A stretch of DNA of 64,000 nt from Poseidonibacter antarcticus. Its GTDB lineage: Bacteria; Campylobacterota; Campylobacteria; Campylobacterales; Arcobacteraceae. Positions 1 to 64,000 of this stretch are shown one piece after another. The first letter of the stretch is position 1, and every line of letters begins with the position of its first letter. Both the position numbers and the translations under genes were made by a program. The notes under the pieces are model-generated. The model saw only the letters and a list, made by a program, of their open reading frames with translations, was not told where the DNA came from and ran no database searches. Location: contig NZ_RCWF01000003.1 in NCBI RefSeq assembly GCF_003667345.1, forward strand, positions 124,001-188,000, in the 5' to 3' direction.

Positions 1-777
1 CTAAATTATTGACACTCTTGCATTTTCAATTTTGATTTTACCTTCTAATTCATATTCAAGTATTGTATCTCCAAATTTTGAAATAGCTTCCTCATAACTT
101 GGATTTGTATCACAAAAATCAAGGACTTTATCTTTGATTTTTGTTACTTGTGAAGTATTAGTAAATTGTTGAATAAACTCATCAATATCATAAATAGGTT
201 CTATTAAACCCTTTTTTACTAAGTCTTGTGTTCCTAAACTCTCATTTATTCTATGAGGTAAAGTATAGACTTTTTTACCCATTTTAAGTGCATAATTCAC
301 AGAAGTTAAACTTCCTGATTTTAAATCAGCTTGGGTAACTATTAAAATATCACCAAGAGCAACAACTATTTCATTTCTTAGTACAAAAGTATAATTCCTA
401 GCTTTTTCACCTTCTTTATAAGCTGAAAGAACTAAGCCTTTTTCTTCAATATTAGAAATTAGATTTTTATTTACACTTGGGTATCTTATATCTAAACCAT
501 TTGCAACTACTGCAATTGTATTGTCTTCCCTTGCTGCAAAATGTGAAATAGCATCAACACCCATAGCAGCACCGCTTACAATACAAATATCTAAGCTTGA
601 TAGTTTTGATGCTAATTTATGAGTAAACTCTTTAGTATAAGCATTTGGACGTCTAGTACCTATTATAGATACTTTTTTCTTTTCTAAAAGTTTTGTATTT
701 CCTATATAAAAAAGTTCTTTAGGATACTTTTTCATATTATTTAGTTCTTCTATATTAAATGTGACTTTATTAATCAT
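1..777 (-). CDS. dprA: DNA processing protein DprA
   Basis: DprA/Smf protein of natural transformation: binds incoming single-stranded DNA in the cytoplasm and loads RecA. The 258 residues carry the Rossmann-like DprA core: IGTRRP (39-44), SGAAMGVDAISH (68-79), ANGLDIRYP (92-100), a RNEIVVALGD segment (134-143) and SGSLTS (154-159). The tail after about 210 could be a small winged-helix domain. It is much shorter than the about 370-residue enterobacterial Smf because the N-terminal SAM-like domain is absent, as in Helicobacter DprA. The ATG at 777 has AGGA a few bases upstream. The stop codon is the very first triplet of the window, so the gene is complete. It is the last visible gene of a minus-strand run after ilvC and the deacetylase, an order I recall from Campylobacter. 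Confidence 0.95.
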   Translation of the reverse strand: MINKVTFNIEELNNMKKYPKELFYIGNTKLLEKKKVSIIGTRRPNAYTKEFTHKLASKLSSLDICIVSGAAMGVDAISHFAAREDNTIAVVANGLDIRYPSVNKNLISNIEEKGLVLSAYKEGEKARNYTFVLRNEIVVALGDILIVTQADLKSGSLTSVNYALKMGKKVYTLPHRINESLGTQDLVKKGLIEPIYDIDEFIQQFTNTSQVTKIKDKVLDFCDTNPSYEEAISKFGDTILEYELEGKIKIENARVSII

Positions 778-855
778 TTAAATCCTAATAAATAAACTAT
801 ATTTATAATATAGTTTATTATATATTGTAAAGCTTAAATGAATAATTCTTAGATA

Positions 856-1923
856 TTAAAGGTAAGGAAGTTTATTTATATAAACAGCTTGAACATCTTT
901 TAATAAGCTTTTAGATTCTTTTAATACTTTGATTGTCATAGAATGAGGATGTCCAATTGCAATAGCATAACCTCTTTTTTTTGCTATTTTAATAGCTTTT
1001 TTTAATTGATTTTGTATGTATACATAATCTCTTTTATTATCAAGAAAAGTGTTTCTTACAATATAAGGCATAGAATATTTTTTTGCATATTTTTTTGCAA
1101 CAGATTTTGCTGATGTTCTACTGTCTACAAAAACAAAGTTGTATTTTTTTAGAGCTTTAAAAAGTTTATCCATAGCTTTATCATTTTGGGTAAATACTGA
1201 ACCTGTATGGTTATTTGTATATATAGCATTTGGATAGAGTTTTCGTAAGTTTTTAACAATACTTTCAATTCTTGCATAAGAGTCATTTATATTTAAAGTT
1301 GTAATTTCAGTAGATTTAAATCTAGGAGAAGCTTGCATAGGAAAATGAATCATATAAACAGGTATATCTTGTGCAACTTTAGCTGAATGTATATGTCCTT
1401 TTTGTGGAGGAAGAAAAGACATTGTTACAGGGTAACCAATATCTAAAATAGCTTTTTTTTGTCTACTTGTAGTTATATCATCAAGAATAATAATAAGTTT
1501 TGGTTTATCATTCTTATTTACTTCTTTTACTACTATTTTCTTTTTTTCTTCATTTTGCTTAACTTTTTTTACAGTTTTTATTTGTTTTGATTCTTTATCA
1601 ATAAAATCTTTTTTTGACTCTTCTGTTACTTCTTCAAATTTCTCCTCAGGTTTCTTTTTTGGAGTTTCAATTTTTGGAGTTTTAATTTTTTCAAAATATT
1701 CATCTAATTTTTTATCTTGATATTTTTTAATATCATTAGATTCTGATTTTAAAATATTGTTATTAATACTTTTATTTGAACTCTCATTCGTCATTATAAA
1801 ATAGCTTAATGCACTAGCTATTAATGCAAATAAAAATATTAGTAGAAAAATTTTTACTAATTTAGATTTAGAAATTGATGAAGATGTTTTTTTTTGTTTT
1901 CGTTTAGTTTTTTTATTATTCAT
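856..1923 (-). CDS. Divergent polysaccharide deacetylase family protein, membrane anchored
   Basis: YibQ/DUF610-type divergent polysaccharide deacetylase. A lysine-rich cytoplasmic start is followed by one membrane helix (about 23-44), a lysine/glutamate-rich linker (45-140) and a periplasmic catalytic-type domain (141-355). Visible motifs are the Asp pair D148-D149 in LDDI, H193 in MIHFPMQ, NNHTGS (237-242) and GHPHS (324-328), the family counterparts of metal and catalytic positions of NodB-like enzymes. The substrate is unknown; a role at the cell wall is inferred from topology. It follows ilvC by 47 bp. There is no clear SD next to its ATG; the nearest AAGGAAG lies inside a hairpin at 1941-1963. 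Confidence 0.85.
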   Translation of the reverse strand: MNNKKTKRKQKKTSSSISKSKLVKIFLLIFLFALIASALSYFIMTNESSNKSINNNILKSESNDIKKYQDKKLDEYFEKIKTPKIETPKKKPEEKFEEVTEESKKDFIDKESKQIKTVKKVKQNEEKKKIVVKEVNKNDKPKLIIILDDITTSRQKKAILDIGYPVTMSFLPPQKGHIHSAKVAQDIPVYMIHFPMQASPRFKSTEITTLNINDSYARIESIVKNLRKLYPNAIYTNNHTGSVFTQNDKAMDKLFKALKKYNFVFVDSRTSAKSVAKKYAKKYSMPYIVRNTFLDNKRDYVYIQNQLKKAIKIAKKRGYAIAIGHPHSMTIKVLKESKSLLKDVQAVYINKLPYL

Positions 1924-1940
1924 ATATAAGAAAGAAATAA

Positions 1941-1963
1941 ATTAAGGAAGAAACTTCCTTAAT
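1941..1963 (-). terminator. Hairpin between ilvC and the deacetylase gene
   Basis: Perfect 10-bp stem (ATTAAGGAAG at 1941-1950 with CTTCCTTAAT at 1954-1963) and a 3-base loop, 8 bases past the ilvC stop. On the minus strand it is followed by a T-rich stretch, so it may be a partial terminator that lowers expression of the downstream deacetylase and dprA. It could also hide a Shine-Dalgarno-like sequence. Confidence 0.55.
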
Positions 1964-1970
1964 CTATAAA

Positions 1971-3017
<1,047 letters not shown>

Positions 3018-3126
3018 TTAGAGATTATACTGAAAAAAAGTTAAAAACTTGGTAATTTGATATAAAACATACAAATACTTAACATATTTTAGATAGGATT
3101 ACACTATATATACAGAAGGAATAAAA

Positions 3127-4980
3127 TTGCTAAAAGAGCTTTTTACAAAAATACAAAAACAAGATAATACTTATACTAAAAGTGAATTAATTGAAATAGA
3201 AAAATTTATTAAAAAAGATATTATAGTTAAATTAGATGACAATAACTATGAACTTAATTCAAAATATAAAGTCGCAATTGTAAATGTAGGTAAAAACCTA
3301 GTAATACTTGAAGACTTATTAAGTGAGCATAAAAATATCAAAATAGAATTTGACAATTTAAATGGTGCTTATAATGGTGATTTGGTATTAGCAAAAAGAA
3401 TTTTTAATCCAAGATCTAGAATTAAAGCAAAAATCGTTGAAGTTTTAGATGGTAAAAGAAATGATATTTTAGTTTATATAAAAGAGAAATCTTTTTATAC
3501 AGTAAAAGAAAATATCAAATTAGAAAATAAAGGTGCTTTTAAATACGAAGATGGCGAAGTACTTTTAGTTGATAACAAATCTTTTGATTTAATTAAAAAT
3601 TTAGGAAATGTTAAAGATGCTAAAGTTGATGAATTAATATCATTACATCTTTATAATGAAGTAATTAGATTAGAAAAACCAATTGAAGTGAAAGCAAAAA
3701 TGGATGATGAAAAGCAAAGAGTTGATTTAACTCATTTGCCTTTTTGTACAATTGATCCAAACTCTGCAAAAGATCATGATGATGCTATTTATTATGATAA
3801 AGATGAAAAGGTTTTATATGTTGCAATTGCTGATGTTTCATATTTTGTAAAAGAGGGAAGTGCTTTAGATAAAATTGCATTTTTAAAATCAACTTCTATT
3901 TATTTACCTGGAAAAGTTTTGCCAATGCTTCCAAATGAACTAAGTGAAGATATGTGTTCTTTAAAAGAAGGTGTTGAAAGATATTCTTATGTGTTTAAAA
4001 TAGAGTTAGATTTAAAAAATAAATGTGCGAAAAAATCACAACTTTTTGAAGCTATTATAAAATCACATAGAAAATACTCTTATGGAAGAATTGATAGAGT
4101 TTTAGATGGAAAACTAGATCAATATGGAGATACAGATAAAACAATATTTGATTATCTTATTCCTTTATATGAAATCACGAAAAGTTTTAGAGCTAAAAGA
4201 TTAGAAAAAGGTTATGATTTTAGAACAACTGAGTTAAGATTAAAACTTAAAAACTTTAAAGTTGTATCTGTTGAGAGTGAAAAATCAACTGCTTCTCATC
4301 AACTAGTAGAAGAGTGTATGCTTTTAGCAAATATTGAAGCTAGTAAAAAAGTAAATAATGTAGGAATATATAGAATTCATGAAGAGCCGTCTTTAAAAGC
4401 TATTTCAAGATTAGTAGATGATGTAAATATTTTAGGTGTAAAAGTAAAAGTACAAAATGATGTACACGATACAATTACACATATTCAAAAAAAAGCTAGT
4501 GATGTAATGATGAGTGAAGAAATTGATGAATTAATTATTCAATCACAAACTCAAGCAAAATATAGCTCAAAAAATTTAGGTCACTTTGGTTTAGGATTCT
4601 CTTCTTATTCTCATTTTACCTCGCCAATTAGAAGGTATTCAGATTTAATTTTACATAGAATATTAAAATCAAAACAAACACCTGAAAATATTGATGATAT
4701 ATGTAGTCATATTTCTTTAAATGAAAGAAAAGTTGCACAACTTGTTTGGGATTATGAAGATAGAAAATATGCAAGATGGGCAAATGATAATATTGGAAGT
4801 GATATAAAAGTTAAAATAGTAGATACAGATAGGAATAGAGCAGTTTCTTATGATAGTATTTCTGGTTTAAAAGTTACTATTGATAATATTAAAGGTCAAA
4901 AGTTATTCACTAAATTAAAAGTGAAGATTAAAAGTGTAGATCTTATGACTAAAGAAATCATAGCAAGTATTAAATATTAA
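3127..4980 (+). CDS. rnr: Ribonuclease R (RNB family exoribonuclease)
   Basis: Processive 3'-5' exoribonuclease that degrades structured RNA. Residues 1-200 hold OB/cold-shock-like RNA-binding modules. The RNB catalytic domain spans about 200-520, with the acidic cluster D210, D216, D218 and D219 in the DPNSAKDHDDA segment. A region near 480-505 (LGFSSYSHFTSPIRRYSD) is the conserved RNB C-terminal signature. An S1-like domain ends the protein (about 545-617). At 617 residues it is shorter than E. coli RNase R (813) but usual for Campylobacterota. It starts with TTG preceded by AAGGAATAAAA. holA follows after 20 bp, so the two are probably cotranscribed. Confidence 0.93.
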   Translation: MLKELFTKIQKQDNTYTKSELIEIEKFIKKDIIVKLDDNNYELNSKYKVAIVNVGKNLVILEDLLSEHKNIKIEFDNLNGAYNGDLVLAKRIFNPRSRIKAKIVEVLDGKRNDILVYIKEKSFYTVKENIKLENKGAFKYEDGEVLLVDNKSFDLIKNLGNVKDAKVDELISLHLYNEVIRLEKPIEVKAKMDDEKQRVDLTHLPFCTIDPNSAKDHDDAIYYDKDEKVLYVAIADVSYFVKEGSALDKIAFLKSTSIYLPGKVLPMLPNELSEDMCSLKEGVERYSYVFKIELDLKNKCAKKSQLFEAIIKSHRKYSYGRIDRVLDGKLDQYGDTDKTIFDYLIPLYEITKSFRAKRLEKGYDFRTTELRLKLKNFKVVSVESEKSTASHQLVEECMLLANIEASKKVNNVGIYRIHEEPSLKAISRLVDDVNILGVKVKVQNDVHDTITHIQKKASDVMMSEEIDELIIQSQTQAKYSSKNLGHFGLGFSSYSHFTSPIRRYSDLILHRILKSKQTPENIDDICSHISLNERKVAQLVWDYEDRKYARWANDNIGSDIKVKIVDTDRNRAVSYDSISGLKVTIDNIKGQKLFTKLKVKIKSVDLMTKEIIASIKY

Positions 4981-5000
4981 ATTAGGAAATAATATAGACA

Positions 5001-5981
5001 ATGTATAGAAACGAATTTGATAATCATTTAAGACAAAATAAAAAATTTAATGCATATATGTTTTATGGACAATCAACTTATTTAGTTGATTATTATACGA
5101 ATATTGTTGCAAATTCTTTAGGTAATAAAGATGAGATTGAAAAACTATATTTTGATGAATATAATTTTAAATATGCAAAAGATAAGTTGCTTCAATCTTC
5201 ACTATTCTCGTCTAATAATATTTTATTAATAAAATGTGAAAAAAAACTTCCTAAAAAAGAAGTTGATACATTAGTAGAAGCTTGTAATACTAATATGGAT
5301 AGTACAGTAATTTTTTCATGTATTGGAGATAGTGATTTTAAAACGATGGAAAAAAGTTTTTCACCTAAAACAAATTCCGTGGTTGTACGGATGTTTGCTC
5401 CAAATGATAATGAAGCAGTTAGACTTATTGAAAATGAAGCAAAAAAACTAAATATTAATTATGAGTTGTCCGCATTAAATCATTTATATTTTATGCATAA
5501 AAATGATTTGTCTTTATGTATAAACGATTTATCAAAGTTAGCAATATTAGATGAAAAAATAAACCAAAATATAATAAATACACATTGTTTTGGTATTGGA
5601 ATTGTATCATTTGAAGATTTTTTACATGATTTACTAAATGGAAAAGATATAAGTGAAGATATAAATTTATTATTAGAAGAGGGTGTAAATGAGATTTTTC
5701 TAATAAATCAAGTAACATCTTTTATTCAACAACTTTTTATGATTTCATCATATACAAGAGCAATTGGAGCACCTAATCCAAAAGAAATATTAGGATTTAA
5801 TCCTCCAAAAAAAATTTGGGAAAAAAAGTCTAAACTAGCAATAAATATAAAACCTGAAAAATTTCAAAAGATGCTAGAATTTTTATTAAATATTGAATTA
5901 GAACTAAAAAGTTCAAAAATAGATAAATCAAATTTATATTTACAAGCAAGCCTAAGAAAGTTTACAGTTTTATTTGGGTAA
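5001..5981 (+). CDS. holA: DNA polymerase III delta subunit
   Basis: Clamp-loader delta subunit, which opens the beta sliding clamp during replication. Sequence conservation is low, as usual for this family, but the N-terminal YMFYGQSTYLVDYYT segment, the HKNDLSLCINDLSKL segment near the middle, the length (326 residues) and the position after rnr all fit. Walker motifs are degenerate, as expected for delta. The SD is weak (AGGAAAT about 13 bases upstream). It ends 83 bp before rpsF. Confidence 0.9.
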   Translation: MYRNEFDNHLRQNKKFNAYMFYGQSTYLVDYYTNIVANSLGNKDEIEKLYFDEYNFKYAKDKLLQSSLFSSNNILLIKCEKKLPKKEVDTLVEACNTNMDSTVIFSCIGDSDFKTMEKSFSPKTNSVVVRMFAPNDNEAVRLIENEAKKLNINYELSALNHLYFMHKNDLSLCINDLSKLAILDEKINQNIINTHCFGIGIVSFEDFLHDLLNGKDISEDINLLLEEGVNEIFLINQVTSFIQQLFMISSYTRAIGAPNPKEILGFNPPKKIWEKKSKLAINIKPEKFQKMLEFLLNIELELKSSKIDKSNLYLQASLRKFTVLFG

Positions 5982-6010
5982 AATCCGTGACTTTATAAAA
6001 AAAGTACCCT

Positions 6011-6042
6011 TGCTGATATTAGTGAAAACTAGAATACTGGCA
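6011..6042 (+). promoter_or_regulatory. Structured leader upstream of rpsF (candidate)
   Basis: An imperfect hairpin can be drawn from TGCTG...TGGCA around a TTAGT-GAAA-ACTAG core (GNRA-type tetraloop), ending shortly before the AAGGAG SD of rpsF. rpsF operons in many bacteria carry an S6:S18-binding leader. The position and bulged stem fit that idea, but I cannot see the CCG element reported for that leader, so this is only a candidate. Confidence 0.3.
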
Positions 6043-6064
6043 TGATCTATAAGGAGAAAATTAG

Positions 6065-6433
6065 ATGTCTAAATTAAAACATTACGAAACAATGTTTATT
6101 GTTAAACCTACTTTAACAGAAGAAGAAACAGTAGCACAAATTGATAGTGTAAAAGCTACAATTGAAAAGAATGGTGGAGAAATCATTGCATATGATAACA
6201 TGGGTTCTCAACAATTAGCTTACGAAATTGAAAAAAACAAAAGAGGTTACTACTTTGTTGCATATTTCAAAGGTGAACCAGCTGGAATTGCAGAAATCGA
6301 AAGAAATTACAGAATCAATGAAAATATCATGAGATTCATTTTTATTAAATATGAAAGTAAAAAAGAGATTGCTGCTTGGACTAAAATGAGTGACGCTGCT
6401 GCTGCAAAAACTGCTGCTAAAGCTGCTAAGTAA
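6065..6433 (+). CDS. rpsF: 30S ribosomal protein S6
   Basis: Small-subunit protein that forms a heterodimer with S18 on the central domain of 16S rRNA. The 122 residues include the typical [10 protein letters not shown] start, the [10 protein letters not shown] strand and the [10 protein letters not shown] segment, followed by an Ala/Lys-rich C-terminal tail. The AAGGAG SD lies 10 bases upstream. It is the first gene of the classic rpsF-ssb-rpsR operon, with gaps of 20 and 18 bp. Confidence 0.98.
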
Positions 6434-6453
6434 ATTAAACTAAGGACTTAAGT

Positions 6454-6990
6454 ATGTATAATAAAGTAATTATGGTAGGGAATTTAACAAGAGATATTGA
6501 ATTAAGATATTTACCATCTGGTGCAGCAATTGCAAAATCTGCTATTGCAACATCATACAAGTTTAAATCTGCATCTGGAGAACAAAAAGACGAAGTTTGT
6601 TTCTTGGATTTTAATATGTTTGGAAGATCTGCTGAAGTTGCTAATCAATACTTACGAAAAGGTTCTAAAGTTTTATTAGAAGGTAGACTTGTATTTGAAC
6701 AATGGACTGCTCAAGATGGAACTAATAGAAATAGACACTCTTTAAGAGTTGAAACTATGAAAATGTTAGATTCAAAAAGTGATTCAATGAATAATAATGC
6801 TGGTGGTAACCAAGGTTATAATCCTCAAGGATCGTATAATCAGCCAGCACAAAATCAATATAATAATACATCTAATACTCAGAATACTCAAGGTTCTCAA
6901 AACAACTATGGTGGTAATAATCAAGCATCAACTATGCCTGAGCAAAAAATACCTGAAATAGATATAGATGAAGACGAAATACCGTTTTAA
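6454..6990 (+). CDS. ssb: Single-stranded DNA-binding protein
   Basis: Tetrameric OB-fold protein that coats ssDNA in replication, repair and recombination. The OB domain covers about residues 1-110, beginning YNKVIMVGNLTRDIELRY. A low-complexity Asn/Gln/Gly-rich linker follows (about 112-160), and the acidic tip DIDEDEIPF (170-178) is the docking peptide for partner proteins. It lies between the S6 and S18 genes, which ties its expression to ribosome synthesis. Confidence 0.98.
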   Translation: MYNKVIMVGNLTRDIELRYLPSGAAIAKSAIATSYKFKSASGEQKDEVCFLDFNMFGRSAEVANQYLRKGSKVLLEGRLVFEQWTAQDGTNRNRHSLRVETMKMLDSKSDSMNNNAGGNQGYNPQGSYNQPAQNQYNNTSNTQNTQGSQNNYGGNNQASTMPEQKIPEIDIDEDEIPF

Positions 6991-7008
6991 CATATAAAGG
7001 AAAACGAC

Positions 7009-7266
7009 ATGGCTGAAAGAAGAAAGTACGGAAAAAAATATTGTAAATATACTGAAATGAAAATTGATTTCATTGATTATAAAAATTCTGATTTATTAAA
7101 GATTTCTATGAGTGAAAGAGGTAAAATTATGCCTAGAAGACTTACAGGAAACTCTAAAAATTCTCAAGAAATGGTAGAAAAAGCAATTAAAAGAGCAAGA
7201 CATATGGCATTAGTTCCATATATTGTTAATACTAAAAATATTACAGATCCAGCTTTTTCTAGATAG
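7009..7266 (+). CDS. rpsR: 30S ribosomal protein S18
   Basis: S6 partner in the 30S platform. The 85 residues contain the conserved [17 protein letters not shown] segment and the [12 protein letters not shown] rRNA-binding stretch. An AAAGGAAAACGAC leader supplies the SD. It is the last gene of the S6-SSB-S18 operon, closed by a strong terminator just downstream. Confidence 0.98.
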
Positions 7267-7282
7267 TATCTAGTTAAAGTTT

Positions 7283-7321
7283 AAAAAAAAGGGAAGATGC
7301 ATATGCATCTTCCCTTTTTTT
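7283..7321. terminator. Intrinsic terminator after rpsR (bidirectional)
   Basis: A perfect 24-base palindrome (GGGAAGATGCAT at 7291-7302 and its complement at 7303-7314) flanked by eight A on the left and seven T on the right. It ends the rpsF-ssb-rpsR transcript and is symmetric enough to stop minus-strand transcription from cysS as well. Confidence 0.93.
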
Positions 7322-7348
7322 ATGTCTGAATAAACTATATTTAATCAA

Positions 7349-7376
7349 AAAAGGTTTAGAATATTCTAAACCTTTT
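7349..7376 (-). terminator. Palindrome spanning the cysS stop codon
   Basis: A perfect 28-base inverted repeat centred at 7362/7363 (left arm AAAAGGTTTAGAAT). The last codons and stop of cysS (stop at 7366-7368) form one arm, so the terminator hairpin is built partly from coding sequence. On the minus strand it is followed by TTTT. Confidence 0.65.
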
Positions 7377-8769
7377 CCCAAACAACACCTGCTGGTGTAT
7401 CCATAAGAGAAATACCTAAGTTAGATATTTCATCTCTTACTTTATCAGCAGTATCAAAATCTTTTGCTTTTTTTGCTTCTGTTCTCTTTTCTATTAGTTC
7501 TTCTATTTCAGTTTTTTCTTCATTTGATATTCCAAATTGAAAATATGAATAAGCATCGTTATTTCCAATTCCAAGAACTTCTGAAATAAATTCTATATTT
7601 GCAACAAGTTCTTTTTTTAATGCTTTATCTTTTGGATTAATATCAAGTTTATCATTTGCAGATGAAATCATTTCATCAATAAAAGATATTGCTTTTGATG
7701 TATTTATATCATCATTTAAAGCATCAATTATTTTATCTTTGAACTCTTTATTTACCTCACTTAAAGCTACTCCATAAACTCTTTTTTTAACTCTATACAG
7801 TTTATCTAGTCGCTTTTTTGATGAAAGTAAATCTTCTTCATTAAAGTTAAAATCAGTTCTATAATGTGCTGTTAATAAATAAAATCTAATAACTTCTCCA
7901 CTATAAGATTTAAGTACATCTTTTAAGAAAAATGAATTACCAAGTGATTTACTCATTTTTTCACCATCAATATTAACAAAACCATTGTGCATCCAGTATT
8001 TTGCTATTTCTTGATTTGATGAACATCTTGTTTGGGCTGCTTCATTTTCATGATGAGGGAAAAGTAAATCAGCCCCACCACCGTGAATATCTATTTGATA
8101 AGGTGTATTTTTATATGCAAGATGTTTTTCAATCATAGCTGAACACTCAATATGCCAACCAGGACGTCCATTTCCAAAACTTGCTTCAAAAACTACATCT
8201 TCATCTTTAGCAAATTTCCATAGTGCAAAATCAGAAGAGTTTCTTTTTTCAGTATTAATTTCAACTCTTGCTTGTGAATTCTCATCACTTGCACGATGAG
8301 AAATACATCCATAAGTTGAGTCTTTTGATGTATCAAAGTAAACACCATTTGAAATTACATAAGCTATGTTTTTTGAGATTAGGTTATTAATCATCTCTTT
8401 CATAACTTCTAAGTTTTGTGTAGCTTTTGGTTCTAGTGTATTATCTAGAACGTTTAAGGCTCTCATATCAGCTTTATAGGCATTAATATATTCACTTGTA
8501 ATATCTTCTAAGGTTCTAGATGTTTGATACATCTTTTTTATGATTTTATCATCTATATCTGTAAAATTTTTTGTCATTGTTACTTCATAGCCATTTATTT
8601 TTAAAACTCTATGAAGTAAATCAAAGGCAATAGCTGATCTTGCATGACCTAAATGTGAATCATCATAAACTGTTGGTCCACATACGTAAATCTTTGCTTT
8701 TTTATCTTCTATTGACTGAAATTCAACTTTTTCTTTTTTTACTGAATCATAAATATATATCTTTTTCAT
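7366..8769 (-). CDS. cysS: Cysteinyl-tRNA synthetase
   Basis: Class I aminoacyl-tRNA synthetase charging tRNA-Cys. C30 in VCGPTVYD begins the zinc site, HLGH (39-42) is the HIGH-motif equivalent, GWHIECSAM is the second zinc element, HHENE the third, and KMSKSLGN lies at about 268-275. The length (467) matches the bacterial enzyme (461 in E. coli). It begins one base after the nusA stop, so the two are cotranscribed. Confidence 0.98.
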   Translation of the reverse strand: MKKIYIYDSVKKEKVEFQSIEDKKAKIYVCGPTVYDDSHLGHARSAIAFDLLHRVLKINGYEVTMTKNFTDIDDKIIKKMYQTSRTLEDITSEYINAYKADMRALNVLDNTLEPKATQNLEVMKEMINNLISKNIAYVISNGVYFDTSKDSTYGCISHRASDENSQARVEINTEKRNSSDFALWKFAKDEDVVFEASFGNGRPGWHIECSAMIEKHLAYKNTPYQIDIHGGGADLLFPHHENEAAQTRCSSNQEIAKYWMHNGFVNIDGEKMSKSLGNSFFLKDVLKSYSGEVIRFYLLTAHYRTDFNFNEEDLLSSKKRLDKLYRVKKRVYGVALSEVNKEFKDKIIDALNDDINTSKAISFIDEMISSANDKLDINPKDKALKKELVANIEFISEVLGIGNNDAYSYFQFGISNEEKTEIEELIEKRTEAKKAKDFDTADKVRDEISNLGISLMDTPAGVVWEKV

Positions 8770-8770
8770 C

Positions 8771-9943
8771 TTATTTAAATAACGCTTCTAATGATGATGT
8801 ATCAGTTGTTTTTTCTTCGTTTCTTTTATTTTTACCTTCATCAGTAGGAGTTGAACCTTCAATTTCAACTAATTCAATTTCATATTTTGTAAGCATAGAA
8901 GCTAATCTAATATTTAAACCAGATTTACCAATTGCTTTTGATTTTTGATCACTTGGTATTGTAACAATTGCTTTACCTTTTTCATTAAATCCAGGTGCTT
9001 TTTCAATTTTAACAGATGAAATAATTGCAGGTGAAAGGGCTCGCGAAATAAACATTTCAGGAATTGCTGAATATTCAACACAATCAATATTTTCTCCACT
9101 TAATTGGAAAGAAACAGCTGAAATTCTTACACCTTTTACACCAACTACTGAACCAATTGGATCAATTTGTGGGTCAATACTAGTTAATGCAATTTTAGCT
9201 CTAGACCCAGGGATTCTAGCACTAGCTTCAATATGAACTTTTTCATCTTTAAGTTCAGGAACTTCAAGTGCTAATAAACACTCTAAGAATTTTGGAGAAG
9301 TTCTTGAAATATCAATAATTAAACCATTAGTTTTATCAATATTAACTCCTCTTACAACAGCTTTTACTGTATCTCCAACTTTAAAAGTTTCACCTTTGAT
9401 TCTACTTTTTCTTTGAAGCATACCTTTTACTTCACCAATTTCGATATAAGTGTTTTCTTGTCTATCCACTCTTGTAACAACACCAGATACAACTTTTCCT
9501 ATTTTATCTTTGTATTTTCCAAGTAGATTTTCTTCTATAAATCTTTGTATTCTATATTCAAAATTACTATGTAAAATAGTTGCTGCATTTCTTCCCATAT
9601 TTTCAAATTCTAAATCATAATCAATAAAATCACCGATTTCTAAATCCGCATCAATTTCTTTTGCTTCATCTAAATCAATAAAATTTTCTGCATTAATTTC
9701 TTTTCCATACTCATCTTCAACTTCACCAGTTAGTTTTTCATCACCAACTGCTAATACTTCGATTTTTTGTGATAAGTGTAATTTCTTATTTTCTCTATCT
9801 ATATTTGCATCGAATCTTAATGTTTCATCTACCATCTTCTCTGCTGTTTTGATTAATGCTTCTCTGAGTGCATTTTCAACATCTTCAATTTTTAGACCTT
9901 TTTCATATGCAATTGAGTCTAAAATATCTATAATTTTGTCCAT
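8771..9943 (-). CDS. nusA: Transcription termination/antitermination factor NusA
   Basis: RNA polymerase-associated factor controlling pausing, termination and antitermination. It has the N-terminal polymerase-binding domain (about 1-130), an S1 domain (about 145-210; KVVSGVVTRVD...GEVKGMLQ) and two KH domains (about 215-360; GVKGVRI and GKSGLNIRLAS). At 390 residues it lacks the C-terminal acidic repeats of the 495-residue E. coli protein, as is usual outside the gammaproteobacteria. It heads the nusA-cysS unit and diverges from the HP0268-like gene across 159 bp. Confidence 0.96.
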   Translation of the reverse strand: MDKIIDILDSIAYEKGLKIEDVENALREALIKTAEKMVDETLRFDANIDRENKKLHLSQKIEVLAVGDEKLTGEVEDEYGKEINAENFIDLDEAKEIDADLEIGDFIDYDLEFENMGRNAATILHSNFEYRIQRFIEENLLGKYKDKIGKVVSGVVTRVDRQENTYIEIGEVKGMLQRKSRIKGETFKVGDTVKAVVRGVNIDKTNGLIIDISRTSPKFLECLLALEVPELKDEKVHIEASARIPGSRAKIALTSIDPQIDPIGSVVGVKGVRISAVSFQLSGENIDCVEYSAIPEMFISRALSPAIISSVKIEKAPGFNEKGKAIVTIPSDQKSKAIGKSGLNIRLASMLTKYEIELVEIEGSTPTDEGKNKRNEEKTTDTSSLEALFK

Positions 9944-10102
9944 TAATAACCTTCTGTTAACTTTTTATTTGTTGACATTGAAATGTAATGTTTTGATTTC
10001 CAATGTAGTGTAGACAGATATTATATCTAAATCTCCTTTTATAAAAATTAAAGTAAATTTAAGATAAAATAATTAGCTAATTAAAAATAAAAGGCTTAAT
10101 AT

Positions 10103-10345
10103 ATGGAATTATTATTTGCAAGAACTGAATTAAGTGAAAAACCTAAAAAAGTGCAACTAGATAAAATTAAAGAAGATTTAAAAAAAGATGGTGAGAAAAT
10201 ATTCTATTTTGATAGAGATAACTCACATAAAGATATGATGGCATTGGTTGATGCTTTAGAAAATGAAGGCGTAAACGTATATTTTAGAGAAGTAAAATAT
10301 GGATTAGCTGATGATGAGTATATGTATGAGGTTCATGCACTTTAA
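10103..10345 (+). CDS. HP0268-family nuclease
   Basis: An 80-residue protein matching my memory of Helicobacter pylori HP0268, reported as a small nicking endonuclease and purine-specific ribonuclease with an Smr-like fold. The MELLFARTELSE start, the FYFDRDNSHKDMM segment and the EVHAL end are characteristic. The SD is weak (AAAAGGC about 10 bases before the ATG). miaB follows almost at once, an arrangement also present in Helicobacter and Campylobacter. Family assignment is firm; the cellular role is not established. Confidence 0.82.
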   Translation: MELLFARTELSEKPKKVQLDKIKEDLKKDGEKIFYFDRDNSHKDMMALVDALENEGVNVYFREVKYGLADDEYMYEVHAL

Positions 10346-10360
10346 AAGGTGATAAAAGCT

Positions 10361-11671
10361 ATGAGTTCAAATAAAAAATTATTTATTCAAACACTTGGTT
10401 GTCAAATGAATGACACAGATAGTCAACATATCGCAGCTGAGTTAGAAAAACATAAAGATTACTCTCAAACTAATATAATGGAAGATGCTGATTTAATTAT
10501 CATTAATACATGTTCTGTAAGAGAAAAGCCTGTACAGAAGCTATTTTCGGAAATTGGTCAGTTTAATAAAAAGAAAAAAGATGGTGCTAAGATTGGTGTT
10601 TGTGGTTGTACCGCATCACATTTAGGTAGAGATATTATAAAAAGAGCACCATATGTTGATTTTGTTGTAGGTGCAAGAAATATTTCCAAAATTAAAGATG
10701 TTGTTGATATTAAAGGTTCTGTTGAAATCAGTATCGATCATGATGAATCAACATACGAATTTGCAACTGCAAAAACAAATAAATATAGAGCAAGTGTAAA
10801 TATTTCAATTGGTTGTGATAAAAAATGTACTTACTGTATTGTTCCAAGCACTCGTGGTGAAGAAATTTCAATACCTGTTGAAATGATTGTTGACCAAGTT
10901 CAAAAATCAGTTGATATGGGTGCTGTTGAAGTTATGCTTCTAGGACAAAATGTAAACTCTTATGGAAGAAGATTTAGCGATGGTAGGGAAAAATCTACAT
11001 TCACTAAACTTTTACAAGAAGTTTCAAAAATTGATGGACTAGAACGAATTAGATTTACATCTCCTCATCCTCTACATATGGATGATGATTTTATTGAAGA
11101 ATTTGCAAGAAATAAAAAAATATCAAGATGTATTCATATGCCATTACAAAGTGGTTCTACTGAAATACTAAAAGCAATGAAACGTGGATATACAAAAGAA
11201 TGGTTTATAAATAGAGCAAGTAAATTAAGAGATTTAGTTCCTGATTTAAGAATTACAACAGATATTATTGTTGCTTTCCCAGGAGAGAGTGATGAAGATT
11301 ATGAAGATACTTTAGATGTTGTAAATAAAATAAAATTTGATCAAATTTTTAACTTTAAATATTCTCCAAGACCTGGGACAGAAGCTTTAAATATGGAAGA
11401 TAAAGCAGTTCCAGATGAAATTGGAAGTTCTAGATTAACTAATTTAATAGAAGTTCATAAAAGACATTTAGAGGCTATTATGCCAACATATGTTGGAGAA
11501 ACTTTAAATGTATTAGTTGAAAGCTTAAAACCTAATGGTGAAGTTTGTGGATTTACAGATAATTATTTACAAGTATTTGCAAAAGGAAGTGATGAACTTC
11601 TTGGTAAATTTGTAAATGTAAAAATTATATCTAATACTAGGACTTCATTAAAAGGTGAAATTATAGAGTAA
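10361..11671 (+). CDS. miaB: tRNA-2-methylthio-N6-dimethylallyladenosine synthase
   Basis: Radical SAM methylthiotransferase that converts i6A37 to ms2i6A37 in tRNAs reading UNN codons. N-terminal UPF0004 domain with cluster cysteines (TLGCQMND, INTCSVRE, GCTAS), radical SAM motif CDKKCTYC with its three cysteines near residues 150-157, and C-terminal TRAM domain. A GTG at 10349 gives four extra residues, but AAAAGG at 10344-10349 is well placed for the ATG at 10361, so that start is preferred. It ends in TAATG, overlapping the next gene by one base. Confidence 0.96.
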   Translation: MSSNKKLFIQTLGCQMNDTDSQHIAAELEKHKDYSQTNIMEDADLIIINTCSVREKPVQKLFSEIGQFNKKKKDGAKIGVCGCTASHLGRDIIKRAPYVDFVVGARNISKIKDVVDIKGSVEISIDHDESTYEFATAKTNKYRASVNISIGCDKKCTYCIVPSTRGEEISIPVEMIVDQVQKSVDMGAVEVMLLGQNVNSYGRRFSDGREKSTFTKLLQEVSKIDGLERIRFTSPHPLHMDDDFIEEFARNKKISRCIHMPLQSGSTEILKAMKRGYTKEWFINRASKLRDLVPDLRITTDIIVAFPGESDEDYEDTLDVVNKIKFDQIFNFKYSPRPGTEALNMEDKAVPDEIGSSRLTNLIEVHKRHLEAIMPTYVGETLNVLVESLKPNGEVCGFTDNYLQVFAKGSDELLGKFVNVKIISNTRTSLKGEIIE

Positions 11672-12285
11672 TGAAAAAATATTTTAAAATAAATATTTTA
11701 CCTTACATCTTATACTTTTTAGTAAAGTTCATTTATGCAACAAATAAAAAAGTATTTCATCATCCAATAATTAAAGATGACGAAGCTTTCATATTTGTTG
11801 CATGGCATGGAGATTTATTAGCCCAACCTACAAATTATTTTAAATTCAGACCAAATGGAAATGTAAAAGCAATGATTAGTCATAATAAAGATGGTGAAAT
11901 AATTGCAAAAATATATTCTCTTTTAGGTACGGGATTAATTAGAGGTTCATCTTCTAAAGGTGCTGCTAAAGCTTTAATTAGTACAATTAAAGAAATAAGA
12001 AATGGTTGTGATGTTGCACTTACTCCTGATGGTCCACGAGGTCCTAGATTTTCAGTTGCTAATGGTATTATTGCAATTGCACAAAAAAGCAATGCTAGAA
12101 TAATTGTTTTAAATTCGAAGCCAAGTAAATATTGGCAATTTAAATCTTGGGATAAATTTGTTTTACCAAAACCTTTTGGAAAAATAGATTTTTATTTATC
12201 AGAACCTTATAGTATTGAAGGTTTAGAGTTTGAAGAGGCTAAAGAGTTTATCAGAAATAAAATGATGATTCACGCAATGTCTTAA
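11671..12285 (+). CDS. DUF374 lysophospholipid acyltransferase family protein
   Basis: A 204-residue protein of the DUF374 branch of acyltransferases. The WHGDLL segment (about 45-50) supplies the catalytic-type His, and PDGPRGPRFSV (about 119-129) is the family signature. The N-terminus has a short hydrophobic segment suggesting membrane association. The acyl acceptor is not known; lipid A or phospholipid acylation is the usual suggestion. It is translationally coupled to miaB (shared A in TAATG) and followed 21 bp later by the 519-residue membrane protein. Confidence 0.8.
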   Translation: MKKYFKINILPYILYFLVKFIYATNKKVFHHPIIKDDEAFIFVAWHGDLLAQPTNYFKFRPNGNVKAMISHNKDGEIIAKIYSLLGTGLIRGSSSKGAAKALISTIKEIRNGCDVALTPDGPRGPRFSVANGIIAIAQKSNARIIVLNSKPSKYWQFKSWDKFVLPKPFGKIDFYLSEPYSIEGLEFEEAKEFIRNKMMIHAMS

Positions 12286-12306
12286 AAAATTTAAAGTAGG
12301 AAGTAT

Positions 12307-13866
12307 ATGTTTAATAAAGAATTTTTATACATCAATGCTATTAAATATGATACACAATTAAAGCTTGACTACAAGAAATTAAGCAATAATCAAATTATTG
12401 AAGCAAATAATTCAGTATTTTTAGTTAATGATGATATTCTTTCTTTTGATATTGCTCATAAATTAAATGCTTCGCAAAAAGAGATAACAAATACATATAT
12501 CTCAACACTTCTTATAAGTGATACAACAAGACTTGTTCCTAAATCCATATCTTCTAAGTTAAAAGATTGTGAAATATCAGAATTTAACAATGAATTTGAT
12601 ATTGCTGTTTTAAAAACGACTTTATTTGAAACTAAAAATTACTTTGAAAAAACTGGTGTGGATTATATATATTCAGCTTTTCATATTTTAAATTTACACC
12701 TAGAGCAAAATATTTGTAAAAATCAATTACTAATTTTTCTATTTAATAATAAAGCATTTATATTAATTTTAGGTAATAATGGTTCAATTGTATTTAATAA
12801 AACTGCTGATTTACCTACTTTTGAATCTATAAAGAAAACTCATTTTTATGAAGATGATATTGCAGGTCAGAAACTTTTTGATGAAATTTATTATTTAGAA
12901 TTAAATGAAATAATACATGATACACTTGATGATTTTTATGAAGAATCAAAAGATGTATTTATTGAAAAAATTGTAATTTTATATGCTTTAAAACAATTAT
13001 CAAATGAATTGATTACACAATTAAGTGATGAATTACTTTTAGCTATTGATTATCACCCTGTTAATATTGATGAAGAAATTTTTGCATTAACAAAAGATAA
13101 ACATTTGAAAAAGAGTTTTATTAAACCTAGAAAAAAAGCTAAAAAAACTAATTTTAATAATATATTTATTGCAATATTTTTTTTATTAGCATTTCTTACT
13201 ATTTATAAATTATTTAATAATATAAATGAAACAAAAGAATCAACTACACCCCTTTTAAATAAATTCATTGACTTACCAGATCATGTAAATCTAAATGATA
13301 GAATTGAAAAACAAATAAAATCTATTTTTGATAGAATACCTTATGATATTGTCTTAAAAGATTTTAAACTTACTAAGGATTCTTTAGAGTTTAATGCTAC
13401 ATTATTAAATGATGATAGTTTTATTAAATCTGTTGAGCCTGCATTAAAAGATATTTATAATCAAGTAGATATTGAAATAGAAGATAAAAACAAAGATAAA
13501 AAGAATATGCTTGATGCCAAAATAATTGCTTCAAATGCTTTAAATTTAGAGGGTGTAGTTTATAAAACATATACTGATAAATATATAACAGATGAATTTA
13601 TGCCTATAAGTAGAGTTAGTGAACAGTTAAAAATATTATTTCCTGAAAATACTATTATTAAATTTAATTCAAGTAGAAATGAAGATATTACAAAGTTTTA
13701 TTATTCTATTAATATGTTAGTAAAAACTCCCACTGAATTATTTAGAACAATAGAAATGCTAAATAATGAACTTTATTCTATAAATGTAATGTATCCAATA
13801 AGAATGATAAAAACTATAAATGGTTTAGAAATAGAATTTAAATTGGTATTTAATCAATCTAAATAA
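12307..13866 (+). CDS. Bitopic membrane protein, possible GspL/PilM-like fold
   Basis: I do not recognise a named family. Residues 1-270 look like a cytoplasmic alpha/beta domain with strand pairs such as LLIFLFNNKAFILILGNNGS (140-159), reminiscent of the actin-like cytoplasmic part of GspL or of PilM. A basic patch (KPRKKAKK, 273-280) is followed by one membrane helix (about 284-302). Residues 303-519 are then periplasmic by the positive-inside rule and may hold two small alpha/beta modules, as in GspL or PilN/PilO. No other secretion or pilus gene is nearby. The AGGAAGT SD is good, and it is the last gene of the HP0268-miaB-DUF374 run. Confidence 0.6.
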   Translation: MFNKEFLYINAIKYDTQLKLDYKKLSNNQIIEANNSVFLVNDDILSFDIAHKLNASQKEITNTYISTLLISDTTRLVPKSISSKLKDCEISEFNNEFDIAVLKTTLFETKNYFEKTGVDYIYSAFHILNLHLEQNICKNQLLIFLFNNKAFILILGNNGSIVFNKTADLPTFESIKKTHFYEDDIAGQKLFDEIYYLELNEIIHDTLDDFYEESKDVFIEKIVILYALKQLSNELITQLSDELLLAIDYHPVNIDEEIFALTKDKHLKKSFIKPRKKAKKTNFNNIFIAIFFLLAFLTIYKLFNNINETKESTTPLLNKFIDLPDHVNLNDRIEKQIKSIFDRIPYDIVLKDFKLTKDSLEFNATLLNDDSFIKSVEPALKDIYNQVDIEIEDKNKDKKNMLDAKIIASNALNLEGVVYKTYTDKYITDEFMPISRVSEQLKILFPENTIIKFNSSRNEDITKFYYSINMLVKTPTELFRTIEMLNNELYSINVMYPIRMIKTINGLEIEFKLVFNQSK

Positions 13867-13875
13867 TAAAAGATA

Positions 13876-13904
13876 AACTAAAAACTTTTACCAAGTTTTT
13901 AGTT
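13876..13904. terminator. Hairpin shared by convergent genes, overlapping the mqnE stop
   Basis: A 12-bp perfect stem (AACTAAAAACTT at 13876-13887 with its complement at 13893-13904). The loop contains the mqnE stop codon and one arm encodes its last residues. It lies between the convergent 519-residue gene and mqnE and could end both transcripts, though U-tracts are poor. Confidence 0.45.
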
Positions 13905-14949
13905 CATTATAAACAGAGTCTCTCTCAACTGGAATAAAACCAGTATTTTTAATTAAATCAACAAATTCTTTTACTGCAACACCTTTAGCACTAGTTGCTC
14001 CTGCCGCACTTTGAATTGATTCTTTCTCAATAGTACCATCTACATCATTTGAGCCAAATTCTTGAGCTATAAGTGCTAATTTAACAGTTGATGTAGCCCA
14101 ATAAGCTTTTATATTAGGGATATTGTCTAAAACTATTCTAGCAATTGCATAAGTTTTTAGAATTTCTACACCAGTTAAAGGAGCATCAATTTTTAAGAAA
14201 TTATTTTTAGTTTGATAAACAAGAGGAATAAAGGCATTAAAACCACCTGTTTCATCTTGTAAATCTCTTAATCTAATCATATGGTCAATTCTATTATCTC
14301 TACTTTCTATATGTCCAAAAAGCATTGTTGCATTACTTTGTTTTCCTGCTTTATGCCATGTTCTATGAATTTGTATCCATTGATCAGAAGTAACTTTTCC
14401 ACCACATATTCTTTTACGAACTTTTTCATCAAAAATTTCAGCACCGCCACCTGGCATTGAATCAATTCCATGATCAATCATCATTGCGATTAACTGATCA
14501 TAAGAAAGATTATATTCAGTACTTAAAAAGTGGATTTCAGCAGCTGTTAATGCTTTTACATGAATAGATGGAAAGTTTTCTTTTATCTTTTTAAATACAT
14601 CCATATACCATTGTAAACCTGTCTTTGGATTATGTGCTGATACAATATGAACTTCTTTAATGTCATTTTTTAATGAAGTTCTAACAACTTCAAGAATTTC
14701 TTCATGAGTCATTGTATATTGTAATGGATTTTTTCTACTTGCACTATATGCACAAAATTGACATACATCTTTACAAACATTTGTTGGATTAATATGTCTA
14801 TTTATATTAAAATATGTTTTTTTACCATGTTTTTGTTCTCTAATTTTATTTGCATATTTTGCAAGTACAAATAAATCCAAATCATAGAGTTTAATCGCAT
14901 CTTCATAACTTAGCCGTTCGTTGTTTTCTAATTTTTCTATAATACTCAT
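13888..14949 (-). CDS. mqnE: Aminofutalosine synthase MqnE
   Basis: Radical SAM enzyme of the futalosine route to menaquinone: adds the adenosyl radical to 3-[(1-carboxyvinyl)oxy]benzoate to give aminofutalosine. The cluster motif CKDVCQFC (C59, C63, C66) followed by AYSASRKN is the MqnE form. HIVSAHNP and PGGGAEI are further family segments. A longer frame extends to 15015, but ATAGGAATAAA precedes the ATG at 14949, and the upstream gene ends at 14957, so 353 residues is the better model. MqnC could be confused with it, but MqnC carries a different cysteine context. It is the last gene of a five-gene minus-strand run. Confidence 0.92.
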   Translation of the reverse strand: MSIIEKLENNERLSYEDAIKLYDLDLFVLAKYANKIREQKHGKKTYFNINRHINPTNVCKDVCQFCAYSASRKNPLQYTMTHEEILEVVRTSLKNDIKEVHIVSAHNPKTGLQWYMDVFKKIKENFPSIHVKALTAAEIHFLSTEYNLSYDQLIAMMIDHGIDSMPGGGAEIFDEKVRKRICGGKVTSDQWIQIHRTWHKAGKQSNATMLFGHIESRDNRIDHMIRLRDLQDETGGFNAFIPLVYQTKNNFLKIDAPLTGVEILKTYAIARIVLDNIPNIKAYWATSTVKLALIAQEFGSNDVDGTIEKESIQSAAGATSAKGVAVKEFVDLIKNTGFIPVERDSVYNELKTW

Positions 14950-14956
14950 TTTATTC

Positions 14957-15277
14957 CTATTTACAATCAAGATCTTCACTATTTTTATTATATCTATCCA
15001 TATGGATAAATCCAATACACGTTTTATTTAGATTTTTATCATAGAATCTAACTTTATATACTTTACTTTTATATCTAGTTTCTTTATCTTCAACTTTTAA
15101 TTTATTTATAACCTCTAGATTTTTTATATCTTTATGACCTAATGTTACTAAAATTTCAGTAATTTTTTCTTCTTTTAAAGTTTTAAGTGTCATAAATACT
15201 GCGAAACCTGCTAATATTAAAACTATTATTATGATAATAGTTTTTTTTGGTAATTTTCTTACTTCATTATTTTTCAT
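14957..15277 (-). CDS. Small single-pass membrane protein, unknown
   Basis: A 106-residue protein of no recognised family. A charged start (KNNEVRKLPKK) precedes a membrane helix at about 13-30, leaving a basic, probably periplasmic domain of about 75 residues. Its start overlaps the carbonic anhydrase end by 11 bp and its stop lies 7 bp before mqnE, so it is translated as part of that operon. No catalytic motif is visible. C91 and C105 are the only cysteines. Confidence 0.65.
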   Translation of the reverse strand: MKNNEVRKLPKKTIIIIIVLILAGFAVFMTLKTLKEEKITEILVTLGHKDIKNLEVINKLKVEDKETRYKSKVYKVRFYDKNLNKTCIGFIHMDRYNKNSEDLDCK

Positions 15278-15920
15278 TAATATCTTCTATTAGTGGCATA
15301 AATGAACATTCTTCACCATCGTAATATTCTATAGTACCATCTTCAATTCTATAATACCAACCATGGATTTGTAATTCACCATTTTTAATTTTTCTTTCAA
15401 CATCAGGAAAAGTAAGTAGATTTTCTAATTGATGTACTACAGAAATTCGCTCTGTTGCTCTATATAATTTTTCTTGATCACTTTTATCTTGGATTGCTAA
15501 AAGAGTATATTCTTTTGCTCTTTTCCCAAGTTCTAGCCATTTTTTTACGTGTATTAAATCAGGTGAATCACCAACATCATGATATAAACTTTTACATGCA
15601 CCACAATGTGAATGTCCACAGATAATAATATGCTTAACCCCTAATACTGAAACTGCATATTCAATAGCAGCTGAACTACCATGGTAATCTTCATCAGGAG
15701 TATATGGAGGTACAAAATTCCCAACATTTCTTAAAATAAACATATCACCTGGTTCTGTATCAAGCATTAAATCAGGAGTAACTCTACTATCGCTACAACC
15801 AACAAAAAGTACATCAGGTCTTTGTCCATTTTCAACTAATTCTTTAATATTACCTTCAAATTTAGGAAAACTAACTTCTCTAAATTTCTTATTTCCTTTT
15901 ACTAAATCATTTATTATCAT
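15267..15920 (-). CDS. Beta-class carbonic anhydrase
   Basis: Zinc enzyme interconverting CO2 and bicarbonate. The canonical beta-class motifs are present: C42-S-D44-S-R46 and the H103-S-H-C106 zinc ligands in CGHSHCGAC. The 217-residue length is typical. It sits in the middle of the mqnE run, one base after the exported 78-residue protein. Bicarbonate supply for carboxylating enzymes, or adaptation to low CO2, is a plausible role; the link to the neighbours is unexplained. Confidence 0.96.
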   Translation of the reverse strand: MIINDLVKGNKKFREVSFPKFEGNIKELVENGQRPDVLFVGCSDSRVTPDLMLDTEPGDMFILRNVGNFVPPYTPDEDYHGSSAAIEYAVSVLGVKHIIICGHSHCGACKSLYHDVGDSPDLIHVKKWLELGKRAKEYTLLAIQDKSDQEKLYRATERISVVHQLENLLTFPDVERKIKNGELQIHGWYYRIEDGTIEYYDGEECSFMPLIEDINEK

Positions 15921-15921
15921 T

Positions 15922-16158
15922 TTATTTTCCTATTTTGATTACTTTTTGAGATGTAGGAGTTATAATAGTAATTTTATTGATACTATCTGCTTCACTTAAA
16001 TCAACTTCAATTTTATATTCAACTAAATAGTCAATTTTATGACATGAAAATAGTTTTGTATATGGTGACATCTCTAATACTTCACATTTCTTCATATTTA
16101 TAGTAGTTTCTGCAAAAACTGCAGATAATGTAAGTAAACTTATTAATATAATTTTCAT
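15922..16158 (-). CDS. Small exported protein, unknown
   Basis: A 78-residue protein with a signal peptide (MKIILISLLTLSAVFAETT, probable cleavage after A16), so the mature part is about 60 residues, periplasmic, mostly beta by appearance, with two cysteines (in KKCEVLEM and FSCHKID) that could pair. Its start overlaps the BioF-like gene by 4 bp and its end is one base before the carbonic anhydrase gene. No known family recognised. Confidence 0.65.
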   Translation of the reverse strand: MKIILISLLTLSAVFAETTINMKKCEVLEMSPYTKLFSCHKIDYLVEYKIEVDLSEADSINKITIITPTSQKVIKIGK

Positions 16159-17261
16159 TTTAATTCCTTCAAAATTTTACATACTTTTATTAAATCATCT
16201 TCTTTTATATCTACTTTTGCAATAAGTCTAATAATTGCACTCTTAACTGTTGGTTGTCTAATTGCACCAACTAAATAAGATTTTTCTTGTAAAAGTGCTT
16301 GTATTTCTTTTACTCTTTTATTATCTCCTATATCTATAGGAATTATTAAACTATTTGATTTTATATCTAATAATTTGCTTATGATAGTTAAATTTTTATT
16401 TATCTTTTCTTTTAAGGCTTTCTTATTCTCTTTTATAAACTTTAAAGATTCTAATCCAAGTGCAATATCAAACAATGATGGGGCCGTTGAATAAATAATA
16501 GGTTTAGCCCGATTTATTAAAAAGTCTACAATTTGGTTAGATGCTAAAATATACGCACCGTAAGAACCATAGGCTTTTCCTAATGTTCCCATCTTAATAT
16601 GATATTTTGTTGGTTTTATTTTATAATAGTCAAATATTCCAAGTAAATTGTCTCCAATAACTCCGCTACTATGAGCTTCATCTACTATTAGTAATGCTTT
16701 ATATTTTTGAGTAATATCAAAGAATTCTTTAGGTGCCAAATCTCCACCCATCGAATAAACACCTTCAATTGCTACTATATTTCTTCCAGTTCTTTTATTT
16801 TCTAGGATTTTATTTTCTAAATCATTATAATCATTATGATTAAACACAATAACTTGTTCAGGTTTTAAAAGTTTTGTTGCAAGTATTCCACTAGCGTGAT
16901 ATTCTTCATCAATAAATAAAGTATCATTTTTTCTACATAATGCTTCAATCATTGAAATATTAGCAAGAAAACCAGAACCAACTGTTACTGCAGCTTCAAA
17001 GTTATTAGCTTTACATAAGGCATCTTCAAAATCTTTATGAATTTGATTATAACCATTTACTAACATTGATGCTTTGGGACTTGTATATTGTTCTTCAAGG
17101 ACTCTTTCATATGCTTTTTTAAAAATATCTTTATTTGTAGATAATCCTAAATAGTCATTTGAAGCTAAGTCAATTATTGATTTAGCAAATACTTCACGAG
17201 TTCTAAAACGGTTTGATTTTTTAATAGATGATAGTTCTTTTGAATACAAAAAGTTCTCCAT
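16155..17261 (-). CDS. 8-amino-7-oxononanoate synthase-like PLP enzyme (BioF/KBL family)
   Basis: Alpha-oxoamine synthase family enzyme, condensing an amino acid with an acyl thioester; BioF (pimeloyl-ACP plus alanine, biotin synthesis) is the best guess. Key features are the substrate loop NDYLGL (35-40), DEAHSSG (194-200) with PLP-contacting D194 and H197, and the Schiff-base lysine K229 in GTLGKAYG. The 368-residue length is slightly below E. coli BioF (384). No other bio gene is nearby, so KBL or another family member cannot be excluded. It heads the five-gene minus-strand run ending in mqnE. Confidence 0.82.
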   Translation of the reverse strand: MENFLYSKELSSIKKSNRFRTREVFAKSIIDLASNDYLGLSTNKDIFKKAYERVLEEQYTSPKASMLVNGYNQIHKDFEDALCKANNFEAAVTVGSGFLANISMIEALCRKNDTLFIDEEYHASGILATKLLKPEQVIVFNHNDYNDLENKILENKRTGRNIVAIEGVYSMGGDLAPKEFFDITQKYKALLIVDEAHSSGVIGDNLLGIFDYYKIKPTKYHIKMGTLGKAYGSYGAYILASNQIVDFLINRAKPIIYSTAPSLFDIALGLESLKFIKENKKALKEKINKNLTIISKLLDIKSNSLIIPIDIGDNKRVKEIQALLQEKSYLVGAIRQPTVKSAIIRLIAKVDIKEDDLIKVCKILKELK

Positions 17262-17378
17262 AAGTGTTTAGCAATGGTAACGAAAGATTACTAAATAAAA
17301 GTTGAATAATTTAAAAGTAATTATTATGCTAGTTTAATGCTATTAATAGTAGTTATACTCTTTTCACTAATTTTTATA

Positions 17379-17384
17379 TATAAT
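17379..17384 (+). promoter_or_regulatory. Candidate -10 element for the small ORF and AraC gene
   Basis: TATAAT inside TTTTATATATAATCC with no clear -35 hexamer, as is common in Campylobacterota. It lies about 20 bases before the ribosome-binding site of the candidate small ORF at 17405 and about 108 bases before the AraC start. Confidence 0.4.
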
Positions 17385-17404
17385 CCAAAATAAAAGGTGA
17401 AAGT

Positions 17405-17473
17405 TTGATTAAAATCTTTCTTTCTCTTTATATAATGCTAATAGCAATATTTTCCAAGACTTTTAAATATTAA
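17405..17473 (+). CDS. Candidate 22-residue hydrophobic peptide
   Basis: A short frame starting with TTG, with AAAAGG seven bases upstream (17392-17397) and a TATAAT about 20 bases before that. It encodes a Lys-containing, strongly hydrophobic 22-residue peptide (MIKIFLSLY... ending KTFKY) that could span a membrane once. It ends 18 bp before the AraC gene. It may be a small membrane protein, a leader peptide coupled to the regulator, or chance in AT-rich DNA. Confidence 0.3.
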   Translation: MIKIFLSLYIMLIAIFSKTFKY

Positions 17474-17491
17474 TTTATGTAAGATACTCAA

Positions 17492-18328
17492 ATGATGAAA
17501 AATAATAATAGAATTTTTAAAATAAAAGAACTTCCTTTTATAGAATTAAAATATAGTACAACTTTTTATGAATGTTCACAAAAACATTATCACAATATGA
17601 TATGTATTTTAGCTTTAAAAAAAGGTAGTGCAAAATATATTGTAAATGAAAAAGAGTTAATTTTAAAGAAAAATAAGTTAATCGTAATTAATCCAAATGA
17701 AGTACATTATTCTATTTGTGATAAAAAAAATGAAGATTATTATGTAATTTATATAGATAGAAATTGGTATAAAACCTTACAAAATCAAATATTTAATTCA
17801 AAAGACATAATTGCATTACCTAATATAATAGAAGATTTGAATATAAATCAAGAATTTTTTGAATTATTTAATATTTTACGAGATAACAATGATGTTATAG
17901 AAAAAGAGTTAAAGGTATTTAATTTTTTTAAAAATATCTTTAATAAATATATTGAAGAAAAGATATTTTTAAAAATTGATGAAACTACTAAAATTGCAAA
18001 AGAGTTTAAAGAATATATTGAAGAAAATATATCTTCAAAATTAACTTTGTCAAAAATTGCAAAAAAATTAAATGTAAGTCCTTATCATATTATTAGAATT
18101 TGTAATCAAGATTTTGGCTTATCGGCAAATGCGTATATAGTTAATAAAAGAGTTCATAGAGCAAAAAAATTAATTAGCGATGGTGTTGATATTTCCCAAG
18201 CTGCTGTTGACGTTGGTTTTTATGATCAAAGTCATTTAACAAATGTTTTTAAAAAAGTTTTTGCTTTAACACCAAAAGCTTATCAAAATGATATACAAAT
18301 AAGTATAAAAAAGGGTAGAGATGAATAG
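17492..18328 (+). CDS. AraC family transcriptional regulator
   Basis: A 278-residue regulator. The N-terminal half is a cupin-like sensor domain with a HYH motif (32-34) and H72 in NPNEVHYS. The C-terminal half (about 165-270) is the AraC double helix-turn-helix: LTLSKIAKKLNVSPYHIIRIC, then a second helix pair ending in the family signature DVGFYDQSHLTNVFKKVFALTP. Two adjacent ATG codons are possible starts; neither has a strong SD. It overlaps the MFS transporter gene by 8 bp, so it almost certainly controls that transporter. The ligand is unknown. Confidence 0.92.
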   Translation: MMKNNNRIFKIKELPFIELKYSTTFYECSQKHYHNMICILALKKGSAKYIVNEKELILKKNKLIVINPNEVHYSICDKKNEDYYVIYIDRNWYKTLQNQIFNSKDIIALPNIIEDLNINQEFFELFNILRDNNDVIEKELKVFNFFKNIFNKYIEEKIFLKIDETTKIAKEFKEYIEENISSKLTLSKIAKKLNVSPYHIIRICNQDFGLSANAYIVNKRVHRAKKLISDGVDISQAAVDVGFYDQSHLTNVFKKVFALTPKAYQNDIQISIKKGRDE

Positions 18329-19505
18329 TTTAAATTTATTAGATAGAAATAAAAATTTTAATATTTTATTAGCAGGAATTATAGGGCTTTTTATTGGTGT
18401 TGGAGTGGCAAGATTCTCTTATACGTCTCTTTTACCTTCAATGTTAGGAGATGAGACTTTATCTTTAACTTTTTCAGGAGTATTGGCATCTTTAAATTAT
18501 GTTGGTTATTTGGGTGGATCAATTTTTGCAATTTTCATAAAAGATATAAATACTAAAGTTAAATATTTTCGTATAGGAATAGTCCTTTGTATTTTGACAA
18601 CTTTAATTATGGGTATTACAACTAATGAAATATTATGGATAATTGGTAGAATTATTGCTGGGTTTGGTGCTGCAATGGCATTAGTCGTTGGTGCTGCTAT
18701 TGTTATGACAAAACTAAATTATAATGATAAAACAAAAGCAATGGGAATATATTTTTCAGGAATTGGGGGTGCTTTAGCCTTATCTGATATTATAAGTAGA
18801 TATGTATTATCTATTTCTTCATGGCAAACTTCATGGATTGTTCTTACGATTATTGGTACACTTGTGACATTTTATCCTTTATATATATTATCTTTTGATA
18901 AAAAAATTAATGCACATAATGAAAAACATCCAATAAACAAATCTTTATTTTCACCTTTTGTTGTAATTTTAATCGCTGCATATTTTACAGAAGGTGTTGG
19001 TTTTGTAATTCAAGGTACTTTTCTTCCTACAATTTTAAAATCAATTCCAGGATTAGAAACAGTTGCTGGATTATCTTGGCTTCTTGTAGGACTTGCAGGA
19101 ATTCCTGCTGCTATTATTTGGATGAAATTAGCACATAAATATGGAAGTGTTAATGTAATTATTATTGCAATGTCTATTCAAATTGTTGGTATCTTAATAC
19201 CTACTATGACTACAAATATGTACTTAAATCTTTTTTGTGGAATATTATATGGAGGAACATTTACAGGACTTGTAGCATTGTTTATGAATCTTGGTGGAAA
19301 ACTTGCAGGGAAAAATCCAGTTATGTTAATGGGCGCTTTAACAACTGCTTATGGAATAGGGCAAGTAACAGCCCCTCTTTATGCAGTAAGTTTAACTCAA
19401 TGGACTGGAAACTATGACTATGCATTATACTTAACAGCTGTAATAGTTTTATTTGGAGTAGTATTACTTTTAGGAGCAAAAAAATTTAAAAGTTATGTTT
19501 CTTAA
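18321..19505 (+). CDS. MFS transporter, YbfB/YjiJ-type
   Basis: A 394-residue major facilitator with about 12 predicted membrane helices. The first helix contains GVGVARFSYTSLLPSML, the signature of the YbfB/YjiJ group of putative exporters, and an RIIAGFGAAMALVVGAA segment resembling motif C follows in helix 4-5. Substrate unknown. It is translationally coupled to the AraC regulator, typical of an inducible efflux module. Confidence 0.88.
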   Translation: MNSLNLLDRNKNFNILLAGIIGLFIGVGVARFSYTSLLPSMLGDETLSLTFSGVLASLNYVGYLGGSIFAIFIKDINTKVKYFRIGIVLCILTTLIMGITTNEILWIIGRIIAGFGAAMALVVGAAIVMTKLNYNDKTKAMGIYFSGIGGALALSDIISRYVLSISSWQTSWIVLTIIGTLVTFYPLYILSFDKKINAHNEKHPINKSLFSPFVVILIAAYFTEGVGFVIQGTFLPTILKSIPGLETVAGLSWLLVGLAGIPAAIIWMKLAHKYGSVNVIIIAMSIQIVGILIPTMTTNMYLNLFCGILYGGTFTGLVALFMNLGGKLAGKNPVMLMGALTTAYGIGQVTAPLYAVSLTQWTGNYDYALYLTAVIVLFGVVLLLGAKKFKSYVS

Positions 19506-19518
19506 ATTAATTAAGTAT

Positions 19519-19560
19519 TAAATGTTAAAATAATATATATAATATGTGTTTTAACATTTA
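19519..19560. promoter_or_regulatory. 12-bp inverted repeat flanking a TATAAT, upstream of the DUF2868-like gene
   Basis: TAAATGTTAAAA (19519-19530) is repeated in inverted form at 19549-19560, with an 18-base spacer containing TATAAT (19538-19543). The right arm runs into the AAAGGAAAG SD of the gene at 19572. It could be an operator around the -10 element or a terminator for the MFS gene; the lack of a U-tract favours the former. Confidence 0.45.
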
Positions 19561-19571
19561 AAAGGAAAGAA

Positions 19572-20792
19572 ATGAACTTAAGTGTATATATACGAAGAAG
19601 AAAAAACTTAAGTGATTTAGACTTAATTGATTTATCCAAAAGTAAGTATAACAAAGAAAAAGATGATTATAAGAAATTAATAAAAATTTCAGATGATTTA
19701 AATAAAAATAAAAATCAGGAAATATTCAAGTATATTTATTTTTTTATACCTATTATTTTGTCATTAATTTTGTCTTTAGGATATGTAGATAAAAGTACTA
19801 ATCAAATCAATATTTTATTTTTTATATTAGTGATTATTATCATACCTTTTGGATTAATGACTATTTCACTTGTAGGTATTCTATATAAAAGAAGTTCAAA
19901 TTCATGTTTTAGTTTTATTACAGAAAAAATACAAGATGAAATTGTAAAAGAAGGAATAAAAAAAGTTTCTTGCTTTTATTTACAAGGTATATCTATTATT
20001 TTTTCAGTTTTATCTATAGTTATATTATTGTTTTTAACAGCAATTGAAAGTTATAAATTTTATTTTGCAACTACATGGCTTAGTAATAATTTCTTTACTT
20101 CTATAATAGATTTTTTTTCCTATCCAATAAAAATGATTTTTCCAGGTCTTATTCCTAGTCATGAATTAATAATTGAATCATCTAAAAATGCCAGTAGTAA
20201 TTCTATTTGGTTATGGTTTCTTATTAGTTTGCTTGTTTTTTGGATTTTAATACCTCGAACAATAAGTTTGATTCTTGCTTTTTATTTTTCACAAAAGGCA
20301 CTAAAAAATTCTTTTTTATATAATAGTAAATCAAAAAGAATATTAGAATATCTTAAGCCAAAAATCACAACTACAGATTATGAAAAAGAAGAAATTTACA
20401 ACTCTTCTTTGAAAAGAAAAAATGGTAGTATTGATATAAAAAATACAAAGGAACAAATGGAATCTAAGTATTCAAAAATTTTACTTTATTCATTAAATGA
20501 AAATGCAATAAATGCAATAAAAAATGATGAAAGATATCTAAATATTGATATTGAAAGTTATCATAGAAATATGAATTTTAAAGATTTTACTTCTAATGTT
20601 TTAATTATAATAAATGTCCAAAGTTCACCTAAAATGATAGCTATAAATATGATGAGAAAATTAAGCCATTGTTCTTTATATTTATGTTTTGTAGATGATA
20701 ATGGATCAGAAGTTTTTGAAGATTCAAATATATTAGAGTGGAAAAGATTTTTAAAAGAAAAAGAGATAAATATTGAGCTTCCAAATGAATAA
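19572..20792 (+). CDS. DUF2868-like membrane protein
   Basis: A 406-residue integral membrane protein with hydrophobic segments at about 52-71, 80-104, 137-157 and 212-238. FATTWLSNN (165-173), PGLIPSHELIIES (191-203) and WLWFLISLLVFWILIPR (213-229) match my memory of DUF2868 hallmarks (a Trp-rich helix ending in a Leu-Pro-Arg-like motif). The last 80 residues form a soluble alpha/beta-looking domain. It overlaps a GTPase gene whose C-terminus looks like DUF3482, and these two families are commonly adjacent in Proteobacteria. Function unknown. It has an AAAGGAAAG SD. Confidence 0.72.
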   Translation: MNLSVYIRRRKNLSDLDLIDLSKSKYNKEKDDYKKLIKISDDLNKNKNQEIFKYIYFFIPIILSLILSLGYVDKSTNQINILFFILVIIIIPFGLMTISLVGILYKRSSNSCFSFITEKIQDEIVKEGIKKVSCFYLQGISIIFSVLSIVILLFLTAIESYKFYFATTWLSNNFFTSIIDFFSYPIKMIFPGLIPSHELIIESSKNASSNSIWLWFLISLLVFWILIPRTISLILAFYFSQKALKNSFLYNSKSKRILEYLKPKITTTDYEKEEIYNSSLKRKNGSIDIKNTKEQMESKYSKILLYSLNENAINAIKNDERYLNIDIESYHRNMNFKDFTSNVLIIINVQSSPKMIAINMMRKLSHCSLYLCFVDDNGSEVFEDSNILEWKRFLKEKEINIELPNE

Positions 20793-22137
20793 TAATTTAA
20801 AAATAGCAATTATAGGTGATCCAAATAAAGGAAAGAGTAGTTTAGTTTCAACTCTTGCCTATGATGATAATATTAAAATATCAAGTAAATCAGGAGAAAC
20901 AACTATTTCAAAATGTTTTCCTTTAAAAATTGATGATGAAATAATCTATGAATTATATGATACTCCTGGCTTTGATAATTATGAAGAATTATTAGATTTT
21001 AATGATGAAAATAAAGATAAATATACTGATTTTGACTCTTTATTAGAAGCTTTTATAAAAAAATATGAAAATAATGAAGAGTATAAGAAAGATATTGAAA
21101 TCTATAAAATCCTAAGACAAAAGCCTATTATTCTTTATTTAATAAATAGTTCTGAATCATATAGAAGTGAATATCAAAGCCAAATAGATATTATTACAAA
21201 GACAAATCTTCCTTCTTTTGCTATTTTTAATCAAATAGGAGAAGAAGATAATAAACATACTTGGGAAAGTATTACAAAGCTATATTTTATTGATTCTTTA
21301 GATTATAATGTATTAAATTCTTCTTTTAAAGATAAGATAAGATTATTAGAATCAATGAAATTAAAAATAGAAGATAGTAAAATTAAAGAACAACTAAGTC
21401 ATTCTATTTTAATTTTAAATAAAGACTTTCAAAGAAGAATAAAATTTACTTTTGAAGAATTAGTAGATAGTTTTTATAAAATAATTACATATAAAAAAGA
21501 GTTTACATATACAAAGAATTCTCAAAATCATAAAAATGATTTTTTTAAAGATATAAAAAAACAAGAAGATAAATTTTATAATATTATTGCAAAAGAGTGG
21601 GGTTTTTATAATTTAAATAGTGATATTCAAAAGCTAAAAAGAATAGAAATAGATTCAGAGAATTTTACTAAAATCTTTGGTCTTCCTAAATCTACATTAA
21701 TTGCAATTGCAACTTCTTTGGGTGCTGTTTCAGGTGGTTCTATTGGATTTGGTGTTGATTTATTTGGAAGTATGGGCCTTGGTACTTTATTAGGTTCTGG
21801 AATAGGTGCAATTTCTGCTGGGACTGCATCATTAATTGGAACAGAATTAATAAGCAAAAAAACAAAAGGCTTTGGAGTAAAAGAACAAACTGTTTATGGT
21901 CCTATTACAAATTTGAATTGGAGAATGTCTTTATTTACAAAGTTATATCTTTTTTCTGAATTAATTGCGCAAAGATCTCATGCAAATAGAAGTGATTTTA
22001 AAAATCAAGATAATGCAGAAGAAATTTTTGATGACAAAAAAGAAATTTTAAAACTTGCTAAAAAAAATAGTGATACTAATAAAAAAGAGTTAATGCTTAT
22101 TCTTGAAAAGACTTATGAAAGAAGGCAAAAAAATTAA
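20785..22137 (+). CDS. P-loop GTPase with DUF3482-like C-terminal region
   Basis: A 450-residue TRAFAC-type GTPase. The P-loop is GDPNKGKS (11-18), the G3 motif is DTPG (59-62), and G4 is a weak FNQIG in place of NKxD. The C-terminal half has a glycine-rich hydrophobic stretch (roughly 300-350) that could insert in a membrane, then YGPI...NWRMSLFTKLYLF...RSHANR, recalling DUF3482. A TTG at 20773 would add four residues; the ATG at 20785, overlapping the upstream stop by 8 bp, is preferred for coupling. It probably acts with the DUF2868-like protein. Its 3' end overlaps convergent yraN by 4 bp. Confidence 0.75.
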   Translation: MNNNLKIAIIGDPNKGKSSLVSTLAYDDNIKISSKSGETTISKCFPLKIDDEIIYELYDTPGFDNYEELLDFNDENKDKYTDFDSLLEAFIKKYENNEEYKKDIEIYKILRQKPIILYLINSSESYRSEYQSQIDIITKTNLPSFAIFNQIGEEDNKHTWESITKLYFIDSLDYNVLNSSFKDKIRLLESMKLKIEDSKIKEQLSHSILILNKDFQRRIKFTFEELVDSFYKIITYKKEFTYTKNSQNHKNDFFKDIKKQEDKFYNIIAKEWGFYNLNSDIQKLKRIEIDSENFTKIFGLPKSTLIAIATSLGAVSGGSIGFGVDLFGSMGLGTLLGSGIGAISAGTASLIGTELISKKTKGFGVKEQTVYGPITNLNWRMSLFTKLYLFSELIAQRSHANRSDFKNQDNAEEIFDDKKEILKLAKKNSDTNKKELMLILEKTYERRQKN

Positions 22138-22466
22138 AGTGTAATATTTTCAAGTAAATCAATATTAGTAGGTGTAACTATTATGGCATCAATACAATAA
22201 GCAACATTTAGTTTTTTAATTTGTAAATAGTAGTTAAGGCTTCTTTTTATTTTAGATAATTTTGAAGGTGTTATATTATTAATAGCACTTTCATAGTCAT
22301 TTCCTGATTTAACTTCACAAAAGTGATAGATATTATTCTTTACTGCAATAATATCTATTTCACCTAATTTTTTAGCATAAAAATTATGTTCAATTATTTT
22401 GTAGCCTAAATCTTCTAAATAAGATATAGCTCTTTTTTCTGCTTCATCGCCTTTATGTTTACTCAT
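22134..22466 (-). CDS. YraN family (UPF0102) nuclease-like protein
   Basis: A 110-residue member of UPF0102, which has a Holliday-junction-resolvase-like nuclease fold. Visible are GDEAEKRAISYLEDLGY (6-22), GEIDIIA and the EVKS motif, matching the D/E...ExK active-site pattern. The biochemical role is unproven in this family. It is the last gene of the midA-like / response regulator / thiS run, 12 bp after thiS, and overlaps the convergent GTPase gene by 4 bp. Confidence 0.88.
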   Translation of the reverse strand: MSKHKGDEAEKRAISYLEDLGYKIIEHNFYAKKLGEIDIIAVKNNIYHFCEVKSGNDYESAINNITPSKLSKIKRSLNYYLQIKKLNVAYCIDAIIVTPTNIDLLENITL

Positions 22467-22478
22467 AAAAATTTATTC

Positions 22479-22679
22479 TCAACCACCACCAACGAATTGA
22501 AGTAATTCAATTTTGTCGTCATTTTTTGGAATAAAATCATTCCAAGTATCTTTTTTTACTATTTCCATATTAACAGCAGCTGCCATTACTTTATCTCCAA
22601 TTTCTAAGTTTATCATTATTTGTTGTAGTGAAAAAGTATCATCAAAACTTTTATTTTCACCATTTATTATTAATTGCAT
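22479..22679 (-). CDS. thiS: Sulfur carrier protein ThiS
   Basis: A 66-residue ubiquitin-like protein ending in the Gly-Gly pair (FVGGG) that is thiocarboxylated to carry sulfur for the thiazole ring of thiamine. The small size and IELLQFVGGG end are diagnostic. MoaD is the alternative, but the length and MQLIINGENK start fit ThiS. No other thi gene is in the window. It lies between the response regulator and yraN with 12-bp gaps on both sides. Confidence 0.88.
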   Translation of the reverse strand: MQLIINGENKSFDDTFSLQQIMINLEIGDKVMAAAVNMEIVKKDTWNDFIPKNDDKIELLQFVGGG

Positions 22680-22691
22680 TTAATACCTTTA

Positions 22692-23357
22692 TTATTCTTT
22701 TTCATATTCAATCATGTATCCAAGACCTCTTATATTTATAATAAAATCTTCATGTAATACTTTTTTTAGTCTATTAACTTCTGCTCTAATTGTTGCATTA
22801 TCAATATCATTATCTTGCCATACAAACTCTCTAAACATATCATAATTAACAGTTGAATTTCTATATCTTGCAAGAAGTTGAATAATTTGTATTTGTCTTT
22901 TTGTAAGAGTTTGTGCCATATTATTATACAAAAGAGTTAAAGTATTTGAGTTGAAACTATATTTAGAAGAAAGTTTTTTATTTTGTTTTGGAACAATTTG
23001 TGACTGTGTAATTTTATTTATACGTAAAGTAAGCTCTTTAAGATGAAAGGGTTTTTTCAAATAATCATAACATCCAAGTTCAAATGCTCTTGAGATTTCT
23101 TCAATATCTATAAGTGCAGATATAAAAATAGTTGGAACAAGAATACTTCTTCCATGTAATGTTTCTAATACTTCAAATCCATTTATATCAGGTACATTAA
23201 TATCTAATATTAATAGTTCAAATTGATTTTCTTCTTCTAGAATTCTAAGACAATTTCTTCCATCTCGTACAGTTCTTACTTCATGATTTGTTGATTGAAG
23301 ATATTGAGTAATTGATCTATTTAGCATTACATCATCTTCTAATAGTAAAATTCTCAT
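22692..23357 (-). CDS. OmpR-type response regulator, orphan
   Basis: A 221-residue two-domain response regulator. The receiver domain (1-120) has the acidic pocket (E7, D8, D9), phosphoacceptor D52 in LLILDINVPD and the conserved K in YLKKPF. The C-terminal winged-helix domain (about 135-218) contains LTKRQIQIIQLLARY, TIRAEVNRLKKVL and the final IRGLGYMIEY wing. No histidine kinase is adjacent. It is separated by a single base from the MidA-like gene upstream and followed 12 bp later by thiS. Confidence 0.93.
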   Translation of the reverse strand: MRILLLEDDVMLNRSITQYLQSTNHEVRTVRDGRNCLRILEEENQFELLILDINVPDINGFEVLETLHGRSILVPTIFISALIDIEEISRAFELGCYDYLKKPFHLKELTLRINKITQSQIVPKQNKKLSSKYSFNSNTLTLLYNNMAQTLTKRQIQIIQLLARYRNSTVNYDMFREFVWQDNDIDNATIRAEVNRLKKVLHEDFIINIRGLGYMIEYEKE

Positions 23358-23358
23358 A

Positions 23359-24369
23359 TTAACTCCGTTTTACATTTAAAATTTTAAATCTATCTCCCAT
23401 ACCAGTTGGTTCTAGTAATGTTTTAACTTTTTGTGTTTGTCTAAGATAGCTTGACTCGTTTACATTTGCTTTTAAAATTTCTAGCAATTCAATGATTCCA
23501 AATTCTACTAAAGCTTTTAATTGAGTATTAAAAACAATATTATCTATATTGTTATTTTTGAAACAATCACGTAAATGATTAAAATGCACATCATATGTTA
23601 TATCAGATTTTTTATATAATTTTTTTAGGTCTAAATCTTCTTCAAATATTGGATATACCTCATGCTTTTCATAAACTCTTGTAGAAAAGTCATTTCTTGG
23701 GTATCTATCTCCATAATCAAAAGTTAAAAATTCAAAACTTTTTATATTTTTACAAAGTGTATTAATAAACTCTTCATATCCAATTCCCATTTCACCTTTT
23801 GTAATTTGATATTTTTTACAATGATTTATTATTTTTTCATCAACACAATCAATAAACTTGATTTTGTGATTTTCTACAAAGGCTTGTTGTAAAATATTTT
23901 TATCATTTGTATAAACTAATTCACATGAAAACGCATCAAATATTTCATTTGCTAATACAAAAGCATTGTCAAGTTTAACTTCACTTAAATGATCATAATG
24001 TTTTAATTTGATTATATCACCAAATGATTCTTTTATATATTCTTTTTGTTTTTCTTGAAGCTTAGGAAATCTTTCTACAATACTGAAATTTAAAGTATCA
24101 AGAAGTTCAGGTTTAAGAGTATAAATAAATTGAATTACATCAGCTAACAAATATCCATGATGCGCACCAATTTCTAATATTGTAGTATTTTTGGGTAAAA
24201 ATCCACTTTCTATTGTTTGTATAATTTTTTTTGCAATTGCTCCACCAAAAAATGATGAAGTAGAAACAGATGTAAAAAAATCACCATCTTTCCCTATTTG
24301 TTTATATGTAGCATAATAGCCATCATTTCCATACAGCCATTCATTAAAGTATTCACTAAATTTTATCAT
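23359..24369 (-). CDS. SAM-dependent methyltransferase, MidA/NDUFAF7 family
   Basis: A 336-residue member of the DUF185 (COG1565) methyltransferases. The SAM-binding motif is ILEIGAHHGYLLADV (near 65-79), and the YFNEWLYGNDGYYAT start, NEIFDAFSCELV and TFDYGDRYPR are family segments. The human relative NDUFAF7 methylates an arginine of a complex I subunit; a role in respiratory complex assembly here is an inference. It heads a four-gene minus-strand run with the response regulator. Confidence 0.85.
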   Translation of the reverse strand: MIKFSEYFNEWLYGNDGYYATYKQIGKDGDFFTSVSTSSFFGGAIAKKIIQTIESGFLPKNTTILEIGAHHGYLLADVIQFIYTLKPELLDTLNFSIVERFPKLQEKQKEYIKESFGDIIKLKHYDHLSEVKLDNAFVLANEIFDAFSCELVYTNDKNILQQAFVENHKIKFIDCVDEKIINHCKKYQITKGEMGIGYEEFINTLCKNIKSFEFLTFDYGDRYPRNDFSTRVYEKHEVYPIFEEDLDLKKLYKKSDITYDVHFNHLRDCFKNNNIDNIVFNTQLKALVEFGIIELLEILKANVNESSYLRQTQKVKTLLEPTGMGDRFKILNVKRS

Positions 24370-24414
24370 TGTTAATTATAGCAAAATTTGATTGAGTAGA
24401 TAAAGAAAGCGAGG

Positions 24415-24448
24415 GTGTAAATAAAAAGATTTCTCTTTTTATTTACAC
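24415..24448 (-). terminator. Perfect 15-bp hairpin over the ompA-like stop codon
   Basis: GTGTAAATAAAAAGA (24415-24429) and its exact complement (24434-24448) with a TTTC loop. One arm includes the stop (24439-24441) and the codons for the last residues of the OmpA-like lipoprotein. It should end or stabilise that transcript before the MidA-like gene 45 bp further on. Confidence 0.65.
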
Positions 24449-25155
24449 GTATCAATTACTGATTCTTGATTTGGATATAAATAAACTTCAACTCTTCTAT
24501 TTAGGGCCATATTAGTAGCATTATTATTAGGAGCTATAGGTTTATCAAAAGAACAACCTTTTGAGAAAATTTGATTTTGTACACCTGAATTATAAATAAT
24601 ATTACCAACATTTGAAGCTCTTTGTTCTGATAATGTTTTATTATAAGAATGAGTACCTCTACTATCTGTATGCCCCGTTACTTGAACTAAGGTATTTGGA
24701 TATTTTTCAAGTACACTTGTTACTTTTAAAATTTTAGAATTTGCACTCATAGTTGGTGTTGCTGAATTTGTTTCAAACATCATGGCATCTCTAAACATAA
24801 TTTTTACGTAATTATCTGTATTTGATACAATTAAGTCTTGATTTGGGTCTAATGCTGCATTTGGATTATTATTAACATTTGTATCTAAACTGTTAGCAAC
24901 TTCTTTTGCTTGTTGGTCTAAATTATAACCAATAGCTCCACCAATAGCAGCACCTGCTACTGCGCCAATTACTTTATTTCTACTTTTACTTCCACCACCT
25001 ATATTATTTCCTAGAGCAATTCCTGCAAGTGCTCCTAATGTTGTACCTATAATTGCACTTTGATTATTATCTATTGTTTGATTTCCTGTTTTTGTGGCAC
25101 AACCACTAATCATAGCTGCTGCAACAATTGAAGATATCATTAATTTTATTTTCAT
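24439..25155 (-). CDS. OmpA family lipoprotein with glycine zipper (YiaD-like)
   Basis: A 238-residue envelope protein. A lipoprotein signal ends in ISGC (acylated Cys19). Residues 35-85 are a glycine-zipper segment (GTTLGALAGIALGNNIGGG, then GAVAGAAIGGAIG), and the C-terminal domain (about 120-232) is the peptidoglycan-binding OmpA domain with VTGHTDSRGTHSYNKTLSEQRA and NRRVEVYL. It anchors the outer membrane to the wall. The gene is transcribed alone from the divergent region facing pyk. Confidence 0.92.
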   Translation of the reverse strand: MKIKLMISSIVAAAMISGCATKTGNQTIDNNQSAIIGTTLGALAGIALGNNIGGGSKSRNKVIGAVAGAAIGGAIGYNLDQQAKEVANSLDTNVNNNPNAALDPNQDLIVSNTDNYVKIMFRDAMMFETNSATPTMSANSKILKVTSVLEKYPNTLVQVTGHTDSRGTHSYNKTLSEQRASNVGNIIYNSGVQNQIFSKGCSFDKPIAPNNNATNMALNRRVEVYLYPNQESVIDTCK

Positions 25156-25283
25156 TTAATTATCCTTAATATGAATATTGGGGTATTTTACCATATCATT
25201 GTGAAATATTTGTTATACAATTTAGTAATTAATATGTAATAAATTTGTGTTATAATAATGATAAATTAATTAAGGAATTGTAT

Positions 25284-26735
25284 ATGGATAAAAGAACAAA
25301 AATATTAGCAACTTTAGGCCCAGCAAGCCATAGCCTTGAAATAATTGAAGGATTAATTAAAGCAGGTGCAAACATGTTTAGACTAAACTTTTCACATGGA
25401 AGTCACGAATATCACTTAAATACTTTAAATAATATTAGAACTGCAATGAAGAATTTAAATACAACTGTAGGTATATTACAAGATATCTCAGGACCAAAAG
25501 TAAGAGTTGGTGATTTAAAAGAACCTTTTGAACTATTAAGAGGTGATATTGTTACTTTTCAAAAAGATGAGATTGTAGGATATAAAAAAGCTGATAAAGA
25601 GTATGTTGTATCAATAAATTATCCAGATATTTTAAAAAAAGTAAAAATTGATGAATATATATATCTTTATGATGGAACTATTAGAGCAAAAGTTATTCAA
25701 GTTGAAGGTGAAGTAAAAGCTAAAATAGAAAATCATGGAATACTAAGTTCTAGAAAAGGTGTAAACTTCCCAAATACAGTAATTGATATTAATGTAATTA
25801 CAAAAAAAGATGAGAAAGATATTGCGTGGGGTGTTGAAAACCATGTAGATTATTTTGCTATTTCATTTGTACAAAATGGAAGTGATATGCAAAGAGCTAG
25901 AAAACTTTTAAATGGATATAAAGGAAAATTAATTGCTAAAATTGAAAAATTTGATGCAGTTGAAAATATTGATGAAATTATAGAAGCTAGTGATGGATTG
26001 ATGGTTGCAAGGGGAGATTTAGGTATTGAAGTTCCTTATTATGATGTTCCAACAATCCAAAAAATGCTTATTAAAAAAGCAAATACTGTAGGTATGCCTG
26101 TAATTACAGCAACTCAAATGCTTTTATCAATGACTGAAAATGAGAGAGCTACAAGAGCTGAAATATCAGATGTTGCTAATGCTGTATTAGATGGAACTGA
26201 TGTTGTAATGCTTTCTGAAGAAAGTGCAGTAGGGGAAGACCCAATAAATGTTGTTGATACTATGAGTAATATTATTTCAAGAACTGAAGATATTTATAAT
26301 TATAATAAACAAGATAAATTTCCATATTTGGATAAATTTGATGTTATTCAAGCAACTGTTACAAAATTAGCAGATGATTTAAATGCTAAAGGTATTTTAG
26401 CACTTACAAGTTCAGGGAAGTCAGCTATTAAAATGTCAAGATATAGACCAAAAACACCAATCTTCGCATTTACACATAAGAAAAAAATATTAAATTCTCT
26501 TACAGCAATTTGGGGTGTTCATCCTGTTGGTACAATTAAAGAAGCGCAAGCTTCAAAAATGTTTCAAAAAATGTTAGTGTTATTAGATGAAAAAGGTTTA
26601 TTAGAAAAAGAAGGACCTTATGTAGCAACTGTAGGTTATCCTGTTGGAATGCCTGGAAGTACTAATACTATTAAAATATTAACTGCTTCAGAAATTGAAT
26701 ATTATTTAAATTTTAAAGAGAAAAAATCTAAATAG
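25284..26735 (+). CDS. pyk: Pyruvate kinase
   Basis: Converts phosphoenolpyruvate and ADP to pyruvate and ATP. The 483 residues include TKILATLGPAS at the start, FRLNFSHGSHEYH, the active-site signature LIAKIEKFDAVENIDEII (K is catalytic), ARGDLGIE and ATQMLLSM, with the C-terminal allosteric domain from about 350. A TTG at 25245 opens the frame, but TAAGGAATTGTAT places the true ATG at 25284. Convergent with the tolC-like gene across 20 bp. Confidence 0.97.
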   Translation: MDKRTKILATLGPASHSLEIIEGLIKAGANMFRLNFSHGSHEYHLNTLNNIRTAMKNLNTTVGILQDISGPKVRVGDLKEPFELLRGDIVTFQKDEIVGYKKADKEYVVSINYPDILKKVKIDEYIYLYDGTIRAKVIQVEGEVKAKIENHGILSSRKGVNFPNTVIDINVITKKDEKDIAWGVENHVDYFAISFVQNGSDMQRARKLLNGYKGKLIAKIEKFDAVENIDEIIEASDGLMVARGDLGIEVPYYDVPTIQKMLIKKANTVGMPVITATQMLLSMTENERATRAEISDVANAVLDGTDVVMLSEESAVGEDPINVVDTMSNIISRTEDIYNYNKQDKFPYLDKFDVIQATVTKLADDLNAKGILALTSSGKSAIKMSRYRPKTPIFAFTHKKKILNSLTAIWGVHPVGTIKEAQASKMFQKMLVLLDEKGLLEKEGPYVATVGYPVGMPGSTNTIKILTASEIEYYLNFKEKKSK

Positions 26736-26741
26736 TAATAT

Positions 26742-26775
26742 TGTATGTAAAACTTTTATTTAAGTTTTACATACA
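26742..26775. terminator. Bidirectional hairpin between pyk and tolC-like gene
   Basis: A 14-bp perfect stem (TGTATGTAAAACTT at 26742-26755 and its complement at 26762-26775). The loop holds the stop codon of the minus-strand tolC-like gene and the right arm encodes its last residues. It likely ends both convergent transcripts. Confidence 0.65.
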
Positions 26776-27949
26776 TATCTAGTAAAGTTAATTGTCTATC
26801 AATCTCGTAAGTTTTCAAATCTATTGATTTTATTTTTTGAGAGTTTTGTAGTGTTTCTAAATCACTTTGTGTTTTTAGTTGAGCTTCTTTTTCTTCATTT
26901 ATAATTTTTAAGATTGAATCATAAACTTCTAAATCATCTCTTGTAATTTGTAATCTTTCATTAATCATATTGATTTTATCTATACTAGTTTTGAAAAATA
27001 TTTTTTCATCTGTAAGTGTATTTTGTAAATCTAATTTAGATTTTAGATAATCAATTTTTTTACTTTCAATATCATTAAAAGTTCTTGTATCAAATGGTAC
27101 AGATACAGTTAATCCAAATGTTTGATTATTTTCCTTATCTAAGCTTGTATTATCATCTGTATCATGATATTTAGAATAAGTATAATAAGCATTTACACTT
27201 GGTAAATACTTGGCTTTTGTCATATAAGCAAAATTACCTTTTTTTGTGATATCTGCTTTTGCTTTTTTTATTTCTATATTATTTTCAAGATATTCTTCTT
27301 TTGAAAATAGCTTAAATGTTGGTAGTTTAAAAGTAGTATATTCTTTTGATGAAATAGCATTAAAATTATTAATTAATTCTTGTTTTGAATATTTTAAATC
27401 AACTAAAGAATTTTTTGTACTATTTAGTGTTAAAAGAGCATCATCTAAAAATGATGCATCTAGAAATCCATTTAGTACTTGTTCTTTTTTTCTTTCAACA
27501 TCAATTTTTGCATTTTCTAGAGTATATTTTGCTTTTTTTATATTAAGTTTAGTTTTTTCAATATTAAATAAAAGATTTACAGCTTTTTTGATTAATTCTT
27601 TTTGTTCTTGTTGAATTTCTAATGATGCATAGTTATATGTTGATTGGGCATATTTTATAGCTTGATAAATTCCACCACTTTGGAAAATTGGTTGATCTAT
27701 AGAAATTACAGATTTTGATGTTTTGTAATCTTCACCTAAATTTTTTGTATATTTATATGTGATTGGGTTTATCCAATCTTTTTTTAATTTGGAACTGTCT
27801 TCTTTTATTTGTTCTTTTGATAAATCAAATGTCTTCTTTCTAGGTTCTGATAATATTGAATTATCATTTAGAATATCTGAAGCAAAAAGGTTTGTGAAGA
27901 TTAAACTACATAATAGTAGTTTAACCTTGCTTGATTTTATTAAGTGCAT
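26756..27949 (-). CDS. TolC family outer membrane protein
   Basis: A 397-residue protein with a signal peptide (cleavage near LFASD, about residue 24) and long amphipathic helices with the two-fold pattern of outer-membrane efflux proteins (SIDQPIFQSGGIYQAIKYAQ, and the mirror segment VPFDTRTFNDIESKKIDYLK). It is somewhat short for TolC (usually 420-490). No membrane fusion protein or inner-membrane pump is adjacent, so its partner is unknown. The start lies inside the 3' end of argD (29-bp overlap), pointing to translational coupling. Confidence 0.82.
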   Translation of the reverse strand: MHLIKSSKVKLLLCSLIFTNLFASDILNDNSILSEPRKKTFDLSKEQIKEDSSKLKKDWINPITYKYTKNLGEDYKTSKSVISIDQPIFQSGGIYQAIKYAQSTYNYASLEIQQEQKELIKKAVNLLFNIEKTKLNIKKAKYTLENAKIDVERKKEQVLNGFLDASFLDDALLTLNSTKNSLVDLKYSKQELINNFNAISSKEYTTFKLPTFKLFSKEEYLENNIEIKKAKADITKKGNFAYMTKAKYLPSVNAYYTYSKYHDTDDNTSLDKENNQTFGLTVSVPFDTRTFNDIESKKIDYLKSKLDLQNTLTDEKIFFKTSIDKINMINERLQITRDDLEVYDSILKIINEEKEAQLKTQSDLETLQNSQKIKSIDLKTYEIDRQLTLLDMYVKLK

Positions 27950-29111
27950 TTTCTAACCTTTTAAAACCTTCATTCATTTCTTCTTTTGAAATTGTTAATG
28001 CAGGAAGGAATCTTAGTGTATTTTGTCCAGCTTTTAATACTAACACTCCATACTCAAAAGCAGTTTTAATAATAAGGGCTAATGTTTGGGCATCTTTTAC
28101 TCTAAGACCTCTCATTAATCCTAATCCAACATTTGCTGTAAAAAGGTCTTTATTATTTTCATAAATTGCATTTAATTTTGAATTAAAATAGATAATAGTT
28201 GCATCTAAACTTCCATCATCTTTTATTTCTTCTAAAATATCTAAAACTTCAAGTGCAGCTGCTGTTACTAAATAGTTTCCACCAAAAGTAGAACCGTGAT
28301 CACCAGGAGAGAATATGTCTTTATGAGTTGTCATAATTGCACCAATTGGAACACCACCACCTAAACCTTTTGCTAAAGTTACAATATCTGGTTTGATTTC
28401 ATAAAGATTTGAAGCTAAGAACTCACCCGTTCTGTATACACCTGTTTGAACCTCATCAATGATTAATAATACATCTTGTTCTTTTAAAAATTTTGCTAAC
28501 TTTTGAATTTCTTTTTTATCAAAAGGTTGAACTCCACCTTCTCCTTGAACTAATTCAATCATAACTGCAACTGTTTCATCATCAATTGAAGTATAAATAT
28601 CTTGAATACTATTAAGATGAGAAAAACCATCAGGATATGGAGAAAAGTTTGGAGTATGCATAGCATCTTGACCAGTTGCTTTTACTGTTGTTATTGTTCT
28701 CCCATGAAAAGAGTTAGTTAATGTAATTACTTTATATTTTTTCTCTTTAAAATGTGTTTCACCATATTTTCTAGCTATTTTAATAGCTCCTTCATTTGCC
28801 TCAGCACCACTATTTGCAAAGAATGTTCTAATATCCATATCTGATAACTCACTTAATCTTTTTGCTAAAAGTGCTTGTGGTTCAATTGCATAAAGGTTTG
28901 AAATATGAGTAATATTTGATACTTGTTCATATATTTTATCTGCAACTCTTTTATTACCATGTCCTACACTAACAACAGCAATTCCTGCTGTGAAATCTAT
29001 ATAGTCTTTATCATTTTCATCAAAAAGTGTTGCATTTACACCTCTTTTAAAATTAACATAGTTTCTTGCATAAGTATGTAATACATACTCTTTATCAATT
29101 TGTTCAATCAT
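27921..29111 (-). CDS. argD: Acetylornithine aminotransferase
   Basis: Class III PLP aminotransferase of arginine synthesis (N-acetylglutamate semialdehyde to N-acetylornithine); such enzymes often also act on succinyldiaminopimelate. Features are SGAEANEGAIKIAR (101-114), FHGRT (135-139), D219-E220-VQTG, and the Schiff-base lysine K248 in TLAKGLGGGVPIGA. The 396-residue length is standard. It overlaps the downstream tolC-like gene by 29 bp, an unusual pairing of biosynthesis with an export channel. Confidence 0.93.
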   Translation of the reverse strand: MIEQIDKEYVLHTYARNYVNFKRGVNATLFDENDKDYIDFTAGIAVVSVGHGNKRVADKIYEQVSNITHISNLYAIEPQALLAKRLSELSDMDIRTFFANSGAEANEGAIKIARKYGETHFKEKKYKVITLTNSFHGRTITTVKATGQDAMHTPNFSPYPDGFSHLNSIQDIYTSIDDETVAVMIELVQGEGGVQPFDKKEIQKLAKFLKEQDVLLIIDEVQTGVYRTGEFLASNLYEIKPDIVTLAKGLGGGVPIGAIMTTHKDIFSPGDHGSTFGGNYLVTAAALEVLDILEEIKDDGSLDATIIYFNSKLNAIYENNKDLFTANVGLGLMRGLRVKDAQTLALIIKTAFEYGVLVLKAGQNTLRFLPALTISKEEMNEGFKRLENALNKIKQG

Positions 29112-29191
29112 TTTGTTTCCTAATTTTTATATACGTATTTTTAACTTTTAAATAGATTATATCAAAAATATTTAAACGATTTATTAATACA

Positions 29192-31531
29192 TTAATTATT
29201 AATTGCTTTGCTTAAATATCTATTTAAATCCATTAGACCATAATTTAAACTATCTTGCTTTTTAAATTCACTATTAAACCAATCAAAACTAACCCAAAAC
29301 TTTGGATTAGCTCTATTTATTACATACTTTAAAATCTTTTTATTATCACTTGGCGTATCTTGATAATTCTTTATAAGATTAAAAAATTCACTTAAATCAT
29401 CTTGTTTTACTTCTACATACATATTTGGATAAGAACCTACAAATCCTTTTATATAATTTACTGTATCTTTTGAAGAATCAAGCCTTGATTCTTCATCAAA
29501 TAATAAAGCAACATTTTTATGCCATCTATTAATTATCATAGAATAAACTAAATTTTCTTGATTATTCATTTTAATTCTAATGTGTGCAAGATTAGCTTTG
29601 GAATCTGTAAAAGCTTTTATTATCTCTGATGAATTAGGAGTAGTTAATGATTTAAAAGTCTCTTCTATTTCTTCTTTTGAATTATATACTTTTTTAATCT
29701 CAGAATTTTTATAATTTTCTTCAATAAAGTTTATAGAATCTTTTTTAATATCTAAGTAATCAAATATATCTTTTACAAATTCTTCTTTATAATCACTTGT
29801 AGTATATTTTATAGGACTTTGCATTGATGATGGTACATAAACACTTAATTGTGATGCTAACCAACCTTCATACCAAGAATTAAAATATTTTTTTCTTGAT
29901 TCTTTTGGTAAATATTCCAAGAAGTTACTTTCACCTTCAATTCTAAGTCTATCCATATGCGTTCTAACCATTAATTGATGAGCTGTATTTCCAAATACAT
30001 TAAATCCTGCTACTAGTGAATAATAAATTCTTTCTAATAATGGATAATCAATTACCCATAAAGTTTTAGGAATATTTCCTAATGCACCTTTAAGTACAGA
30101 TGCTGAATCAAAGTGTCTATATACTGTAAGTATAGAATCATTTTTATTATCTGTATCTTTTTTATTACCTTTCCAAATAGAGTTTATATCTAATCCATTT
30201 GGATAATACTGTTTATATATCTTAGATTTATTAATTTCATACTTTTTAGCTAATTCATAATTATCTAAAATAGATGTTGTTTTTAAAATACTTGGGTTTT
30301 CTCCATATTGATTAGGGATAAATAAATTTTTGATATTATCGTGTAAATAAAATCTATCTTGTAATGATACATCATATTTAGGGTCTAAGAACATAACCCA
30401 AAAATGATCTTGTATTACATTTAGTGCAATTTGTCCTTTACAAACAGGACCTCTAATAAAATTCATAATAATATAATGAACATCATCAAGTAAAAACTCA
30501 TATCTACTTTTTGCAGGAATTTGCTCAAAAACTTCTAAAGCATTTGCAGTTATATTAGAATTATAACTTGCAAGATATGGTTTTACATCCCATTTTTTAT
30601 TTATAAATAACTCTTTATATCTTGATAGTTTTTTATTATTGAGCTTATAAACCATATGTGTTTTATGAACAATTGTAGATTCTATCTTTCTAAATCTATA
30701 AAAAAATTCACCTTCTATATTGTCATATGGGAATTTTGTAGCAATAATCTGTACATCTTTTCCACTTGGAGTTTTTGAACGAACTAATTCATAGAAGTTT
30801 TTACTTTTATCATCAAAAGATATATGTGCTAAAAATAGATGCTCATAAATATATCTAGCACTTACTTTATGTTTTATATCTTTATTATTAAAAAACTCTT
30901 CAAATTTTGATATTTGTATTTGTTCATCTTTTGGAATAATATTTTTAGGAGTGTCATCTTTATATCCTTGTTTTAACCAAGTCATAAGAAGATTATACTC
31001 TTTTTTTTCTAGTGCAGGAAAACCATAAGGCATTCCTTTATGTGGATTATCATCAAAAAATTCTGCTAATTCATCTTTATCTTTTGAACAAGTTACTTCA
31101 TCAGTTTCAGGCGAATATTCACCAATATTTAAAGGATTCTTATCTTTTTGGAAAAGATATTGCATCATAATTGATTCTTTTGAATCCTTTAAATCATTTG
31201 TAACAGAAAAGAAACCTTTTTCTCTCCATTGTTTTTCGTTTATTGCATCTGTAAATAATCTTGTAGGATTTGCTGCACTTAATCTATTTGCATAAATATC
31301 TTCTTTTGAACCACCTCTTTGTAAACCTTCAAAAGATGAAAGTTTTAATTGACAAGGAGAGTTGTAACAAGAGTGACAAGAAACGCATCTCTTATCTAGT
31401 ATGGGTTTGATTTCATTTACAAATGATATTTCTTTGTTTACAGTTTCAAACTTAATAGGTTCAAGAGGTTTAATAGAACAAGCTGTAAAAAGAAGTGTAA
31501 TAACAAATAGTAAAAGTAAGTGTAGTTTCAT
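29192..31531 (-). CDS. cti: Fatty acid cis/trans isomerase (heme c lipoprotein)
   Basis: Cti-family periplasmic enzyme that isomerises cis-unsaturated acyl chains of phospholipids to trans, stiffening membranes under solvent or heat stress. The signal ends in a lipobox (LFTAC, Cys18), and a c-type heme site C49-V-S-C52-H53 follows. The 779-residue length and C-terminal segments match the family (about 760-790). The frame opens at 31561, but AGGAAAAAATTAT before the ATG at 31531 gives a proper signal peptide. It is a single gene, 80 bp after argD and divergent from pyrB. Confidence 0.87.
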   Translation of the reverse strand: MKLHLLLLFVITLLFTACSIKPLEPIKFETVNKEISFVNEIKPILDKRCVSCHSCYNSPCQLKLSSFEGLQRGGSKEDIYANRLSAANPTRLFTDAINEKQWREKGFFSVTNDLKDSKESIMMQYLFQKDKNPLNIGEYSPETDEVTCSKDKDELAEFFDDNPHKGMPYGFPALEKKEYNLLMTWLKQGYKDDTPKNIIPKDEQIQISKFEEFFNNKDIKHKVSARYIYEHLFLAHISFDDKSKNFYELVRSKTPSGKDVQIIATKFPYDNIEGEFFYRFRKIESTIVHKTHMVYKLNNKKLSRYKELFINKKWDVKPYLASYNSNITANALEVFEQIPAKSRYEFLLDDVHYIIMNFIRGPVCKGQIALNVIQDHFWVMFLDPKYDVSLQDRFYLHDNIKNLFIPNQYGENPSILKTTSILDNYELAKKYEINKSKIYKQYYPNGLDINSIWKGNKKDTDNKNDSILTVYRHFDSASVLKGALGNIPKTLWVIDYPLLERIYYSLVAGFNVFGNTAHQLMVRTHMDRLRIEGESNFLEYLPKESRKKYFNSWYEGWLASQLSVYVPSSMQSPIKYTTSDYKEEFVKDIFDYLDIKKDSINFIEENYKNSEIKKVYNSKEEIEETFKSLTTPNSSEIIKAFTDSKANLAHIRIKMNNQENLVYSMIINRWHKNVALLFDEESRLDSSKDTVNYIKGFVGSYPNMYVEVKQDDLSEFFNLIKNYQDTPSDNKKILKYVINRANPKFWVSFDWFNSEFKKQDSLNYGLMDLNRYLSKAINN

Positions 31532-31627
31532 ATAATTTTTTCCTAATATAAAGTTATTCATTATACATAATTCTTCTAATTTTTAAAGAGCTTTTTGATA
31601 CAATTCAAATTAAAATTAAGGAATAAA

Positions 31628-32506
31628 ATGCAGCATTTAATTAGAACTTCAGATTTCACAAAAGATGAAATTTTATCACTTTTTGATAACGCAAGAGAAT
31701 TTTTAAAATTTGAACCAAATGATATTTTAAAAGGCAAAATAATAGTAACTTTGTTTTTTGAAAACTCAACAAGAACTAGAAGTTCATTTGAAATTGCAGC
31801 TAAAAGATTAGGTGCTGAGGTAGTATCTTTGGATGTTGGGACATCATCAACTTCTAAAGGAGAAACTATTTTTGATACAGTAGCAAATATAAATGCTATG
31901 AACCCAGATGCTATTATTATAAGACATAGTGAATGTGGATTACCAGAATCTTTAGTTGGATATGTTGATTGCCCTATAATAAATGCAGGTGATGGAAGAC
32001 ACTCTCATCCAACTCAAGCTCTTTTAGATTTATTCACAATGTATGAACATTATGAAGGAGAACTTGAAGGTAAAAGAATTGCAATTGTTGGAGATGTTAG
32101 AAATTCAAGAGTTGCAGGATCAAATAGAAGATTACTCCCAAGATTTGGAATAGATGTAAGTTTAGTTGCACCTGATTGTTTTAAATATGAAAGTAATGAT
32201 TTTAAACAATATAATACTGTTGCTGAGATAGTTGATGAAGTAGATATTATTATGAGTTTAAGAAGTCAATTAGAAAGACATAATTTAACTTATTTTGAAT
32301 CATTAAATGAATACGCAAAAGATTATTGTATTACAAAAGAGTTAATGGGGGATAAAAATATTTTACTTCTACATCCAGGTCCTGTAAATAGAAATATTGA
32401 TATTACAGATGAAATGTTAAAAGATCCAAGATGTAAAGTTTTACAACAAGTTACAAATGGGGTTGCTATTAGAGCAGCAGTTTTAAAAAAACTTATATTA
32501 GCTTAA
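31628..32506 (+). CDS. pyrB: Aspartate carbamoyltransferase catalytic chain
   Basis: First committed pyrimidine step: carbamoyl phosphate plus aspartate to carbamoyl aspartate. STRTRSSFE (47-55) is the carbamoyl-phosphate loop, HPTQALLDL and LHPGPVNR are the other signatures. The upstream frame starts at 31595, but TAAGGAATAAA places the start at 31628, giving 292 residues, normal for this phylum. No pyrI regulatory chain is present. pabB begins 2 bp after the stop. Confidence 0.97.
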   Translation: MQHLIRTSDFTKDEILSLFDNAREFLKFEPNDILKGKIIVTLFFENSTRTRSSFEIAAKRLGAEVVSLDVGTSSTSKGETIFDTVANINAMNPDAIIIRHSECGLPESLVGYVDCPIINAGDGRHSHPTQALLDLFTMYEHYEGELEGKRIAIVGDVRNSRVAGSNRRLLPRFGIDVSLVAPDCFKYESNDFKQYNTVAEIVDEVDIIMSLRSQLERHNLTYFESLNEYAKDYCITKELMGDKNILLLHPGPVNRNIDITDEMLKDPRCKVLQQVTNGVAIRAAVLKKLILA

Positions 32507-32508
32507 GT

Positions 32509-33474
32509 TTGAATAAAGAGATAATAAGAGAAAAATTAAATAAATATGGTTCTATAAAAGAGCCATTTTTATTTGTTATCTCATATGATTTAAGTAAATT
32601 TTATATTAAAAAACTTCACGAACTTCCTAATACTATCAAGTATAAAATTAATTCAAAAGAGAATTCAAAAACTGAAACTAAAATCAAATTAGAGAAATTC
32701 CCTATAAGTTTTAAAGAATACAAAAATAAATTTGATATTTTACAAGAAGAAATAAAAAATGGGAATACCTACCTTTGTAATTTAACTTCAAAAACAAAAA
32801 TACAAACATCACATAATCTTGATGATATTTATAAACATACAAATGCAAAGTTTAAACTAAGATTTCAAAATAAAAATGACAATTTTGTATGTTTTTCACC
32901 TGAACGATTTATCAAAATAGAAAAAAATAAAATCTCAACTCATCCAATGAAAGGAACAATTGATGCTTCAATACCTAATGCAAAAGAAGAGATATTAGCT
33001 AATAAAAAAGAAATGGCTGAGCATACAATGGTTGTTGATTTATTAAGAAATGATTTATCAATAGTAACTTCAAAAGTTAGAGTAGAAAAGTTTAGATATA
33101 TTGATAAAATTAATGCAGGAAATAAAGAACTCTTACAAGTAAGCTCAAAAATAACAGGAAATTTAGAAGATAATTGGAATGAAAAAATAGGAAATATTTT
33201 AACTTCTTTATTACCAGCTGGTTCAATTACAGGAACGCCAAAGAAAAAAACTATTGAGATCTTAGAAAGTATTGAAGATTATAATAGAGATTTTTATACA
33301 GGAATATTTGGTGTGTATGATGGAAACAACCTTGATTCTTCTGTAATGATTAGATTCATTGAAGAAGATTTATATAAAAATACTTACTATAAAAGTGGTG
33401 GTGGAATTACCTGTGATTCAAATGCACTTTTAGAATATCAAGAACTCCTTGATAAAATTTATCTACCTTTTTAA
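32509..33474 (+). CDS. pabB: Aminodeoxychorismate synthase component I
   Basis: Converts chorismate and ammonia to 4-amino-4-deoxychorismate for folate. The chorismate-binding domain is intact: GNTYLCNLT, HPMKGTIDAS (the KGT motif), MVVDLLRNDLS and PAGSITGTPKKKT. At 321 residues it lacks the N-terminal part seen in E. coli PabB (453), as is common in Campylobacterota. It starts with TTG 2 bp after pyrB, with no separate strong SD, so it is probably coupled to pyrB. pabC lies one gene further downstream. Confidence 0.9.
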   Translation: MNKEIIREKLNKYGSIKEPFLFVISYDLSKFYIKKLHELPNTIKYKINSKENSKTETKIKLEKFPISFKEYKNKFDILQEEIKNGNTYLCNLTSKTKIQTSHNLDDIYKHTNAKFKLRFQNKNDNFVCFSPERFIKIEKNKISTHPMKGTIDASIPNAKEEILANKKEMAEHTMVVDLLRNDLSIVTSKVRVEKFRYIDKINAGNKELLQVSSKITGNLEDNWNEKIGNILTSLLPAGSITGTPKKKTIEILESIEDYNRDFYTGIFGVYDGNNLDSSVMIRFIEEDLYKNTYYKSGGGITCDSNALLEYQELLDKIYLPF

Positions 33475-33550
33475 CTATTAAATCAAAAGTAACCCAATTG
33501 TAATTTTTTAATTTTAATATTACACCAATATATTAAATATAGGATGTAAT

Positions 33551-34603
33551 ATGAACGCTAGAAATACTATTTTTATAATTGAATATGCAAAAGGTAGTGA
33601 TAAAGGTTTTGATGGATTTAGACCCGATACTAAACCAATTTTAGAAGCAATTGAAGAAGTTTCAACATATAAAACAGAGATTGTCTTTTATAGACCAAAT
33701 AGAAAATATGAATTATTAGATTATTTAAAAGAAAAAGCTATTTCAGTAATTAGTAGAATTAATCCTGGTAATTTAAAAGAAGCAGATGAATATTTTCAAT
33801 TTTTAAAAGCTTTGGGTAATTCTGGAATTGATATTCATACACATCCTGATGTTATGATAAATTTAGATTTTAAGGATATCTTAGCAAAGTTAAAAGGAAC
33901 ATCTTTAGGTGATGATGAAACTTTCTTTTATCATACTTTTACAGAGTTTGCTAGAAAATTTCCAGCTGATTTAGATAAACACGGAATTAGAGTTTTAAAA
34001 ACAAATTATGGATCAACAGGTGAGGGTGTTTATTTGGTTTCAAAAAAAGATGATGGCTCTATTTTTTCAGTCGAGGCTGTAAATAATAAAAAATACTATT
34101 ATGATGATATAAATGAATTTTTACATAATTTTGAAGCAAAATTTGAAGAAACAACATCAGAATATGCTGCATATTTTCATGGAAAAACAGGCTTTGTAGG
34201 TTGTAGATATTTAGAAAGAATAAGTGAGGGTGAAATTAGAGTTTTATTAGTAAATGATAAGGCAATTTCAGTAGTTCATAAAAAACCACAAGAGGGTGAA
34301 TTTTCTGCTACTTTATTTTCTGGTGCAAAATATAAATATGAATCACCAAGTGATCCAAAATGGAAAGATGTAATTGATTTAACAATAAATGGTTTAAAAG
34401 ATATAAAACCATATCTAAATGGCAAAAATTATCCATTATTATGGACAATGGATTATATTATGGATTATAATAAAGATGGAAGTGATAAATATATACTTTC
34501 TGAAATAAATTGTTCTTGTGTAGGTATTACCTCAGAGTTACAATATGCAAAAGAAGTAGCAAAAGTTTTCGCTCCAAAAGTAAAAAAGAGTAAAAAAGAT
34601 TGA
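33551..34603 (+). CDS. Cj0069 family protein, ATP-grasp-like
   Basis: A 350-residue protein matching my memory of the Campylobacter Cj0069 family. Organisation resembles ATP-grasp ligases: a Rossmann-like N-terminal part, a phosphate-binding-like loop (KTNYGSTGEGVYLV, about 154-167), a central strand with GCRYLERISEGEIRVLLVND (about 217-236) and a C-terminal ILSEINCSCVG (about 316-326) in the place where ATP-grasp enzymes have a Mg-binding Glu/Asn. Substrate unknown. It sits between pabB and pabC. The SD AGGATGTAAT is good. Confidence 0.75.
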   Translation: MNARNTIFIIEYAKGSDKGFDGFRPDTKPILEAIEEVSTYKTEIVFYRPNRKYELLDYLKEKAISVISRINPGNLKEADEYFQFLKALGNSGIDIHTHPDVMINLDFKDILAKLKGTSLGDDETFFYHTFTEFARKFPADLDKHGIRVLKTNYGSTGEGVYLVSKKDDGSIFSVEAVNNKKYYYDDINEFLHNFEAKFEETTSEYAAYFHGKTGFVGCRYLERISEGEIRVLLVNDKAISVVHKKPQEGEFSATLFSGAKYKYESPSDPKWKDVIDLTINGLKDIKPYLNGKNYPLLWTMDYIMDYNKDGSDKYILSEINCSCVGITSELQYAKEVAKVFAPKVKKSKKD

Positions 34604-34647
34604 TAAATTTGATATTATTCTTTATATAAAAATTATAAAGAGTAATA

Positions 34648-35220
34648 GTGGAAAATAATAAATATTTTGAAACAATAAAATGTGATGATTTTGAAGTTTT
34701 TAACTTAGATTATCACTGTAAAAGAATAGCAAATACAATAGGTTTAAATATAAACTTAAATGAATATATTTATCCTCCTTCATCTAAACTTTTAAAATGT
34801 AAAGTGACTTATGATGATAGTGGTATTTTAGATGTTCAATACGATGAATATAAAAAAAGAGATATTAAGAGTTTTAAAATAATATATAATGATGAAATTT
34901 CTTATAATAAAAAATTTCTAGATAGAGAAAGTTTAAACACTCTTTTTGAACAAAGACAAAATAATGATGAAATCATTATTATAAAGAATAATATTGTAAC
35001 AGATACAAGTATTGCAAATATTGCAATTTTATATGAAGGTACTTGGATTACTTCAAAATCTTATCTTTTAAGTGGAACAACAAGAGCTAGACTTATAAAT
35101 AAAAATGAACTTATCCAAAAAGATATAAATTTAGAAATGTTACAAAAAGCTAAAAAAATTGCACTTATGAATGCAATGATTGGATTTGATATAAAAGATG
35201 ATTATTCATTAAGTTTATAA
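34648..35220 (+). CDS. pabC: Aminotransferase class IV, probable aminodeoxychorismate lyase
   Basis: A 190-residue fold-type IV PLP enzyme, probably removing pyruvate from aminodeoxychorismate to give p-aminobenzoate. Residues around YDEYKKR form the candidate PLP-lysine region, and the C-terminal NNIVTDTSIANIAIL and LLSGTTRARLI segments are family hallmarks. It is shorter than E. coli PabC (269), as in other Campylobacterota. It starts with GTG. Its end overlaps the convergent LapG-like gene by 19 bp. Role inferred from nearby pabB. Confidence 0.8.
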   Translation: MENNKYFETIKCDDFEVFNLDYHCKRIANTIGLNINLNEYIYPPSSKLLKCKVTYDDSGILDVQYDEYKKRDIKSFKIIYNDEISYNKKFLDRESLNTLFEQRQNNDEIIIIKNNIVTDTSIANIAILYEGTWITSKSYLLSGTTRARLINKNELIQKDINLEMLQKAKKIALMNAMIGFDIKDDYSLSL

Positions 35221-35849
35221 ACTCTTGTTAGTAGATTGTTCCATTTATCTTCTTTTCCCCAATCTATTTTGACTTTTTTTGTAAATTTTTGTTTTGTAAG
35301 TTTATAAGCATCTATTTCATTAAAAGCAAATATTGGACTTAGGTTTTTTCTTTTAGGAAATGGCAGTATTCTAAAACTTAAATTATCTAAAACAAGAGCT
35401 GTTGAGTTTTTATTTTCAAGATATAAAAGTACCATATGATTAGTTTTTTGACCTTTTACTTTTACAACAGCAAAATATAACTTTTCTTTTGGAATATTTA
35501 GTTCAAGTAGTGTAAAATATTTTGCAATAACATAATCTTCACAATCTCCAAAACCTTGTAACAAAAACTCTTTAGGTGTCGCCCAATAGTCAATTGATAA
35601 ATTTGCATCAATATCATATTTTGAAAATGTCTTATTCAGAAATGTGTTTATATGTGAAAGCTTTCTGATTAATGAGTAGTTTTGTACTTTCTTTTTTAAA
35701 GATTGATATTTTGCTAATCTATTTAATATAAATTTCTTTTTTGCAGAATTATGTATATAATTTAAATCATTCTTATTTAGCTTGAATTCGTAAGCAAATA
35801 TATTTGTAGTAGTAAATGTTATTAAAATAAGCATAATTATTTGTTTCAT
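35202..35849 (-). CDS. LapG-like transglutaminase-type cysteine protease
   Basis: A 215-residue bacterial transglutaminase-like cysteine proteinase (peptidase C93 group). A signal peptide (about 1-19) is followed by the domain with catalytic triad C103 (GFGDCEDYVIAKY), H138 (NHMVLLY) and D155 (LVLDNLS). Pseudomonas LapG cuts a surface adhesin under LapD control. Neither lapD nor a large adhesin is in this window. The gene is convergent with pabC and divergent from the SspB-like gene. Confidence 0.85.
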   Translation of the reverse strand: MKQIIMLILITFTTTNIFAYEFKLNKNDLNYIHNSAKKKFILNRLAKYQSLKKKVQNYSLIRKLSHINTFLNKTFSKYDIDANLSIDYWATPKEFLLQGFGDCEDYVIAKYFTLLELNIPKEKLYFAVVKVKGQKTNHMVLLYLENKNSTALVLDNLSFRILPFPKRKNLSPIFAFNEIDAYKLTKQKFTKKVKIDWGKEDKWNNLLTRVYKLNE

Positions 35850-35891
35850 AAGTTATAATATCAGTAAATTATATAAATGGATATTAAATAA

Positions 35892-36326
35892 ATGATTACA
35901 GATATTATAGAAAATGAAGAATATAAAGATTTAGTATGTAAACAAGTACATGAAACAATTGATTTTTTATTAGATAATAATCAAGAATTCTCAATTACAG
36001 CAAATGTTGATGCAATTACATTTAACCCAGAATTACCAAGTTCAATTAAAGACCAATTAGCAAAATTTTCTCTATTTGTTTTAAGTAATTATACTTTTAC
36101 AACAGTTGAAATTGATGATGCTTTTATTTCATTTGAAGCTGGATATGGAAGTGAAAACTTTGGTTCTGTTGCAAAAATTCCTTTACATTCTGTTTTTCAA
36201 ATAGTTGTAGATGAGTCAATATTATATATAAATTCAGTTGCAACTGTTGATAGGTTTAATAAGAATCAAGAAGAAAACTCAATGAATGTATTTAAAAATA
36301 ACCCAAACAATAAAAAATTCAAATAA
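35892..36326 (+). CDS. SspB-like protein, possible ClpXP adaptor
   Basis: A 144-residue protein without a firm family match. The layout resembles SspB: an N-terminal helix (about 9-29), a small beta domain with ITANVDAITFNPEL (35-48), FISFEAGYGSENFGSVAKIPLHSV (78-101, compare the FxARFGG...PL-A-V pattern of SspB), and a flexible polar tail ending in a basic tip (KNNPNNKKFK, 135-144), where SspB carries its ClpX-binding motif. The adaptor role is inferred. The SD is poor, and azlC starts 12 bp later. Confidence 0.5.
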   Translation: MITDIIENEEYKDLVCKQVHETIDFLLDNNQEFSITANVDAITFNPELPSSIKDQLAKFSLFVLSNYTFTTVEIDDAFISFEAGYGSENFGSVAKIPLHSVFQIVVDESILYINSVATVDRFNKNQEENSMNVFKNNPNNKKFK

Positions 36327-36338
36327 TAAACAATAGAT

Positions 36339-37025
36339 TTGAAATATAAAAAAGAAATAAAAAAAGCCTTTGAAGTATCAATTCCTGTAATGATGGGATA
36401 TAGTGTTTTAGGTTTTGCTTTTGGATTATTATTATTATCCTTTGACTACGATTGGTATTTAGCTCCCTTAATGTCACTATTTATTTATGCTGGAGCTTTG
36501 CAGTTTGTTGCAATTAGTTTTTTTAATGTAAAAGCTGGTTTTGTAGATATTGCAATTGCATCTTTTTTTGTAAATATAAGACAATCTTTTTATGGTTTAT
36601 CTCTATTAAAGAGATTCAAAAAAACAGGAAAACTAAAACCTTATCTAATCTTTGGATTAACAGATGAAACCTATGCACTTTTAACTACAATTAAAGATGA
36701 TGAACAATTAAAAAAGAGATGGTATTATTTCTTTTTAACAGCATTTAATCAATCATATTGGTTTATAGGATCAACACTTGGAGCAATTGTTGGTACAAAT
36801 ATCAAGTTTGATACAGCAGGCTTAGAGTTCTCTCTTACAGCATTATTTGTTGTTTTATGTATTGAACAGTATAAAAATTTGCAAAATATAACACCTTTTG
36901 TAATAGGTTTAATAGCATCATTATTTTCATTAATTTTTATTCCAAGTGATAAAATGTTAATAGTTTCAATTATAATTGCATTGATTATGATGTTTACATT
37001 TAGAAAGAAAATAGAAAATGACTAA
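36339..37025 (+). CDS. azlC: AzlC family branched-chain amino acid exporter subunit
   Basis: Large subunit of the AzlCD/YgaZH two-component exporter for branched-chain amino acids. The 228 residues hold several membrane helices; VMMGYSVLGFAFGLLL near the N-terminus and FFVNIRQSFYGLSLL are typical of the family. It starts with TTG and has a weak SD, perhaps read through from the gene 12 bp upstream. It overlaps azlD by 8 bp. Confidence 0.93.
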   Translation: MKYKKEIKKAFEVSIPVMMGYSVLGFAFGLLLLSFDYDWYLAPLMSLFIYAGALQFVAISFFNVKAGFVDIAIASFFVNIRQSFYGLSLLKRFKKTGKLKPYLIFGLTDETYALLTTIKDDEQLKKRWYYFFLTAFNQSYWFIGSTLGAIVGTNIKFDTAGLEFSLTALFVVLCIEQYKNLQNITPFVIGLIASLFSLIFIPSDKMLIVSIIIALIMMFTFRKKIEND

Positions 37026-37338
37026 TTATGAGATTTATATCGCAATTGCAGTAATGACAATTGTAAATATTATTACAAGAGCCTTTCCTTTTTTATTTTT
37101 TAGAAAAAATGAATTACCATCTTATATAAGTTTTATAGAGAAGTTTTTCCCTGCAATTATTATGACAATTTTAATAGTTTATTCAGTTAAAGATGTAGAT
37201 TTCTCACTTTTCCCTTATGGATTAAAAGAATTAGGAGCAATAGCATTTACAGCGATATTACACATAATTCTTAAAAACTATTTAGTATCTATTTTTGCTG
37301 GAACAATATTTTATATGTTTTTAGTTCAATATTTGTAA
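37018..37338 (+). CDS. azlD: AzlD family transport protein
   Basis: Small partner of AzlC: 106 residues with four hydrophobic helices and the ITRAFPFLFF motif (about 19-28) typical of AzlD/YgaH. Overlaps azlC by 8 bp, fixing the pair as a transport complex. Exported leucine, isoleucine or valine is the inferred substrate. Confidence 0.92.
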   Translation: MTNYEIYIAIAVMTIVNIITRAFPFLFFRKNELPSYISFIEKFFPAIIMTILIVYSVKDVDFSLFPYGLKELGAIAFTAILHIILKNYLVSIFAGTIFYMFLVQYL

Positions 37339-37393
37339 ATACAAATTTTAATATACTAATATCTTCTATAAAAATAAAACAAAAGGTAATAAT

Positions 37394-38293
37394 ATGTTAA
37401 AAACTTTACTAGCTTTACTAGCTGTAATCTATCTATTCTCAGGATGTACAAACAAAGATTTATCAACTCCTTTAACTCATAATCTTGACAAAGAAGAAGG
37501 TATTTATTCAATTAAACAAGCAAAAAGAATAAATATAGAAGAATTAGTAAAAGAAATAGAGAAATATCCTATAGTTTTTGTAGGAGACCATCATAATAAT
37601 AAAAAGACTCATAAGTTCTTTGAAAATCTTTTAAAAGAATTAGATAAAAATAGTACAAATTTATATTTAGCAAATGAATGGTTTACTCCTAAACACGATA
37701 AATTATTAAAAGATTATACAGATGGGAAAATTACTAGTAATACATTAAAAGAAAAAAGACAATGGGATAAATTCACAAGTTACAAATGGGAATATGTAGA
37801 GCCATTATATGAAACTATAAAGAAAAATAAAGGAAAACTTTTTGGTATGAATATGTCAAAAGATACAAGAAAAAAAATCTCTTTAAAACAGTTTGATAAA
37901 ATGAATAACGAAGAAAAAGCTTTTTATAATAACTTAGATTTAAATGTAAGTGCTCATAAACAATTAGTAATGCCATATTTAAAACACTGTAATAAAATGC
38001 CTTCTATTAGTGTTGAACCATGTGAACAAAGAATGTATAGAGTTCAAGTTGCTTGGGATACTTATATGGCTGAAAATATAGTAAAAATAGCTAAAAAAGT
38101 TATAAAGAAACCAAATGACAAGCTTTTGGTATTTGTAGGAGCTATGCATATTGAACAAAACCTAGGTATTCCTTTAAGATTTTCAAGATTAAGTAATCTT
38201 CCATTTATCACTATTTCAAATGAAAAAATCCAAAAAGATGAAGCTTTGGTAATTGATACAAATAAATCAGATATTGTTTATATTTATAAATAA
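37394..38293 (+). CDS. ChaN family lipoprotein
   Basis: A 299-residue lipoprotein (lipobox LFSGC, Cys18) with the ChaN/Tiki-superfamily fold. VFVGDHHNNKKTHKF (about 61-75) carries the conserved His residues, VFVGAMHIEQNLGIP near the C-terminus the second motif. Campylobacter ChaN binds heme pairs and is linked to iron uptake; Tiki relatives are proteases, so the activity is open. It is a single gene with a GGTAAT SD, followed by a strong terminator. Confidence 0.85.
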   Translation: MLKTLLALLAVIYLFSGCTNKDLSTPLTHNLDKEEGIYSIKQAKRINIEELVKEIEKYPIVFVGDHHNNKKTHKFFENLLKELDKNSTNLYLANEWFTPKHDKLLKDYTDGKITSNTLKEKRQWDKFTSYKWEYVEPLYETIKKNKGKLFGMNMSKDTRKKISLKQFDKMNNEEKAFYNNLDLNVSAHKQLVMPYLKHCNKMPSISVEPCEQRMYRVQVAWDTYMAENIVKIAKKVIKKPNDKLLVFVGAMHIEQNLGIPLRFSRLSNLPFITISNEKIQKDEALVIDTNKSDIVYIYK

Positions 38294-38313
38294 TATATTT
38301 TAAGTAAGTACAT

Positions 38314-38347
38314 AAAAAAAGGTCAAGTTATTTAACTTGACCTTTTT
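38314..38347. terminator. Bidirectional intrinsic terminator
   Basis: Stem GGTCAAGTTA (38321-38330) with its exact complement at 38333-38342, flanked by seven A and five T. It lies between the convergent ChaN-like gene and fabH and can serve both. Confidence 0.9.
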
Positions 38348-38369
38348 AAAAGAGTTTTTATATCTAAAT

Positions 38370-39368
38370 TTATTTCTTAGGTGAAAAAGGAAATAAAGCA
38401 CTTCCCCAAGTTAAACCACCACCAAATGCATCAAATAAAACAGTATCTCCTGCTTTAATTCTTCCTTGCTCATAAGCGTAGTTCATTGCCATTGGAATAG
38501 AAGCAGCTGATGTATTACCATATTTATCTATAGTTATAACAGTTTTATCTTCGCTAAATCCTAAAGCTTTTCCTACTGCTGTTATGATTCTAAGGTTTGC
38601 TTGATGTGGAATAAAATGTGTAACATCATCAGGTGTGATATTATGTTTTTCCATCATAATCTGAACATCAGAAGTTAAAGTTCTAACAGCTAATTTGAAA
38701 GTTTCATTCCCTTTCATTTTAATACAAGCTAGTTTATTATCTAAAACTTCTTGGCTACAAGGATGTTTACTTCCTCCACCAGCTGTTTTAATTAAATCTT
38801 CATGATTTCCATCAGATGAACAATTTACATCAATAATTGCTTCATCTTTATTATCACTTGCTGATACAATAGCAGCACCTGCTCCATCACCAAAGATAAA
38901 ACAAGTTCCTCTATCTGTATAATCTAAAATAGAACTATAAGTTTCTGCACCGATTATTAGTACATTTTTTTTCATACCAGATTCAATAAAGGCTTTAGCA
39001 ATAGAAGTTGCATAAACAAATCCAGTACAAGCTGCACTTACATCGAAAGCTTGTACAGGAGGAAGTCCTAATTTTGATGCGATTAAACACGCAGTTGAGG
39101 GCATACATAAATAGTCAGGTGTAACAGTTGCACAAATTACTAAATCAATGTCTTCTTTGTTAATTTCAGCTCTATCAATCGCAACTTGTGCTGCTTTAGC
39201 ACCTAAATCAGATGAAGCTTCATTTTCTTCAGAGATTCTTCTTTCTTTAATACCAGTCCGCTTAGTAATCCATTCATCACTAGTATCAATTATTTTTTCA
39301 AAATCTGCATTTGTCATGATCTTTGGAGGAATATATGCTCCAATAGATCTAAAAGCTGCATATGCCAT
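38370..39368 (-). CDS. fabH: 3-oxoacyl-ACP synthase III
   Basis: Starts fatty acid synthesis by condensing acetyl-CoA with malonyl-ACP. The catalytic triad is visible: C114 (SAACTGF), His in HFIPHQANLR and Asn in YGNTSAAS. Length 332. It ends the yceD-rpmF-plsX-fabH cluster, 36 bp after plsX, with AAAAGGATATGTAA as SD. Confidence 0.97.
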   Translation of the reverse strand: MAYAAFRSIGAYIPPKIMTNADFEKIIDTSDEWITKRTGIKERRISEENEASSDLGAKAAQVAIDRAEINKEDIDLVICATVTPDYLCMPSTACLIASKLGLPPVQAFDVSAACTGFVYATSIAKAFIESGMKKNVLIIGAETYSSILDYTDRGTCFIFGDGAGAAIVSASDNKDEAIIDVNCSSDGNHEDLIKTAGGGSKHPCSQEVLDNKLACIKMKGNETFKLAVRTLTSDVQIMMEKHNITPDDVTHFIPHQANLRIITAVGKALGFSEDKTVITIDKYGNTSAASIPMAMNYAYEQGRIKAGDTVLFDAFGGGLTWGSALFPFSPKK

Positions 39369-39404
39369 TTACATATCCTTTTTTAGAAGTATAATAAATA
39401 TCTT

Positions 39405-40397
39405 TTATTTACTATATTTAGCTAATCTTTCTTCAATATCATCATTAAGATTTGAGCTTGCTGCACTAATTGCATGAAGAATAGCATTGTGTATTGCTTT
39501 AGGGTTAGATTTACCATGTGCTATAATAACAGGTGCTTTTACTCCAAGTAATGGAGCTCCACCATATTCAGCATAGTCAACTCTAACTTTTAAGTTTTTA
39601 AATACTTTTCTCATTAGTACTGCACCAGCAATTGAAATTAATGATCTCTTAAGACTTTTCTTTATGATTTTTCCGATTGTATCAGCAACACCTTCGGCAG
39701 TTTTTAATAGGATATTTCCTACAAAACCATCACAAACAACAACATCAACTGTTCCTTTGAAGATATCACTACCTTCTACATTACCTGCGAAATTTGGAAC
39801 TTTTGATATTAAACCATAAGCTTCTTTAGTAACTTCATTACCTTTACTTTCTTCTTCACCATTTGATAATAATCCAATAATTGGATCTTCAAGTTGTAAT
39901 ACATCTTCTGCATAAACTTGACCCATAACAGCAAATTGAAATAAATTTTTTGCATCACTGTCTACATTTGCTCCAACGTCTAATACTAATGTATTTTGAT
40001 TTTCGCTTGTAGGCATAAGTGTTGCAATAGCAGGTCTTGATACACCTTTGATTCTTCCAATTCTAACAGTAGCTAATGACATAGAAGCTCCAGAATGTCC
40101 AGCAGAAACTAATGCTCCAGCTTTTCCTTCTCTTACTAATTCTATAGCTTTATAAATTGTAGATTCTTTTCGTTTAAGTGCATCAGTAGCAGAATCGCTC
40201 ATACTAATTACATCATCTGTATCTAGTATTTCAATTCTTGATAAAAAGTTTTGTGGTATTAAAGATAATAATTCATCTTTTTTACCTACTGCAATTGCAG
40301 TGAAATTATTATTACTTTTTAAAGCGCTAATAAGTCCTTCAATAATAGGTTCAGGACCGAAGTCCCCACCCATCGCATCTATTGCTATAGTATGCAT
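39405..40397 (-). CDS. plsX: Phosphate acyltransferase PlsX
   Basis: Makes acyl-phosphate from acyl-ACP for phospholipid synthesis by PlsY. The 330 residues start [16 protein letters not shown], and contain SAGHSGASM and the [15 protein letters not shown] segment, all PlsX signatures. The start overlaps the rpmF stop by one base (TAATG), so translation is coupled to the L32 gene. Confidence 0.97.
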
Positions 40398-40549
40398 TAG
40401 TTTTTATATTCACCAGTATTTGGGTTAACTGTGTGAGGCATTTTCCATGTTCCATCAGTATCTTTAACCGGTCTTTTTAGTGTAATTTTGTAATGTGTTC
40501 TTCTTTTAGCCGCTCTACTATGAGAGACTCTTCTCTTTGGTACTGCCAT
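40397..40549 (-). CDS. rpmF: 50S ribosomal protein L32
   Basis: A 50-residue frame that is easily missed. It starts [17 protein letters not shown] and ends NPNTGEYKN, the typical basic L32. There are no cysteines, so this is the zinc-free form. AAGGAG sits 8 bases before the ATG at 40549; the stop overlaps the plsX start by one base. It lies 12 bp after yceD, in the standard order. Confidence 0.95.
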
Positions 40550-40561
40550 TTTATTTTCTCC

Positions 40562-40939
40562 TTAAAATTCTTTTTCAAAATCACCATTATCATTAGAACA
40601 CTGTTCACAGATATGGTAATCACTCCTTATAGCTTCAAGTTCACTTTGAATTATTTCATCAAAATCTATTAAACCATCTTCTATTTCAATTACTAAATCT
40701 TCGCTATTGTCATCTTTAAATATACCATCACTTAATAAAAAATTTAATTTTTCATTAACTTGAATATTATCAGTTGTTCCACATCGGCAACAATTAATAT
40801 TAGTATTTCCAATTAACTTTGCTTCAATTTTTACTAATGATTGCGATATTTTACAAAAAGTACCTTCAATTTTAACTGAATCTAGTTCAGCTTCCAATAA
40901 TTTGGGAGTTTGTGGTACTTTCTTAAATTCTATTTTCAT
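40562..40939 (-). CDS. YceD/DUF177 family protein
   Basis: A 125-residue member of the DUF177 family that precedes rpmF in most bacteria and is linked to 23S rRNA maturation or ribosome assembly. It has a CCRCGT pair (about 77-80) and a CEQC pair (about 116-119) that could bind zinc, with an acidic stretch between. It begins 27 bp after ndk. Confidence 0.88.
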   Translation of the reverse strand: MKIEFKKVPQTPKLLEAELDSVKIEGTFCKISQSLVKIEAKLIGNTNINCCRCGTTDNIQVNEKLNFLLSDGIFKDDNSEDLVIEIEDGLIDFDEIIQSELEAIRSDYHICEQCSNDNGDFEKEF

Positions 40940-40965
40940 TATAAAATAAGTTAATTAATCAATAA

Positions 40966-41379
40966 TTAACAAATTTCTTTTTGTGCAAAGAAGAAATTAA
41001 TTTCATTAGTTGCATTTTCAACTGAATCAGAACCATGTACTGCATTTGCATCAATTGATTCTGCAAAATCAGCTCTAATTGTTCCAGCTTCAGCTTCTTT
41101 AGGATTAGTTGCACCCATTAAGTCTCTGTTTTTTGCCATTGCATTATCACCTTCTAAAACAGTTACTACAACTGGTCCAGAGATCATAAATTCTACTAAG
41201 TCTTTAAAGAAAGGTCTTTCAGCATGAACTGCATAAAAAGCTTCAGCATCTGCTTGGCTTAATTGCATTTTTCTAGTTGCTGCGATTCTTAATCCAGCGT
41301 CTTCAAATCTTGATAAGATTTTTCCAACAACATTTTTTGCTACTGCGTCAGGTTTAATGATTGATAAAGTTTGTTCCAT
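40966..41379 (-). CDS. ndk: Nucleoside diphosphate kinase
   Basis: Balances nucleoside triphosphate pools by transferring a phosphate through a phosphohistidine. The active-site His is H115 in [18 protein letters not shown] and the [10 protein letters not shown] segment are signatures. Length 137. SD GAGGAATAAC is clear. It precedes yceD by 27 bp and may share its transcript. Confidence 0.98.
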
Positions 41380-41422
41380 AATGTTATTCCTCGATTTTTA
41401 TTAAGTCGCGGATTATATCTAA

Positions 41423-41467
41423 AAAATAAAAAAAAGGCAAGTAATTAGGTATTACTTGCCTTTTTAT
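41423..41467 (-). terminator. Intrinsic terminator after the ferredoxin gene
   Basis: Stem GGCAAGTAAT (41436-41445) with its complement at 41451-41460 and a 5-base loop, flanked on the left by a long A run (U-tract on the minus strand) and on the right by TTTTT. It isolates ferredoxin transcription from ndk. Confidence 0.9.
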
Positions 41468-41497
41468 GGGGGTTTAGAATTTAAAAACTAGTTAAAA

Positions 41498-41773
41498 TTA
41501 GTCTTCAACACAAGGTTGACCAGCTACTTTTCCTTCTCTAACAGGATTAGCTACTGAATCTCTAGTATCCCATTGAATACATCCTTCAGTTGGACATGCA
41601 TCAGCACATGCTGGTGCATCATTATCACCAATACACTCTGTACATGTTTCTGGGTTTACATAATAAATATCTTCACCTGTTGGATTCTCATCATTGTCTA
41701 CTATTGATTCTGTAGGACACTCGTCTAAACATGCATCACAACTAATACAAATATCTGTAATTATTACTGCCAT
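41498..41773 (-). CDS. 2[4Fe-4S] ferredoxin, YfhL-type
   Basis: A 91-residue low-potential electron carrier. The first cluster motif is CISCDACLDECP and the second is CTECIGDNDAPACADACP with the extended spacing of the YfhL/Allochromatium type. The acidic composition is typical. It is probably an electron donor for a 2-oxoacid oxidoreductase or radical SAM enzymes such as MqnE, but nothing nearby fixes the partner. The AAGGAG SD lies 7 bases upstream. Confidence 0.95.
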   Translation of the reverse strand: MAVIITDICISCDACLDECPTESIVDNDENPTGEDIYYVNPETCTECIGDNDAPACADACPTEGCIQWDTRDSVANPVREGKVAGQPCVED

Positions 41774-42070
41774 ATATAACTCCTTATAAAAATTTAAAAA
41801 ACTTTATCACACTAATTATAAAACTATCTTTAAAAAAGATATATTATCAATATTAATAGAAAAATAAGTAAATATGAAACATTTAAATTAATATAAAATA
41901 TTATAATTAATATTTATTTTTAACTTAATATTTACATTTAATCTATCTAAGGATAATAATTATTAAAGAATAAAGATTTGTTAAATTTATAAATTTAAGC
42001 TAATTTGTAGTTTTAATTAATCAATTTTGGTATATAATATGGTTATTAAAAAATAAAAAGGATTTATTAT
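41774..42070. promoter_or_regulatory. Divergent AT-rich control region, ferredoxin / peroxiredoxin
   Basis: Nearly 300 bp without a gene, extremely A/T-rich. TATAAT at 42033-42038 within TTGGTATATAATATGG is a good -10 for the peroxiredoxin gene, with no clear -35. GATAATAATTATTA (41952-41965) resembles half-overlapping Fur/PerR-type boxes and includes a 12-base palindrome. No ORF of substance was seen. Confidence 0.5.
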
Positions 42071-42667
42071 ATGTTAGTAACAAAAAAAGCTCCAGATTTT
42101 ACAGCAACAGCTGTACTTGCAGATGGTCAAATAGTAGAAGATTTTAATTTATATGAAAATATTGGTGAAAAAGGTGCAGTATTATTCTTCTGGCCATTAG
42201 ATTTTACATTTGTTTGTCCATCAGAAATCATTGCATTCTCAAAAAGAGTTGATGACTTCGCTGAGCGTGGGATTCAAGTAATTGGTTGTTCAATTGATTC
42301 TCAATTTTCTCACTTTGCATGGAGAGAAACAGCAGTTGAAAATGGTGGAATTGGAAGAGTTAAATTTCCAATGGTAGCTGATTTATCTAAATCAATTGCA
42401 AAAGATTATGATGTATTATTTGGTGACGCAGTAGCATTAAGAGGTTCTTTCTTAATTGACTCAGATGGAACTGTAAGACATGCAGTAGTTAATGATTTAC
42501 CATTAGGTAGAAATATTGATGAAATGATTAGAATGGTAGATACAATGTTATTTACAAATGAACATGGTGAAGTTTGTCCTGCTGGATGGTCTAAAGGTGA
42601 TGAAGGTATGAAAGCTTCAACTGAAGGTGTTGCTGAATACTTAGGTAAACACGAGGGTGATTTATAA
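42071..42667 (+). CDS. 2-Cys peroxiredoxin (AhpC/TSA)
   Basis: Thiol peroxidase reducing H2O2, organic peroxides and peroxynitrite. The peroxidatic cysteine is C49 in DFTFVCPSE and the resolving cysteine lies in GEVCPAGW near 170, so this is a typical 2-Cys enzyme of 198 residues. No AhpF is nearby; a thioredoxin is the probable reductant. It is a single gene between its own -10 element and a strong terminator. Confidence 0.97.
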   Translation: MLVTKKAPDFTATAVLADGQIVEDFNLYENIGEKGAVLFFWPLDFTFVCPSEIIAFSKRVDDFAERGIQVIGCSIDSQFSHFAWRETAVENGGIGRVKFPMVADLSKSIAKDYDVLFGDAVALRGSFLIDSDGTVRHAVVNDLPLGRNIDEMIRMVDTMLFTNEHGEVCPAGWSKGDEGMKASTEGVAEYLGKHEGDL

Positions 42668-42689
42668 AAATTATTTTCTTTTTAAATAA

Positions 42690-42723
42690 AAAAGGTATCA
42701 ATATTATATTGATACCTTTTTTT
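42690..42723 (+). terminator. Intrinsic terminator after peroxiredoxin
   Basis: Stem-loop built from AAGGTATCAATA and TATTGATACCTT (42692-42717) between an A run and seven T. Confidence 0.92.
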
Positions 42724-42863
42724 ATATCTATATTTTATGACTAAATCTAAAATTATTGACAAATTCTAAAATTAATACTACAATAGCATTATAACTAATA
42801 AAAAAACTACAAAACTACAAATTACATACTCTAATATGTACAATCAAAAGGTAAATATTACTC

Positions 42864-44186
42864 ATGGAAGAGTCAAAAACTCAGAATAAAACAAAAAGTC
42901 CTAGAAAAGCTAGAACGCATATTCCTGTTGAAGGATATAAAATTGAGCAATTAAGAGAACTTGGATTAGAAGAACTTTTAAATATTGCAAAACAACTAGA
43001 TGTAGAAAATCCCCAAGAATTAAAAAGACAAGATTTAATGTTCAACATTTTAAAATCTCAAATTGATGCAGGTGGATTTATTTTATTTACTGGAATTCTA
43101 GAAATAAAAGATGGTGGATTTGGTTTCCTTCGAGCAATTGATGGAAACTTCTCTGATACCTCAAATGATTCTTATGTAAGTGCAACACAAATTAGAAAAT
43201 TTGCACTTAGAACTGGAGATATTGTCTCAGGGCAAGTTAGACCTCCTAATAAAGATAGTGAAAAATACAATGCTTTATTAAAAATCGAAGCTATAAATTA
43301 CTTACCTATAAAAGAATCTAAAAACAGACCATTATTTGACAACTTAACTCCTCTATATGCTACAGAAAAATTTAAATTTGAATATGAATCAAAAAGAATG
43401 ACAGGCCGAATGCTTGATTTATTCACACCAATGGGAAAAGGGCAAAGAGGTTTAATTGTTGCACCTCCTAAAACTGGTAAAACAGAATTATTAAAAGACT
43501 TAGCTCACGGTATTGCAAAAAATCATCCAGAATGTACATTAATGGTTTTATTAATTGATGAAAGACCAGAAGAAGTTACTGATATGCAAAGATGTGTAAA
43601 AGGTGAAGTTTATTCTTCTACTTTTGATTTACCTGCGCATAATCATGTAAGAGTTGCTGAAATCGTAATTGAAAAAGCAAAAAGACTTGTAGAAATGAAA
43701 AAAGATGTAGTTATTTTATTGGACTCTATTACAAGATTAGCACGTGCATATAATACTGTTACACCATCTTCTGGAAAAGTACTTTCAGGTGGAGTTGATG
43801 CAAATGCTTTACATAAACCTAAAAGATTTTTTGGGGCTGCACGTAATATTGAAGAGGGTGGTTCTTTAACTATTATTTCAACTGCTTTAATTGAAACTGG
43901 TTCAAAAATGGATGAAGTTATTTTTGAAGAGTTTAAAGGAACTGGAAATAGTGAAGTTGTATTATCAAGAAATGCAGCAAACAAAAGAGTTTATCCAGCA
44001 CTTGATATTATTAAATCAGGAACAAGAAAAGAAGAATTACTTCTTACTCCTGAAATTTTACAAAAAACTTGGATACTTAGAAATGCAATTGCTTCAATGG
44101 ATGAAGTTGAAGCTCTTAAATTCTTATATTCTAAAATGCTAAAAACAAAAAATAATTCAGAATTTTTTGCAGGAATGAACGAATAA
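42864..44186 (+). CDS. rho: Transcription termination factor Rho
   Basis: Hexameric RNA-dependent ATPase ending transcripts. The N-terminal RNA-binding domain (about 20-150, [13 protein letters not shown]) is followed by the ATPase with Walker [10 protein letters not shown], the Walker B region [16 protein letters not shown], the Q/R loops and [18 protein letters not shown]. Length 440, close to E. coli (419) with a short Lys-rich N-terminal extension. The AAAAGG SD is 11-12 bases upstream. It is followed by a terminator. Confidence 0.98.
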
Positions 44187-44212
44187 AAAAGTGGTTTTAA
44201 ACCTCTTTTTTA
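44185..44212 (+). terminator. Terminator after rho
   Basis: Imperfect hairpin GTGGTTT-TAAACCTC with one mismatch, between six A and a T run; it starts at the rho stop codon. Confidence 0.75.
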
Positions 44213-44304
44213 TTATCATTTTTAATAACTTACTTTAAACTCACTTCTTTAATTCATATTTTATACATTTTTATATACTATTCCAAACCTGATAAGGATT
44301 ACTT

Positions 44305-45261
44305 ATGATAAATATAAACAATTTAAATAAACACTATGGAAATACAAAAGTTTTAAATAATATTTCTATTGATATAAAAAAAGGTGAGATTTTTGCAATA
44401 GTAGGACATAGTGGTGCTGGAAAATCGACTCTTATGAGATGTATAAATGGACTTGAAAATTATACTGATGGTTCACTAGTAGTAAATAATAAAGAGATAA
44501 AAACTCTTAAAAAATATGAATTAAGAGAGTTTAGGAAAAATATTGGAATGATTTTTCAACACTTTTCACTAATTCAACGAAAAACAGTATTTGAAAATGT
44601 TGCTTTACCAATGCAACTTTGGGGATATAAAAAAGATGAGATTTTAAAAAAAGTAAATGATTTATTATCACTTGTTGGATTAGAAGAAAAAAAAGATTCT
44701 TATCCAAACCAATTAAGTGGAGGACAAAAACAAAGAGTTGCAATTGCACGTGCTTTGACATTAGATCCTGAGATTTTACTTTCAGATGAAGCTACATCTG
44801 CACTTGATCCAAATACTACTACTTCTATTTTGGATTTATTAAAACAGATAAATGAAAAATTAAATATTACTATTGTTTTAGTAACGCACGAAATGGAAGT
44901 TGTGAAACAAATCGCTCAAAAAGCTTTGTTGTTGGAGCATGGAAATATTATTGGTTTTGATGCAACAGAAGAGTTATTTTTAAAACCTGATATAAAAATG
45001 AAAGAGTTTTTAGGTGAAATTGAAGTTGTTCCAAATGAGGGTGTAAATATAAAAATTTATTTCCCAAAAGATAATGCTTCTCAATCATTTATTACAAAAA
45101 TGGCAAGACAACTTAATATGGATTTTAATATTGTATGGGGAAAACTTGAAGAGATAAATACACATATTGTTGGAAATATGGTTATAAATATTGAAAATAA
45201 AGATAAAGAAAAAGTTCTAAGTTATATAAAAGAACATAAAATCATTTGGGAGGTATTATAA
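44305..45261 (+). CDS. metN: Methionine ABC transporter ATP-binding protein
   Basis: ATPase of the MetNIQ importer for D/L-methionine. Walker A GHSGAGKS (34-41), the ABC signature LSGGQKQR, Walker [15 protein letters not shown] and the H-loop TH are present. A C-terminal NIL domain (about 245-318) binds methionine and gives feedback inhibition. The 318-residue length is slightly under E. coli MetN (343). It overlaps metI by one base. Confidence 0.95.
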
Positions 45262-45899
45262 TGTTTGATATTTTATTCCCAGCTTTGGGTGAAACTGTTT
45301 ATATGTCATTTGTTTCTACATTTTTGGCACTTATAATTGGATTTTTTCTAGCAATTATTTTAACACTAACTTCAAAAGGTGGATTAAGAGAGAACTTGAA
45401 AATATATTCAATTCTTGATGTTGTAATAAATACTTTACGGTCATTCCCTTTTATTATTTTAATGATTGTGTTATTTCCTGTTACAAAGTTTTTAATAGGA
45501 AAAAGTATAGGAACTAGTGCTGCTATTATTCCTCTTACAATTGGGGCTGCTCCTTTTGTTGCAAGATTAATTGAAAGTGCTTTAAAAGAAGTAGAAATTG
45601 GTGTGATTGAAGCTGCAAAATCTTTTGGAGCAAGTGATTTTCAAATTATTTTCAAAGTAATGCTAGTTGAGGCAATGCCCGCTATTATTTCAGCGATTAC
45701 ACTTACTTTGATTACTGTAATTGGTTTTTCTGCAATGGCAGGTGCTGTTGGTGGTGGAGGTTTAGGAGATGTGGCTATCAAATATGGATACTATAGATTT
45801 CAAACTGATACGATGATTTATACTGTACTAATTTTAATCGCCTTAGTACAAGTTGTACAAAGTTTAGGCGATTATTTATATAAAATTACAAAAAAATAA
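45261..45899 (+). CDS. metI: Methionine ABC transporter permease
   Basis: Inner-membrane permease with about five helices and the EAA coupling loop (EVEIGVIEAAKSFGASDFQI). The longer frame from 45246 is unlikely: GGGAGG at 45247-45252 sits at the right distance for the ATG at 45261, which overlaps the metN stop (TAATG). This gives 212 residues, as in E. coli MetI (217). Confidence 0.95.
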   Translation: MFDILFPALGETVYMSFVSTFLALIIGFFLAIILTLTSKGGLRENLKIYSILDVVINTLRSFPFIILMIVLFPVTKFLIGKSIGTSAAIIPLTIGAAPFVARLIESALKEVEIGVIEAAKSFGASDFQIIFKVMLVEAMPAIISAITLTLITVIGFSAMAGAVGGGGLGDVAIKYGYYRFQTDTMIYTVLILIALVQVVQSLGDYLYKITKK

Positions 45900-45911
45900 A
45901 GGAAAAAATTC

Positions 45912-46739
45912 ATGTTAAAAAATATTTTAAAATTTGCACTTGCTGCAACGGTTGTTCTTGGATTAACTGCTTGTAATGATTCTGAAGAATCAAAAAAAGG
46001 TGCTGAAAAAAAAGTTGAAACAAAACAAACTGTTATTAAAATTGGAGCAACTCCTGTTCCTCACGTTGAGATTTTAGAAGCTGTTAAACCACTTTTAAAA
46101 GCTAAAGGTTATGATTTACAAATAGTTGAGTTTACTGATTATGTAACTCCAAATATTGCAGTAAATGAAGGTGAATTAGATGCTAACTTCTTCCAACATT
46201 TACCATATTTGATTGAGTTTAATAAAAATAAAAATACTGATTTAATTAAAACGGCAAGTGTTCATTTAGAGCCAATGGGATTATATTCTCATAAAATCAA
46301 AGCATTAAGTGAATTAAAAGATGGTGCAAGTATAGCTGTTCCAAATGACCCAACAAATGAGAGTAGAGCTTTAGATATTTTAGTTAAAGAAGGATTATTA
46401 ACATTTAAGGATGTTGATTTTAAAACTGCTGTAGATATTTTGGAAAATCCAAAAAATCTTAAAATCAAAGAATTAGACGCACCACAATTGCCAAGAGTTT
46501 TAGATGAAGTTGATGCTGCTATTATTAATACAAATTATGCACTTGCAGCAAATTTAAATCCTTTAAAAGATGCAATTGTAATTGAGTCAAAAGATTCACC
46601 TTATGTAAATATTGTAGTTGTAAAAAAAGGCAATGAAAATAAAGAATATATCAAAGCCTTAGATGAAGCTATAAACTCAGATGAAATCAAAAAATTCATA
46701 AGAGAAAAATACAAAGGTTCTATCGTAGAAGCTTTTTAA
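45912..46739 (+). CDS. metQ: Methionine-binding lipoprotein MetQ
   Basis: NlpA/MetQ family substrate-binding lipoprotein. Lipobox LTAC (Cys21), a short charged linker, then the binding domain with IGATPVPHVEIL, the DANFFQHLPYL segment and AIINTNYALAA. Length 275. It is the last gene of metNIQ, 12 bp after metI, with a weak hairpin terminator behind. Substrate inferred from family and operon. Confidence 0.95.
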   Translation: MLKNILKFALAATVVLGLTACNDSEESKKGAEKKVETKQTVIKIGATPVPHVEILEAVKPLLKAKGYDLQIVEFTDYVTPNIAVNEGELDANFFQHLPYLIEFNKNKNTDLIKTASVHLEPMGLYSHKIKALSELKDGASIAVPNDPTNESRALDILVKEGLLTFKDVDFKTAVDILENPKNLKIKELDAPQLPRVLDEVDAAIINTNYALAANLNPLKDAIVIESKDSPYVNIVVVKKGNENKEYIKALDEAINSDEIKKFIREKYKGSIVEAF

Positions 46740-46741
46740 AT

Positions 46742-46765
46742 AAAAGGGGATTTATCTTCCCTTTT
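46742..46765 (+). terminator. Terminator after metQ
   Basis: AAAAGGGGA (46742-46750) pairs with TTCCCTTTT (46757-46765, one G-U) around a 6-base loop; the following U-tract is short. Confidence 0.65.
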
Positions 46766-46875
46766 AGTATAGTATTTATACATATTATTAAATAATAAAT
46801 AAATTACATACAATTGTATATAAAATATATATATTTCCGCTAAAATAATTATTATATAAGTTTAAAAGGAAATAT

Positions 46876-48228
46876 ATGGAATACATAAAAGAAATATTTA
46901 AGTATCTAAAAAGAACAAGCCCTGCACAAAATGAGTTTTATCAAGCTGCTGAAGAAATTTTAATCTCATTAAAACCGCTAATTGAAAAATATCCACAATA
47001 CAAAAAACATAAAATTATAGAAAGAATTGTTGAACCAGAAAGACAAATACTATTTAGAGTTAATTGGCTTGATGATAATGGTGAAATACAAGTTAATAAA
47101 GGTTTTAGAATTGAGTTTAATTCTGCACTCGGACCATATAAAGGTGGTTTAAGATTCCACCCAAGTGTTAATGCTGGTGTAATTAAATTTTTAGGTTTTG
47201 AACAAATCTTTAAAAATGCACTAACAGGTCTTCAAATTGGTGGAGGAAAAGGTGGAAGTGACTTTGATCCAAAAGGTAAATCTGACAATGAAATAATGAG
47301 ATTCTGTCAAGCTTTTATGAGTGAATTATTTAGACATATTGGAGCTAGTACAGATGTTCCTGCTGGTGATATTGGAGTAGGTGCTAGAGAAATTGGATAT
47401 ATGTTTGGAATGTATAAGAAACTTACAAATAAATATGAAGGTGTATTAACTGGGAAATCTCTTAATTGGGGTGGTTCACTAGCTAGAAAAGAAGCTACTG
47501 GATATGGCTGTGTTTATTTTGCTAAATATATGTTAGCAGATTGTGGTGAAACATTAAAAGATAAAAAATGTCTTGTATCTGGATCTGGAAATGTAGCAAT
47601 ATATACAATTGAAAAACTATATCATTTAGGTGCTTTACCAATTACTTGTAGTGATTCAAGAGGTATGATTTTAGATGAAGAAGGAATTGATTTAGACTTA
47701 TTAAAAGAGCTAAAAGAGAATAAAAGATTAAGTCTAAGTGAATATACAAAGTTTAAACCAAGTGCAAAATATACACCTATTGCAGAGTATGAAAAAGGAA
47801 GAAATAATGTATGGTCAACTCCTTGTTATGCTGCATTCCCATGTGCTACTCAAAATGAATTAAATATAAAAGATGCAAAAAAATTACTAGAAAATGGCTG
47901 TAAATGTGTTTGTGAAGGTGCAAATATGCCTTCAACTCCTGATGCTGTTGATTTATTTGTTGAAAGAAAAATTGCTTATGGTCCAGGAAAAGCAGCAAAT
48001 GCTGGTGGAGTTTCTGTAAGTCAATTAGAAATGGCACAAAATGCATCAATGCTTAAATGGACTTTTGAAGAAGTTGATACAAAACTTGATGGTATAATGG
48101 AAAATATTTTCCAAACTGCAAGTACTACTGCAAAAGAATTTAACGAGCCTTCTAATCTTGTATTAGGAGCTAATATTGCTGGATTTAGAAAAGTTGCAGA
48201 TGCAATGATTGAGCAAGGTTTAGTTTAA
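46876..48228 (+). CDS. gdhA: NADP-specific glutamate dehydrogenase
   Basis: Reductive amination of 2-oxoglutarate to glutamate. The 450-residue hexameric type is clear: GPYKGGLRFHPSV with the catalytic-site lysine, GGGKGGSDFDPKGKSD, PAGDIGVGAREIG and GSGNVAIYT of the coenzyme domain. AAAAGGAAATAT before the ATG is the SD. It is a single gene closed by a terminator. Confidence 0.97.
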   Translation: MEYIKEIFKYLKRTSPAQNEFYQAAEEILISLKPLIEKYPQYKKHKIIERIVEPERQILFRVNWLDDNGEIQVNKGFRIEFNSALGPYKGGLRFHPSVNAGVIKFLGFEQIFKNALTGLQIGGGKGGSDFDPKGKSDNEIMRFCQAFMSELFRHIGASTDVPAGDIGVGAREIGYMFGMYKKLTNKYEGVLTGKSLNWGGSLARKEATGYGCVYFAKYMLADCGETLKDKKCLVSGSGNVAIYTIEKLYHLGALPITCSDSRGMILDEEGIDLDLLKELKENKRLSLSEYTKFKPSAKYTPIAEYEKGRNNVWSTPCYAAFPCATQNELNIKDAKKLLENGCKCVCEGANMPSTPDAVDLFVERKIAYGPGKAANAGGVSVSQLEMAQNASMLKWTFEEVDTKLDGIMENIFQTASTTAKEFNEPSNLVLGANIAGFRKVADAMIEQGLV

Positions 48229-48247
48229 ATTTATTGTAAATACAAAA

Positions 48248-48287
48248 TGTAATACTCAAAAATTTGGGTATTACATCTCTTATTTTT
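48248..48287 (+). terminator. Terminator after gdhA
   Basis: TGTAATACTC (48248-48257) pairs with GGGTATTACA (48266-48275, one G-U) and is followed by TCTCTTATTTTTT. Confidence 0.8.
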
Positions 48288-48353
48288 TCTGCTAATACAT
48301 TTCTTTAAAAACTTATGATAAAATATCTACTTATTATGAAATAAAGGTACAAA

Positions 48354-49139
48354 TTGAAAGTAGGAATATTTGATTCTGGACTTGGAGGACTTACTGTTGT
48401 AAGTGCTATATCAGAGATATTTAAAGGTGCAGAAATCTTTTATATAGCTGATACTGCTTATGCTCCTTATGGGGAAAAAACACCCGAAGAAATCTTAAAT
48501 CGTTGTGATAATATTACTAAATATTTAATAGAAAAACACAATATTGATGCTTTAATTGTTGCTTGTAATACAGCAACTTCAGCAGCTATAAAATACTTAA
48601 GAAATAGTTTTACTAATTTAATAGTAATTGGAACAGAACCTGGAATTAAACCCGCAATTTTAATAACTAAAAGTCTAAAAGTTGGAGTTTTAGCAACTCC
48701 TGCAACACTAAAGGGAAGCAAATATCAAGGTTTAGTAAATGACTTATCAAATATTAAAAAAGTCCAACTATTTGAACAAGCTTGCATAGGTTTAGTTGAG
48801 CAAATTGAAAAAGGTGAAATTAATTCAGAAAAAACATATCAAATGCTAGTAAAATGGTTAAATCCTATGAAAAAAAATAGTGTTGATACAATTGTTTTAG
48901 GCTGTACTCATTATCCTTTGATTTCAAGTATAATTAGGAAGATTATGCAAGAAAATATTAATTTAATTGAAACAGGAAATGCAATAGCAAATAGATTGTT
49001 ATCATTAAGTTTGCAAAAAGGTCATATAAATCAAGGTACATTAAATATTTCAATATGCCATACAGGAAAAATTAATATAAATATGATAGAAAAGATTTTA
49101 GAAAATAAAAATATTCAAATTAGGAATTGTACAATATGA
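48354..49139 (+). CDS. murI: Glutamate racemase
   Basis: Makes D-glutamate for peptidoglycan. FDSGLGGLTV at the start, catalytic cysteines in VACNTATS and LGCTHYPL. Length 261. It starts with TTG after AAAGGTACAAA. Its stop overlaps the dnaX start (ATGA). Confidence 0.96.
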   Translation: MKVGIFDSGLGGLTVVSAISEIFKGAEIFYIADTAYAPYGEKTPEEILNRCDNITKYLIEKHNIDALIVACNTATSAAIKYLRNSFTNLIVIGTEPGIKPAILITKSLKVGVLATPATLKGSKYQGLVNDLSNIKKVQLFEQACIGLVEQIEKGEINSEKTYQMLVKWLNPMKKNSVDTIVLGCTHYPLISSIIRKIMQENINLIETGNAIANRLLSLSLQKGHINQGTLNISICHTGKININMIEKILENKNIQIRNCTI

Positions 49140-51067
49140 GTGGAATACAAGAAGACAGAAAAGTTTTAGCTTTAAAATATAGACCTCATAGATTTGAGGA
49201 TTTAGTAGGACAAAGCACAGTATCACAGACTTTATCTTTAGCATTAGATTCAAATAGATTATCCCATGCTTACCTTTTTTCTGGACTTAGAGGAAGTGGA
49301 AAGACTTCAACTGCTAGAATTATGGCAAAAGCTTTACTTTGTAGTGAGGGTCCAACTTCAAAACCTTGTGAGGTTTGTGATAATTGTAAAAGTGCAAATG
49401 AAAATAGACATCTTGATATTATAGAAATGGATGCAGCTTCAAATCGTGGTATTGATGATATTAAAGATTTGATTGAACATACAAAATATAAACCAAGTTC
49501 TGCAAGATTTAAAGTATTTATAATCGATGAAGTTCATATGTTAACTCCACAAGCATTTAATGCTTTATTAAAAACACTAGAAGAACCTCCTGGTTTTGTG
49601 AAATTTATTTTAGCAACTACTGATCCTTTAAAATTACCTGCAACGATTTTATCTAGAACTCAACATTTTAGATTTAATAAAATTGCAAACTCTGATGTGA
49701 TTCATCATTTAGCACATATTTTAAATGAAGAAAACTTAGAGTTTGACACAGATGCTTTAGAAATAATATCAAGAAGTGGACAAGGAAGTTTAAGAGATAC
49801 CTTAACATTACTTGACCAAGCGATAATTTTTTCACGTGGAAGAATAACAACTTCAACTGTAGTTGATATGTTAGGTCTTATTGACCCAAAAGTTATGGAT
49901 GATGTATTTTCAGTAGTTTTATCTTCAGGTGATATATCACCTATTATAAAAGAGTTAGAAAACTATGATGTCTCACAAATTTGTGATGAAATGAGTATTT
50001 ATTTAAAACATAAAATGCTTGAAAAAGATGCTAGATATGATTTATTATTTTTTGATAGATTTTTTAGAATTTTAGGTGATGCTAAACAACTTCTAGCAAT
50101 CAATTCTGATGGTGGTTTTGTACTGATTTTAACATTAATGAAAATGATTGAAGCTACTAATATAAAAACATTAGAAGAAATAATTTCAGATGTAGAAGAT
50201 ATTAAAACTAAAGTTGTTCCAATTGAGAAAAAGGTTATTAAAGAAATAGCAAAAAAAGAGCACATTTTAGAAGATAATATCCCTGAAACAAAAATAGAAG
50301 AGGTGACTGATGCTGATAAAGTTTTAATAGAATCTACTTCTATGGTTGATTTATCCGTAATTGACTCAATTCCTCAAGTGTCTTATCCTACACCATTTGA
50401 TGATTTACCTAAAACAAAAGAAATAGAAAATACACAAGACTCAATAAAAGTAGAACCAGTTATTCAAGAAGAACATAAAGAAGTAAATATTTCGCAAGAA
50501 GTTGAAGTAGTTCCTATAGAAGAACCAAAAATAGAAGAAAAAAATGATTTATATGAATTATTAACATCAAAAGTTTATGATAGAGATTATTCTTTGGGTG
50601 AATGTTTTGAAAAAAACTTTATTTTTAATGGATATGAAAACAATAAATTATCTATTCTTTCATATGCAAAAGATGATGATAGAAAGTTTTTATATAAACA
50701 TTTTGCATTGATTAGAACTTTTACACAAGATGTATATGGGAAAGATGTTGAATTGGACTTTAAAAAGGATGAAGCCTCCTTAAATAAAAAAGTTGTTGCA
50801 AAAAGAGAACAGAAAAAAGAGATAGTTCAAAAAATTAAGCAAGAAGCTAGAGTAGAAGAAAATATTGAATTAAATAATCAAAATACTTCATCAATGATTG
50901 AAGAAGTAGAAATGGGTTCAGGATGTGTTGCTGATATGCATAAAAGTTCAGCACCAACTCCTGCACAAAAAGAGTTACAACTAGATGATGTTATAAATTC
51001 TCCTATGCTAAATAGGGCAAAAGAACTCTTCGATATTAGAAAAATAACTGTAAAAACGAGGTCTTAG
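49136..51067 (+). CDS. dnaX: DNA polymerase III gamma/tau subunit
   Basis: Clamp-loader ATPase. AAA+ domain with Walker A GLRGSGKTS, a zinc module (cysteines in CSEGPTSKPCEVCDNC), Walker B IIDEVHM and sensor-1 region LATTDPLKLP. A long acidic, low-complexity segment (about 355-475) leads to a C-terminal tau-like domain. The TTG at 49127 is the frame opening, but the ATG at 49136 overlaps murI by 4 bp and is preferred (643 residues). Whether a gamma form is made by frameshifting cannot be told by eye. Confidence 0.95.
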   Translation: MSGIQEDRKVLALKYRPHRFEDLVGQSTVSQTLSLALDSNRLSHAYLFSGLRGSGKTSTARIMAKALLCSEGPTSKPCEVCDNCKSANENRHLDIIEMDAASNRGIDDIKDLIEHTKYKPSSARFKVFIIDEVHMLTPQAFNALLKTLEEPPGFVKFILATTDPLKLPATILSRTQHFRFNKIANSDVIHHLAHILNEENLEFDTDALEIISRSGQGSLRDTLTLLDQAIIFSRGRITTSTVVDMLGLIDPKVMDDVFSVVLSSGDISPIIKELENYDVSQICDEMSIYLKHKMLEKDARYDLLFFDRFFRILGDAKQLLAINSDGGFVLILTLMKMIEATNIKTLEEIISDVEDIKTKVVPIEKKVIKEIAKKEHILEDNIPETKIEEVTDADKVLIESTSMVDLSVIDSIPQVSYPTPFDDLPKTKEIENTQDSIKVEPVIQEEHKEVNISQEVEVVPIEEPKIEEKNDLYELLTSKVYDRDYSLGECFEKNFIFNGYENNKLSILSYAKDDDRKFLYKHFALIRTFTQDVYGKDVELDFKKDEASLNKKVVAKREQKKEIVQKIKQEARVEENIELNNQNTSSMIEEVEMGSGCVADMHKSSAPTPAQKELQLDDVINSPMLNRAKELFDIRKITVKTRS

Positions 51068-51134
51068 TGTTAACTTTTGATTAATAGTAAATAGTTAGAC
51101 TATGTATAAATTTTAATTTGAAGGATTGATTATA

Positions 51135-51977
51135 ATGAAAAAAGTATCAAAAGTACTAACACTTGCTGTTTTACTAACAAGTAGTTTATTTGCGAGTGTA
51201 AGTGATGATAATGTAATAAAATTTGAAAAGAAAAGAATAGCCCAAAATCCAAATGTTGAAATAGAAAAAATTAGTATTAATATGAAAAAAGAATTACCAC
51301 TAGATGGTTGGTTTGGATATATTTTAGATGTTGAAGCTAAAGTTGATAACAAAACTATAAATGCTAAGGATATTGTATTTTCTGATGGTAGATATATCTC
51401 ACTTGATTTATTAGATGCTAAAAATGGGAAATCTTTAAAAGATTTAGTGACACCAGATTTAAGTGCTAAATATTATGATAAATCAAAATTAATTGCAGGT
51501 AATGATAAGTCAAAAGATAAAATTGTAGTTTTTTCTGATCCTTTATGTCCATTTTGTATGGATTACATACCTGATATAATTAAACACGTAAATAAAAATA
51601 AAGATTCTATTGCTCTATATTATTATCATTTTCCATTATTAAGATTACATCCAGCATCAGGACCTTTATCAAAATTAATGGAATTAGGAAAAGAAAAAGG
51701 TATTAAAGATATTGAATTAAAAGTATATGAGACTAATTGGGATGATTATTTTACTGTAAAAGAAACAGATGTAAAAAAAATAGTATCAGGGTTTAATAAA
51801 GTATTTAAAACATCATTTACACAAGAAGATGTTTCATCAATTGATCTTATTGATTCTATGGAAAAAGATATGGAAATGGGTGAAGAAGTAATGGTTCAAG
51901 GAACTCCAACAATATTTATTAATGGAGAAAAAGATACACAAAAAACTAAATATAAAGATTTAGGAAAAAATAAATAA
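51135..51977 (+). CDS. DsbC/DsbG-like thiol:disulfide interchange protein
   Basis: A 280-residue exported thioredoxin-fold protein. A signal peptide (about 1-21, ending LFAS) precedes an N-terminal domain (about 22-110) and a catalytic domain starting near 125, with the redox site CPFC in DPLCPFCMDYIP and the cis-Pro in VQGTPTIFING. The layout matches periplasmic disulfide isomerase/oxidase families. The frame opens at a TTG (51126), but AAGGA at 51121 fits the ATG at 51135. hemC follows 12 bp later. Confidence 0.85.
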   Translation: MKKVSKVLTLAVLLTSSLFASVSDDNVIKFEKKRIAQNPNVEIEKISINMKKELPLDGWFGYILDVEAKVDNKTINAKDIVFSDGRYISLDLLDAKNGKSLKDLVTPDLSAKYYDKSKLIAGNDKSKDKIVVFSDPLCPFCMDYIPDIIKHVNKNKDSIALYYYHFPLLRLHPASGPLSKLMELGKEKGIKDIELKVYETNWDDYFTVKETDVKKIVSGFNKVFKTSFTQEDVSSIDLIDSMEKDMEMGEEVMVQGTPTIFINGEKDTQKTKYKDLGKNK

Positions 51978-51989
51978 GAAGGTAAATAA

Positions 51990-52928
51990 ATGGAAAAATT
52001 AGTAATTGCAACAAGAAGAAGTAAACTTGCCCTATGGCAATCAGAATTTGTAAAAAGTGAACTAGAAAAACATTATCCTAATATGGAAATAGTACTTCAA
52101 GAGTTTGTAACAAAAGGTGATAAAATTCTTGATGTGCCATTAGCAAAAATTGGTGGAAAAGGTTTATTTACAAAAGAGCTAGAAATTGCAATGTTAGAAG
52201 GTGAAGCACACCTAGCAGTTCACTCATTAAAAGATGTTCCAACACAATTTGAAGATGGTTTACAACTAACAGCAGTTACTAAAAGATATGATCCAAGAGA
52301 TGCCTTGTTAAGTAATAAATACGCATCAATTGAAGAATTACCAAAAGGTGCAATAATAGGAACTACAAGTTTAAGAAGAAGAATGGCTTTAAAACTTTTA
52401 CGTCCTGATATTGAACTAAAAGATTTAAGAGGGAATATTAATACTAGAATTGCAAAGTTAAATGCAGGTGAATATGATGCAATTATTTTAGCAGCAACTG
52501 GTGTTCAAAAATTAGGAATTCAAAACGAAGTAAAATATTTTGTTCCTATTTCTACAGATGAAATGATTCCTTCAATGGGACAAGCAACATTAGGAGTTGA
52601 AACTACAAAAGATCCTGAAATTGTAAAATTATTATCAGTTTTAAATGATAAAAATGCACAAATTGAATCAACTATTGAAAGAGGTTTTGTAGATACACTT
52701 CAAGGTGGTTGTCAAGTTCCTATTGGTGTTAAAGCTACAATTTTAGATGATGAATCTATTAGAGTTCAAGCAATTGTTGGATTACCTGATGGAAGCGAAT
52801 CAATATCAGAAGATATTACTGCTGATATTAATAATTATGAAAGTATAGGACAAACTTTGGCTCAAACATTTTTAGACCAAGGTGCAAAAGATTTATTAGA
52901 ACGTGCTGAAAAAGTAGCTTTTAAATAA
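51990..52928 (+). CDS. hemC: Porphobilinogen deaminase
   Basis: Assembles hydroxymethylbilane from four porphobilinogens for heme and siroheme. TRRSKLALWQ, GKGLFTKELE, AVHSLKDVPT and GTTSLRRR are signature segments, and the dipyrromethane-anchoring cysteine is in LQGGCQVPIG. Length 312. An AGGTAAATAA SD precedes it; probably cotranscribed with the DsbC-like gene. Confidence 0.98.
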   Translation: MEKLVIATRRSKLALWQSEFVKSELEKHYPNMEIVLQEFVTKGDKILDVPLAKIGGKGLFTKELEIAMLEGEAHLAVHSLKDVPTQFEDGLQLTAVTKRYDPRDALLSNKYASIEELPKGAIIGTTSLRRRMALKLLRPDIELKDLRGNINTRIAKLNAGEYDAIILAATGVQKLGIQNEVKYFVPISTDEMIPSMGQATLGVETTKDPEIVKLLSVLNDKNAQIESTIERGFVDTLQGGCQVPIGVKATILDDESIRVQAIVGLPDGSESISEDITADINNYESIGQTLAQTFLDQGAKDLLERAEKVAFK

Positions 52929-53009
52929 ATTGCTAAATTGTCAATATTTTCCAAGATTTTTTAAAATATATTGTGTATGATTATAGATAATATATTTTAA
53001 GGAGATAAA

Positions 53010-53552
53010 ATGAGAATTAATGTTGAAGATACAGTATTTTGTTTAGTTGATGTACAAGAAAGATTATACCCACACGTAACAAACAAAGATGAAATTGAAA
53101 AAAATCTTATTACACTTGTTAAAGGTTTAAAAATTCACAATGTTCCTTTTATTGTAAATGAACAATATAAAAAGGGAATAGGTGAAACAATTCCAAGTTT
53201 AAGAGAACTTGTAGACGAAGATCCTCATTTTGAAAAAACATCTTTTTCTTGTTGTAAAAATGAAAGTACTTTAGAAGCACTAAAATCATCTAATAAAAAA
53301 GTTGTAATAGTTGCAGGAATTGAAACTCACGTTTGTGTATTACAAACTTGTATTGATTTACTTGAAGAGAATTTTCAAGTTGTATTAGTTACAGATTGTG
53401 TAACATCTAGAAAACAAAATGATACAGATGTGGCTATAAAAAGATTAGTTCAAGCAGGTGTTATTCCAACAACTTATGAATCACTATTATTTGAATTAAC
53501 AGTAAATGCAAAAAATCCAGTATTTAAAGAAATATCATCTTTAATAAAGTAG
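53010..53552 (+). CDS. Isochorismatase-family cysteine hydrolase
   Basis: A 180-residue hydrolase of the YcaC/nicotinamidase-like group. The catalytic triad is Asp in LVDVQERLYP (about D14), Lys in HFEKTSFSC (about 76) and Cys in GIETHVCVLQT (about 111), with the cis-peptide motif GIET. Substrate unknown. Good AAGGAGATAAA SD. The thioredoxin-like gene begins 6 bp after it. Confidence 0.9.
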   Translation: MRINVEDTVFCLVDVQERLYPHVTNKDEIEKNLITLVKGLKIHNVPFIVNEQYKKGIGETIPSLRELVDEDPHFEKTSFSCCKNESTLEALKSSNKKVVIVAGIETHVCVLQTCIDLLEENFQVVLVTDCVTSRKQNDTDVAIKRLVQAGVIPTTYESLLFELTVNAKNPVFKEISSLIK

Positions 53553-53558
53553 AGTAAA

Positions 53559-53942
53559 ATGAGAAAAATATTTGTCTTATGCCTTTTTATATCTTCATTA
53601 TTTGCCATACAAGCAAAGCAAATAAATAGTATTGAGGATATAGATACTAACAAAGAGGTAATTTTGGTATTTAGTATACCTTCTTGTCCTTGGTGTATAA
53701 GACAAATAAATGTACTGGAAAAAATAAAAGAAAAAAGAGATAGTTTACAGATTGTTAAAGTTGTAAAAGATTCTGATATTTATAATAAATTAATAGAAAA
53801 ATATCCTTTTCCTGTGCAGTTTTATCCAACATCATTTTTAGTTGATAAAGAAGATAATGAATTAAATATTAAATATGAATTTCAAGGTTTTCAAAAAGAA
53901 AAAAATATTATAAAAGTTTTAGATAGTATTGATGAATTTTGA
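53559..53942 (+). CDS. Exported thioredoxin-fold protein
   Basis: A 127-residue protein with a signal peptide (MRKIFVLCLFISSLFAIQA) and one thioredoxin-like domain. The redox motif is CPWC in SIPSCPWCIRQ (about 43-46), and the cis-Pro lies in YPTSFLV. Likely periplasmic reductant or oxidant. It follows the isochorismatase-like gene by 6 bp and is closed by a terminator. Confidence 0.82.
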   Translation: MRKIFVLCLFISSLFAIQAKQINSIEDIDTNKEVILVFSIPSCPWCIRQINVLEKIKEKRDSLQIVKVVKDSDIYNKLIEKYPFPVQFYPTSFLVDKEDNELNIKYEFQGFQKEKNIIKVLDSIDEF

Positions 53943-53959
53943 TTTTATATCATAGAAAT

Positions 53960-53996
53960 AAAAAAGGGCTAAATAAAATATCTAGCCCTTTTTTTA
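53960..53996. terminator. Bidirectional intrinsic terminator
   Basis: AAGGGCTA and TAGCCCTT arms (53964-53971 and 53983-53990) between A and T runs. It separates the thioredoxin-like gene from convergent prpF. Confidence 0.88.
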
Positions 53997-54027
53997 TGAA
54001 ATAGAATTATAAATAACTATGAATTAC

Positions 54028-55206
54028 TTAGTAATCCATAGTCCCAGCTGGAACATAAACATTTCCATCCATAATAATTCTAGCACTTCTACTCATAGAT
54101 GCTTTTTCTACAATATACTTACCATCTTTTTGTGATAATGCAGCTCCAACTTTAATAGCTCCACTTGGATGACCAAAAGTAACTGTATCTTTTTCTCCAC
54201 CACCAGCAGCGATATTTACTAAAGTTCCAGGAATACAAGCAGCAACCCCAATAGCAACTGAAGCTGTTCCCATCATTGCATGGTGTAATTGTTGCATAGA
54301 TAAAGCTCTTACGTGTAAATCCATTTCGCTAGCTTTTACTTTTTTACCAGATGAAGTTGTAAAATCTTGTGCAGGAGATACAAATGCAATCTTTGGAGTG
54401 TGTTGTTGAGTAAGTGCATCAGAAGCATCTTTCATAACACCCATTTTTAATGCACCTGCAATTCTGATTTTTTCAAATCTTTCTAAAGCAGCAGTATCTG
54501 AGTTAATATCATCTTGAAGTTCAGTACCTTTATAACCAATAGCATCTGCATTTACAAATACAGTTGGAATCCCAGCAGTTATCATAGTAGCTTTAAAAGT
54601 ACCAACACCTTCAACTTCTAAATCATCTACTAAGTTTCCTGTAGGGAATAACTCTTCACTAGGATCAACTGGTTCAACGAATTCTAATTGAATTTCTTCA
54701 GCAGGAAAAGCAACACCATCAATCTCATAATCACCCATTTCTTTAACCATTCCATCTTCCATTGTTACATAACAAAGAATAGTTTTTTTGATATTTGCTT
54801 GCCAAATTCTTACACAACAAACACCATTATTAGGAACATTATCAACTAAACCTTCTTTAATTGCAAAAGGACCAACGGCTGAACTTAAGTTTCCACAGTT
54901 TCCACTCATATCAACAAAATCTTTATCAATAGCAACTTGACAAAAATAATAATCAACATCGTGACCTTCAACATCTGATTTACCAACTAAAATAGCTTTA
55001 GAAGTAGAAGAAGAAGCTCCACCCATACCATCCATTTGTTTTTTGTAAACATCAGGACTTCCTACGATTCTTTGAAGTAATTTATTTCTTTTTTTTGGAT
55101 CTTCTTTTGCTTCTTTTGGTAAATCTGCAATATTGAAGAAAGTTCCTTTAGAAGTTCCACCTCTCATATATGTTGCTTTTACTTTAAATTGTGGTTGATA
55201 AGACAT
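54028..55206 (-). CDS. prpF: 2-methylaconitate cis-trans isomerase PrpF
   Basis: Isomerises the trans-2-methylaconitate made by AcnD to the cis form used in the methylcitrate cycle. The 392 residues have the PrpF hallmarks: ATYMRGGTSKGTFF at the start, MDGMGGASSSTSK, MSGNCGNLSSAVGPFA, and a C-terminal GHPSGAI segment. DapF-like fold. It ends the prp run, separated from acnD by 126 bp with a hairpin. SD CTAAGGAAATT is clear. Confidence 0.95.
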   Translation of the reverse strand: MSYQPQFKVKATYMRGGTSKGTFFNIADLPKEAKEDPKKRNKLLQRIVGSPDVYKKQMDGMGGASSSTSKAILVGKSDVEGHDVDYYFCQVAIDKDFVDMSGNCGNLSSAVGPFAIKEGLVDNVPNNGVCCVRIWQANIKKTILCYVTMEDGMVKEMGDYEIDGVAFPAEEIQLEFVEPVDPSEELFPTGNLVDDLEVEGVGTFKATMITAGIPTVFVNADAIGYKGTELQDDINSDTAALERFEKIRIAGALKMGVMKDASDALTQQHTPKIAFVSPAQDFTTSSGKKVKASEMDLHVRALSMQQLHHAMMGTASVAIGVAACIPGTLVNIAAGGGEKDTVTFGHPSGAIKVGAALSQKDGKYIVEKASMSRSARIIMDGNVYVPAGTMDY

Positions 55207-55284
55207 AGTTAATTTCCTTAGTTTTATTTGTATTTAAGTTCTTGTAAAAAGACTGAAAAAAAATCTTTTGATTTCTTTTAAATC

Positions 55285-55308
55285 CTTTTAGGGCAAGAGC
55301 CCTAAAAG
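55285..55308 (-). terminator. Intercistronic hairpin, acnD-prpF
   Basis: CTTTTAGGGC (55285-55294) and its exact complement (55299-55308) with an AAGA loop. It has no proper U-tract on the minus strand, so it more likely tunes or stabilises the acnD-prpF transcript than ends it fully. Confidence 0.5.
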
Positions 55309-55332
55309 TTTTCAATGTTTAATTAGAAATAA

Positions 55333-57930
55333 TTATTTACTTTCTGCAATAACATCTTTAGCGAATTTTTGTAAAATACCACCATTTTTGTAAACATCAA
55401 CTTCAGCTGAAGTATCTAATCTACATAATACAGGGAATTTAACAACTTCACCATTTGCTCTAGTCATAACAACTGTTAAATCAGTTCTTGGAGTGATTTC
55501 ACCTTCAATGTCAAAAGTTTCACTTCCATCAATTGCGTAAGTATGTCTAGTATCACCTTCTTTAAATTGTAATGGTAATACACCCATTCCAACTAAGTTA
55601 GTTCTATGAATTCTCTCAATTGATTCTGCAATTAAAACTTCAACACCTGCTAATCTAACACCTTTTGCAGCCCAGTCTCTTGAAGACCCTTGACCGTAGT
55701 TAGTACCTGCAATAATAATAAGTGGTTGTTTTCTTTGAGTATAAGTCTCAATAGCTTCCCACATTCTACTTTCAGTACCTTCTGGCATAATTTTAGTTAA
55801 TGAACCTTGTTTAACAGTTCCATCTTCATTTTTAACCATTTCGTTAAATAATTTTGGATTTGCTAATGTAGCTCTTGAAGCTGTATTATGATCCCCTCTA
55901 TGTGTTGCATAAGAGTTTAAATCTTCAACAGGTAATCCCATTTTTAAACAATATTCACCAGATGCTGATGTTGGTAAAATTGCATTAGATGGAGATAAGT
56001 GATCTGTAGTGATATTATCAGGGAAAACACCTAATGGTCTCATACCTTTAAGTTCAGGCATTTGCATATATTCAGCTTCCCAATAAGGTGGTTTGTTGAT
56101 ATATGTAGATTGAGTATTCCATTTATAAAATGGTGAAATTTCAATTCCACTTAATTCACTTTTTGCAAACATTGGATCATAAATTGCAGCAAACATTTCA
56201 GGTCTAACTGAAGCTTTTTCAACTGCATTAATTTCTTCGTCTGTTGGCCATAAATCTTTTAATGTAATAGGGTTACCATTTTTATCTGTACCTAAAGAAT
56301 CTTTTTCAATATCAAATCTAATAGAACCAGCTAATGCATAAGCTACAACTAAAGCAGGTGATGCTAAGAATGCTTCTTTTACATATGGGTGGATTCTTCC
56401 ATCAAAGTTTCTATTTCCAGATAATACTGCAGTTGTATAAATATCATTATCAACAACTTCTTTTTGAATTTTTGGATCTAAAGCTCCACTCATACCATTA
56501 CAAGTAGTACATGCAAATCCAACAATACCAAATCCTAATTCTTCAAGTTCAGGAAGAAGTTTCGCATCTTTTAAGTAAGTTTCAACTACTTTTGAACCTG
56601 GTGCTAATGAAGATTTAACCCATGGTTTTCTTTTTAATCCTAATTCATTTGCTTTTTTAGCAAGTAAACCAGCAGCGATAACATTTCTAGGGTTAGAAGT
56701 ATTAGTACAAGAAGTAATAGCTGCAATTAAGATTCCACCATCTGGAATTTTATTTTCATCTTCTTCTTTAAAATCTTTAATTAAACCATCAGCTACTAAT
56801 GTATTTGTTGGTACTAATTTATGAGGTTTAGAAGGACCTGCAATTGATCTTGAAACACCAGATAAATCAAATACTAATTCTCTTGCATATGTAGCTTTAG
56901 TTAATTCATCAGCCCATAATCCATTTGCTTTAGCATAAGCTTCAACTAATTTAACTTGTTTTGAATCTCTACCTGTTAAAGTTAAATAATCTAAAGTTTG
57001 ATCATCAATACCAAACATAGCAGCACTTGCACCATATTCAGGAGTCATATTAGAAATAGTTGCACGATCTCCTAAGTTTAAGTATTTTAAACCTTCACCA
57101 AAGAATTCTAAGAATGATGAAATTACATTATTTTCTCTTAAGAATGAAGTTAATGTTAATGCAATATCCGTAGCAGTAATTCCTGGAGCTCTCACACCAA
57201 CAACTTTTACACCAATAACTTCAGGAACTCTCATATAAGAAGGGTTTCCTAACATTACATTTTCAGCTTCTAATCCACCAACACCAAGTGCAAATACACC
57301 AAGTGAATCAACATGAGGTGTATGTGAATCAGTTCCAACTAATGTATCAGGTGATGCAATACCATCAATATTATGCACAACAGGAGACATTTTTTCTAAA
57401 TTGATTTGATGCATAATACCATTCCCTGGAGGAATAACATCTACATTATTAAATGCTTCTTTAGTCCAGTTAATAAAGTGGAATCTATCTGCATTTCTTC
57501 TATCTTCAATATCTCTATTTTTTTGGAATGCATCTGGATCAAATCCACCACATTCAACAGCTAAAGAGTGATCAACAATTAACTGAGTAGGTACAACAGG
57601 ATTAACTTTTTTAGGATCTCCACCTTCTGCTGCAACAGCTTCTCTTAAACCAGCTAAATCAACTAAAGCAGTAAGTCCTAGAATATCGTGAGTTACTACT
57701 CTTGAAGGATACCAAGGAAAATCTTTATCAGTTCTTTTTTCAATTAATTGAACTAAAGAATCTTTTAATTCTGCACTTGGACATTTTCTAAGTAAATTTT
57801 CTGCTAATACTCTTGAAATGTAGTTTAATTTGTCAAAAGAACCAGGAGTGATATCTTCAACAGCTGCTCTTACATCGTAATAGCTTGTATCGAAACCTTC
57901 TAGTTTTTTAAGATATTTTTCGTTTGTCAT
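55333..57930 (-). CDS. acnD: Fe/S-dependent 2-methylisocitrate dehydratase AcnD
   Basis: Aconitase-family enzyme dehydrating 2-methylcitrate to 2-methylaconitate, working with PrpF and replacing PrpD. The 865 residues hold GTDSHTPHVDSLGV, cluster cysteines in AAITSCTNTSNPRN and FACTTCNGMSG, and the swivel-domain YGQGSSRDWAAKG. AcnA is a close relative; the prp context decides for AcnD. It is preceded by a 195-bp gap with inverted repeats and may have its own promoter. Confidence 0.92.
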   Translation of the reverse strand: MTNEKYLKKLEGFDTSYYDVRAAVEDITPGSFDKLNYISRVLAENLLRKCPSAELKDSLVQLIEKRTDKDFPWYPSRVVTHDILGLTALVDLAGLREAVAAEGGDPKKVNPVVPTQLIVDHSLAVECGGFDPDAFQKNRDIEDRRNADRFHFINWTKEAFNNVDVIPPGNGIMHQINLEKMSPVVHNIDGIASPDTLVGTDSHTPHVDSLGVFALGVGGLEAENVMLGNPSYMRVPEVIGVKVVGVRAPGITATDIALTLTSFLRENNVISSFLEFFGEGLKYLNLGDRATISNMTPEYGASAAMFGIDDQTLDYLTLTGRDSKQVKLVEAYAKANGLWADELTKATYARELVFDLSGVSRSIAGPSKPHKLVPTNTLVADGLIKDFKEEDENKIPDGGILIAAITSCTNTSNPRNVIAAGLLAKKANELGLKRKPWVKSSLAPGSKVVETYLKDAKLLPELEELGFGIVGFACTTCNGMSGALDPKIQKEVVDNDIYTTAVLSGNRNFDGRIHPYVKEAFLASPALVVAYALAGSIRFDIEKDSLGTDKNGNPITLKDLWPTDEEINAVEKASVRPEMFAAIYDPMFAKSELSGIEISPFYKWNTQSTYINKPPYWEAEYMQMPELKGMRPLGVFPDNITTDHLSPSNAILPTSASGEYCLKMGLPVEDLNSYATHRGDHNTASRATLANPKLFNEMVKNEDGTVKQGSLTKIMPEGTESRMWEAIETYTQRKQPLIIIAGTNYGQGSSRDWAAKGVRLAGVEVLIAESIERIHRTNLVGMGVLPLQFKEGDTRHTYAIDGSETFDIEGEITPRTDLTVVMTRANGEVVKFPVLCRLDTSAEVDVYKNGGILQKFAKDVIAESK

Positions 57931-58125
57931 ATTTTATATCCATTTTATGTGATTTTAATAGGGGGTATTTTTAATTGACCATCCTATAGTGTTTGCTAGT
58001 GATCAATCTGTTTGTAGTTAACTACAATTGTTATGTAGCACTAGCACATTTCAAGCTAGTTTAAAATTATAGAAACTAACTTGAAATCGTATTTGTAAGT
58101 ATTTTTATTTTAAAAAGGAGAAGAA
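57931..58125. promoter_or_regulatory. Structured gap between prpC and acnD
   Basis: Three inverted repeats are packed here. TGCTAGTG (57994-58001) pairs with CACTAGCA (58039-58046) around the palindrome at 58012-58027. A third pair, 58048-58062 with 58073-58087 (15 positions, one mismatch), lies next to prpC. It may be an internal promoter/operator for acnD or a structured leader. No ORF seen. Confidence 0.5.
58012..58027. promoter_or_regulatory. Candidate prp operator upstream of acnD
   Basis: Perfect 16-base palindrome TTGTAGTTAACTACAA, that is TTGTA-N6-TACAA, 82-97 bp before the acnD start. The same half-sites with N6 occur at 60308-60323 next to the divergent HTH gene. Confidence 0.45.
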
Positions 58126-59235
58126 TTACGCTCTATCTTCGATAGCAACGAAAGCTCTTGGATCTTCACCATTATATTCAGAACTAGGTCTAATGATTTT
58201 ATTATTTGCTCTTTGTTCAAATGCATGTGCAGCCCATCCAGCAGCTCTTGACATAATGAATAATGGAGTATAATATAATCTTTCAATTTGCATATAGTGA
58301 TAAATTAATCCACCGAAGAAATCAATATTATCAGGTAAACCTTTATCAGCTTTTACTTTATCTCTGATTGCTTTTGCAATATCAAATAATTTAGGATCAG
58401 ATGTTGGTAATTCTTTTAACTCTTTAGCTAATTCAAAACCAATAGGAGATCTTGGATCTACTTCTCTATATACTCTATGTCCAAATCCCATAATTTTTTC
58501 TTTTCTAGCAAATAATTCATCAACTGAAGTTAATGCATCTTCAACATCTGTAAATCCAAGTACAAATTTAATTGCAACTTCATTAGCACCACCATGTAAG
58601 TGACCTTTTAAAGTTCCAATTCCAGTAGTCATACAAGAATAGATATCTGATAATGTAGAAGCAGTAATTCTATTTGCAAAAGTAGAAGCATTAAACTCAT
58701 GCTCTGCATATAAAGTTAACATTGCATTCATAGCTTTTACTTCAACAGGTAATGGAGTTTTTTCTTTTAATCTTTCAACAATGTAACCAGCTATTGTAGT
58801 TTCATCAGATTTTAAATCAACTTCTTTACCATTTACATGCCAATGATGCCAATAGATTAAAAATGATGGGAAAGCACCTAATAATCTAGTGATTTTTTCC
58901 ATTTGATCAGAAAAATCTTCAGCTTCTGGTTCCATACAACCTAAAGCTGAAGTAGCAGTTCTCATAACATCCATTGGATGAGAAGAAGCTGGTAATGATT
59001 TTAATACATCTTTTAAGTTTTGTGGTAGTTCTCTACCCTCGATAATTTTAGCTCTAAAATCTGCTAATTGAGTCTTATTTGGTAATTCTCCAACTAATAA
59101 TAGATAAGCTACCTCTTCAAAATCTGCTTTTAAAGCTAAATCAGCAATATCATAACCTCTATAGTTAAGACCATTACCTAATCCACAAGTACAAATTGCT
59201 GAAGTTCCAGCTGAAACACCTGCTAATCCACTCAT
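58126..59235 (-). CDS. prpC: 2-methylcitrate synthase
   Basis: Condenses propionyl-CoA with oxaloacetate. Citrate-synthase fold of 369 residues with catalytic His in GHLHGGANEVAIKFV, His in MGFGHRVYREVDPRS, and Asp in NIDFFGGLIYHYM. The short length and TAICTCGLGNGLNYRGYDI start fit the PrpC/small citrate synthase group, and the prp neighbours decide. The AAGGAG SD is 7 bases upstream. Confidence 0.95.
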   Translation of the reverse strand: MSGLAGVSAGTSAICTCGLGNGLNYRGYDIADLALKADFEEVAYLLLVGELPNKTQLADFRAKIIEGRELPQNLKDVLKSLPASSHPMDVMRTATSALGCMEPEAEDFSDQMEKITRLLGAFPSFLIYWHHWHVNGKEVDLKSDETTIAGYIVERLKEKTPLPVEVKAMNAMLTLYAEHEFNASTFANRITASTLSDIYSCMTTGIGTLKGHLHGGANEVAIKFVLGFTDVEDALTSVDELFARKEKIMGFGHRVYREVDPRSPIGFELAKELKELPTSDPKLFDIAKAIRDKVKADKGLPDNIDFFGGLIYHYMQIERLYYTPLFIMSRAAGWAAHAFEQRANNKIIRPSSEYNGEDPRAFVAIEDRA

Positions 59236-59277
59236 ATTTTCTCCTTATTTAAATGTTTAATTTTTCTTAATATTAAT

Positions 59278-59304
59278 AAAGCGGAAGTAAAATTACTTCG
59301 CTTT
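59278..59304 (-). terminator. Hairpin spanning the prpB stop codon
   Basis: AAAGCG-G-AAGTAA pairs with TTACTTCGCTTT (one bulged G, 2-base loop). The right arm is the prpB stop and its last codons (59293-59304). No strong U-tract follows, so an mRNA-stabilising or attenuating role is more likely than full termination. Confidence 0.45.
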
Positions 59305-60177
59305 ACCTTTTGCAAATAATGCATCCATTTTTTGCTCGTAATCATGGTAATTTAACATATCGTAAAGTTCCATTCTTGTTTGCATAGTATCAAGAACACC
59401 TTCTTGTGTACCTTTTTCTTTTAATTCTTGGTATACAGTTAAAGCAGCTTTATTCATTGCTCTAAATGCTGATAATGGATAAAGAACCATATCAATACCA
59501 ACTTCAGCTAATTCTTCAGTTGTAAACATTGGAGTTGCACCAAATTCAGTGATATTAGCTAATACAGGAACAGACATTTGGTCTGTAAATTCTTTGTATT
59601 CTTTTAAAGTATGGATAGCTTCTGCGAAAATTGCATCTGCTCCAGCTTCAACGTAAGCTAATGCTCTATCAATTGCAGCTTGTTGACCTTCACTTGCGTG
59701 AGCATCAGTTCTAGCAATAATATAAAATTCTGGATCTAATTCCATTTTAGCATCAACAGCAGCTCTTAATCTATCACACATTTCTTCTGTAGATACTAAT
59801 TCTTTATTAGGTCTGTGTCCACATCTTTTTGCAGCAACTTGATCTTCAATATGAAGTCCAGCAGCTCCTGATCTAATGAATTCTTTCACAGTTCTTGCAA
59901 CATTAAAGGCATGTCCCCAACCAGTATCAGCATCAACAATTAATGGTGTATCACAAATTGAAGTAATTCTTCTAATATCAATACAAACATCTTCGATCAT
60001 AGTCATACCTAAATCTGGTAAACCATATGATGCATTTGCAATTCCTCCACCTGAAAGGTAAATTGCTTTATGTCCTACTTTAGTAGCTTGTAATGCTTGA
60101 TATGCATTAATTGTTCCTACGATTTGTAAAGGAGTTTCTTCCTTTAATGCTTCTCTAAATTTTTTTCCTGCGCTCAT
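59293..60177 (-). CDS. prpB: 2-methylisocitrate lyase
   Basis: Cleaves 2-methylisocitrate to pyruvate and succinate. PEP mutase/ICL fold; [34 protein letters not shown] and the catalytic-loop [12 protein letters not shown] (Cys in KRCGH) are diagnostic. Two ATGs lie 6 bp apart; AAAGGA suits the downstream one (60177), giving 294 residues. It heads prpB-prpC-acnD-prpF. No prpE or prpD is in the window. Confidence 0.96.
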
Positions 60178-60245
60178 GTGCATCCTTTAAATTTTGAATT
60201 GGTGATAATTATACATCAATTCTACATAAGGGGATTGTATATCTT

Positions 60246-60263
60246 TTGTATTATAAATTACAA
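60246..60263. promoter_or_regulatory. Inverted repeat over the prpB -10 element (candidate operator)
   Basis: TTGTA-N8-TACAA. On the minus strand it contains TATAAT (60255-60250), a good prpB -10 about 70 bases before the start codon. Binding here would block prpB transcription. Confidence 0.4.
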
Positions 60264-60307
60264 TTTTTTTGATAAAATAGTAATTATGTACAATATTTGT
60301 TTTTATG

Positions 60308-60323
60308 TTGTAAAATAGTACAA
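60308..60323. promoter_or_regulatory. Inverted repeat before the HTH gene (candidate operator)
   Basis: TTGTAAAATAGTACAA, that is TTGTA-N6-TACAA, 30 bases before the preferred start. An AAAATAGTA direct repeat (60274-60282, 60312-60320) and GTACAAT at 60288 and 60318 add to the pattern. TACAAT could also be a -10 element, suggesting autoregulation. Confidence 0.4.
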
Positions 60324-60352
60324 TAACAAATAAACTTAATAAAGGCATGCTA

Positions 60353-61330
60353 ATGAATTATAAAAATTCAATTGATAAATTTATTGAAATATTTAAAAGA
60401 TCAAATTTAAGTATTTCAAAGTTCGCTTCGTTGATAAATAAAGATAGAAGAACCGTAACTTCGTGGATTGATAATTTAACTGATATTGAACCAAGTAGTG
60501 ATATTAAAGATAAAATTTGTAATATTTTTAGATATCCTGATTATATATGGGAAGAGGGGTGTAGTGGTGATGATTTTTTAAAGTCTATTACACAAATTCC
60601 TCAAAAAGAAGTAAGAATTATCGATGAAGATTATTATGGTAGATTAAAATATATAATGGAACTAGAACAAAATAGAAGATTTGTTATACAAGCACAATTC
60701 CCTGGACCTATGTATAGAGATACTGCTGTACAAGAAGTTTATAGAACAAAATCAAGTAAAGATATTGAAGAGTTAAAGCAAGCTAGAATTGATCAAATGC
60801 TTAGATATGATTATGATACTACAGAATGGTACTCTATAAAATCTATTTTATCTTTTTGTTTTGCAAGTATTGGAAACTTCTTTTCTAGAGAAGAGAAAAT
60901 CAAGATTTTGGAAGTTATATATGAATTGTTTAATAATAACTATAATAAGAAATTATTTTTGTTTGATTCATTTTCCAGAAAAATATATGGAACTGAAACA
61001 ACATATATTTCAATAAATGTAAAACAAAAAATACTTTTTTTTAAATCACCAATAGAATCTGTATTTATAGAAATTAGAAATAAAAATCTTGTTGAAAGAA
61101 TGCATAAATATTATTCATCACCTATTGAAGCACCTTCTCATGTAAATTTTTTAGAATCAGTAAAAATTATTAAAATACTTCAAGATGCATTGAAATATAA
61201 TAATACAATAGTACAAGCATATGAAGTTATAAATAGAACTACTGATTATGGTGAACTTTTTTATCATAATTTATCTATTGATTTACAAAAAGAAGTGTCA
61301 GCACCAAAACCAGGACAAAGACGGAATTAA
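60353..61330 (+). CDS. HTH protein, candidate regulator of the methylcitrate locus
   Basis: A 325-residue protein of unrecognised family. Residues 10-60 look like a Cro/XRE-type HTH (LSISKFASLINKDRRTVTSWID, then helix DIKDKICNIF). The remaining 260 residues are a mixed alpha/beta region with no motif I can name (an HTH plus effector layout). It is neither sigma-54-type PrpR nor GntR-type. The first ATG (60347) is one base after AAAGG; the second (60353) has correct spacing and is preferred. Divergent from prpB across 175 bp; regulation of prp is inferred from position and shared inverted repeats. Confidence 0.65.
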   Translation: MNYKNSIDKFIEIFKRSNLSISKFASLINKDRRTVTSWIDNLTDIEPSSDIKDKICNIFRYPDYIWEEGCSGDDFLKSITQIPQKEVRIIDEDYYGRLKYIMELEQNRRFVIQAQFPGPMYRDTAVQEVYRTKSSKDIEELKQARIDQMLRYDYDTTEWYSIKSILSFCFASIGNFFSREEKIKILEVIYELFNNNYNKKLFLFDSFSRKIYGTETTYISINVKQKILFFKSPIESVFIEIRNKNLVERMHKYYSSPIEAPSHVNFLESVKIIKILQDALKYNNTIVQAYEVINRTTDYGELFYHNLSIDLQKEVSAPKPGQRRN

Positions 61331-61374
61331 ATTTAAAATTTGATACAATTCTATAATTAAGGAATTGGCATAAA

Positions 61375-62238
61375 ATGAAACAATATTTAGATTTATTACA
61401 ACATATATTAGACAAAGGCGTTTTTAAAGGGGATAGAACAGGTACAGGGACTACTTCTGTATTTGGTTATCAAATGAGATTTGATTTAAATGATGGTTTT
61501 CCAATAGTAACTACTAAAAAGACACATTTAAAAGCAATCATAAGTGAACTTCTTTGGTTTATTGAAGGCTCAACTGATGAGAGAAGATTAGCTGAAATTC
61601 ATTTTGGAGATAAAGCTTCTAATCTTATTGATAAAAAAACTGTTTGGACTGCAAATGCAGATGCTCAAGGTAAGGACTTAGGTTATACTAATACTGATAC
61701 AATCAAAGAATTAGGTCCTGTTTATGGAGCGCAATGGAGATCATGGAAAGGAGTTGATGGAAGTAGTATTGACCAGTTAGCTGAATTAATTGAGCAAATT
61801 AAAACTAACCCAAACTCTAGAAGACTTATTCTTTCTGCTTGGAATGTTGGTGAGTTAGATAAAATGGCATTACCGCCTTGTCATACTTTTTTCCAGTTTT
61901 ATGTAGCAGATGGAAAACTTTCTTGTCAGTTATATCAAAGATCTGCGGATGTATTTTTGGGTGTTCCTTTTAATATTGCTTCTTATGCACTATTGACAAT
62001 GATGATTGCGCAAGTTTGTGAGCTTGAAGTAGGGGATTTTGTACATACTTTTGGTGATGCACATATTTATTCAAATCATATGGATCAAGTAAAATTACAA
62101 CTAACACGAACTCCACACAAAATACCAAATATGAAAATAAATACAGATATAAAAGATATAAATGATTTTAAGATGAGTGATTTTGAACTTATTGATTATG
62201 TATGTGATGAATCTATTAAAGCAGTAATGGCTGTATAA
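61375..62238 (+). CDS. thyA: Thymidylate synthase
   Basis: Methylates dUMP with methylene-tetrahydrofolate, giving dTMP and dihydrofolate. [20 protein letters not shown] at the start, catalytic Cys in [10 protein letters not shown], and [19 protein letters not shown] are signatures. Length 287 (264 in E. coli) with a small insertion near [17 protein letters not shown]. It forms a unit with folA 10 bp downstream. Confidence 0.98.
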
Positions 62239-62248
62239 AGGAAATAAT

Positions 62249-62755
62249 ATGAAAATTTCAATGATAGTGGCGTATGGAAAAAACTGGGAAATTGGTTTGA
62301 ATAATCAAATGTTATGGCATATTAGTGAGGATTTTAAAAACTTTAAAACAATTACTTCAGGTCATCATATATTAATGGGTAGAAAAACTTTTGAATCAAT
62401 TGGAAAACCACTTCCAAATAGAACTTCAATAGTATTAAGTAAAAAAGGATTTTCACAAGATGGAGTTCATTCTTTTAGTGATGTTCAAGATGCTTTTAAT
62501 TTTGCGAGAAAAAATGCAGAGGAAGAACTATTTATAATAGGTGGTGCAAATATCTATGAAACACTTTTCCCTTATGTTGATAAAATGTATTTATCTGAAG
62601 TAGATTTCAAAGGAAAAGCAGATGCTTTTTTAAAACCAATTGATTTTTCAACTTGGGATTTATGTGAACAAAAAGATTATGAAGAAATTTTAAGTGAAGA
62701 TGGAAAAGTAAAATCACCTGCTTGGAAATTTAAAGTTTGGACAAAAAAAGACTAG
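62249..62755 (+). CDS. folA: Dihydrofolate reductase
   Basis: Regenerates tetrahydrofolate from the dihydrofolate that ThyA produces. 168 residues: IVAYGKNWEIGLNNQMLWHISEDFKNFK at its start, split here as NQMLWHISEDFKNF for the active-site acidic residue, GRKTFESIGKPLPNR, and the IIGGANIYETLFP coenzyme segment. AGGAAATAAT is the SD. The tetR gene begins 11 bp later. Confidence 0.97.
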   Translation: MKISMIVAYGKNWEIGLNNQMLWHISEDFKNFKTITSGHHILMGRKTFESIGKPLPNRTSIVLSKKGFSQDGVHSFSDVQDAFNFARKNAEEELFIIGGANIYETLFPYVDKMYLSEVDFKGKADAFLKPIDFSTWDLCEQKDYEEILSEDGKVKSPAWKFKVWTKKD

Positions 62756-62766
62756 GATTAAAAAAG

Positions 62767-63339
62767 ATGGATACAAAGAGTAAATTGGTTAAAGTGGCAT
62801 TTGATGAGATATATGAAAATGGTTATAAGGCTACTTCAATAGATAAAATTTTAAAAAAAGCCAATATGAATAAAGGCTCAATGTATCATTTCTTTAAATC
62901 AAAAAAAGAACTAACACTTTGCGTTATTGAAATTCATATAAACAACTATATTGAAAACAAATATGCAAGTTTACTAACTATTGATGATAATATTATTGAT
63001 AGTTTGATAAAACTTATAAAGACAAAAAATCAATATAATTATACTTATGGTTGTAGATTAAATAATTTAGTGCAAGAGCTTTCATCAAAAGATGAAAATT
63101 TTAAAATCGCTTTAGAAAAAGTTTACTTCAAATTTGAAGAAATTATAGAAAAAGTATTACAAAATGCTTTAGATAATAATGAAATCTCACACCCAAATAT
63201 AAAAGATTTGGCAATTTATGTTGTAGCTTCAATAGAAGGATGTTTAGCAACTGCAAAAAAATCAAATTCATCTGATATTTATATCTCATGCATATCTCAA
63301 CTCGAATTTTATTTAAACTCTCTAAAAATCAAACAGTAA
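62767..63339 (+). CDS. TetR family transcriptional regulator
   Basis: A 190-residue repressor. N-terminal HTH: DEIYENGYKATSIDKILKKA followed by the recognition helix NMNKGSMYHFFKSKKEL. The C-terminal ligand domain is of the YfiR/TetR_C type with a Cys near GCRLNNLVQELS. A TTG at 62737 would overlap folA; AGGATTAAAAAAG supports the ATG at 62767. The DMT transporter gene downstream has a palindromic operator, so this is its likely repressor. Confidence 0.92.
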   Translation: MDTKSKLVKVAFDEIYENGYKATSIDKILKKANMNKGSMYHFFKSKKELTLCVIEIHINNYIENKYASLLTIDDNIIDSLIKLIKTKNQYNYTYGCRLNNLVQELSSKDENFKIALEKVYFKFEEIIEKVLQNALDNNEISHPNIKDLAIYVVASIEGCLATAKKSNSSDIYISCISQLEFYLNSLKIKQ

Positions 63340-63360
63340 TTTTATTTTAATACATTAGTC

Positions 63361-63389
63361 TTGACATACTAGTTATCTTTTGCTATTCT
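63361..63389 (+). promoter_or_regulatory. Consensus sigma-70-type promoter of the DMT transporter gene
   Basis: TTGACA (63361-63366), a 17-base spacer and TATTCT (63384-63389), unusually complete for this phylum. The predicted start of transcription falls inside the palindrome at 63391. Confidence 0.7.
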
Positions 63390-63390
63390 T

Positions 63391-63414
63391 TTACTTGACT
63401 AGTTAGTCAAGTAA
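63391..63414. promoter_or_regulatory. Probable TetR-family operator
   Basis: Perfect 11-bp inverted repeat TTACTTGACTA / TAGTCAAGTAA with a 2-base centre, directly after the -10 element. A TetR dimer bound here would block the DMT transporter promoter. Confidence 0.7.
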
Positions 63415-63431
63415 ATTATTGGATGTGAAAA

Positions 63432-64000
63432 ATGTTAATCAAAAAATCTGCTTTGCCATTTTTATTTATACTTTTATATGGTAGTGGTTTTGTCTTTACT
63501 GAATATGGTTTGGCAAATGCCTCACCAATGGCTTTTTTAGCAATTAGATTTTTTATTGCATTTTGGATATTACTTTTGATTGCAGTTGCTTTTAAAGTTC
63601 CTTGGCCTAAAAATACAAAAGAGTTTATACATATAGCAATTGCAGGAATTTTAACAGTAGGTACGTTTTCAATCGGAGTGTATCTTTCTCTTTTCTATGG
63701 AGTTAGTGCATCATTAAGTGCTTTAGTAATTGCATTACAACCAATTATAGTAGCACTTTTAGCATGGAAATTTTTAAATGAAGAAAAAAATAATAAAATT
63801 ATTTTGGGTTTACTCTTAGGTTTTATTGGAGTATTTTTTGTAATATATCAAAAGATAGATAATCTAGAATTATCTATTGGTATTTTATATTCATTTATTG
63901 CTCTTTTAGGTTTAAGTATAGGAAATTTATATCAAAAAAAGTTTTGTTTACATATGAATCTCTTTTCAGGTGGTGCAATACAAACACTTAGTTCTACACT
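63432..64000 (+). CDS. EamA/DMT family transporter (cut by window end)
   Basis: The first 189 codons are present; the rest lies beyond the window. It starts MLIKKSALPFLFILLYGSGF, then FTEYGLANASPMAFLAIRFF, the RhaT/EamA-type N-terminus, with at least six hydrophobic helices before the end. ATG at 63432 follows GGATGTGAAAA. Likely an exporter of small metabolites, induced when the upstream TetR regulator releases its operator. Substrate unknown. Confidence 0.88.
   Translation, partial: MLIKKSALPFLFILLYGSGFVFTEYGLANASPMAFLAIRFFIAFWILLLIAVAFKVPWPKNTKEFIHIAIAGILTVGTFSIGVYLSLFYGVSASLSALVIALQPIIVALLAWKFLNEEKNNKIILGLLLGFIGVFFVIYQKIDNLELSIGILYSFIALLGLSIGNLYQKKFCLHMNLFSGGAIQTLSST

Follow-up and report, generated by a model that had tools for sequence, protein, structure and literature searches.

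A diverged DUF2868–DUF3482 gene pair in Poseidonibacter antarcticus and the loss of the canonical G4 motif across sampled relatives of its P-loop protein

The 64,000-nucleotide stretch of Poseidonibacter antarcticus DNA analysed here (hereafter the window) carries two overlapping genes on the forward strand: one for a 406-aa DUF2868 integral membrane protein (19572–20792, ATG start, assigned by Pfam profile), and one for a 450-aa Era/Der-type P-loop NTPase with a DUF3482 C-terminal region (20785–22137), in which motifs G1 and G3 are intact and G4 (NKxD) is lost. The longest open reading frame of the second gene begins at a TTG codon (20773), while the ATG at 20785 gives the 450-aa product ending at 22137; with this ATG start, the two genes overlap by 8 bp (20785–20792), as the original prediction had it. 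Both family assignments proposed there also hold at the Pfam gathering cut-offs, with 57.8 bits for PF11067 (DUF2868; cut-off 26.8) and 57.6 bits for PF11981 (DUF3482; cut-off 29.2); MMR_HSR1 (PF01926) matches the same P-loop protein at 45.1 bits (cut-off 21.9). The pair is already annotated as DUF2868 and GTPase/DUF3482 in public records.

Upstream of the pair lies a perfect inverted repeat (19518–19561, no strand assigned), a possible operator or promoter, with arms at 19518–19530 and 19549–19561 and an 18-bp A+T-rich spacer. The repeat had been described earlier as perfect with 12-bp arms; it is indeed perfect, but the arms are longer, at 13 bp. It exceeds the expectation from base composition, since, when the 72-bp segment was copied 3000 times by a first-order Markov model, only 0.43% of the copies had perfect arms of at least 12 bp with a loop of at most 30 bp. 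The promoter-like TATAAT of the original prediction is present within the spacer (19538–19543), but the promoter part is weak because the hexamer sits in DNA with 88% A+T and a sigma-70 scan of 19300–19700 returned 0 two-hexamer sites, compared to a shuffle mean of 2.4. As for the suggestion that the pair is regulated, the repeat itself is real, but the genome has no second exact match to its pattern, and no comparable repeat was seen by eye in the intergenic stretch before the DUF2868 gene of the nearest relative, from Halarcobacter. We thus discarded the repeat as a regulon operator and retain it as a local element.

The pair occupies a slot between a gene that we take to encode an MFS transporter (18321–19505, forward strand), conserved in congeners, and a presumed YraN-like gene (22134–22466, reverse strand) that lies tail-to-tail with the pair. 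All seven congeners examined lack the pair in this slot and keep the flanking gene order; in six of them the alignments of the flanking genes end only 9–31 bp apart. In the seventh (L172), the slot is occupied by a 1.6-kb open reading frame (6534–8144 of that locus), presumably Kef-type antiporter-like, which indicates that the slot accepts different genes. Within the Arcobacteraceae, 2 of 104 genomes carry DUF2868 by the window query. The pair therefore looks gained, and horizontal transfer into the slot between the MFS and yraN genes is its most likely origin. This is deduced from synteny and patchiness rather than composition, because no recombinase was seen by eye in the open reading frame listing for 15000–27000 of the window and the GC contents of the two genes (0.21 and 0.23) fall within those of their neighbours (0.20–0.29). 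A further interval, between a response regulator gene and the next gene (22692–24369), is also variable among congeners: L172 has a 1.9-kb open reading frame there, which we take to resemble a FIST/histidine-kinase protein, and the window has none of this kind.

In the window DUF2868 protein, the PF11067 match is confined to residues 138–273, corresponding to positions 33–175 of the 315-position profile. The protein has four hydrophobic segments, which begin at residues 51, 81, 140 and 217. Lysine and arginine make up 13 of the 50 N-terminal residues and only 3 residues of the 58-residue loop between segments 3 and 4; by the positive-inside rule of membrane topology, both termini are probably cytosolic. 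Structure comparison with the AF2 single-chain model (pLDDT 85, pTM 0.66) indicates that the C-terminal domain (about residues 297–406) is alpha/beta and Rossmann-like. The 50 structural matches listed for this domain include 18 Rag/Gtr, septin or EngB GTPases, whose alignments span about residues 294–406, but the scores of flavodoxins, response regulators, TIR and SM proteins are similar (Z of about 5.5–7). The best Foldseek match has an E-value of 0.47, and profile comparison gives a probability of 1.4% for kinship of the domain with the partner G domain and 2.0% for the whole alignments. A pseudo-GTPase fold is thus kept as speculation only, the structural matches being mixed and profile kinship unsupported. 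The helical matches, to STAG1 (Z 8.3) and to TolQ and ClyA (both about 7), do not rise above noise according to the note supplied with the tool. The C-terminal domain also carries a W-E-P-P motif, which is a trait of the present alignment rather than of the Pfam definition of DUF2868: 64 of 73 aligned members read WEPP, and the site reads QSSP in the window protein and ENEP in the Halarcobacter relative (L081).

The G domain of the P-loop protein aligns with the Era structure over 167 residues (Z 15.9, rmsd 3.7) and with Der by profile comparison (5e-17), and the list of structural matches is dominated by Era, Der and ribosome-assembly GTPases. In the AF2 single-chain model (pLDDT 86, pTM 0.85), the G domain is followed by two long helices, a Gly/Ala-rich hydrophobic stretch, a beta hairpin and further helices. 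The glycine-rich segment noted in the original prediction corresponds to about residues 302–352 (21688–21840, forward strand), which are conserved as a hydrophobic stretch with a mean hydropathy of 1.04 and about 41% Gly+Ala across 79 aligned members. It is a candidate membrane-inserting hairpin, but because model pLDDT falls below 50 at residues 317–348, its entry into the membrane is conjectured from composition.

We then compared the distribution of the two families. DUF3482 and DUF2868 each exceed their cut-offs in 11 of 298 sampled Campylobacterota genomes, and the 11 genomes are identical (hypergeometric 3e-20, a value that ignores kinship); at E ≤ 0.001, DUF3482 extends to 14 of the 298 genomes, the 3 additional matches being weak and partial. 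The HMM search and the Campylobacterota neighbourhood survey proposed earlier therefore found both the similarity and the adjacency: the genes are adjacent in DUF2868–DUF3482 order in 10 of the 11 genomes having both. In the exception (G126), about 35 kb of the same contig separate them, so the tight linkage is not absolute. This genome also encodes a second, diverged DUF3482 protein whose DTPG motif is broken (NTPPF; L066, 11995–13275), about 1.5 kb from the intact DUF3482 gene.

For a broader view, a motif scan of named genomes yielded 463 proteins related to the P-loop protein, and the 80 best were retained; these loci cover Campylobacterota, Gammaproteobacteria and Desulfuromonadales. Two P-loop/DTPG peptide patterns served to pick them, so the sample leans towards intact G1 and G3 and neither way on G4, and adjacency was not selected for because the loci were chosen by the P-loop protein alone. 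A DUF2868 gene lies directly upstream on the same strand at 77 of the best 80 loci, mostly with an overlap of 1–20 bp; the 8-bp overlap seen in the window recurs in the nearest Halarcobacter relative and is shared by many other loci. The three exceptions are (i) L153, whose longest open reading frame for the P-loop protein overlaps the upstream DUF2868 one by 340 bases, (ii) L150, where DUF2868 ends 82 bases upstream of the P-loop gene, and (iii) L124, the G126 contig, where the genes are apart. The pairing proposed earlier for these families is thus close to a rule. A third partner was considered and rejected, since neighbour clustering over the best 80 loci revealed only local synteny besides the pair, barring the 263- and 349-aa membrane proteins described below and one small membrane protein. 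The latter, about 217–220 aa long, carries the sequence LLLFPHYAPWE, has no Pfam family, and is encoded closely 3' of the P-loop gene in some Sulfurimonas/Sulfurovum-type genomes; it occurs at 4 of the 80 loci in the clustering, and the loci on which it was seen overall are L058 (7921–8574), L121, L136, L143 and L147.

The nucleotide-site motifs were then examined in an alignment of 79 members. This alignment omits L085 (a near-copy of L084) and L153, which has an over-long reading frame; the 73-member DUF2868 alignment omits L085, L124, L150 and L153 as well as L090, L101, L143 and L144, which are truncated. Both MMR_HSR1 and DUF3482 match all 79 members at E ≤ 0.01. Residues N14, K17 and T39 and the DTPGF motif are invariant in 79 of 79, which argues that the nucleotide site is functional; the window protein conforms to the good P-loop and DTPG of the original prediction, with GDPNKGKSS as its P-loop. 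By contrast, canonical NKxD occurs in none of the 79, and the second position of G4 is lysine in a single member. The site mostly reads NxIG, with Gly at the fourth position in 53 members, Asp in 17, Glu in 6 and Arg in 3. The degenerate G4 noted earlier is therefore real in the window protein (NQIG), but its loss is a family-wide trait as sampled and not peculiar to this protein. This makes the label 'GTPase' an assumption that relies on the fold and not on the specificity motif. In EngA, changes in G4 have been tested as altering nucleotide preference, and cation-dependent GTPases of the MnmE, FeoB, Era and EngA type are described as having two Asn hallmarks, both according to the available excerpt of one paper (PMC3466195). 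The first of these, in the G1 motif GxxNxGKS, is present in 79 of 79 aligned members; the second, five residues past the G1 Lys in the K-loop, is replaced in all 79 (Ser in 45, Ala in 34). With one hallmark kept and the K-loop Asn absent, we set aside an assignment of the DUF3482 protein to the cation-dependent GTPases.

Against this background, the window pair is a diverged form of a pair that has been named but not characterised. The window P-loop protein is 49% identical to its nearest aligned relative, from a Halarcobacter MAG (L081), and 23–33% identical to the other members. In the P-loop protein tree, the two group together as a clade whose branch measures 3.55 changes per column, although their exact placement is unsure owing to the long branches, as the tree tool itself warns. 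The window pair and this one Halarcobacter relative are thus an extreme long-branch subclade. Of the 86 P-loop protein columns conserved in at least 90% of members, the window sequence breaks 32 and L081 breaks 37, compared to 12 in the next member; for the 28 such columns of DUF2868, the numbers are 17, 20 and 9. The window pair lacks both W-E-P-P and Asp121. With so many conserved columns broken, the window pair may have changed its function or be losing it, yet both frames are open. Directly downstream of the Halarcobacter pair are two membrane-protein genes, of 263 and 349 aa (L161, 11906–12697 and 12687–13736, equivalent to L081, 7429–9259), neither of which has a Pfam family over cut-off. 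The same genes lie upstream of the pair in a Helicobacteraceae MAG (L105, 2303–4181), on a stretch that also carries what appears, from its sequence, to be a resolvase-like open reading frame. Of the 298 Campylobacterota genomes, 31 have relatives of the 349-aa protein, and most of these 31 lack the DUF pair. Some of the matches sit in open reading frames that are at least about 600 aa long and resemble fusions of both proteins.

Family membership, near-strict pairing and order, an intact P-loop and DTPG, the loss of NKxD and a conserved hydrophobic stretch can all be read from the sequences themselves. For complex formation, topology, membrane insertion and NTP-driven switching, we propose a conditional scheme. 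The two translationally coupled genes would produce one membrane-associated machine, in which DUF2868 would be a four-helix inner-membrane protein with its C-terminal Rossmann-like domain facing the cytosol. The Era/Der-type P-loop NTPase would bind and hydrolyse a nucleotide, not necessarily GTP, and its nucleotide state would alter the exposure of the C-terminal helical and Gly-rich hydrophobic region. The P-loop protein could thereby dock on and switch its DUF2868 membrane partner. The switch might pass on ions, lipids or a signal. An NTP-driven switch of this kind, which docks on a membrane partner of four helices whose Rossmann-like domain is cytosolic, is the reading we favour, although we hold it tentatively, at slightly below even odds.

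Alternatively, DUF2868 could be the conduit of a regulated channel or transporter gated by the P-loop protein, much as the FeoB G domain regulates its membrane part. The polytopic partner has conserved Trp, Pro and Ser residues in the region of the third to fourth helices, and FeoB_N matches 79 of 79 aligned members at E ≤ 0.01. However, the matches to FeoB_N, Der and Era go no further than the G domain that they share, each chain has four helices, and DUF2868 matches no Pfam transporter family at E 0.01, which together leave this alternative unlikely. Somewhat more doubtful is a dynamin-like membrane-remodelling pair, broadly similar to the bacterial dynamin-like proteins that occur as a pair in Campylobacter jejuni. 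This is the remodelling idea of the original prediction, for which, as for its stress module, the analysis yielded no direct support. Bacterial dynamin-like proteins are paired in operons, according to part of one source (PMC6104087). In the P-loop protein, long helices follow the G domain and one Gly-rich region is hydrophobic, and Dynamin_N matches 16 of 79 aligned members at E ≤ 0.01, albeit weakly; but the window protein itself falls below that threshold, only one partner has a G domain, and the best matches are Era and Der.

A bolder reading, which we regard as comparably improbable, is that the whole family is an ATP- or mixed-nucleotide-driven membrane switch with an Era/Der fold and not a GTPase system, that a cytosolic Rossmann-like, possibly pseudo-GTPase, domain of DUF2868 pairs with the NTPase, and that the Arcobacteraceae copies are a re-purposed branch that has lost the W-E-P-P contact site and, in Halarcobacter, is associated with another pair of membrane genes. 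The nucleotide part of this proposal derives from the loss of NKxD in every aligned member while P-loop and DTPG are invariant.

A conflict module (anti-phage or toxin-like) moving between genomes appears very improbable: it would fit the patchy distribution (2 of 104 family genomes), the clean gain into a slot that holds another gene in one congener, and matches of about 3e-7 to the PADLOC LeoA/LeoBC models, but the best stretches of these 28-bit matches (positions 76–200 of 601 for LeoBC and 56–120 of 559 for LeoA) span the G domain region only, the Sulfurovum-type neighbours (PgpA among them) are recurrent local synteny, none of the 6 pattern matches in viral contigs is a relative, phage records gave no match for DUF2868, and only 3 plasmid records carry DUF3482. 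A defence island or phage origin was accordingly rejected, as was plasmid carriage, since two of those three records are chromosome-sized Neisseria records and DUF2868 has a single plasmid record.

A search of the open-licence literature by family names and accessions found no functional study of DUF2868 or DUF3482, although subscription work may be missing. In the available parts of papers on Pseudomonas (PMC12864544, PMC10797017) and Salmonella (PMC12440251), the families appear only as names or list entries. The consulted portion of a Thiodictyon proteome study lists the DUF2868 protein AUB85354.1, in the vicinity of Lon and heat-shock proteins, among those with differential abundance (PMC6413534); being a single row in a single proteome, it was set aside as evidence for a stress link. 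An operon this widespread, with 463 P-loop protein relatives from one motif scan, bears DUF names only, and its near-obligate pairing and missing specificity motif lead to testable statements on which nucleotide is used, whether the partners bind and whether the membrane is entered.

Several known systems resemble the pair in part. YcjX and YcjF of enterobacteria are likewise an adjacent P-loop GTPase and membrane protein, but neither is among the Pfam matches listed for the window proteins or for either alignment. Among other DUF2868–GTPase/DUF3482 pairs, THSYN_RS31240/THSYN_RS31235 on the Thiodictyon plasmid pTs485 has both families in the same order and on the same strand, with ends overlapping by 1 bp rather than the 8 bp of the window. 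YchF/Ola1 offers a precedent, being a G-domain protein with an altered G4 that is described as an ATPase in the available section of one paper (PMC8779481); it differs in having NxxE where most DUF3482 members have NxIG. Finally, the P-loop protein shares with Era/Der-type GTPases the G1 motif GxxNxGKS, T39, DTPG and the fold over residues 3–214, while DUF3482 proteins differ from them in the absence of NKxD and in a different C-terminal region.
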